A stretch of DNA of 52,014 nucleotides from the NCBI GenBank assembly GCA_009602725.1, contig WELB01000004.1, positions 320,667-372,680 on the forward strand, read 5' to 3'. This DNA is from Spirogloea muscicola (lineage: Eukaryota; Streptophyta; Zygnematophyceae; Spirogloeales; Spirogloeaceae). A program made the position numbers and the translations under genes. Shown piece by piece: positions 1 through 52,014 of the stretch (position 1 is the stretch's first letter; every line of letters starts with the position of its first letter). The notes under the pieces are model-generated. The model searched no databases. It saw nothing but the letters and a program-made list of their open reading frames with translations, and was not told the origin of the DNA.

Positions 1-124
<124 letters not shown>

Positions 125-334
125 GCCGCGGCCCGCGCCGCCGACGCCGCTGCCGTCGCTGCTGCGGCCCCGCCGGCGAGACCACTGAGCGAGCGTCGCG
201 GCGCCACCCGCAGCGGCAGCCATGGTTGCCTGTGGCATTGAGCGCCGAGGGAGCCGGATCCGACATGGCCGCTGCCGGATCCATCGGCCCCAGCTTCCGC
301 AGATGATTCTGGCAGGGCTCCGCCGCCGGCAAGC

Positions 335-3300
335 ATGGCGCTGCTTCCCTTCGCAGCGCCTGCGGAGCCGGGAGTGGACAATGGCGTCCAACCGCGGGCG
401 TTCGGCGAGACGTCCTCGACGGTGCCCGCTCAGAGTGCTGCCGCGCTATCGCGGCTTGGAGCCGAGCTCACCATCCACACTGGCTCGGACGCCGGCATCG
501 GCGACGCGCAGGGGCTCCCACTCGTCCTCCTCTCGGCCTTCGTCACTCTGCTGCATCGTTACAACCCCACCGAGCAGCACGTCGCTGTGAATGCGACCTT
601 GGCCTGCCGCCAACCGGCAGCGGCCGTCAACGGCCTCGGCGGCTTGGCCAAGGCCGTCACGGTGACAGCGCAGAAGGCCGTCAACGGCCATGTCAGCCCC
701 TTCCATAAGCTGCTCAACGGCTACGCTCGGCAGCCCACCGACCCCACCATCCTCAAGGCTCATGCCATGGAGAACGGCCATGTGACGGTGCAGCTGGCAG
801 TCAATGGCTTTTCCCATGACACATCCTTGCTGCAGGATGCAAACGGCGAGAGAGGGCCGGAGCCGAGGAAGGAGGTCTGGCAGGGCGGCGAGGTAGAGGA
901 CTTGCCCGTCAGGGTCTCGTTCGAGCCCACTGCCAGCCACCGTCCTTCAACTGCACTACCGTCTGCGGAAAATGGATGGCATGCTGGCGAGGAGGGCGCG
1001 GCATCCTTTGCCAGTGTGGTGTCGCAGGTCGCTGCGCAGCTGCTGGCTGGGATGAGCCGCCAATCCACACCATCATCTGCAAGAGATGCAGCGGAGGATT
1101 GTGCAGACACGGACTCGTGGGCCGCGGGAGCGAAGGCGCTCTTTGACTTCACAGACCTCGAGTGCCAGCCTGGTGTCACCAGCAAGTGCGGCCTCGACGG
1201 GCGTGAGCTCGTGCTGCGCTCGGCTCTCAAGAAGGACGGCTCCCTGGAGCTGACGTGGTTGTTCAGCATGCAGGCGTATGCAGCCGCCTCCATTCGGCGG
1301 CTCGCAGCCAACTTCCAATCCCTACTGGAGTCCCTGGCATCCTTGCCTGCCACCAAGGTGGCCGCAACACCTGTGCACCGGCTGGATGTGCTCTGCGCCG
1401 AGGAGCGGCAGCTGGTGAAGGTGGAGTTCTCCGGCCAGAAGGTGGCCCGCGCATTGCACCAGAAGTTGACGCCGGAGCGGCTGCATAGGTGGCTCCAGGC
1501 TCAAGACCCCGAAGCCGACATGGAGCAGCGGCGGCAGGGAGCAGCCTTCCCAGTCGAAGCCAAGGGTGACGTGGATGACAACCTCGTCGAGCTGTTCAAT
1601 CGAGCAGTGCGCACGTGGCCAGACAGGGTGGCTGTTCTGCACCACGGGGCGTCCATAACCTATTGCGAGCTCCACCAGCGAGCGCAGGAGATTGCAAGCT
1701 TCCTGATTGCTACGCTCGGCCTCCCCTCCGAGGAGGTTCGCTACCGGCAGGAGGACGTGGTGGCCATCGGAATGGACCGGTGCATTGACTGGGTGGCGTG
1801 CATGCTGGGCACGATGATGAGCGGCCGTGCGTACTTGCCCCTGGACCCCGCGCACCCGCAGCTGAGGTCACAGGAGCTCTTGGAGCAGACGAAGTTGCGC
1901 ATTGTTCTCAGCAACCGGGAGAGCGCTGGCACGTTCCAGTGGGCCGATGGATGGGAGGGCGTCCGCCTAGTGAGCACTGAGAGCCTGCAGGGGCACGCGA
2001 TTGATGCGGCACACATTGCGGCAGCTAATCCGGCCGGCTCCAGCGTCTGCTATGTGCTCTTCACGAGCGGCTCGACAGGTCAGCCTTCAAGTGTATCACA
2101 GCAGGAAGCCATGCACAATTACAGCTGTTCTAAAGTTTACGCGGAGACAGTCTGATAGAGCTCGATGTTGCAAAACCTGCACATCTTACTCTGGGCCTCA
2201 CAGCTGTTATTGACTGATGCATACCCTGACTGCATGCCCCAAGATTTTGCTCGCGGCAGCTGCATCAATGTAAAGGAGTGGGCCTCTTATCATGGTTGCA
2301 ATCCATCGCGTTAGCCATGATAAGGCTCAAGATGTGTGCCAATTACTGACCTTCCTCCTTGCACTGGAACTGGCAGGAGCACCTAAGGGAGTGCTAGTCA
2401 CACACAGGGGTGTCGTGAACATGGCGCACTCTTTCCGGGAGCTGCTGCCTCCTCTGGAGAATGACGTGCGCGGGCAGCTGAGCGCGTCCACTTTCGATCT
2501 GCACGCAATGGACTGCTACTGTGCGTTTGACGTCGGGGCTGCGGTGGCCATATGCCCCAAGGTGAGCACACAGCATTGTCAGGTTGTCAAGCTTGCAGTG
2601 GCATCACAATGTCTCCAGCTTATGGGAAAGGGAAGTATCCCAGCTGCTTGCAAGCTGGCAGATCATTGTTCAGGGGTGCAAGGGCAGGTCTGCTTTCACA
2701 GCCAGTGGGCCAGTGCATGGGCTCATGGCTTCTGCTGTCGAACCCTGTGCAGGAGGACCTGCTCACTGACGCCAATGCTTTCATCCGGAAGTTCAGAGTC
2801 ACAGGAGTGGTGCTTACTCCCACCGTCATGACGCTGCTAGAGCCTGATCTGGCGCCCTCCCTGCGCTGGCTAGCCACGGGCGGAGAGGTACTACCACGAG
2901 CACTTTGCAGGAAGTGGACCTCGGCGGGAAGGACCGTTGTTGACCACTATGCTCCGACAGAGTGCGCCATTGCAGCCTGCTCGGCTGTATGGCGTCCTCA
3001 CCAGCCTGTGGAGGACAATCTTGGCCGACCATGGCCCGGAGCTCATGTCAGTGCGCCTAAGGACACACTGAAACGTGCTGTGTTGATACCTGCAGTCACT
3101 GCAAAGCTTGTGTCAGCTATGCCCTGCCTGTCATGCACAGAGCATGGTAGAGTCTGCAGACAGTTAAGTACTTGGCTTCAAGAGCTTAGTATTGTAGTTG
3201 CATCAGGATTTGTTTTATAGCACCTTGGTTAATCTGTGCATGGGTGCAGTTCTATGTACTAGGCCCGCACCTTGAGCTGCTGCCGGTGGAGGTTCCAGGG

Positions 3301-6300
3301 GAGATGTGCATTGCTGGAGTGCACGTGTCGCGAGGTTATTTGAAGCGACCTGACCTGACAGCCAAGAATTTTCAAAAGAACCCTTTCAGCACTGGGCCGC
3401 ACGATCGTGTTCTCTACCGCACGGGCGACGGCTGTCGCTGGCTCGCAGATGGGCGCATCAAATTCCGTGGTCGCATTGACTTTCAGGTCTGTTCATGCAG
3501 CTGAAGCTGGTTACACCACCTCGTTTGGGCTTGCAATGTCCTCTGCAATTTGTGGTTCTGTTGCAGTTGCCTGTTGCTGACTACAAGGCTTCATGATAAG
3601 CGTCAGGCCAGGCCAATCATGAGCAGCAAGTTGAGAATCTGGCTGATGAGTGCAGGTCAAGGTGAGGGGCCACCGCATTGAGCCGGCAGAGATTGAGGAC
3701 GTAGCGAGCCGTGTAGAAGGGGTTGTGCGCTGCGTGGGCGTGCTGCGGCCAGGTGGCGAAGATGGCCGGCCGCCATACCTGGCGCTCTACCTCAAGATCA
3801 GGCTGGGTGGCCCAACAAGCCGGGACACCGTGACTAGGGCCGTGCGTGACGCCATCCGACAACGGCTGCCATCGTACATGATGCCGGCAGCCTTTGTCAT
3901 CCTGGACGAGCTCCCTTACACAGCTTCTGGCAAAGTGGACCGCAAGTTCCTGCCAGAACCCCCGCCAGAGAGTTTCCGCTTTGAGGCAGTTGGAGGCAGC
4001 AGAGGAGCCGCCAAAGGTGGAGCCGGTGGCGACGACGGCGATGCCTGGGCAGCTCAGCAGCTGCTGCAGCAGCCAGAGGAGCGCGCCGTCGCCGCAGTCT
4101 TTGCGGCCGTCCTGCCGAGTGGCGGAGGCGTCGCGGATGTGCTGGGGCCAGCTTCCAACTTCTTCGACCTGGGCGGCAACTCCTTCACAGCGTCGCAGGC
4201 CATCGCGCGACTCCCACAGGCTTTGGCTGACCAGGAGTCCCCTTCGCAGGGTGGGGCTGCTGCTGAACGGTCCTCAGCGCCGGTCCTGACCATCCGCGAG
4301 TTCTTTGAGAACCCCACGGTCTCTGGGCTCGCGGACGCGCTTAGGCAAAGGCGGGCTGCGACAGATGCAGCAGCAGCTGCAGAACCAGACGCAAAAGGTG
4401 CGAAGGAGGAGGCTGCCAAGGTGGAGGTCAAAGACCTCAAGGGTCATAATACCGGCAAGAGCTTTCTTCATGGTGGCCGCCAGCTGGTGGCCAGGCCGCC
4501 GGGAGACAGCCCCCCGCGGCGGGCGCGGCTCTCGGAGGCGCAGCTCATGATCTACCTGGTCAAGCGTGTGGTTCCAAGGCCAGAGCTGCTGGATTCATCG
4601 GACGTGTGGCGGCTGCGGGGCAGGGTCGACGTGACCCGGCTGGAGCACGCGTTCCAGCTGCTCCTGAAGCGTCACCAGGCCCTGCGCCTGCGCTTTGCTG
4701 TCGAGTCCAAGGGCTTGAAGGCTCGTGTGCTGCGCATGGCCCTCAAGACGTGGGGCAACAACGGTGCATCCCCGGTCGAGTCCGCGGTCGAGGCTTCGGC
4801 AGCTGGGCCCGCTCCGTCCTGCTGCGGCGGCCTGGCGGCGGCGTTGGCGGGCGCCGCCGGCCCCCTATTCTTGCGCCACCTGGATTCTGTGTTCGACTGC
4901 GTGTCCCAGGTGGACCAGCTGGACACGCCCTTCCGGCTGCACCAGACGGACCTTTTGCTTGCATCGGCGGGTGACAAGGTGGCGGCGTTGAGCACCGCCA
5001 TCGATGCGGCCCTCAAGCCGTTTGACATGAATGCCCCGCGGGGGCTGCTGTTCCGTGCCACGCTGATCGGCGGGCTCAGCAGCGACGACGGCGAGCAGCA
5101 GCACGTGCTGGTCATCACAGCCTCCCACCTCATCTGCGACGGCATCTCAGCTGCCATCATGTACAGGGAGCTGCCCTACGTGTACCGAACCGGCTCCCTG
5201 GAGGGCCTGCCGCCTGTGCCGGCCTACAACGACTACGTCGCCTGGGAGGTAGCGGACTTGGCGGGCACCCGCCGGGATGCTGAGCTCAAATTCTGGCGAG
5301 CAACCATCGGGAGAGTCCCTGAGACGCTGCGGCTGAGCCCCCGGCAGAACCGTTCAGTGGCGCTGCCTTGGAGGGGTGCGTGGCTCAAGTTCGTGATCCC
5401 GCCGTCCTCACGGTGGCAGCTCGAGGGGCTGGCCCGGCAGCAAGGCGCGACGCTCAACATGGCACTCCTGGCCCTCTTCAACTCCACCTTGCACCTCTGG
5501 TCGCGCCAGAGCCGCATCCTGGTCGGAACACTGGTCAGCCGGCGGCCGATTGCGCCACTGCAGGGCGTTGTTGGGCACCTTGCAGATGTGCGGCCAGTAC
5601 TGACGGAGGTGGCACAGATGGACGCCACTGCTCGAGCAGCGGCACCTGGGCTGGATTATCTGGACATGTTGGCTCAGGTGAAGGAGGGCATGTTGGCTGC
5701 CATCGAGCACCAGCGCACGACCTTCCGCCTCATTGCCACGCACTTGTCCAAGCCTGACCTCTCACGCGATGCTATCATCTCGGCCTACTTCAACTTCCTC
5801 CAGCCTGGCACGTACGTGTACTTCATTCATCTGGCTGGACAAAGGATTTGTCGCACTTCACATCTTCACAAACTGTTCAGAAATTGTGAGCAGATGCGCT
5901 GCAAGCAGTCCGGACTAAGCATTGACCGGGCCCTTTGTGTCTGCTGTAGTATCTTTTCCCCGACAGTCTGTCAACATTTGTGCACATTCTTGAGTCTTGG
6001 CAGGCTGCTCTTTGCACCTGTGAAGCGGAGGGCATCTTTGTTGGGCTTCTTAGTTGATGTTGTGTGCTTGCAGGGATGCTGCTCCCTGGAGGCTACACTT
6101 CGATGATGAACTCAAGGGAGAGTATGACATGGATGTCTCTTGGTTGAGGGAGGGAGAGACGTCCTTGTCTGCTGTCTCCTTGCTTATGCGGCCCGAGCAG
6201 GATGGCTCAGTTGTTGGACGAATGGTTTACCAGGTGAAAGCCCCATCTGCTAGCTTCTGGTAGCCTCGTGGCTGTCCCGTGGGTTCTTAGTACATACTCT

Positions 6301-6813
6301 TAGCCTCTATTGGGGCACATTGTCATTTACCTGCACGGAGTGCCGTCTGCTTTAGTGTGGATTTGCTTGACTAATATTGACTGATGGCCTGCCTAGTTTA
6401 TTGGATGCTTGCTGCAAGGCTGTTGACCAAGCTAATGCAACATCTCATCCTCTTTAGCTGATGGACCTACTCAGTCAGCTGGGATAAACACCTCTCTTAT
6501 CCTGCATATCGTTCTGTTATGGCAGGCTGACATACTGGAGAGGAGCTTCATGACCGCCATGTGCCGTCATTATTCTGCACTGCTGGAAAGTGCAGTGGCA
6601 GGTGACAGGCTCACTCTGGACAAGCAGGTGCTTGCCTCCACCCGCCAAGCCCCGTACCCTCTCTCTGGAGCCTCTCGTCTGGATACATCCGGTGGCAAGA
6701 AGTGGTTTCGGAGCCGACCTACGAACAGCCCGAATGGTAGGAGCACTTTCCAGCAAGGTAACACAGCAGACTTGGTATGGCAGAAGCAAGACAGCAATGA
6801 AGATGTCCACTGA
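335..6813 (+). CDS. Nonribosomal peptide synthetase (partial C - A - PCP - C), seven exons
   Basis: Activates an amino acid (or similar acid) as an adenylate, loads it on a phosphopantetheine carrier and passes it to a terminal condensation domain. Exons by phase: 335-2078, 2377-2561, 2753-3046, 3250-3486, 3656-5811, 6074-6233, 6526-6813, closing to about 1,687 residues. Residues ~1-370 resemble only the C-terminal lobe of a condensation domain, with no HHxxxDG. The adenylation domain follows: LFTSGSTG split by intron 1 and completed as APKGV, FDLHAMD, HYAPTE, YRTGD, and the catalytic lysine in TASGKVDRK. The carrier motif is FFDLGGNSF. The last condensation domain has SHLICDG, so the first His of HHxxxDG is Ser, and no thioesterase or reductase follows. 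An in-frame TGA at 239-241 limits how far the first exon can extend; an upstream exon cannot be excluded. Rough binding-pocket reading by eye: D-L-M-V-A-G-H-I-A-K, low certainty. Family assignment is firm; substrate unknown. Confidence 0.9.
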
Positions 6814-7603
6814 TGGAGAGATGGCGTGAGAGGTAATAATCGCTGGGCATGGTCAGGAGCAACCCCTGTATGTTATCCTGCACATTACACCTGCCTGCCT
6901 CGATCGCCCAACTTTCGGCCAGTGGGGCACTGCCTCCCTATGGGAGCCACTTCGTTCTTCAGTGGGGGCAAGCTCTGCCTCTTGATGACAGTAGAAATTG
7001 CTGTGAGCCGCTTGAAAGGTTGGACTCTCAGCGGCTCGCCTAGGCTTCCATGCTGGCCATGCCATTCTTATCCACTTATCATCGTCATTAACCTACATTG
7101 ACAGCATCTTAGTGCGATAGTGGGCGACTGCTTTATTCAGGGACACCTGTCAGGAGCACACATTTATCTTCAATCTGAAAACAAATGCTCCAAGTAAATG
7201 CACCTCCAAGGCCAAAGAAGTTGGACTCGCTTGCTTTCAGATGACCTGATTAGATTGTTGCCATATTCTCAGAATTGGTGGATGCTAAGAAAGAGGTATC
7301 AAGGCGGCTGCCTGCAGAAACAACAAGATTCTCTTGCAAATCTCATAACTAGATCATTCTGCAGCAACAGGCCACAGCAATTACGCAATCGAAGAGCGGA
7401 TGCTGAGTCGTACTCTACATCCGCTCTTTGACCATCTCACTGGGTGGAATCACGACCTACAAGTAAAGTTGTAGCACAAAACTTGCAGGCAGCGAGGGAC
7501 ATGGTCGACCACAGTTGACCCATATGGAGCCAAGTGATGCCAATTGAGCGCACACGAGTGACAGAAAGTCACTAGAATATAAGCATGTGTGAGCCGGCAG
7601 ATC
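6814..7603. other. Convergent intergenic region with a hairpin
   Basis: This ~790 bp space separates the 3' end of the NRPS gene (+) from the 3' end of the PHD-HA gene (-). It should hold both 3' UTRs. No convincing coding exon was seen. The clearest structure is the inverted repeat at 7392-7428. Confidence 0.5.
7392..7428. repeat. Two-tier inverted repeat (11 bp outer stem)
   Basis: The arm AAGAGCGGATG (7392-7402) is matched exactly by its reverse complement at 7418-7428. The 15-base loop holds a further 4 bp stem (GAGT..ACTC) around CGT. It sits between two convergent genes, so a role in RNA 3'-end structure is possible, but it could equally be the remnant of a small mobile element. Confidence 0.6.
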
Positions 7604-10600
7604 TTATTGCTGCAGGTGTGCATGAGGTGGGGACGAGGACTGCGGAAGCACAGTGAAGTCGAAATCCGCTTCCAGCAAGCGGCAGATGCGCTGCAGCTGC
7701 CGCTTCCCCTTGAAGGGCTGCCGCGCACCCAGCCGCTGCGCGCGCACCCACTGCGCCAGCTGGGCGTCCTCGCGCGAGCGCGGGCTCTCCTGGGCCGCCA
7801 GCTGGCGGGCCACGTCGGAGTGCCCATGCTTGACCTGGAATGCCCTGAGCGCCTGGAACTCCTCCTCCCACAGCGCATCCTGGACGTCCATCACAGTGCC
7901 CACTCCTTCCAGCTTTGCCTGCAAAAGTACCAAACAGAATCTCAACACACAGCAAGACTGACTGAACCAAAGTTTGGCCAAGCTTATGAAGGCTGGGAAC
8001 TCGCAACCAGGCGGCCCGCTAGTCCTTGCCTTGTGAACTGTTGGCCCTGGCTTTCAGTTATTCTACTTTTACATCTTAACGTCGTATGGACATTACGAGA
8101 AGTGCGTATTTGAGCTGGCCATTGCTGCTTTCTTCTGCCCATTTTGCAAGCACACCTTCTGCTGCTGCGTCAGGCGCCCCCGCTTAGCATCTATGCGCTG
8201 CGAGTGCAACCACTGGCCGAGGAATGTCCGCCGTGGAACATGACAGTGACCTTCGGATTTCATAAAGGCCTCCAACTCCTGGAACTTCTGTTCCCAGTCT
8301 CTTTCCTGCATTGCAAACAAGGAGAAAGGATCTTTGTGCATTCTGATGGAAGCCACGGACTGTGATTAAGAGCGTGCTCCAACAGAGAGCTCTTCTCCTC
8401 ATGCTGACCTCTCTCTGTGCTCTATCAGCTGAGGGGGAGCAGTGCACTAGTGCTTGTGAGCACTATATCAGGAGACTGGTGCAGAGGTACGTCAGATGAG
8501 CGGTGAGCTGATTGTACTAAACGCACAGGTGATGCAGTGTGACAAATGCAGCAACTGACCTGCATTTTAGCTTGCCGAGTCTCCTCCTGCGCCCTCAGAA
8601 TGACTTCCAACTCCTTGCTGCCCAGCTCCTGAGCATTGCACCCAGATCAGCATTGGCATGGCTCGACAGGGGACTGCTGGCTGTCCAATCTAAAATATCC
8701 AAGCACATTCGAGGGCTCCTCAAGACTTCACGTCATTTCACTGGACATTATTCATGGTCTTATATGGTCCATGTCTCACCTGGGGCACATAGCAGTCCGC
8801 CCTCCATGGATCGGCAAATAGGTTGTCAAAGCACTCCCACTTGTCGCTAACTTGCACTGTGGCTGGCACCCTGGTGCGCAAGCCATACAAAGAGCCGTAG
8901 TTAAGCAAACCACAGGCTAACCACCTGGCAGGTTGAGCATGCATAGGTTGCCCAGCAACTGCAAACGTCGGACCAGGCTGGCTTCTGATCTGCAAAGGCT
9001 CTGCTGAATAGCCGACCGAGAAAGCATGGCGGACTGTGCCAACCTCCGCCACTTGGCACAGAGGATGGACCGCTTGGCCAGGCGGCCGTCGGACTTGGGT
9101 TGCCCCTCCTTCACGAGGACACACCGGCACTGCACCCACTTCTCGCCCTTCCCAGCAAGGGGCTCCACCTTCAGCTGCTCCAACCGCCTCCGCTCCTCTG
9201 CAAGCCATCTTCTCTGCAGGCCAAGCAAGTCGCGCTGATGAGAAAGTGCACTTCCACAGTGCAACCGGCATTCTGCTAAACAAAACCCCCGACGTCCTCC
9301 AAGCAAGCCCAATGGACAGTCGGCTGGGCCTGGCCTGGTTTCTGGCATTTTGACTCACATTTCGCTCCACTGCTTCGCGCAGCTCCCGCTTCTTCTCTTG
9401 CACGCTGACCTCTGCCTCCTGGCCCAAAGCCAGCGCCCTGCCAAGGCCGGCAAGCACTCAAAGAGCATCAGCCAGATCTGGAAACTTGCAGTGCAACAAG
9501 ACCTTTCAATCACCTGTGCCAGCGGCTGGTCCCTCCAACTCTAGCTTCAGAACTACTAAGATACATCAACACCTTGGCTGAGTCGTGGCGGCATGCAGCA
9601 CGCGCCTTACCTGCTGCTTGCAGCTGCCATCAATCCCAAAGCTTGACTACTTTCAGAAATTCTTTGAACTTATGAAAGGCCAGAGCATTATTAAGTCAAG
9701 AAAGACCAGAGCAAGCGGTAATGCATGCGGTTGCCCTCACCCTGAACCCTCATTGCCAGCAGCGGCCATGACTATGGCCTGCTGCTCCGCCCAAGCAGGG
9801 ACGGACGCCTGGCACATGCGCCCGATGCGGACGCGGCCGCACGAGCCGCCGAGGAACAGGTAGCGCTGCGGGCCACTCTCACAGTCTAGGCACTCGCCTT
9901 CCCTGCCGCCGCTGCCCCAGTCTTCCCTCCCTGGCGCAGCATTATTGCCGCTGGCATTGGCGGCTGCAAAAAGGTCCGCAATTGCGGCGGCAGTGCCACC
10001 TGCGACGGCAGCGGCGTCCCAACCCATCATGTCGTCGACCATGAGCGCGCTGCCCGACTGCCCCTTCACCTGCAGATACGGCAGGTGCAGGTGCAGGTCG
10101 CCAGATATGAGGACCTGATAATGGCAGTGGCCCCAACATCTATCTGGAGCAATGCTTGCAGCAGACTGCAGCAAGAAGACCAGCAGGTTAAGCTGAAGGA
10201 CAGCAACTTTGACAGAGATTTGATGGAGCTCACAATGCTGCAGGCGCCGCAGAACCACTCGTTGAGCACGGGTGGGCGCTGAAGCTTTGGCTGCAAGCAG
10301 TGCAGGTGGAAGGAGCAGCCGCATGTGTCGCAGATGAGCGTGCGGCCGGCGGCCTCGACCTCGCCGCACACCCGGCACGTCGCACTCTGCACCCCGCCCA
10401 CTGCGCCGTCGCCGGCGCACCCGGGGTGCGCCGCAGCAGGCCGGTCCTCGGCGCTGAGAACGCCGACAGCGCTGCCTGGCGCCCAGTGGGCGCCGAGCGT
10501 GCCCATCCAGGGATGCAGCGGCCAGCCGGGCCGCCATAGCTCATCGCCGCAGGCTGCACCGGCCCTCTTCTCTGCCAGTACTCTTGTGGGCCCAGCGCCA

Positions 10601-11375
10601 AACCCGTTGGCCACGTCGCCGGTGGCCAGACTGTGCACCGCACTGACACCAAGAAGAGCCTCTGCTGGGGACTGCTCGGAAGGCGGCGGCACTGTCTTGC
10701 CCTCGCTGACTGCATCCTGCCGGTGGCCATTGTCGTTTGGGCAGCAAGTATCAATGTCGGCGCAGTCGATGCAGGAGCCCAGCCGGAGTGCGGCTCTCGG
10801 CCGGCGCGGCCCCTCGCCAGCCCGACATGATTCGTCGGCGTCTGGCTCGTCCTGATCGACTCCGCCGTCGTCGTCCTCCGCAGCAGTCGGCGCGCTCCCT
10901 GGTGGGCATTCCCGCGGCTCTGCCGGCGGAGCGGCGGCCACGAGGCTGCCCACGTCGCCGTCGGCTGCACAGGACGCCCCCTTCTCGCCATCTGCTGGCG
11001 GCAAGCCCCGCGGGGCCTCTTCGTCCGCCGCGTCATGGGCGGCGGCGGCTCCGGCAGCCTGCAGCCCACAGCGCCGGCGGGCGCCGTCGCCGTCGCCGCC
11101 NCGCCGCCGCCGAGCCGGCGCCGCTTTGGGCGCTGCGGCTTCACGCCCCGCGCCACCACCGGCATCGCCAGCCACTGCAGCCTTGGCCGCCCCCAGGTGG
11201 CGACGGCAGCATCAGCGGTCGCTATATGGCCACTACACAGCGACTGTACGCGGCAAAGCCACGCCGCCACGAGGGCCCGGCTCGCCGCTGAAGGCAGGCA
11301 GCCACTTGTCGGCGTGCCCGCAGAAGGCGGCTCTGTCAGCGCCCGCTGGAGGCGCTCTTCGTCCAGGCTCCACAC
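7604..11375 (-). CDS. PHD-finger nuclear protein with C-terminal helicase-associated (HA) repeats
   Basis: Probable chromatin reader. The start at 11375 gives MWSLDEERLQRAL and reaches a basic nuclear-localisation-like run (KPQRPKRRR) just before the n at 11101. After the n the frame that continues into the PHD finger is a different one, so the n probably hides a non-multiple-of-three gap. The PHD finger (about 10245-10390) shows C-x2-C, CDTC, FHLHC and WFCGAC, the usual Cys4-His-Cys3 order. Downstream exons (about 10080-9740, 9460-9370, 9300-9000) encode an acidic/low-complexity stretch and a Glu/Arg-rich coiled coil. The last exons carry HA-type repeats: a short one around KWECFDNLF (~8790-8850), one with EGHCHVPRR and LGQWLHSQR (~8150-8310), and one with KHGHSDVAR and LAQWVRAQR (~7640-7918). 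Stop at 7604-7606. Domain calls are good; exact middle exons are not resolved. HA repeats are known from algal and bacterial proteins, where they are thought to bind nucleic acid. Confidence 0.75.
11101..11101. other. Unresolved base/gap (n) inside the first exon of the PHD-HA gene
   Basis: A single n lies in a CCGCC-rich stretch. The reading frame on the upstream side of the gene (nuclear-localisation-like basic run) and on the downstream side (PHD frame) differ, which fits a collapsed gap of unknown length. Confidence 0.7.
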
Positions 11376-11560
11376 CCTCGCCCACCGCCGCCGCCGCTGC
11401 CCTGATACCTACACCCTGAGTACTGCAGTAAAGCACAGCTCTCCAAGGCGGAGCTGCGAGTGCAGTCCGCACTGAGAGGTAGGAGAGAGGGGGAAAGAGA
11501 GGGGCCTAGCAGGAGATAGACTCTTCCAGTGGAGTGTGTATCGAGTGTATTGAGTGGAGT

Positions 11561-11690
11561 GTGCATCGAGTGATGGAGGGCCAGAGTGGCCGAGTACGAA
11601 GGCAAGCACATTGACAGATGCTCATCACCTGCTACTAAGCTGACCCGCTCAGTAACCATGTGTCAGCACGTAGAGGGCGATGGCTGTGAG
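11561..11690 (-). repeat. Dispersed ~100 bp module, copy 1, upstream of the PHD-HA gene
   Basis: Read on the minus strand, this matches 39969-40067 on the plus strand over about 100 bp with roughly 80 percent identity by eye. Shared blocks include GGTTACTGAGCGGGTCAGCT, ATGTGCTTGCC and GGCCCTC.ATCAC. It lies ~185-315 bp upstream of the start codon at 11375 in the same orientation as the gene. The other copy lies ~275 bp upstream of the oxalyl-CoA synthetase start, also in gene orientation. It could be a promoter module, a shared 5' UTR piece, or a mobile element that lands near promoters. Confidence 0.7.
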
Positions 11691-12185
11691 CAGTCAAGGT
11701 CCAGGGCTCGTACTGCACTCATGGCCTGCACAACGCTGCAGCGCTACAGGCGGCGAGGCGCCAAGCAGCACAGCCTGTTTTCCTCAGTGTCTTCTCTGCC
11801 CTCTGCTTACTATGACAGCGCTTGTAGGCGTGGCGGGGGACCTTGTTTGCATGCATCGGTATCTGCCGGAGCATCTCGCTCGTTGTTATGGTGCTGGCTC
11901 TGCCATTGGAATGGCATGAATCACTCCGACCTTGCTATGTACACAGGCTCACCAGCTGTCCTGGCAACTTCTCACAAGCAGCCAGAGAGTTCGTGCTCCA
12001 GGGCACTACTACAAGAGCGACGACGCTGGAGGCTTGCCATTCATCAGAATGGCAACACCGCGGCACAGCCACGAGGCCATCATCAATGGCATCACATCCC
12101 CGCCCCTTGCTCCGCGAAAGAAGTTGCAGGGCAGCCAGCATACACACTTTGAGGAGCAGGTCTGGAGAGTTGGCGTCAAGGAGCA
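11691..12185. other. Intergenic region between the PHD-HA and exchanger genes, no gene seen
   Basis: Both neighbouring genes are on the minus strand, so this ~500 bp should include the 3' UTR of the exchanger gene and upstream DNA of the PHD-HA gene. The open frames here show no recognisable domain and no convincing splice-linked exon. Confidence 0.4.
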
Positions 12186-15100
12186 TCAGTGCCAACCCAG
12201 CACTTGGTCAAGGTACGCCACCAGTGCAAGCGAGAAGGGATAGAGGAGCAGAACGGGGAAAGCCAGCCACGCCTTGAAGGTAAGTCTGCTCGCTCCCAAG
12301 CTCCCCACCAGCATGACCGTCATAAAGATGACAGTGACCTGCAGGAGCATGGCCCCCAACACAACATGAAGAGGCTTCACCATGTTCCCCACTGACCCTT
12401 ATCGTTATTAGCTTACACTTGACCTCCACTAGACAAGCAAACACCCATAAGGTTGCAATGCAGGCATGAGCTTGCGTACCTCAGCAGAGAAGTCCCATGC
12501 TATGTCTTTGAGGTAGACAAGAAGTAAAAAGACAGCCAGGCAAAGGGTGTTGTTCATGGTCACAGCACCATAGACCTGCCATTTGTGCGATAAGGTGGGA
12601 GAGGCATCCAGGCAGGGTGAGTGTTTATACGACACACCAAATCAGGAAGAGGAGCTGCCTCAAGTGTGGCAAGAACAAGGAACTTATACTTGGAAAATAT
12701 GTTACTAGGCGGCTTCAGTCAGAAAAGATGATATATTGTCACCTGAGCAAATGTGAGGGATATGTTGCGCTGCCTCCTCTTGCTTGCAAAAGCGAACGAT
12801 GAGACAAGCTCACTGGCATTGGACACGATTGGGGTGACTATGAAAGAGATGAAGAAAGCTGGAATGTCAGAGCGTTCTGCTACTGTTGAGATGGACTCCA
12901 CCTGCAGGCAACAAATTCAGTGCAGCATGTGCCTGTAAGAGAATGAAGCCGTGCTTGGTGTCCATCAATCTAAGACGAGAAGTCAACATGCTTGGAACTG
13001 AGGACTGCGTCTCACCATGGGACCTGAGAACAAGCCAATGAAGAAGCTTCCAAAACAAAGGTACACAATGGCCTCAGTAGCAATTTGGACTTTAGTGGGT
13101 GGTTGCTTCTTGTCGTCCTCCTCGTCCTCCTTCTCGTCGAGCGCAGCCTCTAATAGTGGCTTCCCCAGCAGACACTCCGTGGATGGCTCACAATAGATCT
13201 CAATCTTCCCCGAGGAATTGCCATTCAAGGTTGCATGACCATGCTGCATGCGCATGAATTACATGATTAGGTTGACCTTAGGATTAGGTGGTGGGAGTCA
13301 GTCAGAAGGAGAATAATGTTGCACCTAAGTCTGCCGCTGTCCAACACTGCTTTGAAGGGCACTTCGAGAGGATAATGAGCAGACCTGTTCTATCCACTGC
13401 TTCATGCCCCACAAAAATTCGTCAGCCGTGATGCTGTTGGAGTTATCTACGTCGAATTGCTGCAGATAAAGCTGGACGTCTATATCGCGTGCAACAAAGC
13501 CTGATGCTCCAAAGGTCATTCCCGCCACCAACGCCTGCCACAGTAGAAGCAGCTGTCTTCCAGTCAGACTATAAAGTGCCATCACCAACTAGTTCTTTGA
13601 CATACATGATATCGAAGCAACACCCTTACCAATTGCCAGATTCGTGTTTGTGATCCTGGCGGACCAACTAACTACGTTGATAGAAATGAGTTGTTCTGTT
13701 ATGCACAAGGAAAGAGGCACAGAGGATTGTCACAAAGGTGGCCAAGCTCAAAGGAAGGTTGGCTTGAGGCTAAAAGAGATTGGTCAAATTGCTTGCCGTC
13801 AGCTCATCTCTCTCAATGTGCCCATTGTGATCAGTGTCAAACATGTGGAATATGTGCATCAGAGCTGCGTCATCCACACTGCCATTCGCGTCAAAGAGTG
13901 TTCTCCCATTTTGGACTGCAGAATAGCACGGTGGAGAGTGTGAGTAGTAAAGTTGTGCCAAGCAAGGCGAAGCTGGTGGAGGCCAGCCCGCTGCACAGGG
14001 CTGCTGAAGCTGCCTTGCCAGGCTGGCCGTGGAATTTGCGAGCAGCGTTGAGAATAAGCAGGATGACAATGTGAGTGACTTGCAGGTGAGGGCGATGACG
14101 GTGGAGAGCAAAATTGTCAGGGAGAGCTTGCATCAGCAACTTCAGAGCAACTCAGGGACTACCTGCCATATTGTTGGCAGTCTTGATACTGTGGGACTTG
14201 ACAAAGCGGGCTCGAGCAGCCAGTAGTTGGCGCTTTTGAAGCTCCGGCACCACTACCTGAACACTTGAAGGTCCTCAGAAGTGGTCGCAGAATAACCACA
14301 AAGCTCTCATTGACCACAGCTACAGGGCGAGACGACCCTTCATGCTAATCCACTTGCTGTTGCTTGAGAATAGCTTGTATGAGATTCAAGCACGAAGACT
14401 ACGAGTACAATGTACCTGGTAGCAGCAGTATGCGACAAGGCCGACGGCTGCAAGAGCAAGTGCAGCTAGCACGGTGTACTCATTGTGCGTCTGCCCTGCC
14501 AACGAGGGAGCCTGAACAATGAGGTAGAGCGACACAGATGCGAGCATGATATAAGCATTGGGAGGTGTCAACCTGCACAGGATGGAAATGTAAGATGGAC
14601 TTCAGTGCAACCACTTGTGACCCCTGTTCCCTGTCACATAGTTACTGTCTATATTTCGAAGTATACTGCATACATTCACACCTGTGTTGAAACAGCCAGA
14701 AACAAGGAGCCACGGCCAGGAGCTTCTGTAAGCTTACATGCAGTCATGTGCATGTCAGTAGTGTATTCTCCTTGTGTCGTACCCGTCAGTGGTAACCCCG
14801 GTATTGACGAAATCACAGCTTCGAGTAAGCTGCTTATCAATTGAACGGCCGTCCAACTCTCTCAGGTCGCAGCGGCCAATGAGAAGTGAGCCGCCCCATG
14901 CTATGGTAAGCAGCATGATTGTGGAGCCTGCTAGGGTACCGATTCCTACTGCGACTTTTGTCTGCATAAGTCAAGCTTACCCACAAGTATGCGATTGATA
15001 GGTACAATCAGGTGCCTGTGGCAGCAACTTGCAGACCATGCTCATCACCTCTTCATTAGATCCTAATGAGGCGACAATTAAAGCGATAGCTACTTAGCAG

Positions 15101-15940
15101 CAGTATTGGAGTTGCCATGCAGATGTATGCGCAGAAGACAACAGGCGTGAGTGGCACTGTGTGCTTGAAAGCTGACCTGAGCAACCTCAGGACTGGAGCC
15201 AAGCCCTGACATGGCAATAATGAAACAATCCGGCAATGCACCAAGAATAGGTAGGAGAAGGCCTCCTATGAGGCCTGGATCAAGGACCTGCAAAATGCAG
15301 TCGATGCACAGGCACAGGTCAGGCACATCAAATGCCATATTACCCTCAAAGCGAGCACTTGCTGCTTTTATTCTGACAGCTGCATATGACACATAGTCTT
15401 AAAGGTAAGCAGTTGACACAACTGCTTCTCCTCGAGCATCCTTCGCCTCTAACGAGCTATGATAGAGGCAGCGTAGAGACCTGGGCAGCACATTGTGCAC
15501 CACAAGTGCGATGGCACTCGCTTCAGAGCTATTCAACGTCTATCATGCTAGCACACCACTGCTGCCAGCAAGGCCGCCACAAAGGCCTCCGTCAAGATTC
15601 CTGCCGTGTGATCCAACTGCACCTACTGCATCATAGCCCGAGCTTCGATGGTCGTGGCTTTTGCGGATTGGGCAAGGAGCCAAGGTCAAGGAGACGAAGT
15701 CGATGCGGCTGAAATAAGCCACCCTGGCTGAATAGCATCTGACGCTTATCCGGTGGCGCTAAATGGCTGCCGTCGAAAAGTTACCTCCAGCAGTAGCTCG
15801 GAGCCATCGGCGATGAGCTGCGCGCCCTTGAAGAGCAGGTAGCCGTAGAAGAGCATGAGCGTGCAGCTGCCCTTGAGGGTGCTGGAGCATGGCAAGAAGC
15901 CGTAGCTCTCCCGACACTGGCCCCCGGCCGTCGTACTCAT
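12186..15940 (-). CDS. NCL: NCL-type Na+/Ca2+ exchanger-like transporter with EF-hands
   Basis: Membrane cation/Ca2+ exchanger with a cytosolic Ca2+-sensing loop, as in plant NCL proteins. The first recognised exon (15940-15785) gives SYGFLPCSS and IADGSELLLE. Next come the first alpha repeat (LGALPDCFIIAMSGLGSS, ~15290-15180) and GTLAGSTIMLLTIAWGG (~14960-14860), a membrane segment at ~14560-14410, and two EF-hands: FDTDHNGHIERDEL (~13860-13800) and FDVDNSNSITADEF (~13470-13420). After an acidic linker (~13200-13080) follows the second alpha repeat, IVTPIVSNASELVSS (~12860-12790), then AVTMNNTLCLAVFLLLVYL (~12570-12510) and the final hydrophobic exon (12392-12186). Order and spacing match the family. 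The Met at 15940 has an in-frame stop 16 codons upstream and lacks a signal peptide; the n at 16184 may hide an upstream exon. The substrate ion is inferred from family, not shown. Confidence 0.85.
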
Positions 15941-16183
15941 GGCTGACAGCCGGCCGCCACGCCGCCGTAAGTGCCAGGGCGGGGCCTAGGAGGCCCCGCG
16001 CCGGGAGACTACTCGGCCTTGCCCAACCAGCCGGCTTCCTGGCTCGACTGGCGCGCTTGGCGCGGCAATGCGGGCCACTGCGGGCCGCGCGGCGGTCCAG
16101 GCTCTTCAATCAGCGCGGCGCCATGGCCGGCGACGACTGTGCCGAGCCGCCTCGCGCGGCGGCGGCGGCGGCGGCGGCGCGAC

Positions 16184-16184
16184 C
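16184..16184. other. Unresolved base/gap (n) in a GGC-repeat upstream of the exchanger gene
   Basis: A single n follows a (GGC)n run. The surrounding 150 bp is extremely GC-rich and would suit the 5' end of the minus-strand exchanger gene. Confidence 0.6.
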
Positions 16185-16307
16185 NATGGCAGCGGTGGCG
16201 GCGCGGGCGGAGGCCGCGGCCACCGGCCAGCCCGGAAGCCGGGCTGGCCTTGATCCCCCCCGCTGCAGATTTGCACAGTTGTCGTTCTTGCGCCTTCGCG
16301 CCTTTCA

Positions 16308-16375
16308 GAACCTTGTACATTCCTTCGGGGCTGGCATCTCACAGCCACTGCCGTATATTGGATGAGCTGTTTTCA
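16308..16375 (+). repeat. GGCTGG..CAGCC dispersed repeat, copy A
   Basis: Reads CCTTGTACATTCC, then GGGGCTGGCATCTCACAGCC and a TTGGATGAGC tail. It is a diverged copy of the family best seen at 17113 and 48531. Confidence 0.55.
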
Positions 16376-16804
16376 TTCGTCTATCAGCCCTGATTCCGGG
16401 GCGGCTATTCACCGCCCTCGCCCCATACGTCACACAGTTAACCACCTTAGCATAGAGAGAAGGCGCGCGGTGCGCATGAAATTAAAGCGAGGCCAATTCA
16501 AGCCATTACATTGTTCAGGCAGAAAATGCAGAAAGTGCAAAGAATGCAGCGCAAAGAATGTGGCTACATGAAAAGACGCCCTATACTAGGAGGGCCGGGC
16601 CGGAGGTGCCACAGAGCGGGGGGAGCCGTGCTGACGGGGGCCATGTCGACTCGACCGGTACCGCTTGTGGAGCTGCTAGAGGAGGTTGAGGAAGCAGCAA
16701 TGGCAGGAGGGAGGGCGGGTGGGGGAAAGGAGGGTTGGAGGTGCCACACAGCGGGGAGAGCCGTGCTGACGGGGGCCATGACGGGGGCCATTAGCATAGA
16801 GAAG

Positions 16805-16889
16805 GGGTCGCCGCATAAGAAGAAGTGGCACTCCCAATGGGGGCAAGGGCTGCGAAAAGCCAGCCCAAAAAGAATTCACAAAGGTTCAG
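16805..16889 (-). repeat. GGCTGG..CAGCC dispersed repeat, copy B (inverted)
   Basis: On the minus strand it reads AACCTTTGTGAATTC, TTTTTGGGCTGGC, GCAGCCCTTGCCCCCATTGG and then a T-rich tail. The order of blocks is the same as in the plus-strand copies. Confidence 0.65.
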
Positions 16890-17112
16890 AGGGGCCTAAG
16901 AGCGGTGAGCAGCTACAAGGGCCGAAGGGCTTCGCTTCATGCACTATCGTTCTGTTTGAACAATGTTTTGGCTCAAACTGGCCACCCTTTCGTTACTGAG
17001 TGGCTCGTGGCTACTTGCTACTCTGCACTTTCCTGGAGGATGAACCACTCAATACACCACACCACTTTCCTACACCAGTTCTGAGATGGCCCCTTCGCAG
17101 TTTTCCCCCTTC

Positions 17113-17210
17113 GAACCTTGTCAATTCTTTTTTGGGCTGGCTTCTCACAGCCCCTACCCCCATTGGGAGAGCCACTACCTTTCTTCTCACAGCCCTTGCC
17201 CCCATGTGGA
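17113..17210 (+). repeat. GGCTGG..CAGCC dispersed repeat, copy C
   Basis: Blocks are CGAACCTTGTCAATTC, TTTTTTGGGCTGGC, CACAGCCCCTACCCCCATTG and GGAGAGCC, followed by a second CTTCTCACAGCCC block, so this copy is partly duplicated. It is one of the best preserved copies in the window. Confidence 0.7.
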
Positions 17211-17596
17211 GAGCAAGAAAGAACCCTCGATTGCTACGAGTGAGGAGTCTCAGATCCGAAAGACGAGATGTCGGAAAACAACCCCCCTGACGAAAGCCAG
17301 AGGCTGCAGCGAGAGCACGGCCAGCACGTAGGTGCAAGGCCCGGGCCATGGACTGCTGTAGGGAAAGGGATAGTCGCATGCGGTAGGCTTGGGCTATCGA
17401 GCCAGCGGTGTTGAAGTCAGCCTGCTCACCTCGCCTGCGGGACACTGCGCGCCGCGCAAGCCTGGCTAGCAGGTCGAGCCACTGGGACCCATGAGCCCCG
17501 TGAACATCCACGGCCATTGGTAAGAACTCGTCCCCAGCCGGGTGGTCAGCGTGTTTCGCCGCCTTGCTGCGAGCGGCGTTCGCCGCTGCGAGCGGC

Positions 17597-17655
17597 GTTT
17601 CTGGGCTGGCTTTGCTAGCCCCTCTTTTCCTATGGGCGAGCCATTTCTTCCTCGC
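17597..17655 (+). repeat. GGCTGG..CAGCC dispersed repeat, copy D
   Basis: Reads TTTCTGGGCTGGC, TAGCCCCTCTTTTCCTATGG and GCGAGCC. The upstream CCTTGTC block is replaced by a short GCGAGCGGCGTT tandem (17568-17599). Confidence 0.6.
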
Positions 17656-17828
17656 CGCAGCATGGCCAGCCCTCGACGCAGAAAGCCCCGGTTGGAGCGG
17701 GGACAGCCACTTCTCACAGCCTCCGCCCTCCCCTGGAAGCTCACCCGTGGCTACTAATGTCACCTTAGGCACCTTACTTTTGGTCTCCGTATTATGTAGC
17801 CTTGTTTAGTTTGCACTAGACTCTGCCT

Positions 17829-17890
17829 GAACAACGTATTGGCTTGAATTGGCCTCCCTTTCATTTCATGCGCCCCGCGCGCCTTCTCTC
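17829..17890 (+). repeat. Second dispersed repeat, copy 1
   Basis: The segment with GTATTGGCTTGAATTGGCC, CCTTTCATTTCATGCGCCCC and GCGCGCCTTC is nearly identical to 38276-38333. A more diverged relative precedes 17000 (TTTTGGCTCAAACTGGCC). Confidence 0.65.
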
Positions 17891-18079
17891 CTGGAAGGGA
17901 AGGTACCCTGGAAGCGTCCTTTCTTCTCCTGCTCCGAGCTGCTCGCCGCTTCTCTCTGCTCCGAGCTACTCTGATCTGCTGTTGCTCACACGTGGATACT
18001 GAGCAGCCATCTGCATCTCCCTCTGCACCATCTTGCACTTTGTAGTGTAGTCCTTTTTCAGCACCTCGTTCTTTAGATT

Positions 18080-18150
18080 TGAACATTGTCCATTCTTTTT
18101 GGGTTGGCTTTACCGCCCCTCTTCTCAATGGGCGAGCACCTTCTTTCTTC
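18080..18150 (+). repeat. GGCTGG..CAGCC dispersed repeat, copy E
   Basis: Reads GAACATTGTCCATTC, TTTTTGGGTTGGC, CCGCCCCTCTTCTCAATGGG and CGAGCACC with a TTCTTTCTTC tail. Confidence 0.6.
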
Positions 18151-18556
18151 TTCTCTATAGCGCCTGCACGCGCCACGTGGCGGGCGGCCCCGCAAGTCCT
18201 GTGGCCGTAAGTTGGCAGAGCTGCTCTCTTCTCTGTAGCGAGGTGCCATTAAGCGCTTGCCCGCAGCTGGTGCCCATCTGAGGGCCAACGACGTCAAGGC
18301 GCCCATTCCCTGCTTGCCCTTTTTACGCCTTCTCTCTTTACATCCGCTCTTCACACAAAAGCAGCCACAGTCTGTTTTTGCCCTGCCGCAGTCCTGCCTC
18401 CTCGTCGCCCGCCGCCATTGCCGCCGTCGCCGGCGACGGCCGCGGCCTCGCAGAGGCGGAGCGCCTGATCCCTCTCTGCCTCAGCCGCCGTCTCCCACGG
18501 GCTCGTCGCCGCCGCTCGCCAGGCGCGGCTGAGCGGGGCCAGCCACCCCCGCCGCC

Positions 18557-21500
18557 ATGTCCAGGCGCGCGAACTACCTCAAGTGCTCGCGCAAGTACGA
18601 CGTGCCTCTCTTCTGCGCCTCCTGGGCCAGCACGAAGGCCGACAGCGCGCACGGCGACCTCGTGCTCTTCGGCGGCGGAGGGGGCGATCGGAAGCACGGC
18701 GTCAAGAACCGCCTCCTGCTGGCCAGGTACAACGAAGCTGCGGACGAGCTTTCAGAGCAGGCACGTCGACTGCCTTTCATAGCCTTTCTCTGCCTTTCCA
18801 GACTCAGGAGTTTATCGTCATCGGGGATTTACGCCGATCTGAATCTCTGACCCTGCTTGAGCATAAGCTGCACATATCTGCCTTATGACTCATCAGGCCT
18901 CCTCCACTGCTGGACCTCTAGCCAAATCCTGACAATGCTGCAGAAAGCATCGTAACACCTATTAAAAATACATCATGACATCTTCTGCTCCAACTTCCCC
19001 CCTGCTCGTGCCTACATGCACTAATTTTCTCGCTTTTTAGCACTCAGTTGCTGAGGTCTTGTGTTTCTTTCAGGTTGTTCTTCAATCGTGTTTGTGGTTG
19101 CTTTGCTAGCTTGAATTGCAGCACAACCTCATCCCCACTGTTCTTCCGGACGACCAGGTAGCTGAGATTGATACTGAGGACGACGCTCCGTTTAGATGCG
19201 CTGTGGACCCTGGTGGCGATGGCATTGTGGCTTCCTTCTCCAATGACTGCAGGTATTGGCAAGAGCACAGTACTACATAATGAGATACTCCAGGCACCTA
19301 TTCTTAGTAACACAGTATGGCAGAGGCCGTTCCTTGACTCAAGGAGAGCTGGGTGATTTGTGCTGGACAATAAGATATTGGTATGTCCAGTACATTTGCC
19401 TCTTTCTACTGAAGCATTCAGCAGCGGAAAGATCCCCAGGTTTTGCAGGGAATGTATCGGTGAGCTTGTGTGCTTACCATCTATTTTATTTCCTGCAGAT
19501 TGTTCTCTTTGCGGCTTGGTGATGACGACGAGGATGGACCTTCAATATCTGCTAGTACGACCAGTCTTTCTGTGCTTCAAGGGGTTGGAGAGCAGAAGTG
19601 CTTGGTCTTCAGCACAGATGGATCCCATCTAGCCGCAGGGGGTGAGGTAGAAGTCCCAAGCTTCCACCCCTGCCACAGCTGTGCTTACACATGCGTTTTA
19701 CCTGCAAAAAACTGCTGCAGTGCTCCATGTGGACATCCCCATCTGCATTCAGATTCAGCTATCAGCTGATGGAATACCCTCGCTCAGCTGTAGTCTCCTC
19801 ATCAAAACCCTTGGCTTTGAGCTTTCTGTGACATGAACAAGCAGTCATGGCCCACATACTGGGTCCAAGTTCTTGAACTTGCAGGATGGTCACTTAAGAG
19901 TGATGAAGTGGCCAAGCTTGGAGCTTGTCTTAGATGTGCCCAAGGCACACTCAACCTCCATCAAGGATCTGGATTTCAGGTGACAGCAACTCGACAAAGT
20001 TCTGAATTCTTTTGCCCCAGGTCATAGAGCTTACTGTGCGAGCGTCGTCAAGCAGTGCCTGATCATTGTAAACTTCCTGGAGATTCAGCCTTGAGGGCGA
20101 CATGGTGGCTTCCACAGCCGATACTGGGCCCTGCAAAGTGTGGAAGCTGACAGAATCCAGCCCAGTTGCCACTCTTGAGTTTGCTGCGGTGAGATCATCT
20201 TGTCAGTTGACGATGCCATTGTTGCTTGAATATCATCTAAACAATACCTTGCTTCGAGCAGCAAGGGGATGAAAACTGGTGCTCAGCACTGAATAACTCA
20301 GCACTTCATGTCTGGTACATGGGCGTGTTTACAGGGTGGAAGGTTCGGGTTTTGCCGATTCACCAGGGTTGATGCAATGCCCTTTTTGTACATTACGATT
20401 GTTCGCAGTGAGTACCTTCCCTTTGGCTTACTACTCTGACTTGGTGCATCAGGTGTCCATCTCTACATCTCTACAATGACTATGCTGTCTGTCCGATGTT
20501 TCAGCTCTTCAGCAAGTAGCAGCTCTTGGCAGCACTACTTACAGTGTTACGCATTGTCATGCTGTGCAGAAACTGGTGGCTTTGTGGCAGTATATAATAT
20601 CCCCGACTGGAAGTTGTTGGGTGCGAAGAAGCTCCACGAGGAGCCCATCTCAGCATTTGCTGCTAGTCCTTGTGGCAAGCATCTTGCAACGTGAGCAGAT
20701 TCAACTCTGGTCGGATACTAAAGTCTGCAGGGTTTTTTCTTGAAGGGACTTGATCCCAGTGCTGCTTCTTCTGCTTAGCTTCCAATGTCATAGGTTTTTG
20801 TGGGACACACATTTGCTCTTTGACAGACAGAAGTCTCGTGACCCCCTAGCTTCATGTGTACCACATATTGACCAATGACCACACTGTGCACAGCGGTTCT
20901 GCAGCTGGTGATGTTGCCATTGTGGATATAAAGACTATGACCATAAAGAGAAAAGTGAAAAGTGCACACATGGTGTTCATTACAGCACTTCAATTTTCTC
21001 CCAGTAGCTGGTAAGCTCTTTGCAGAGTCTTCTGCATGCTCAACTTCATTAAGCTAGCCCAGCTGTGCAAGAATATCCTGTCTCTTGTCAAGGTGTGTCG
21101 ATGTGCTTCTGTCTCCTTGCCTCATACCTTGTCTGGGTTTTGCCTCGTAATGCTGATGTATTGTACCATTTGTTTGATGATCTTGAATCTGAAGGTCTGT
21201 CCTATCAGTCTCGGCGGACTCCAGTGCCCGTGTGACACAGGTGCCGATCAACAAGGGCATTCCAGGTAGACACTCCCCTTCTGGCAGTGTTGTGCACATC
21301 TACCTGCAGTATAGGTCTGTCATTACATGTATTCCAGCATGCCCTGGGCTCTTGAGTCAGATGTCTTCCTTGGTTATCATAAATGTGAGTGAAATAAACT
21401 TCAAGTGCACTGAGTGTGAGTACAGGCTTTTGCAGAACGTTTCTAAAGCAATCCGTCAAGGGGTCAACGACCTCCACTCAGAAGATCAAATATCACTAGA

Positions 21501-21805
21501 TGACGCAGTTGATGCAGGTCCTTGATATGACTTTTAATACAATGTCCTCTGCCTCATGTCTGATGGCAGAGTGGAAGGCGTGGCTCATCCTGGCGGCAAT
21601 GTTCCTCGGCTCCATCATCTTGTTTGGACTCTTCTATGTCATGTACTCTGATACTTTCTTTGCACTCCCAAAAGACACGCCGGCAATCCCTAGTTGGTTC
21701 ACATGGTCCACACCGTCTCCAGTGGCGAACTTACCAGCATCAACAACAGCAGACGCTGGCAATGTGCTCCTCTCCAAGACTATGCCTCCTGAGGAGGAAC
21801 TCTGA
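18557..21805 (+). CDS. SEC12: Sec12/PREB-like guanine nucleotide exchange factor for Sar1
   Basis: ER membrane protein that activates Sar1 and so starts COPII coat assembly. Exons by phase: 18557-18760, 19122-19252, 19499-19646, 19885-19979, 20089-20188, 20335-20407, 20570-20690, 20894-21010, 21195-21265, 21570-21805, about 431 residues. Seen: VPLFCASWAS and LFGGGGGDRKHGVKN at the N-terminus (the K-loop/GGGG signature region of the family), WD-repeat blocks AAGGEDGHLRVMKWPSLE, STADTGPCKVWKL, GSAAGDVAIVDIKT and SVSADSSARVTQVP, and one C-terminal membrane segment AWLILAAMFLGSIILFGLF followed by a Pro/Thr-rich lumenal tail. Order and length fit a plant/algal Sec12. Exon 1 appears to use a GC donor (CAG|GCACGT), because only that site keeps phase with exon 2. 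All phases close, so the model is strong; one small alternative exon at 20262-20278 was set aside because it breaks the frame. Confidence 0.9.
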
Positions 21806-22447
21806 AAGCAAAGATTGCAGTAACTATCGTGTTAGCTTGGACATGAAGTATTCACATCCAGCGATGTACAACTTATGCATGACAAGCCTTGACAAGTGCT
21901 GTTCACCTGCAATGTTGTCCATGGATGCCCTTCTTTACGATGCTGCTGTTTGAGCTGGCCCCTCCGCCATACACTGAGGGCTTTTAAAGTATGCTATGCA
22001 GTAAGTAGACTTGTGGCAAGTATTTTGGGAGCTACTGCACTTTTCCCTGCGTCCAAGGTCATCTTCGCATCTGCAGGAAGGCATAGCTGCTCTATTGGCT
22101 ATCATCTCTCCTAAATATTATGGTAGCCGTCTGGGAAGGTGACGCTCTTGAGCTACCATTCATCTGGATCCTGCATGTCTCCGTCTATCCTTCTGTGCTC
22201 AAACTGGCACTAGTGGCAGCCACTTGCAGCTGCTTCTGTAGAAGTTCATGGCGCGAAAACTCTTCCTGAACAACAAGATCAGTCAACAGCTGGCCATTGT
22301 CAATGCACCTCTCGAGGGTGGGTGTTGGGTTTGCTTGTCACAAGGGATGACCCATCAGCATACCCAGCAAACATTCTCATCAGAGATTGGAAGGAGGTCA
22401 ATTCTGCTGCGGAGCATGGCTTGTTTGTATGCACAGCTTGTCTCATT

Positions 22448-25400
22448 TTAGTCAGGCACCTGAAGTTCATTCACAAGGCTGGCATACGTGCTGCGGGCTG
22501 CCAGCTCTGCTGATTGCTTCTCCTGCAGGGCTGCCAAGGTGAGGAGCTCCCCCTCCACCTTCCTGCTCATCTTTTGCAGTGTCTGGCACACAAATCCCAA
22601 AGGTGGCTTGGCAGTCAGACCTCAAATAGTGGGGATTCTGACCACAAATAGTGGGGATTCTTACCAACGGTGCAAGAACCTCCAGAGCTCCTCTCATTAA
22701 CAGGACAAGACAGGCTTGTGTTGCAGCAAAGCATGTAAAGAATCACCTCTTCCACGCTCTTCACAATGGCCTGCATTGACTCCAGAAATTTTGCACGGCC
22801 TGCAGGCGATGACATAGCAGCTTCGAACTGCCAAAGCAATAGAAACATTGAGCTATTAGGACTGTTTCAACGAGTTGATCCTGCCTCAAGAGCCGAGACT
22901 GTCAGGTGGTGGCCTCTTTATTTGTGTTGATATGTAGGCTCACAGACTTAATGCCTTAACCAGCCTTTCAAGCATGACCAGTCAAAGCAAGTCCAAGAGA
23001 GCTTGAGAACCATGCAAGGTAGAGAATTGCAGCTGCCAGGCCTTCGGCATTGTGATGTAACCTGTGATTGTATGGATGATAGCAACGAGATTTCCTTGGC
23101 AGCAAACTGGGATAGTGAGAGAACAACATTGTGCATCCTGTAGTGGCCCCTTGATTCCAGAAGCTTCCTCTGATCAGGAGTGAGAAAATGAGCTGGATGA
23201 GCACGGGTAATCACTCTACTGGGTTGTCAACAGGAGCACCAAAACAAACTGGCTTCTAAGTGAAGAGTGCAGATGATGGGGCTCTCAATGACACCCACCT
23301 GGATGTGACCATGGAGCTCCACAAAACGACGCTCATACCTGCACGCAGGCCCACCATAAGTTGTCTGCTCCTCTGCTTAGGCAGGTAAACATGTCACACA
23401 ACCTCGTCCATGAGTGCACCTGTTCAGACTCCTGTGCCTAGTATTATAGACGAAAATTTGGTGATCACCTTATAACATTCACATTAGTCTGAAAGTGGGC
23501 TTGGAGGGCAAAGAAGTGCAACTGTATAAGTTCCCGCTGCGATGGTGCCTCGTCAAGCTGATGTCTTAGGGCGGCAACTCTTTGTCGGCATGTGTCAAGC
23601 TCCTGTTGAAGATGATGGCAACACAGGGTTGAAATGTGAGCAGCAGCAAGACGGAGGCATCGCCGTGACAACGACATACAAGGCTCTGCAAAGCATCAGT
23701 CATACTGCATCAGAATGACTGATGCAGTGCAGGAAGACAAGTGGAATAACCACAAGGGCAAGAATCTGACATTTTTGCTGAGCAACTCGTGATCCCTAGC
23801 TTGTTTGCTCACAACACCTATTGTAGAGCATGGGGAAATGCCTTGCAGCCTTCACAGATGCACTCAGAATTCGTCTGAGATGGAGCTTATTACCACAAGA
23901 AGTTCCTCGGCTTGGACTTCCTGCAGACTCCGTTCTCGAGAGTTGCCAGCTTCCTGTAACATATGGATGGAGTTTTGCAGCTCTGCACGCTGGGTTCGAC
24001 AACTAGACTTGAAGTCCAGCTCCCTATCTCGTGTGCCCTGCCACATGGAGGGCGAAAGTCGTGTCCATGGGCTTCCAAGTCGAAGGGGCAAGGACTTCCT
24101 CGTCTGATACTAATGACTACACATAACATGAGGCATCCTCTGTGCAGTATCGGGATATTGGGCACGTAGATATTCAGCTTTCAAGAATCTCCATATGGGT
24201 CAAGGTGTCCATGCATGCATGTCTCACCTGAAGCTCGCCAAGGAGCCTGACGACCTCCTCAAGGTCATGGTTGCCAATGCCAGCCTCCTCCACTGCCAGG
24301 CGCACTGCGTGCTCCCTTTCCTCGGCTGCCTTGCCCCGCTCCACCTGCCGCAGGTTGTCGGTTTCAGTGAATTGCATCACTGATATTTCATGCTCACAGA
24401 GATGGGCCCTCGTGGTTCACGATGGCGGCCACGTAAGACGGAAGCTGCGGACCTGAGCTGCGAGCAAGATCGAGGAGGCCTCCAAACGTGCCTCGGCGCT
24501 GCTCCGCCAGTCTAGCAGCCTGCCGTCACTGACTATCTTCTCTTCCAAGAGCTGTGGCGCCAGCAGAGCTTCTCATAAGTCATTTCTAGGATGAGCTTAT
24601 CAGTCATCACTCAGATGGTCCTACAAGCTAGAAGGCATCCAGCAATTTGACAAAAGGACGTTCAAGAGTAACAGTGCAGTGCACCTGGCGCTCCTTCCAC
24701 AGGCTGGCGCTGACCTCCTCTGCCAGTTGTTGGGCCTGTTGCTGCACCCTGGAGAGGGCCTGGAACAGGGCCTGAGCTCAGCCCAAGTCCTCTAGTAGGA
24801 AGCTGCTTGGGCGCACATTGTTCTGATGCGATGCTAGTCGAGGTAGGCTGGCTCATTCGACCAAGTGGCAATTATTGAGCAGGGTCAGAGCTGTGGTCTG
24901 AGTCACTTGGCGAGGCCAGGGCTGACCTACGCTGAACACGTCGGAGGGACGCCCACAATGTATAACTCCTTCTCCCAAGCTAAGAGCTGTGCTCCAGCCA
25001 GCACAGTGGAGCAACGGTGTCGGGTTAGCAGGCAGCACTAAGCCTGGGGGATGAGGAAGCCAGGCATGTCTTGACGTATGCCACAACAGTGACTTCAGCC
25101 ATCACTAGAGCCTTGTCAGATATCTGTTAGTCAACACCATGGCAGTGGGGGAGCAGGGGACTTGCAAACCTGCGCTCGCTCTTCAAGACTGCAGCTCGCA
25201 TTGTTGAGCTCAGCATGGAATCGGTGGACTGCATAACTCTCCAGCTGGCAGACAAGTGATGGCGTCAGATGTCAGGCTTAAGCGAAATTCCTACTTCGGT
25301 TGTGACGGGCTTGACAGCTGATGCCACCGCTCTCCTTGCCAGACGTGGCACGTGGGTGTGCCTGAGCAGCAGATGTCCTAGCCCTCATGCAGGCCCCGAA

Positions 25401-26060
25401 TCCGGAACCATGACCCTCAAACCCAACCCAAAAACCCCATGCCCTGTGTCTCCTCCACAGATCAATGGCTACTGCTGCGAGCTTGCTCTCTGCATTGCCG
25501 GATACCGTTCCGCCAGCACTGGCTATTTGCCGAGGTCTCACGTCTGAAAGCTCAGACGTGAGACCAGTGCCCATTACTGACGGCCGCGTCGGTGGCGGGC
25601 GCAGCGCACCTTCTTGGAGCGGTCCTTGCGCGTGCGCTGGGCGCGCTTGAGGAGCCACGCGGCGACGGGCAGGATGGCGGCGTAGTCCAGGCCCTGCAGC
25701 TGGTGCGCCTGCAGCGCGTGCGGGCACCCGAGCCTCTGCAGTGCCGCCTCCACGGCCTCGCCCACCTGCCTGCACAGAGGCGGCGTTCCATGACCTTGAG
25801 GTCGTGGGTCCGAATCCGAAGGACAAATCAGTGATCTGCACCGACGGCTCCGTCCTGCGCTGGGCCCGTCAGCGCTCCCGGGCGGCAGCGGCGGCGCCGG
25901 CGCTCACAGCTTCGCGACGAGCGTGGCGCCGTCGTCGTACAGCAGGCCCTGCTCGAGGTCCACGCCCGCGCCGCCGGCGCCGCCGCCGGCGANCTGAGCC
26001 GCGCACTTCACCTTCAGCCACCCCAGCCCGCGCGAGGCGCCGCTGTTTCCGCCGCCGCCG
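22448..26060 (-). CDS. CCDC93: CCDC93 homologue, Commander/CCC complex subunit
   Basis: Coiled-coil subunit of the CCC (COMMD-CCDC22-CCDC93) part of Commander, which supports endosomal recycling. The first visible exon (about 25990-25908) ends GLLYDDGATLVAKL; its phase joins the next exon (acceptor near 25770) to give VGEAVEAALQRLGCPHALQ and HQLQGLDYAAILPVAAWLLKR, the family's conserved NN-CH-like N-terminal block. Further exons give coiled coil: VEEAGIGNHDLEEVVRLLGEL (~24300-24230, partly quoted), RQRVAALRHQLDEAPSQREL (~23610-23540), AAKEISLLSSIQSQ (~23100-23060), MSSPAGRAKFLESMQAIVKS (~22815-22755) and the last exon, ending VNELQVPD with stop at 22448-22450. The LDE.PS..EL, EISLL.SI and SPA.R..FL blocks match the animal protein in order. 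The n at 25993 interrupts the N-terminus, and no start codon was fixed. Intermediate exons between 24.4 and 25.5 kb are unresolved. Confidence 0.8.
25534..25565. repeat. Perfect 14 bp inverted repeat with 4-base loop
   Basis: GGTCTCACGTCTGA (25534-25547) and its exact reverse complement (25552-25565) flank AAGC. It lies in the first long intron of the CCDC93 gene, just after the conserved HQLQGLDY exon. It contains two ACGT cores (CACGTC/GACGTG). Confidence 0.85.
25993..25993. other. Unresolved base/gap (n) in the CCDC93 5' region
   Basis: A single n sits between two CCG-rich runs. The start of the CCDC93 coding region is probably lost or shifted here. Confidence 0.6.
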
Positions 26061-26354
26061 CCGCCGCCGCCGCCACCGCCGCCGCCGCGGCTGCCGCGCC
26101 CGCGGATCGCAGCTTGGAGGGCGGGGGCCACGCTGACTGCAAGAAAGCCGACTGACGGATGACTGCTGACTGCGGAGGGGGGTTGGAGTCGCCCGTCAGT
26201 GCCGTCGCGGGCGTCAGCTGCCTGGTGACGTTGGGCCGCTTGCTGAGAGCCCCTTCCTTGCGGCTGCTTAGCAGGGGTTACTGAGTGATTGGCAGCTGCT
26301 TTCTTTCTCTGTGTGCTCTGTTTTCTTAGCGCTTCCTCTGGGCCCCCTTCTCGT

Positions 26355-26425
26355 ACTTTGTTCATACTTTTTTGGGCTGGCTTTTCCAGCCCTTATCCTC
26401 AATGGGCGAGCCCTTCTACTTCCAT
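26355..26425 (+). repeat. GGCTGG..CAGCC dispersed repeat, copy F
   Basis: Reads ACTTTGTTCATAC, TTTTTTGGGCTGGC, CCAGCCCTTATCCTCAATGG and GCGAGCCC. It lies upstream of the CCDC93 gene in opposite orientation to it. Confidence 0.65.
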
Positions 26426-27100
26426 GTTCCTCCGCATTCTCACCGCGCCTTTCCATCTTCTGCGTTGTCCCCGCATTGCCTGCGGCGGCTTTGGCCTCCT
26501 GCTGCAATTTCGGCGACCTCACACACTGGCCAGGACATACTGCCGGTGTGTATGATGGAGCACTTCATATGTGACAGATGGTTCGGCATTGACTGCTTCA
26601 TTTGCCATGCGGCCATGCACGAAATGTCGCACGAAGTGCCGCAAGTCTTTAATCTAGTATCCATTAGAATTTCGAGACATGGACATCACTGTTTACATTT
26701 GTAATGTGGCGGTTTCTTCATGAGAAGACTACTGGGAAATGGTGACATTGGGTCCCCTAAATTACACACCTATAGGTCCCCTAATCTACAGACCTACAAA
26801 CCATGCCCAGCAGGTGTTGTTGCCTGAGCTTGGAAAGTACTGCGAATGGAGCACTGCTAATAAGGATAAAATAAGTTATGTTAATAATCCGGAGCCATTC
26901 CGGAGAACAAGGAGAAGGATAAGGATACATGCAACAAGTACTGCTGCAACCAAGGCGACAAGGATCATTGTTCATCGCAGTGGGGACCTTTCCAACTCTA
27001 CCCAACATTAAGTGGCATGAAAGGGAAATTCTCCTTTCCACTTTCCCTTTTGCTGGCAACCTTTGCAGGCGACTTTGTTATACGCCCCTGCAGTGGATTA
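26426..27100. other. Intergenic region between CCDC93 and the ankyrin gene
   Basis: No gene recognised. It contains a two-unit 24 bp tandem (26751-26798, each unit beginning GGTCCCCTAA) and AT-richer DNA toward the 3' end of the ankyrin gene. Confidence 0.4.
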
Positions 27101-30100
27101 TCAAGTCGTGAGGCTGGAGTCTGACTTGCACACCAGGGAAGCAAGGAAAGTAGTAAACATTTGCTGCGAATGATGGCTCACCTCGTGCTGTTTCCTGGCA
27201 CCATGATGCTCGATCTGGGCAGCTGCCAAGGTGCTGCTGAAAAGCTCCAGCAGCAAGGTTCCCCCCTGCTCCATTGCTACTTGTACTGGTGTTCGTCCAA
27301 ACTGCTTGGTGGCAGCGGGATGCATGATTAGCTGACATGCAGATGTGGGCAGATTGCAGTAAGACAGACGACCTCAAAGGCCATTGTAACATGATAGAAA
27401 CTCAAGCAAGCCAGCACTATGACATGTAGAGGCAGTGGCAAGCTGCTCTGTGGTCTAACAACACAAGAGGAAGTCCTTCCTGCGTTGAGCCTGATCAGGT
27501 TGATATTGACATTCTGTCTTTGTGTTTCTCATGCTTTCCCTACTCACGTCATCCTGAGCATCCATCCTGGCACCATGTTGTAAAAGCTTCTCAACAACTC
27601 TGGAAGTGAGCTGAGGACTTGCTGCCGCAAGATGGAGTGGTATCTGTCTCAACTGCACAAGGTAAGAACTGCGTGAGTGTCCTGAATAGTCCAGAGTGTC
27701 AGTGACAAACAGGCATAAGAAGCACATTGTTACAGACAGTTAGCACCTGCATCAGAGCAAGTGGACTGGAGTCATTGGCACTCACATCGTCTTCGACGTT
27801 GATGTTGCAACCCTGCCGCACAAGCAAATCCACTGTGGCTGTGCGGCCCATGGCAGCTGCTAAATGCAGTGGAGTCTGCCCGTTCTGCATTAGACAATGA
27901 GGTAAGCGACAACCTCTTGTACGATCGTGACATTTCATGGTGACAACAAGGACGTCTTGAAATCGCAACCATACCTCCCGGAAAAAGAAGATGCTAGAGA
28001 ACAATCATAAGTCCAACAGGTTGAAATCGTGCTGCCTGGCTTGATTCTCGATGCTTGTGCTTGTACAGCCAGAGAGTTGTTGATCCAGGGTAGGAGTCTT
28101 ACATCTGTAGTTCTCTCCTTGTCATCGCCTTGATCAAGCAGTACTCTTACTACTGCCGTTTTTCCATTCCTAGCGGCCATATGAAGTGGCGTCATGCCAA
28201 ACTGCACGGCATTGCTATGCCGTTGTAAGAGGGCAAAGTATCAAGCATACAGCTCTGGCTGCCTGATTTTAGGGTTTGGTTCGTATGCTTATAAGAGCAT
28301 GGAAATAAGCTTCTCAGAGGATCAGATGTGTACATCATTTACTGCTGTAAGGCTTGCGGCGTGTTGTAAGAGGAACTCCACAGTCCCCTTTAGACCTTTA
28401 GAAGCGGCCACGTGAAGAGGCGTTTGTCCTCCCTGGAGATGAGCACAACGGTACACGCACAACACAGTGAGAATTGTCCTCAATCAGACACCTGCACATA
28501 TAGTGTTCTGTGCCATACAGCTGAAATATACTATTAGCGGCATGAAATGCATGGCCGCAGCTCAAACACGCTGTCGACTGGCACATTGAGGCAGCTCTGA
28601 TTTGCCTGGCTTTTGAATGTGGATATTGTAGGTTATCGCAGATTTTGCAGCAATACATATTGTGTCTCCCAAAAAGGTGTATACTGAATGGCTGGACAAT
28701 CAATATTCCATGGAGACTCATTGATAGCTTACTTTGTCTTTTGCTTCCAAATCAGCCCCATTGCTGAGAAGCACACTAACAGTGGCTTTCCGTCCAGTCT
28801 CGCAGGCCCCATGCAGAGGTGTCAAATCTCCCTGCGCAACGTACCACGTCAAGTGCTCAAACATGGGCAGACAAGTGCAAGCAATGCTTGTACAGCCTCC
28901 ATGGAGCTATAAATTGCATAATCAAGCAAGTACGGCCTGCTTCGGAAGCATCATCAGGGTGCCATCTTTAGTGTCACTTACATCATCTCGTGCTTCTTTA
29001 TTTGCTCCAGACTTGAGGAGCAGAGCCACAGTTGATGTCTGACCCAGAGCAGCAGCAAGGTGGAGAGCCGTTTGACCCATCTGTGACAACTTACAATGAC
29101 ACTCAGAGGTTTGACAACCTGAAGGCTTACTGTGCTTGACCAGTGGACCGCGGAGTTGCTAGACGGCAGCATATTATACTTCACATGTAGACTGTGATAC
29201 TTCAGACTGCATGAGTAACGAGCTGACATGAATCATACATCACAAGGAGCGTCAATGTCTGCCTTGTGCTGCAAGAGCTTTTCAACTGCGGCCGTCCTTC
29301 CATGTCCAGCAGCGATATGCAATGGCGTCTGAAAGGACTGCGATGTGAACATAAAGTATTAGAAAGTTGTTGGAAGTGTTGCCTTCAGCTCAGTGCCTCA
29401 TGGGAGCTCTCAAAGACAGCACAGATAACAAGTCGTGCGGTAGGAATTGTGTACTGCCTTACATCAGTCCGTGCCTCTTTGTCAGCACCAGCCTTGAGCA
29501 AGGCAACCACTGTAGCGGAGTGCCCGTTGGCAGCCGCGAAGTGCAATGCTGTAAGTCCTCCCTGTCTCAGCCAAGGAGACAAGCATTGGCGACATGCCCA
29601 AAGCATAAATGCTCACACAGTACTGCAGAATGAAGAAGAGTCATAGATAGCTTTGGCAGGCATTAAACAAGCTGATGTGAAACTCACGTCGTCAGGTGCT
29701 GGATGCTTAGCGCCTGCTTCCAAAAGCAACTGCACAGTAGCCGTGCGACCTTGCCCAGCTGCTATATGCAGAGCACTTTGGCCCCCCTGTTGTCAAGGCA
29801 GCAGCCACCAGAGTAAATAGGTAGCAAAGGACTGCTGTTGCTTGTCAGCACCAGCATCAGTCACAGCAATACAGTCAACAATATATATTTAGATTACAAC
29901 TAGGGAGTACAGTTATCTCGTGCAATAAAGCAACCCAATTTATTTTGACCGAAAAGCGCAATGCAAATACTACAGGTGATATGTGGGCCAGGGCATCTGG
30001 GTCGCTCACAAGCTCGTAACTGATAGCGTTGACATCCTCCCCTTGTGCGATTCTTCGTCGAATGGCGCTGACATTGCCAGTGCTGGCATCTACGTGCATT

Positions 30101-30801
30101 GTAGAGACATTGAGCACAAAGCCAGGTCCTGCCGGTTGCCCAGGTTGCAGCGCCGCTGCAGCTGCTAGCTGAGGAGCCTGCGGCGCTGGATAGACTGATG
30201 GAGCTTGACCTGTTTGACCTGTGGTAGGAGGATTTGTACCAGCCATGGCTGCGCTCGGCTTCTGCTGGGGTGACGGTGCATACACGGCCGTCGGTAGTGG
30301 TGGCAAGGAAGTGCGAGCTGTTTGCGTTCCAGCCTTCTGAGCCTCTGCAGGCCTCTGCAGGCCTGCAGGATTCTCCTTGGACGTTCCTGAGGCAGCTAGC
30401 CCGCCCCCGGGCTGCGACTTGGACGCGTGACCGCCAGAGGCGGCGTTGGAGGGGGGCAGGTACTCGACGTCGATGTGCAGGTTGCAGAAGTAGTCGCTCT
30501 CGCTGTCGAAGCAGCTGCAGGAGCGCGAGTGCATGGCGCTGCGGGAGGTCGCGTCGGCCTCCCCGGCCGGCGCCGCCGCCGCCTCCGGCGGCGCCGCCTG
30601 CGCCCGCGCGCCCGCCTGCGGCCCGCGCTCGCTTCCCTGATGGCCCATGGCGGCGGCGGCAGCGGTGGGCCCCTCGTCGTCGAGATCCTCACTACTGAGG
30701 TCATCTCGTGGTGGGCTTCGGAGCCTGGCGTCCCGCGCTCCCAACCCCGCCGCTCGGCCAGAATTTTGAAATTTCGTATCTCGCCGTCCCGCGCTCATCA
30801 C
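27101..30801 (-). CDS. Ankyrin-repeat protein, ten repeats each on its own exon
   Basis: The first exon (30801 to about 29973) encodes a ~275-residue low-complexity region: Ser/Gly/Pro/Ala/Gln-rich, with an acidic patch SSEDLDDEG and the motif CFDSESDYFCNLHIDVEYLP. Ten short exons follow, each with one ankyrin unit: ~29787-29693 (ALHIAAGQGRTATVQLLL), 29560-29463, 29330-29240, 29081-28984, 28830-28735, 28436-28335, 28203-28105, 27886-27786, 27655-27547 and 27310-27101. Most read G.TPLH.AA..G...V..LL..GA. and end at a D-D or D-V codon next to the donor, so exon length and phase are nearly constant. The tenth unit is degenerate and runs to the stop at 27101. No enzymatic domain, signal peptide or membrane segment was seen. 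Expected role: protein-protein interaction; partner unknown. The alternative start M at ~30653 would remove a basic leader. Confidence 0.8.
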
Positions 30802-31044
30802 TCCCGCGCCATTCCGTCGTCGCGCCGTTGGGTNTTGCCGCCGCCGCCGCCGCTGCCGCTGCCGCCGCCGCCGCCGCCGCCGGCGTAGCCGCCGCTCTGG
30901 CCTTCATCGCCACCGCCTGCTACGCAACACGCCGACGCTGACGTGCCTGGCTCCGCTTGAGGCTGCGCCTCTGGGCTGCGCGCAGCAACCAGGCTACCAC
31001 TTGCCTGGCCCCACGGACGTCCGCTTCCACAAAGCACATGTGGC
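30802..31044. promoter_or_regulatory. Short divergent intergenic region (possible bidirectional promoter)
   Basis: Only ~240 bp separates the start codon of the ankyrin gene (-) from that of the checkpoint kinase gene (+). It holds a GCC-repeat (30837-30890) and the n at 30834, so the true distance may be larger. No TATA box was seen. Confidence 0.5.
30834..30834. other. Unresolved base/gap (n) in the divergent promoter
   Basis: A single n adjoins a (GCC)n run in the space between the ankyrin and MadBub genes. Confidence 0.6.
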
Positions 31045-34000
31045 ATGGCAGAGTGGGAGCTCAGCAAGGAGAATGTCCAGCCTCTGAAGGGTGGTCGCGA
31101 CGTAGACTCTCTCAACAAAGCCCTCAAGCAGAAGGTGTCTGGGGATACTGATACTGCCAGCCGCGAGCAAGAGCGCCGGTGAGTGAAAGTAGGCCATATG
31201 TTTCGACAAGATGAGGCGCTTTTGTCCAGATCTCAGTTGCATTCTCAAGGCTGTGCCCATTGGCATACGCCGCCCTTATAAAAGTATCACTATGATGAAT
31301 TATCCTGACTAAATGTCACTGCAGATTGCTGCTTCAAGCGATTGACAGCTATAGTGGTGAAGACCCTCTTCGACCATGGCTCAAGTAAGTGGTTGCCAGT
31401 TCTTCTGAGTTATTCCTCGTTGAGTTGACTTTGGCCAAATAGCTTCGGCAGATAACTGAAGCATTCATCGGTATACCTGCAACTTGAGCTGTTGCGTGTA
31501 GGGACATTCAAAATGCCCCTCCAGAATGATGTCAGTCGTACACGTACTTGACCGCAGATACCTCAAATGGATCAAGCTGCACTACCCATCGGGAGGACTG
31601 CAGGGAGAGACTTTGTCTGTCCTTGAGAAATGCACCAAACGGTTCCAACAAGACGGGAGATATCGTTCGGACATCCGCTACCTCCGTATCTGGATCCAAT
31701 ATGTAAGTCACACTGTGCTTCACTTATTGCATCTTCAGGCTGACCGGCACCACGAAACATCACCTGAATTTTCACATGACTCGACGCCCTTCTGGTGACA
31801 GGCAGACTGCTGTCGTGAGCCAGGAGACATTTTTGCATTCCTGGATGTGCATTCTATTGGTCAAGATCATGCACTGTACTATGAGGCCTATGCCACCTAC
31901 TTGGAGCTTTGCCGCGATTTCGGAAAAGCACAGGCTGTGTACGAAGCAGGCATTAGCAGGTCTGCACTTGATCACGTACTCTTGCAATCGTTGTGCCTGC
32001 CAATGCAAGCCCTGTGAGCACTAGAAACAGACACCTACTTTACAATCAGCAACCTACATTGACATTTGTACACACCTTGCCAGGCATTGCAAGCACCATA
32101 AGCTAGCCTTTTGTGCTAACATGCATTGATCATTATCCCAATGGTATAGCGATTCTTACACCTTTCTGCTTCAAGCTTGAGCTGAGGCCCACACCTCGAC
32201 AATAGAGATCCTCGGGTGGTCCTAGCCTTTCAAGACTGGAAAAGTGGACTGACTTGAATCTTGAAACTTCGTTGCCCACTCACAATCACTGTCTTGCTTG
32301 CTTTAAGATTATCGTTTTTTTTGAAACTTGTAGGCAAGCCCAACCCGTGGCAAGGCTTCTGAACACATTTCAGGACTTTCAGCAGCGGATGGCTAAACGC
32401 ATCCAGCGAAAGATGCAGGCGGTAGGTAATGCAGGTCTAGCAGAGCTTATGATAGATGGAGCAGATGATCTGGGAGCTGCTCAAGAAAGCAGTGAAATAC
32501 TGACAAAGTCTTTGTCACAAACACTGGTCATCATGGGATGAGAGGAGCACACTGGCATGCTGAGGTATAGATGTAATTCTTCATTTTACAGGAGGAAGCT
32601 GCGGAGACTAGGGCAGATCAGAAGGAAGACATTGGCAGGTCTTTCGTACCTAGGCAGAGCCTGCAAGCACTACAAGGTAAGTGTGATAGAAGCATGCTCG
32701 TACTTAGATGGCTTCAGTTTATCATTTGCTTGTCAGACTTGACAGAGTGGGCAACATGGTGATCACAGGCAGAAAAAGTAGTGTACATGGCCAACAGCCG
32801 CAACAAGAGAAGGCAGCCCAAAGACCTCAACGGCCTTCTACCACCAGGTGAGCAATCAAGGCACAGTAGCTCCTCAACAGCTCTGTCAGGCAGAGCAGCA
32901 GGTCAACTACTCACAGGGGCTCCTTTGCAGGGGTACTGGAATTCGTGTATATGTGGACGAAGATCTCAGAGGCCCTGAAGATGAGAATGCTCCCTGCACG
33001 ACGTCCACTGGAGAGCTGGGAACAAGTAAACAGCTGCACTGGAGTAATATCGGGACTCAAGCAGAAAGGACCAAGGAGAATGTGCAGCACCCAAGCAAGT
33101 GGACTGCTGCTAAGGTAAGATGAGACCCTTGCCATGTTCTTCCCACCTTTTGTGCTCTTTCAGATAGCTTGGCAGATGCTTAGAGGAGACACTCCCAAGA
33201 TATTGAACTGTGCACCATGTGACCACGACAGATGAGTCGAAAGAGGTCACAGGCTGCACCACAGGCTCCCCCGCTGGAGGTTTTTGTGGATGAGGAGTTT
33301 TCCAAGTCAGGTCCTCTGCAACTCAATTATATAGTGCTGGGTGCTGTTCTCTTGCTGCTGTGCTCTAGCGGCTTGCAGATCCACGCCCCATACGGTCTAT
33401 AGCAGACATCTGGCTGCTGTTATGCCTCTCCTCCAGTCTTGTTTGACGAATCAGCTTTCACCAGTAACAACATGCTTAGCAATGGCCTGTTGTATGCCTG
33501 CTTTTGTGCAGGCCACAAGCTTGCTCGACGAAGCAGCAAGGCTCTATGGAGGCATCACATCTGGTCCACCTTAAGGAAGCTGGATCTCACAGGTTTGAAG
33601 GCAATGCTCTTCTCCTGCGGCAATGTAAGACATATCAAGCATGTGTCAAGCTTCTGAAGGAGCAACCCGGCAACAATGCAGGAGCAAAGACAAGCAGCTC
33701 ACCACGCCGCTGCTTCCATCCTCTGACACAAATCAGTCAATGTTCTCCAGCAAACGAGAAAGGCAAGCCGTCACTGCTCCAGGTGAAACCTAAACTGCCA
33801 ATGATGCTAGATGAATACTGGCTAACTCTTACTTGCGTAGCATTGAATGACATCCCATCATTCGTTTGCAGTCCTGCTGCGACTCGCGATTGCTTGCATT
33901 TGCTTTCGGAATGCTCAGAAGGTTGCTGGACTGCCACAATGTAATTCATGCACATAAATGTACTTGCAGAGGTAATTCCAGCCAAGAGTGATGATGCTAT

Positions 34001-37000
34001 GCCCTCAAGTATTCGGCAAGGCCGTGATCCAGGCATTAAGGAGACAAATTGCCACATTGATCCTGTGCCAATGACGTTTTCGGATATTCCAGAGTCTACT
34101 CATAGGGGCCTTGTTGACCCAACTATAAACACCAAGGAAGCTTTTGCTGACATAATGTCTATGTTTAGCAAGCCTCTACCGTGTGAAGGGCGGCGCTCTC
34201 CAGCAGACACTCCTACAGTCAGCTCAAGCGATGTTGCGACAGACCAGTCTGCAGAGCCCATCTCCTTGTCTGGGCAGGAGGACAAGGAAAATGGCGAAGG
34301 AAAGAAGGCTGCAGGTGGAGGCTCTCAGTCTCCCAGTGGGCAAGGAAAGAGAAAGAGGTTGCTGCAGCCATTTCCACGACATGAAGAAGAGGCTGTCTTG
34401 AAGCCCATGACTGATTTCCGCATGAAGCTACTCGAGATTAGTGTTGGTGACGCTGGGCCTAGCAATGATGCTGTCCTGGGAGATTGCAATGATGCTGCAA
34501 GTGACCTACATTTAGAAGAGTGAGCCCTTCACCCTCCTCTGCAGTCACACTGAGCAAGATCAAGGCATATCTAGCATCAACTATACCTTGATTGCAATGT
34601 CAATACAGGAACTGTATAGACCTCTATCAAGGTTGAGGGCTAATCAAACTTCGAGGATCAGGATAAGACTACAGCAACCTGACTTGGCTTGGCTGGGTGC
34701 AGGTCTGGCAGTTCCAGGCAAGACAGCTTCACAATATGGACAGGGGACACGGTCAATGAGCGTTGTACCAGGTCTGAGCATACTAAGGACCAGGAGGCAA
34801 ACCCTCAGCTCCTTAGAGTGGCTGATACTCAGCAACTTGGCACTACAAACGCTCTCCAGCAGCACATATTCGAGAAACGGATCAGATCGGAGGTGGAAGA
34901 ATGCACTGCACAACAAAGGAAAGCCTCGGACAATGAGGATGGCTGCAGCAATGCTAATCACAAGCTTGACAATAATTGCCAGGTACGGGCCTATTTGACA
35001 GACTTTCACTTATATGGTGAGCTGTGTACGTAATCTTCATTGTCAGCACCATGACAAATTGCAAACTTACTTATGATGCTACAAGCACCGAGATTGGTCT
35101 GAGACAGCTCATCATGTGACACACCCATGTTTAAATATCAGGAATGCTCTCAAGGAGCAGGTCAGCGTGGACTGCTTGTAAAGGATCCCTGGGATGCTGC
35201 TCTGTGTGCTGAGCTTTTGACTACACGCAGTCCAACCTTGCAATCGCTTCAGGTTCCAAACTCACTAGTTTTCTGCAGCCTTCCAAGCTATGTCAGCTTG
35301 TTGTGACACTTGGTAGCAATCCTTGTTTGAGCAGAGACAAATATTTGCTGAGGCCTATCGTTGGAGAAGCTGAGAACTCTCTTAGTCAAGGAAGAAGTCC
35401 AGTTGTTCGATCATTCTTGCTATCTGTACAATCTCCTGAATTCTCCTGAAGTCGGCTGACATGTCAAATCCTTTGTGTGAGTGCTGTCCAGGGGTACAAT
35501 GACTCCTGCAAAGAGCACTTTGGAGATGCTGCGGATCTGAAGACTGTGAAAACAAGGTCAAAGAGCGGCGACTTATCCTTGAGACTTGGTATGAAATTCA
35601 GCCTCTACAATAGCTTGCCACAGCTCACATAACCAAAGCACAATCATTGGTCTACATTGACAGACTAATTACCATGAGAGTCTCTTGGTGCCTGATCCTC
35701 TCATACATCTTGTTTGGAAAAGGGAAGGAGAACTACATGGTCAAGGCCTGCATAGGGCAAGGGGCCTATGCCAAAGTGTATACTGCATTCCGGGTCGATG
35801 ATCCAGGCGACTCTGACTCTGCACATTGGATGGATGACAATGAGCTTGCTCTAAAGGTAACTTGTCAAACATGTAATGCAGATGTCAACAGCTATGTTGC
35901 TGTTTTGCATTGCTAGACAGTAAGCTATGTGACAAAGGGGGCCAACACTGGGCCAACATTAGATAGTAAGCTATGTGACAGAAGGGGCCAACACTGGGCC
36001 AGATTTAGACAGTAAGCTATGTGGCAAAGGGGCCACACTGAGCCAACATTACAGGCCGCCTTGTCCAGCCTAGGAAAGTCTCATGATTCTCATGTCTTAC
36101 CCAGGCTATGCAAGACGAGCAGGCCAACTAATCACTATTTAGTGCAGGTCCAAAGACCTGCATGGCCATGGGAATTCTACATTTACCGACAGTTGGATCT
36201 GCGGGTGCCTTCAGAAGAGGTGACATACTTGCTGCACATCCTGAAACCTGATTTACTTCCTTGAAGGAAACCTTACTACAAATTCAGATGCCTGATTGAG
36301 GGTGAAAGGTGGAGCTGCCTGTGTGCCTTGACATAGCAGACTTTCCATTGAAATTTATCTAATTTGCAATGGCAGCGGAAGCGATTTGGCTGTGCGAGAC
36401 GTTTTCATGAATTCTGTGATTACAGTGTCATGGTTTGCGACTATGGCGAGCATGGGACACTGCAGGTAGGGGCTTGCTGATGAATGAGGTTTGGTTGCAG
36501 GACATATTGGGCCTCTAGCTTTGTCTTGCCAGGCATGTCCTGTTCAATCAACTGAACACATAGCAAAAGCCATGGCCTCATCTGCGTTACACATTTAGAC
36601 ATGTGTCATGCAGTTCATGCCTTGCATCTAAACCACCGCATCTTGTGAGTATATCAGGATGTAATCAATGCCTACTTGGCAAATGGACAACGAATGGAAG
36701 AGCCTCTGTGCATGTACTACACCATAGAGATGCTTCGAAGTCTTGAAGTACTACATGCCATTGACATTCTTCATGCTGATTTCAAGCCTGACAACCTTCT
36801 CATTCGTAATGACTGGTAAGCATCTAGGCAGTGCAAAGCTTACTTATCTCATCAACATGAGATGAGCCAATTCTCCCCGTGCTTCTGAAAGGTCTTTGAA
36901 GTAAGTTCCACCTGAAAGCAACTTCTGAAGAGCAGCGCTGTCTGAGCTCGCTCGAAGCTGCTGTTATTTTGCTAGCCTTGACTGGTAAAATTTGCCGTTC

Positions 37001-38162
37001 GTATGACTACCTGCAGTGATACATGGTGTGAGTGGACGCCAGACAGGCCAGGCTGCTGGTCGAAAAAGGTGGGTTCATTCGTCCATGGAAGGCAGGAGTG
37101 TCTAAGTCCAAGCTTCTCAGCGACTTCTTGATGCTAACGCTTCATCTCAACTGCAACCTCTTGTTAAGAGTTCCGGAACGTGGCGGGTCCTGTCTATGCA
37201 GGGCTTGACATTGATTGATTGGGGTCGAAGTATCGACCTGAGATGCTTTCCGAAGGGCACAGCCTTCATGGCAGACTGTGGGACAGAAGCATTCAGATGT
37301 ACAGAGATGATAGAAGGAAAGCCCTGGGCATACCAGGTCAGCTATCCTGATGTCAGCTTCATGTCACCTTCATCTGTGCCCTGGTTGCTGTTACCCGGAT
37401 TGACTGCAAGCTACTGTTGCTTATATAAGCATGGGAAGACCAGTCTTATCTGTTTGTGGGACGATGTGGAGGTCCAGCAACACTCGTCCCTGAGACCAAG
37501 AGCCGCCATGTACCTCTTCAGCACGTTGTTTCCTTGTAGAGGGTGGACATTGAGAGCTCAATACTCTTGTGAGCATTTTGTCAGGTTGATTATTTCGGCA
37601 TATGTGGAGTTGCTCATTGCCTGCTTCATGGATCGTACATGGACGTTGAGAAAGTCGTAACAGAGTCGGGCGATTTGAGATACCGCCCAAAATCGTCTTT
37701 GAAGAGGTAGGGCTGCATGGCTACTGTGCACTGTGCACTGTGCTCTATAGGATAAGAGATCTGTCAAACAACTCTCGAACAGTATGTTCTATTCACTGCT
37801 TTGCTGTTGCAAACGAAGTAGGATGCTCGTGACATGCACATCATTTGTGCGTATTGTATAGAGGTAAGACCACTTAATGGCAATCGGAACACTTCAGTGA
37901 ATTACTCAAGTTTAGGATAACATGACTGACCTTCTGATCCTCTTGTGGCAGGTATTGGCAAACTGACTTGTGGCAGCAGTTGTTCTCCATCCTACTCAAC
38001 GCAAGCGGGAGCACTGACGGCCCTTACCAACAGCTACTTGAAATTCGACATAATTTTGAGCAGTACCTTGCAACCACCCCAGGAAAAGCTAAGCAATTGA
38101 AGCTCTTGCTCATGAAACAGAACATTCTAATGTTTGACTACCTTCACAATCGCCAGCTTTAG
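31045..38162 (+). CDS. BUB1: MadBub spindle-checkpoint kinase (BUB1/BUBR1-Mad3 type)
   Basis: Kinetochore checkpoint protein. Exons 31045-31178, 31325-31384, 31558-31702 and 31802-31959 close in phase and encode the Mad3/Bub1 TPR-like region (KYLKWIKLHYPSGG, YYEAYATYLELCRDFGKAQA). An N-terminal KEN box is seen (WELSKENVQPL), with a second (RTKENVQHP, ~33068-33100) and a third (QEDKENGEG, ~34279). PPLEVFVDEEF follows the second. DPTINTKEAFADIMSMFSKP (~34110-34170) is the conserved Cdc20-binding CDI-type motif. The kinase domain starts at ~35720: IGQGAYAKVY glycine loop, PWEFYIYRQL, CDYGEHGTLQ, catalytic loop HADFKPDNLL (~36775), and LIDWGRSIDLRCFPKGT (~37205), where DFG is DWG. Then EMIEGKPWAYQ (~37305), VDYFGICGVAHCLLHGSY (~37585) and a final exon (~37953-38162) ending YLHNRQL. 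The kinase resembles BUB1, yet KEN boxes are kept, so this looks like an unduplicated ancestral form. Some middle exons (33.2-35.6 kb) are approximate. Confidence 0.85.
35914..36051 (+). repeat. 46 bp tandem repeat, three units, in a MadBub intron
   Basis: Units start at 35914, 35960 and 36006; each begins TAGA.AGTAAGCTATGTG and contains GGGGCCA.CACTG.GCCA. The spacing is exactly 46 bp. It follows the exon carrying the kinase glycine loop. Confidence 0.85.
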
Positions 38163-38275
38163 AAGCTTACAAAGATATGGTGATCGTTCATTACGTGGGA
38201 GACGCAGCAGGCAGACTATGTCAGTACATTGCTGAGGCATTAGCATGAAGCATCATTTGCTCTCTTCCTTGAATG

Positions 38276-38333
38276 TATTGGCTTGCATTGGCCTCCCATT
38301 CATTTCATGCGCCCCACGCGCCTTCCCCCCCTT
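38276..38333 (+). repeat. Second dispersed repeat, copy 2
   Basis: GTATTGGCTTGCATTGGCC, CCATTCATTTCATGCGCCCC and ACGCGCCTTC match 17829-17890 with only a few differences by eye. Confidence 0.65.
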
Positions 38334-39250
38334 CCTTGAAATCATGTATTTTATTTTTTGTGGATGATATCTGTAGCCAACAGCTCTGCAGTTGCCTCCA
38401 GCTTGCTTCTAAGGTGCTGAAGAAACCCTGCCAGAAGGGGCAAGGGCCAATGCCTGCAATACCTGAACTGTGCACTGAAGCGTTGATGACAGTCAGCCCA
38501 GTATGAGAGATGTTCTCGCTCCCATACTCGAGGCTCTTTGCCACCAGTCCCACAGGGAGTTGAGGTTGCTGATGCTGGAGTTTTTGATGCATGATATGGG
38601 CCGAAACAACCCCCTCCCCCTTCGTGCGACTGCACGGAAGCAGTGGGCTGCTGTTATTGAGCAGCCAAGGGAGCCACCAGGAGAGCGAGCATATGCAGGC
38701 GGCTGTGCGCCAGACCACGCAGGTAGCAGGTGATGCCGCATTATACTTCCGGCAGCAGCAGGCCCTGCTCGGCAGATTTTATGTCAAAGCCTGTTGCGTT
38801 CACCACGTATGGGATGTCGCCTCCCTCCACAACGGTCGCCTGCGCGCATGTCATGTGTAACATGGCTTGACTGTCAGTGCCGCAGGAAAGGCTTGACAGA
38901 TGCCTGGAGACGGACAATTTCACCAGGCTGGGCAGCGTGGCTTTGAGATAGAGCTGAGAGCGGCGCAACCCGGAGTCGTGACACGCGAGACAGCATGGTG
39001 CTGGCGCCGGAACGGCGACGGGAGGTGGCAGCGCTGTAGACTGCCTTGACGGCATTGTTAGCCGTTAGTATTGACGGGGATGATAGACGGCTGACGATAG
39101 CCTGGGGGTAGTGATCGTCAGCTGCGAGTGACGGGTAGATTGTCGGTGGTAGCCGTTGATAGCCGTCGACAGGTCGTGGACGGGTCATCAACGAGAGACT
39201 GGGTGCCGAATATCCCACCCGGGCCCGTATGGCCGGGCTCGCAGTCCGTC

Positions 39251-39259
39251 GGGCTATAA
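39251..39259 (+). promoter_or_regulatory. TATA-box-like element (CTATAAAGG)
   Basis: A good TATA consensus in otherwise GC-rich DNA, 1.1 kb upstream of the nearest gene start. It may belong to a degenerate mobile element rather than to the oxalyl-CoA synthetase gene. Weak evidence: motif only. Confidence 0.3.
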
Positions 39260-39771
39260 AGGGGGCACCCGAGATGGGGGAGGGGGTGAGTTCTTCACCC
39301 AACCTCGGACCCCTGGACCCTTGCCCCTGCAGTAACCGTTGCTCAGTTTTACCGTTGCGGCCCCATCCCAATGCCTCCCGCTTTTCCTTGCGCCGCCGGC
39401 AGCCCGGGCTTGGCGATCCACAGCATTCGTTACATCATGCAGGACTGCGGGCCCTCTCTTCTAGACCATACCTTGGCTTCTTCACTTGTATATCTGCTTG
39501 GGCTAACGCCAGGACTTGGAGAGATACAGCCTGTCGTGCAAAGTGGACGGCTTGCTCTTTCAGTGTTTCCGGTGCTTTTGCTGCATTGTTTGCCGTTTTC
39601 GGGCTGGACCTTACTTGCATCAGTGCCACTTTGTTAAGTACCCCATTGTACTCCTCTGACATGTTCCAACACGGGCGAGAGGTATAGCCCTCCTTGAGCC
39701 CTAACCCCAAAACCTTATCCCCCACCTGACGAAAGCCAGAGGCTGCAGCTAGAGGGAGAAAGAGAGGAGAA

Positions 39772-39799
39772 AGCTGCTCTTTCTCTCGAAAGAGCAGCT
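39772..39799. repeat. Perfect 12 bp inverted repeat with 4-base loop
   Basis: AGCTGCTCTTTC (39772-39783) is matched exactly by GAAAGAGCAGCT (39788-39799) around the loop TCTC. It lies just downstream of the block shared with 17285. Confidence 0.8.
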
Positions 39800-39888
39800 A
39801 GAACACGGCTTCCTGAGGAATCATTTGTCAAATAGCATGTAGCAAGATAACAAGGCAAAGCGTAGCTGGCTGCGAGAGCCAGATGCGG

Positions 39889-39924
39889 TGCACCTGCCCG
39901 ACCTGCCACGCGGCAGGGCAGGTG
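39889..39924. repeat. Nested inverted repeat (GCACCTGCCC / GGGCAGGTGC)
   Basis: A 10 bp outer stem encloses an inner CTGCC/GGCAG stem around ACGC. With the hairpin at 39772 it makes this segment strongly structured, upstream of the ~100 bp module. Confidence 0.6.
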
Positions 39925-39968
39925 CCGTCCGGTATTCCGGCATCAGGTCGCGACCTCGTCTGCTGACT

Positions 39969-40067
39969 CGTGGTTACTGAGCGGGTCAGCTTAGAAGCAG
40001 GTTGATGTACATCTGACGATGTGCTTGCCTACTTAGCCACTAAGGCCCTCTATCACTTGTTATACAC
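39969..40067 (+). repeat. Dispersed ~100 bp module, copy 2, upstream of the oxalyl-CoA synthetase gene
   Basis: Matches the minus strand of 11561-11665 (copy 1). It contains GGTTACTGAGCGGGTCAGCT, then ATGTGCTTGCC and GGCCCTCTATCAC. It lies ~275 bp upstream of the start codon at 40343, in gene orientation. A (GCC)n run (40105-40145) lies between. Confidence 0.7.
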
Positions 40068-40104
40068 AATCCTTTCCCTGCCACGCAGCCGCTGCACGCC
40101 GCTG

Positions 40105-40141
<37 letters not shown>

Positions 40142-40342
40142 AGCGCCGCCGTCGCCGCCGCGTGCTCCCCGTCTCTCAGCGGGCGCAGGGCCGTCAGCGG
40201 CACTGGCGGCTGTGGCAGTCGGAGGCAATCTCTAACTCGACTGCCGAAGGCGGCGAGGGCGCTTGAGCCCGCGGCTGCAGGGCCAGCCAGGGCAGGCTCA
40301 GCGGCACCGCGGCTCCGCCGCCGTCCCTCTGCCCCGCCCGCC

Positions 40343-42626
40343 ATGGCGCAGACGCTGTCGGGCCAGCTGGCGGCCGCCACAGAAGCGCATGGCAGCCGTG
40401 TGGCCATTGCGGTCGCTCAGGGGGGACCCCAGAAGACGCACGCCGAGCTCCGCGCTGCGATCGAGCACTGTGCCGCAGAGGTCCGGCGGGCAGGCATCCG
40501 GTCGGGAGACCTCGTCTCCCTCGTCTTCCCCAACTCCATTGAGGTACTCCAGCCTGGTGTGCTTGCGCAGCACAGCGTCCTCCGCTCTTGGCTGCATCTC
40601 AGCAGCTGGGGAGGACGGCGATAAGCTGAGCTGAGCTGAGCTGAGCTGAGCTGAGCTAGCTCGGCCGAGCTGAGCCGAGCCGAGCCGAACCGAGCCGAGC
40701 CGAGCCGAGCCGAGCCTAGCCTAGCCGAGCCGAGCCGAGCCGAGCCGAGCCGAGCCGAGCCGAGCTGAGCTGAGCTGAGCTGAGCTGAGCTGAGCACGCT
40801 GAGCTGAGCTGATGGTCCAAATGCTGCTGCGCAGTTCGTGGTGGCCTTCCTGGGAGTGGTGAGGATGGGTGCGGTGGCCGCCCCTCTCAATGCCGCGTAC
40901 AAGGAGGACGAGTTCCGGTTCTTCCTGGAGGACGCCAAGTCGCGGCTGCTGCTGGTGCCCCAGCCGGACGGCAACAGGCCCGCTGAGGCGGCCGCCGAGG
41001 CGCTCGGCCTGCCCGTCGCCGGCATCGCCAGCTGGCTGCAGGAAGGCCTCGGTGTGGGACTGGAGCCGCGGGCTCGCCTCGAGGTGGCCAGCGAAGAGCC
41101 TCAGGACGGTGCAGGCCCCCTGCCGAGCCCAAAAGCCGAGGCGCTGTTCCTCCACACGTCCGGCACGACGAGCCGGCCCAAGGGCGTGCCGCTCACGCAG
41201 GCCAACCTTGCCGCCTCTGTGTCAAACATCATCCGTACATACGATCTGAGCCCTGAGGACCGCTCTTACGTGGTCATGCCGCTCTTCCACGTGCATGGCC
41301 TCATGGCTTCACTGCTGGCTTCGCTAGCAGCTGGTGGATCCATCGCACTCCCCGCGGCAGGCCGCTTCTCAGCAGGGGCTTTCTGGGCTGACGTGCGGGC
41401 GCTGGGCGTCACCTGGTATACCGCTGTGCCGACCATGCACCAGATCTTGCTCAGCCGCCACAAGAGCCAGCCAGAGGCGGAGTACCCGTCCCTCCGCTTC
41501 ATCCGCAGCTGCAGCTCAAGCCTCGCGCCTGCTGTGCTGGCAAACCTGGAGGATGCATTCGGTGCTCCTGTGCTCGAGGCCTATGCGATGACCGAGGCTA
41601 GCCACCAGATGACAGCCAATCCGCTGCCGGCGCACGGGCCACACAAGCCCGGAACTGTGGGCAAGCCAACCGGCATCGACCTGGGCATCCTGGATGACAA
41701 CGGCAAGGTGCTTGGGCCTGATGAGGAGGGCGAGGTCTGCATCAATGGCCCCAATGTGACACATGGATACCGGGACAATCCTGAGGCCAACAAAACTGCA
41801 TTTGCATATGGATGGTTCCATACTGGGGATCGTGGGAAGCTTGACGCTGAGTGCTACCTTACGCTCACTGGCCGCATAAAGGAGCTCATCAATCGAGGAG
41901 GTCAGTGCCTCTGAGCCCTCCAATTACTATAAGTCATTCGAGGATGGCCATTTGCACGTATCCGCTACTATTGTGGTTAACTGCATTTTCACTTAGTATA
42001 ACTTTAAGCCACTGCCTGCCACTGGCGAATTGCTCATGTCATTTGCGCCCGTGTGTGAACACAACTTCCCCGCCCCGCCGCCATGCACAGGTGAAAAGAT
42101 TTCACCATTGGAATTGGATGCTGCACTTCTGGGCCACCCTGATGTCGCAGAGGCTGTCACGTTTGCAGCCCCGGATGAGAAGTACGGCGAGGAGGTAAGG
42201 CGCATTCTGTTCTTCTCAGGCTGCCCCGCTGACATCAGGTTCTCAACAGGCAAAACAGGCCTGCGAGTTTCTGGCAATGGCTTGCGATCTCATATCTGCA
42301 CCTTGCACAGGTGAATGCAGCGGTAGTGCTGAACAAGGGCGCCAATGCCTCGGAAAAAGACATCCAGGACTACCTCCACAAGCAGCTGGCAGCATTCAAG
42401 ATCCCCAAGCGCATCTTCTTCGCGCAGGAGCTGCCCCGGACGGCTACGGGCAAGATCCAGCGCCGCATGATGGTGGATGTCTTTGTGAAGAAGGCTGATA
42501 GTGGAGCCAGCGAAGAAGGTGACTTGTTGCCTTGCTCGCAGTAGGTCACAGATACCGGAGCATTTCATGATTTCAGCAATTCTCCCTGCAGATTGTGCCA
42601 CACTTAGTGGCACAGAGCGCCTCTGA
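40343..42626 (+). CDS. AAE3: Oxalyl-CoA synthetase (AAE3-type acyl-activating enzyme)
   Basis: ATP-dependent ligase: oxalate + CoA to oxalyl-CoA, the first step of the CoA-dependent oxalate degradation route. Exons 40343-40543, 40835-41900, 42091-42194 and 42311-42518 are in phase. Signatures: LFLHTSGTTSRPKGVPLTQ (AMP-binding P-loop), MPLFHVHGL, AGRFSAGAFWADV, WYTAVPTMHQ, RSCSSSLAP, EAYAMTEASHQM, GWFHTGDRG, LINRGGEKISPLE, and AAFKIPKRIF with the C-terminal lysine motif TATGKIQRR. These follow plant AAE3 almost block for block, and better than 4-coumarate ligases. Two 3' ends are possible. With the strong acceptor at 42591 the protein ends DCATLSGTERL at 42626 (537 residues). With the acceptor at 42687 the frame runs on into the next gene as one polypeptide. 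No TGTAA polyadenylation signal was seen between the two genes. No clear organelle signal; probably cytosolic. Confidence 0.9.
40623..40812 (+). repeat. Pentanucleotide repeat (GAGCT/GAGCC)n in intron 1 of the oxalyl-CoA synthetase gene
   Basis: About 190 bp of GAGCT and GAGCC units with a few variants fills most of the 291 bp first intron (40544-40834). GAGCT blocks flank a GAGCC centre. Likely unstable in length. Confidence 0.9.
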
Positions 42627-42689
42627 CCATCATGGGTGCTGGCAGGACGGCCATGATGGTGCACAGGTCCAGCCAAGAGCCAGGCAGGC

Positions 42690-45344
42690 ATGGCCAGACT
42701 GGACGGCAATGCAATGCTGGCGAGGGCGCTCGCCCGGCTCGGCCTGCACTACATGTTTGGGGTTGTTGGGATACCGGTCACCTCTCTGGCCACGGCCTGC
42801 CAGGTGGCTGGTATACGATTCATAGCGTTCAGAAATGAGCAGTCTGCAAGCTACGCTGCGGGAGCAGCAGGGTATCTGACGGGGCGTCCTGGCCTCCTGC
42901 TGACTGTGTCCGGCCCGGGTGCCGTGCACGGCTTGGCGGGCCTGAGCAACGCTATGATCAATGCGTGGCCGATGGTCATGGTGTCTGGGTCATCGGTCCA
43001 GGCCGATGTGGGCCGCGGCGATTTTCAGGAGCTCGACCAAGTTGCTGCTGTGGCTCCCTTTGTTAAAGCTGCAGGTGAGCGCCAATTAGTCGCTTTTCTT
43101 GTGTTCTGTGATTGTGCATGCATACTATTCATGCAAGCGCTCAGAGCAAGTGGAAATGTGTCCTCCTACACAAGAGAGACCTGTCACTTCACAGCAGCAA
43201 ATGAGATTGCTCTGATGTCTAATGGTCAAGGTTGATTATTGGCAGACCTCATGAATAAAGGCATGAGTACTGTGTCTTATTGAAGTACCATCTGTATTAG
43301 TGTGTAAGACCGTTAGCCTGAGCAGCATGGACAAGTGAGGGGTTGGCTAGCCATTGGAGCTGGTTCACACTTGCGCTGCCCGTCAAGTGACCATCCTCAA
43401 TCCCTTGTATTCTCTTGCAGGTAAGGTCACCAATATCAAGTTGATTCCTCAGCTTGCTGCAGAGGCTGTCAAGGCAGCGCTGCAGGGCAGGCCGGGCGGG
43501 GCGTACATTGACATTCCGGCAGATGTATTTCATGAATCTCTTAGTGAAGCCGAGGCCGAAGATCTACTTGCCCCTCTTGAGCCAGTACTGGCTCCCTGGG
43601 AAGCCAAAGACCCACCGCCTGGGCTCCAAGCAGACAGCCGCATGCTGTCAAAGGCGGTTGACCTGCTGTGCTCAGCCAAGAAGCCGCTTCTTGTCTTTGG
43701 CAAGGGAGCTGCCTATGCCAGAGCAGAGAAGGCTGTTGCGCAATTCGTTGACTCAACTGGCCTGCCCTTTCTGGCCACACCGATGGGCAAGGGTCTGCTC
43801 CCTGACAGTCATCCGGCATCCGCAGCAGCCGCACGGTCGTTGGCTCTCAGCGAGGCAGATGTCGTCCTGGTTGTGGGAGCCAGGCTCAATTGGATGCTGC
43901 ATTTTGGCGAACCACCAAGGTACTCAGCTAGCATCTTCTACTAAGCTGGTCTGGCAAGGAAGGTGATGATGGCAGCAATCCAAGAGGAAGCTTGCGCTGA
44001 CTTGCTTTCGTTTTGCCAGGTGGTCAGCTGATGCCAAGTTCATCCTCATCGACATTGACGGAAAGGAGCTGGAGCTGCGGGATCCGGCGGTGCCTGTGTT
44101 GGGGGACGCCAGAGTAGTCATGGAGCAGCTGACGCAGCTTGTGAAAGATCAAGTGCACTGTCAAGATTGGCTGCAGGCCATTCAGGTCAGTTAGTTGCTT
44201 AGATGCTCAGCTTATATATACAGTTATCACTCACTTGTACTTGAGGGAGAGGTAATTATATGCTGGTGTCCCCCTGCAGCACAAGGCCAGAGGAAATGTG
44301 GAGAAAATGTCCGCAATGCTGGCCAAGGATACATCCCCGCTCAACTTCCACTGCTCCCTGAGAATAATCCGGGATGCAATGTCAGCGCTCGGACACCCAG
44401 CACCGATCCTCGTGTCAGAAGGGGCCAACACGATGGACATTGGCAGAGTGATCCTTGAACAGAAGGAGCCTCGCACGCGGCTGGATGCCGGCACGTGGGG
44501 CACCATGGGAGTTGGGCTGGGCTATGCCATTGCCGCGGCTGTGGTCGAGCCGGAGAGGTTGGTAGTTGCCGTGGAGGGCGACTCTGCATTTGGCTTCAGC
44601 GGCATGGAGGTAGAGGTGAGAGGTCTTGGATTGTCATGTCAAGGCCCGTTTGCTATAGTGTGGCCTTCTGGGCCCGAGATTCATGTCAGCTTTACTATGG
44701 ATGCCTCCGCTTGCAGCTCAGCAGCTTCCTGCTGTGGTCATATTCAGCTAACATCCTGTCACTGAAGCTGCAGCGTTGTGATCAATTGCTCCTGCTGGTG
44801 GCAGACAATGGTTAGGTACAAGCTACCCATTGTGATCATTGTCATGAACAATGGTGGTGTATATGGTGGCGAGCGGCGAGCTCCAGTATCCTTACCAGAG
44901 GCCATCGCGTCAGACCCGGCGCCCACTGCTTTTGTGCCAGATGCCAAGTACGACCTCCTTATGGAGGCCTTTGGTGGCAAAGGCTACTACGTCACCACCT
45001 CGCAAGTAAGTGTAGCAGTCGCAACCAGGGTCTTGGACCCAGCAACTTTGCTGCATTCTTGAAGTGTCAGTTGACCATTGCATACAGGATGGTAGCCCCA
45101 GGGTATTCTCCCTCAATCCAAGTTCAGCATAATCTAGGGTCCCACTGTCGCCGGAACCCCTATGTCAAGGCTGCTCTTGTTGCGTGAACTGTATATATTG
45201 TCAAGATCATGTTGCTGCCGGTTGCTGCAGGAATTGGAGGCTGCCGTCGCTGAGGCATTTGGCACCAAGAAACCCGCTTTGATCAATGTCATCATTGATC
45301 CCATGGCTGGGTCCGAGAGTGCCACTATGGGGCACCGCAACTAG
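42690..45344 (+). CDS. OXC: ThDP-dependent oxalyl-CoA decarboxylase / 2-hydroxyacyl-CoA lyase
   Basis: ThDP enzyme expected to convert oxalyl-CoA to formyl-CoA + CO2, as the plant homologue does; 2-hydroxyacyl-CoA lyase activity is the family alternative. Exons in phase: 42690-43074, 43421-43919, 44020-44185, 44280-44615, 44805-45005, 45231-45344, giving 566 residues. N-terminal ThDP-PYR domain: YMFGVVGIPVTSLA, FRNEQSASYAAGAAGYLTG with the cofactor-activating Glu, and SGPGAVHGLAGLSNA. Central domain: GRPGGAYIDIPADV and ILIDIDGKELELRDP. C-terminal ThDP-PP domain: GTMGVGLGYAIAAA, then the ThDP/Mg motif EGDSAFGFSGMEVE, with the Asn pair in IVMNNGGVYGG. The C-terminus GSESATMGHRN has no peroxisomal SKL-type signal. 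The start ATG is only 63 bp from the possible stop of the synthetase gene, and the GC before it (42688-42689) restores phase for a fusion. Acetolactate synthase was considered and rejected on the blocks above. Confidence 0.9.
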
Positions 45345-45459
45345 CTGAAGCGCAGCAATGGAGGTGCACCTGCCTACTCCTGCAATCACCGGAGCCATTG
45401 CCTGATCCTTCTTACCTGTCCAGCTCTTGTCAGTGTCCCACCATGTGCATATGTTCAGG

Positions 45460-47499
45460 TCACAAGATATGGGTTCTAGCAAAACTCCATAGTCGCCAGC
45501 CTGTCAGCATAAGGAGATAGTCACAATACTGCTGCAGATCGGAGGACTGTTGCCCATGATTGAGAAAGTCCATCCCCAAGTTGCATCGGTCTACCTTTTT
45601 GTGAGTCTGTTGTAGTGAGAATGGGGTGTTCAACCACTGCAAAACAGCATCAAGAGTATACTGGGTAGGTGCAACACAAGTTTCTCTTAATGTACTTGTG
45701 ATATTACCCACTGGTTGCATATGAGGCACTTCAAGAAACTTGTTTTCATCATCAAAACCATAGCTGTGGCAGCCGCAAGCATTTGGTCATAGGCAATTGA
45801 AACAATGTGCACTGGCTTGCAATGCTTGCAAACGTGTTGTAAAGCCTAGCTTTTTCAACCCTGATGGCATGAATGCTGATGGAGAGGAGCATGGTATCAT
45901 CTGATCACAGATGACTTGCCATACCCTGCATGTACACCAGTCACTGTCAAGTGATGGAACCTTGTGTCTGCAGACTGCAGGCAAGAGTACATCGTTTAGG
46001 CTGTGGCTGCATTTGCAGGCTTTTGCTGCATGCTCAATATAAGATTGCTCCACAAGCTTGGCCAGGCCAAGCTTCTCAGAGCTGGAGTACATTGACGGAG
46101 AGTGCAACTCTGGCTCACCGCACTGGTGGCCCACTGGTATAGGTGTTGGTAATCCACCAAGTCATAAGGGTGTGATGCCCCAGGCCAGCAAGTTAACACC
46201 TTGTTGATGTCATTAGCTCAACACTGCAAGCACCTGGCACTGCATTGACATACGAGTTACCTGGCCATAGCTTGAAGAGCCTTCACTTGCTTATTAAACT
46301 CCACCTGGCAGGGACTGTGTATGAGATTTGCTCACCAGGACGTCACAAGCAAGAGTTAACAGACCTTTCAGCTTTGCTTATAGATAAGGGGGAGTTGAAG
46401 GAACGCAAGAAAGGCAGAAGCTGATGATGTGGGAGCTTACAAGCTCTCACTGGATGCCAACCGGCAGCAGCGTCTCACATAGTGACGGGCAGACAATGAC
46501 CTTCGACTGGGCTGCTTCTACAAAGAGCTCCCTCCTGCAGGGCAACCAAGACTCCATGTCTGTTACAGTACCACTTCAAATTGCTCTTAGCAGGATCTTT
46601 CATTTCTGAATACACATGTGCAGATTAACGCGCAAAAAAGCTGCCAGACTGAGAGAGAAATTACTTACCAGGGCGGGTGTATCCGAATCTCCTGCTGAGG
46701 CTCAATGTCGCCGTCCAGGCTCCCCTTCAGGCTGAAGATGACGTATACCTTGACATCTGAATGCCCGTCAGGAGTTGGTGGCGGAGGCAACAACCACCCC
46801 TGCATACGCACCACAAAAGGAGGTGAATGCATTGCAGGTGCCCCTCCCCTGCCAACCTTGGCACATCTCGCACGAAGTATTGCGGGTGCGCTTCACAAGG
46901 GCACGACCACTGTAGTGCAATTTGTAACCAGCACACCTCAGGTGATCGCAGGACCTGGCAGTTGCACTTGGCAATGTGGGCCTCGAGGCTCTTCTCCAAG
47001 ACGCGGACGTCCACAACTTTGGAGAGGTCTGCCAGCAGAGGGTCGAATGCGAGGACGCAGTAAACACGGCAGACCAGAGGGTCTCTCAATGGTCCGGCAA
47101 TATCAAAGTGGCAGCTGAGCGCAGCTAAGTGCAACTCATGGACAGAAGCCATGGCCGTGTACCCCTGCAGCTTGCCATGTGACAGGCCGTTCTGCTGAGG
47201 AATGTGGGGAACCACCTGGAGGAGGGCGGCCCTCCTGGAGCCGCTTGGCAAACGCCAGGCGCAGGTGCCGCTCCCGCTGCGCAGCGCGCTGCAGCGCCGC
47301 CGAGTAGCTCGCCCTGCGGAAGGCGCGCTGCGTCGCCCCATCAGCGGCTGTGCTTAGGACTGAGGCCGGCAATGGCGGCGAGCGGGAGCTCGCTTGGCAG
47401 GCGTACGCTGGAGCCAGCTCCGTGGTGGCGGCGCGGCCGGCGGCGGCCGGGCCGCTGGCCAGGGCCTCGGCGAAGGCCTCGCGCAGGCTCTGGACCATG
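45460..47499 (-). CDS. Unrecognised multi-exon protein
   Basis: The start at 47499 sits in a good context (GCGCCATGG) and gives MVQSLREAFAEALASG, an Ala-rich helical N-terminus with RRASYSAALQRAAQRERHLR. Then, in another frame, ~47160-46950 encodes ASVHELHLAALSCHFDIAG and LVCRVYCVLAFDPLLADLSK, followed by VVDVRVLEKSLEAHIAKCNC. Likely later exons: GYKLHYSGRALVKRTRN (~46915-46860), DVKVYVIFSLKGSLDGDIEP (~46760-46700), ELFVEAAQSKVIVCPSLCET (~46540-46460), VEFNKQVKALQAMA (~46310-46265), HPYDLVDYQHLYQ (~46180-46135), SSEKLGLAKLVEQSYIEHAA (~46090-46030), and LDAVLQWLNTPFSLQQTHKK (~45650-45590) to a stop at 45460. I could not assign a family. The first junction implies a very short intron or a frameshift near 47210. 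It converges on the OXC gene, 115 bp from stop to stop. Confidence 0.5.
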
Positions 47500-47632
47500 G
47501 CGCTGCCGCCGCCGCCGCCATCGTCACCGCCACTCCGTGCCGGCGTCCGAGGGCTGGTCCCGGCGTCTTGGCCGGCCTGCGGGAGCGCTTGCCGCGGCCG
47601 TGAGGCCGTGGATGACGACGGCGGCGGCGGCG

Positions 47633-47633
47633 N
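47633..47633. other. Unresolved base/gap (n) upstream of the unrecognised gene
   Basis: A single n in a GGC-repeat 134 bp upstream of the start at 47499, close to a (GCC)n run (47688-47720). Confidence 0.6.
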
Positions 47634-47689
47634 GGCCTGAAGCTGAACCTCAGCTTCCGCTTCCCGCCGCTGCCGCCGCCGCCGACCAT

Positions 47690-47722
<33 letters not shown>

Positions 47723-47994
47723 GATCAGCGGAGCGCCCGGCCGCCTGGCTGCAGGCTGTTGCTCCTCGAGACTTGCATGGCAGTCATTTAACTGCGTAGA
47801 TTAAAGTATCCTCAAATAAGGAAGATGCGGCTACTGGTTTTAAACGAGCGGCTGTAAAAGCCAGTCAGGTGCATACGGAGGGTGTACATGACTATATTAG
47901 CGGAGCCACACGCTAGGCAGACAGGGCGCTCTTGGTACCCCCGTGTCACCAATAGAATGAGAATGCGGCTGTAAAGGACAGCCAGGTGCACACA

Positions 47995-48066
47995 GATGAT
48001 GTTCATGACTATATAGGACAAGGGGGCGATGGCCGTGAAAGCCAGCCCAATCAAGTGTGGACAAGG
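47995..48066 (-). repeat. GGCTGG..CAGCC dispersed repeat, copy H (inverted)
   Basis: On the minus strand it reads GACCTTGTCCACACTTGATT, GGGCTGGCTTTCACGGCC and ATCGCCCCCTTGTCC. The 5' block CCTTGTCCA matches copy G at 48531; the CAGCCC half is altered to CGGCC. Confidence 0.6.
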
Positions 48067-48530
48067 TCACCAAAGTGGCCGGAAAGGTGCTAAAGCACAC
48101 ACTGCTACGCAAATGGCTACTTCAAGTGGGTGCATGATAGCCGTAGTCAATACCTGCATAGTAGTCCCCTGCAAAGAAAGGCGCTTCCAGGAGAGGGCGG
48201 TGGCTGGGAGAGGCCAGCGCAGAAAGAAGAATGAGCGAAGTTCGAAGGTCTGCCGGGTCGTCCTGGCCCTTCCGGACCTTGATTGTCCGTGCATTCTTGG
48301 TGCTGGCCTTTCTTTCTTTTCACAGCCTTCCCCCCTTTTAAGAAAGACTTGTGGCTTTGGAAGGGATGATTCTCTGGGCAGGCCTCACGCTTTCTAAGTC
48401 TTTTGCACCTTGTTCACTCTCTTGTGGCTGGCTTGTTACATCCCTCGACTCCTGTGTTACTAAGCTCCCCTCCGCTGTAGTCTTGTGCTTAGCTTTGTGG
48501 TTTAGGCGCCTTTTGGCTTTCGGATCTTTG

Positions 48531-48600
48531 GACCTTGTCCATTCTTTTTGGGCTGGCCTTTCCCAGCCCCTACCATCTATGGGAGAGCCCTTCCTTCTGT
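48531..48600 (+). repeat. GGCTGG..CAGCC dispersed repeat, copy G
   Basis: GGACCTTGTCCATTC, TTTTTGGGCTGGCC, TTTCCCAGCCCCTACCATCT and ATGGGAGAGCCC. It is nearly the consensus I would write for the family. Confidence 0.7.
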
Positions 48601-49545
48601 GGTGGAGCTGCTCCTTGTATTCACAGCCATCCGCGACTTTGGAAGAGCTATTTATTGAGCATCTTCTTGACACCTCCCCTGGGAGGCTCCACACATCCCC
48701 CTCCCTCCCTCATTTTCTCCCGTCTCTGATCAGTGGCGCCGGGAACAGTGTGCAGCACCTCCTGGAGGCTCGGTGCCTTTGTGCCTCGTGTCCTGCTACC
48801 GCATGTGTCTGTTCAAGTCCCTCCAGACGTCCCAAGCGCTTGCTTTACACCGCCAAACCAGTCGCGCCCTTGCAGCAGCCTCTGGCTTGCGCAGCGGGGT
48901 TTGCTCTACCTCCCCTTGGCTCATCTGACTTCCTATTGCTGACACAGGGTACTACGAGCGCACTGCTGTGGCTTCGTAAATATATTGAACACCCTCTGTA
49001 TGCACCTGGCTGGCTGTCACAGCCGCTCTTGTACTATCAGCAGTCGGACTCCGTCTCCTATCCCTTCCTTCCTCCCCTCCCTCTCTCTCCACTTCCCCCC
49101 TCTCTCTCTCTCCTCCTCTCTACCCCCGTTTCTCACTAACGTCTGCACTAGGAGGCACAGATGTGAGCAGACCTTGGCCATGGCCACCCGCAGTAGCACT
49201 ACCCTGGGCCCACGGATGACACTCGCAATATGTAGAGCCTCTCTGCCCTCCATGACTTTGCAGGGCTACAGTGCACACTGCCACAAAAAGCCAGCACTTG
49301 CGTGGCCCTCAACTCTTTTGACAAGGTGGGGCAATTACTCTGAGGTGTAGCAGACTCAAGATTGCCTGTGGTTCACCTCTGGCTCCTATGCTCCAATGAT
49401 GGATCAGAGTGTGAGCTCAAGAAGACTCAAGAATAGCTCATCAGGTCCCCTGACAACAATAATCCGAGTCTTTGATACTGATGATAGACTAATATCATGT
49501 GCGTCACAAGATGCAAAGCCCCTGCTGAGCTCCTTGATGACGTGC

Positions 49546-52014
<2,469 letters not shown>

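Follow-up and report, generated by a model that had tools for sequence, protein, structure and literature searches.

The CoA-dependent oxalate pathway of plants consists of two separately discovered enzymes. In Arabidopsis the synthetase AAE3 is a free protein, and the second enzyme, AtOXC (At5g17380), is a three-domain ThDP enzyme encoded by a separate gene that is co-expressed with AAE3. With its Phe/Gln/Tyr active-site set, AtOXC decarboxylates the oxalyl-CoA that AAE3 produces. The family of this second enzyme is labelled inconsistently, partly as oxalyl-CoA decarboxylase and partly as 2-hydroxyacyl-CoA lyase. The bacterial oxalyl-CoA decarboxylases (PDB 2q27/2q29 from E. coli and 2c31 from O. 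formigenes) belong to the same family, but the bacterial oxalate pathway is unlike that of plants. A plant protein with domains for consecutive catabolic steps does exist, the Arabidopsis LTD protein (PMC12540250), but it belongs to a different pathway, that of L-threonate, and it is reported to be missing from green algae. Green algae also possess well-documented bicistronic loci (Duenas et al. 2025, PMC11892635), in which two ORFs lie on the same strand. In these loci the first ORF is short, with medians of 357 and 291 nt, has few AUGs and starts in a weak context; the spacers, short as well, have medians of 183 and 40 nt.

As far as is known, land plants make the two oxalate enzymes separately, whereas a locus of Spirogloea muscicola seems to encode them as a single fused chain. 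Positions 40343..45344 (+ strand) of the window, the whole stretch of 52,014 nucleotides, are modelled as one nuclear gene of 10 exons made up of a synthetase half (ORF1) and a decarboxylase half (ORF2). Very probably this one gene encodes a bifunctional oxalyl-CoA synthetase-decarboxylase of about 1,100 residues and 116 kDa. Its features, in window coordinates and with the halves named by predicted activity, are:

40343..40543, + strand: exon 1, first exon of the AAE3-like oxalyl-CoA synthetase half
40835..41900, + strand: exon 2, AMP-binding core
42091..42194, + strand: exon 3, synthetase half
42311..42518, + strand: exon 4, last exon of the synthetase half; Lys505 lies in TGKIQRR; phase 1; in the window copy it ends ..GASEE
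42519..42666, + strand: junction intron, GT at 42519 and AG at 42665-42666
42667..43074, + strand: exon 5, linker GPAKSQAG (codons 527-534), codon 535, followed by the first part of the decarboxylase half
43421..43919, + strand: exon 6, decarboxylase half
44020..44185, + strand: exon 7, decarboxylase half
44280..44615, + strand: exon 8, decarboxylase half; Asp985 lies in GDSAFGF
44805..45005, + strand: exon 9, decarboxylase half; Asn1012 and Tyr1016 lie in MNNGGVYGG
45231..45344, + strand: exon 10, C-terminus ..TMGHRN and stop
45838..45842, + strand: TGTAA, the sole such signal in the window-copy 3' flank (45345-46900)

The coordinates given in a preliminary description of this DNA were all correct on re-checking, and the ORF1 exons have GT/AG borders. 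The same genome contains three syntenic copies of the fusion locus, on the window contig (C4) and on contigs C7 and C1. Because the arrangement recurs on separate contigs, a chimeric assembly is unlikely. The 3' flank of the C7 copy contains two TGTAA signals and that of the C1 copy one. Among the literature matches listed, drawn largely from open-access papers, no title or abstract opening reported a synthetase-decarboxylase fusion.

The N-terminal half is homologous over its full length to solved oxalate-CoA ligases: it matches PDB 5ie0 (oxalate--CoA ligase, E 1.4e-187, residues 3-518) and 6qjz (oxalyl CoA-synthetase, E 5e-181, residues 2-518). We take 5ie0, 5ie2 and 5ie3 to be the Arabidopsis AAE3 entries. 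The AMP-binding and C-terminal domain models, PF00501 and PF13193, both score above their cut-offs. The half shares the AMP-binding motifs of AAE3 and 6qjz, and it contains SGTTSRPKG, presumably the P-loop, and TGKIQRR, presumably the catalytic lysine motif; within exon 2, SGTTSRPKG starts at residue 176, YAMTE at 317 and GWFHTGD at 393. The best explanation is a predicted activity as an acyl-activating enzyme 3-type oxalyl-CoA synthetase, which differs from the free plant AAE3 in bearing a second enzyme on its C-terminus. The enzyme identities assigned earlier (a synthetase, and a member of the decarboxylase/lyase family) hold by homology. All 25 NCBIfam models that were listed with this half stayed below their cut-offs. 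A FadD7-type fatty acid--CoA ligase is not supported: PRK05852, the best of these models, scored 512.9 bits against a cut-off of 650.

A single open frame runs across both halves in all three copies. This is so with each of three in-frame acceptors of the junction intron (42666, 42672 and 42687), all of whose AGs are conserved. When the copies are compared, the 3,303 exonic nucleotides (ten exons, stop included) show no indel event and the nine introns show 31, a contrast that exceeds chance; three of these events lie in segment 42592-42666 of the junction intron. As judged from the coding sequences, purifying selection is acting on both halves, with dN/dS of 0.112-0.130 in the synthetase half and 0.079-0.117 in the decarboxylase half. 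Synonymous and nonsynonymous ORF2 changes per branch number 30/9 for the window copy, 26/12 for C7 and 33/7 for C1, so the nonsynonymous share is highest in C7 (12 of 38 changes, compared with 9 of 39 and 7 of 40). Genome searches with both halves detected no unfused copy of either the synthetase or the decarboxylase: exons of the three fusion loci account for 12 of the 26 matches of the first half and 18 of the 22 of the second, and all others are partial stretches of 30-45% identity.

The preliminary description had joined donor 42518/519 to acceptor 42687, and the resulting 1,093-residue frame (..SEE-G-MARLDG..) was reproduced. Acceptors 42666 and 42672 were absent from it. Scores came from a small position matrix of 24 acceptors, whose own sites range from -3.4 to 10.4 when left out one at a time. 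Acceptor 42666 is the highest of the three in-frame sites (7.8/8.7/8.7 in window/C7/C1), followed by 42672 (-0.4/0.9/0.9) and 42687 (-3.4/-2.8/-4.0). On this small matrix, 42666 is the likeliest junction acceptor and would give a protein of 1,100 residues with the linker GPAKSQAG. A CTGAC found 40, 39 and 40 nt upstream of it (window, C7, C1) lends weak support, as the loose motif is absent from several other introns. Acceptor 42591, previously named as the stronger one, does score above 42687 but falls below 42666 in all three copies. In the window copy it produces DCATLSGTERL* with a TGA at 42624-42626, 63 bp ahead of the ATG at 42690, as had been described; it was ruled out as a coding junction because its frames and ends differ among the three copies. 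The remaining AGs in 42519-42720 give an open frame into ORF2 in no copy. One of them, at 42541, matches 42666 in score (8.1 in all copies), but it leads to no ORF2 frame and its intron would be 23 nt.

The junction intron may also have a second use. Read unspliced, the synthetase ends in GDLLPCSQ* (TAG at 42542-42544) in all three copies, an ending absent from the preliminary description. Over its first 36 nt this intron does not differ among the three copies, whereas the other eight introns have identities of 0.50-0.94; this may be a sign that the unspliced reading is in use. There is some modest chance that the gene makes both the fusion and, by alternative splicing, an intron-retaining stand-alone synthetase ending ..SEEGDLLPCSQ. 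The conserved short C-terminal tail agrees with this, as does the fairly weak donor at 42518 (6.3, below all 24 other donors at 7.3-11.9). The identical run may nevertheless be due to chance, as one other intron reaches 0.94 and two others contain runs of 30 and 28 nt, and such an isoform would add to the fusion and not replace it. A broader picture, which we regard as unlikely as a whole, is that an obligate fused enzyme would be the lineage's only route from oxalate to formyl-CoA and CO2, with local transfer of oxalyl-CoA, and that a conserved retained-intron isoform would provide additional synthetase, splicing of one intron setting the ratio of the two activities.

For the second half, a ThDP-dependent oxalyl-CoA decarboxylase is the best explanation, again as a predicted activity. 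It passes the cut-off of the oxalyl-CoA decarboxylase equivalog PRK09259 (656.1 bits, cut-off 557) but misses that of a second such equivalog, TIGR03254 (625 bits, cut-off 739.4). It falls far below that of the 2-hydroxyacyl-CoA lyase model HdaclCoAlyACT (265.9 bits, cut-off 600), which, from its name, probably stands for the actinobacterial lyase type. By motif and spacing, Phe646/Gln647/Tyr1016 correspond to AtOXC Phe120/Gln121/Tyr488, and Glu584, His614, Asp985 and Asn1012 to its ThDP/Mg residues Glu58, His88, Asp457 and Asn484; the mapping covers these seven positions. The half therefore carries the plant-type active-site set. It matches the bacterial decarboxylases over its full length, but the Tyr120-Glu121 pair of the O. 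formigenes site (Tyr120/Glu121/Tyr488) is replaced by Phe-Gln. This replacement, the missed TIGR03254 cut-off and the best PDB match, TbHACL/S (a 2-hydroxyacyl-CoA lyase/synthase that also bears an oxalyl-CoA decarboxylase label), would all suit a genuine fusion whose second half is mainly a 2-hydroxyacyl-CoA lyase. We consider this improbable, given the PRK09259 score, the decarboxylation of AAE3-made oxalyl-CoA by an Arabidopsis enzyme with the same Phe/Gln/Tyr set, and the attachment of the half to an oxalate-CoA ligase. The natural fusion with an oxalate-activating enzyme also supplies an independent, evolutionary line of evidence for oxalyl-CoA as a substrate of the plant-type enzyme. The Spirogloea decarboxylase would differ from AtOXC in sharing a polypeptide with its synthetase.

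The fusion and a dicistronic mRNA had at first both been judged plausible; the three copies now strongly favour the fusion, since two of them lack the start codon of ORF2 and yet none has a break in the fused frame. Codon 535 (window 42690) is ATG (Met) in the window copy but ACG (Thr) in C7 and ATT (Ile) in C1, as read from the assembled base calls of the one assembly that supplied all three copies. The first in-frame ATG after it in C7 and C1 is codon 543, which falls within the conserved N-terminus. Diverged homeologs can thus help to tell a fusion from a dicistron without RNA data. In a dicistron, the unspliced ORF1 would stop at 42544, or at 42626 when acceptor 42591 is used, and ORF2 would be translated from the one mRNA by leaky scanning or reinitiation; we judge this very improbable. 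The window-copy spacer is indeed short (145 or 63 nt, respectively), as in the published algal loci, and the GDLLPCSQ* ending is kept in every copy. The earlier statement that no TGTAA separates the stop from the ATG at 42690 was borne out and can be extended, as all three copies lack this signal in both 40343-42518 and 42519-42689. However, ORF1 is about 1.6 kb long in contrast to the published first ORFs, starts in a strong context (GCCATGG in all three copies) and contains 27, 27 and 30 AUGs including the start, versus codon-shuffle means of 20.6, 21.0 and 22.0. The spacer itself contains 3-5 more, and acceptor 42591 yields unlike ends across copies. The window-copy ATG at 42690 sits in a good context, and internal initiation could occur there as well.

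Two separate close genes with their own transcripts, ORF2 starting at 42690 in the window copy or at ATG 42714 (codon 543) in the others, are the least credible reading: ATG 42714 is present in all three copies and free-standing relatives align from about ORF2 residue 1, but a start at 42714 loses the conserved ARLDGNA at the domain N-terminus, there is hardly any promoter space and no TGTAA, and the fused frame kept across the intron in all three copies is left unexplained.

In the fusion enzyme, the N-terminal half would convert oxalate, ATP and CoA to oxalyl-CoA, and the decarboxylase half, behind a linker of about 8 residues, would convert this to formyl-CoA and CO2. The fusion probably originated through in-frame splicing that joined the synthetase to a decarboxylase gene downstream of it. 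The former ORF2 start would thereby have become an ordinary linker codon and would later have changed in two of the three copies. Splicing at 42666 would yield a single polypeptide in the cell, possibly cytosolic; its C-terminus GHRN is, we assume, unlike a peroxisomal targeting signal. Assembly may proceed via the decarboxylase half with the synthetase domains on the outside, and oxalyl-CoA may pass between the two active sites. The fused enzyme could be used as a single-chain catalyst, both to remove oxalate and to test substrate hand-over.

Outside Spirogloea, a scan of bacterial and archaeal contigs with the decarboxylase half gave 86 pattern matches, 11 of which encode a relative (25-47% identical). 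The synthetase half had no tblastn match (E 1e-4) in these 11 loci, several of which are short, five of them measuring 3.5-7.7 kb (L011, L012, L016, L018 and L020). In viral contigs the synthetase half matched one stretch, which is not a relative. Among 3,994 plasmid records matching the fused query, three cover at least 80% of it in one place, each at about 27% identity; H2 proved on inspection to be two genes, and the listing shows several annotated genes beneath each of H1 and H3. In bacteria, genes for an AMP-forming CoA ligase and for a ThDP enzyme do occur clustered, as in the Actinomycetospora lyase-HCL clusters and on Cupriavidus plasmid pRK1-1, but as separate genes. The Cupriavidus pair has the same gene order as the fusion, with 18 nt between the genes, but is only about 27% identical to it and probably serves other acids.

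The locus can be read as one gene in which an oxalyl-CoA synthetase half precedes a decarboxylase half:

40343-45344, + strand, putative fused gene, readable as ten exons

The gene lies in the window C4:320667-372680 of a 153 Mb assembly of 471 contigs. The product of exons 1-4 is a CoA ligase of the AMP-forming type; its best matches among solved structures in the PDB are two oxalate-CoA ligases, 5ie0 (E 1.4e-187) and 6qjz (E 5e-181). The remaining exons, 5-10, code for a ThDP enzyme that belongs to the oxalyl-CoA decarboxylase/2-hydroxyacyl-CoA lyase family. Re-reading of the sequence confirmed the positions assigned in the preliminary description to the donor (42518/519), the acceptors, the stop and the ATG (42690).

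A whole-genome search with the AMP-binding family uncovered two further near-equal copies of the locus, on contigs C7 and C1, and ~10 kb of each was taken for comparison. Both are collinear with the window (87.8% and 88.5% identity, respectively, over ~6.3-kb blocks), and six exon stretches are 92-97% identical in pairwise measurements among the copies. The window segment 24000-27000 is also matched: its first 1,992 bases are 86% identical in C7 and 85% in C1, and its last 582 bases are 88% identical in C1, always on the same strand and the same side of the gene. The copies are therefore syntenic and not local duplicates. With three syntenic copies at about 85-88% identity (window 24000-27000 and 39400-47000), the genome looks triploid or hybrid. 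A weak TPP-enzyme match, unrelated to the fused gene, is likewise found on three contigs (C3, C61 and C36). A GAGCT/GAGCC pentanucleotide array occupies window 40620-40815 within intron 1 of the fused gene. In C7 and C1 this intron is far shorter, the alignment showing 137 and 151 gap columns relative to the window.

In each of the three copies acceptor 42666, 42672 or 42687 gives an open fused frame, and none of the other AGs examined does. Not a single indel event was counted in 3,303 coding nt, against 31 in the nine introns, three of which fall in 42592-42666. In the three-way alignment the candidate start of the decarboxylase ORF (ORF2), position 42690, has an ATG only in the window copy; C7 carries ACG there and C1 ATT. 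Upstream of it every copy has an in-frame TGA (window 42654-42656) with no ATG between, and the first in-frame ATG of C7 and C1 is codon 543 of the fused protein (42714). In two of the three copies a stand-alone ORF2 would therefore need a start within the conserved N-terminus or a non-AUG codon. A fusion of both enzymes in one gene is thus very probable. Because ATG is one step away from both ACG and ATT, the simplest history would be that this codon originally served as the ORF2 start, turned into an unconstrained linker position upon fusion and then changed twice.

The preliminary description had also considered it plausible that the synthetase ORF (ORF1) and ORF2 are translated separately from a dicistronic mRNA. 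While the kept frame upholds the fusion it proposed, the dicistron does not fare as well, since the ORF2 ATG is confined to one copy. The short spacer lacking TGTAA fits a dicistron, but it fits a single gene equally. Each copy has TGTAA 3' of the stop; within the ORF2 region, the window (in the first ORF2 intron) and C7 have one each. In the algal bicistrons that have been described, ORF1 is short (median lengths 357 and 291 nt), its start context is weak and AUGs ahead of ORF2 are few, consistent with leaky scanning (Duenas et al., PMC11892635). Unlike those published cases, ORF1 here is long (~1.6 kb, start context GCCATGG) and AUG-rich: its exons contain 27, 27 and 30 AUGs, the start included, in the window, C7 and C1, where codon shuffling gives lower means (20.6, 21.0 and 22.0). 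The terms oxalyl, oxalate and AAE3 (oxalyl-CoA synthetase) do not occur in the main text of that paper.

The junction acceptors were scored with a small matrix built from 24 acceptors (the other eight introns in three copies). Ten AGs were scored, and values for four of them are listed below.

Matrix scores of junction acceptors (window/C7/C1)
42591: 5.8/2.0/5.2
42666: 7.8/8.7/8.7
42672: -0.4/0.9/0.9
42687: -3.4/-2.8/-4.0

The matrix's own sites range from -3.4 to 10.4 in leave-one-out scoring, so that it orders acceptor sites and does not prove their usage. Site 42591, initially described as the stronger acceptor, does exceed 42687 but not 42666. As a coding junction it yields ..DCATLSGTERL* in the window, ..EYATLQ* in C7 and a product out of frame with ORF2 in C1; these differences between copies leave it without a conserved coding role. 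Only 42541 equals the level of 42666 (8.1 in every copy), and splicing there would not lead in frame into ORF2. CTGAC is found 39-40 nt upstream of 42666 in all copies, and such motifs are missing from some introns. Splicing at 42666 would produce a protein of 1,100 residues, predicted at about 116 kDa, with the linker GPAKSQAG (GPAKNQAG in C1). The predicted tryptic peptides over this linker are ADSGASEEGPAK or SQAGMAR (window), SQAGTAR (C7) and NQAGIAR (C1).

Window positions 42519-42554, the 36 nt with which the junction intron begins, are identical in all three copies; over the same stretch the other eight introns range from 0.50 to 0.94. Read unspliced, the intron start gives GDLLPCSQ and a stop in every copy. 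The identity may be due to chance or to a retained-intron isoform making the synthetase alone.

Both halves of the fusion have low dN/dS in the three pairwise copy comparisons (synthetase 0.112-0.130, decarboxylase 0.079-0.117). Synonymous/nonsynonymous changes per branch in the window, C7 and C1 are 26/9, 36/15 and 30/13 for the synthetase half and 30/9, 26/12 and 33/7 for the decarboxylase half; sites at which no two copies agree (4 and 3) are omitted from these counts. The nonsynonymous share of the decarboxylase half is highest in C7 and lowest in C1. As C1 also lacks the ATG, loss of this codon is not paired with clear relaxation.

The decarboxylase half scores over the NCBIfam cut-off of PRK09259 (656.1 vs 557) and under that of TIGR03254 (625 vs 739.4). 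Among 25 NCBIfam models listed for the synthetase half none reached its cut-off; FadD7 scored best (512.9 vs 650). By motif and spacing, Phe646, Gln647 and Tyr1016 occupy the three active-site positions of Arabidopsis oxalyl-CoA decarboxylase (AtOXC), the plant set. AtOXC, which has this set, is a cytosolic enzyme that shows co-expression with AAE3 and converts the AAE3 product to formyl-CoA (PMC8004701); a further paper deals with plant OXC (PMC9090294). The top PDB match of the decarboxylase half is the 2-hydroxyacyl-CoA lyase/synthase TbHACL/S, whose description indicates that proteins labeled "oxalyl-CoA decarboxylase" may be lyases (PMC11271303). The substrate of this half would be oxalyl-CoA; the strongest argument for this in the present analysis comes from the fusion.

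Both enzymes and their pathway order are already known; what is probably new is their union within one polypeptide, though eukaryote predicted-protein databases may already contain such entries. No such union was found among the literature matches listed, which were partly off topic. In Cupriavidus the genes for a CoA ligase and a ThDP enzyme follow each other in the same order 18 nt apart, but as separate genes with only ~27% identity to the fused protein. In mycobacteria fadD7 presumably adjoins an oxcA gene. Lyase-HCL clusters likewise combine separate bacterial CoA ligase and ThDP enzyme genes (PMC7176365), and a metabolon with a partner enzyme was reported for grass pea AAE3 (PMC9935904).

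In whole-genome searches, 18 of 22 matches of the decarboxylase half and 12 of 26 of the synthetase half were exons of the three loci. The remaining 4 and 14 had 31-39% identity over 57-89 residues and 30-45% identity over partial stretches, respectively. No unfused copy of either enzyme was found by this exon-by-exon search, in which the best candidates were scored and which a strongly diverged gene could escape.

Elsewhere in the window, an NRPS-type gene (242-6103, + strand) has AMP-binding, AMP-binding C-terminal, phosphopantetheine-binding and condensation domains in open stretches, with the AMP-binding match at 2274-2828 slightly under the Pfam cut-off. A ~160-bp repeat at 26258-26425, which has the length of a short interspersed element, recurs at dozens of other genomic places, mostly 92-96% identical (40 of 2,153 candidates scored).
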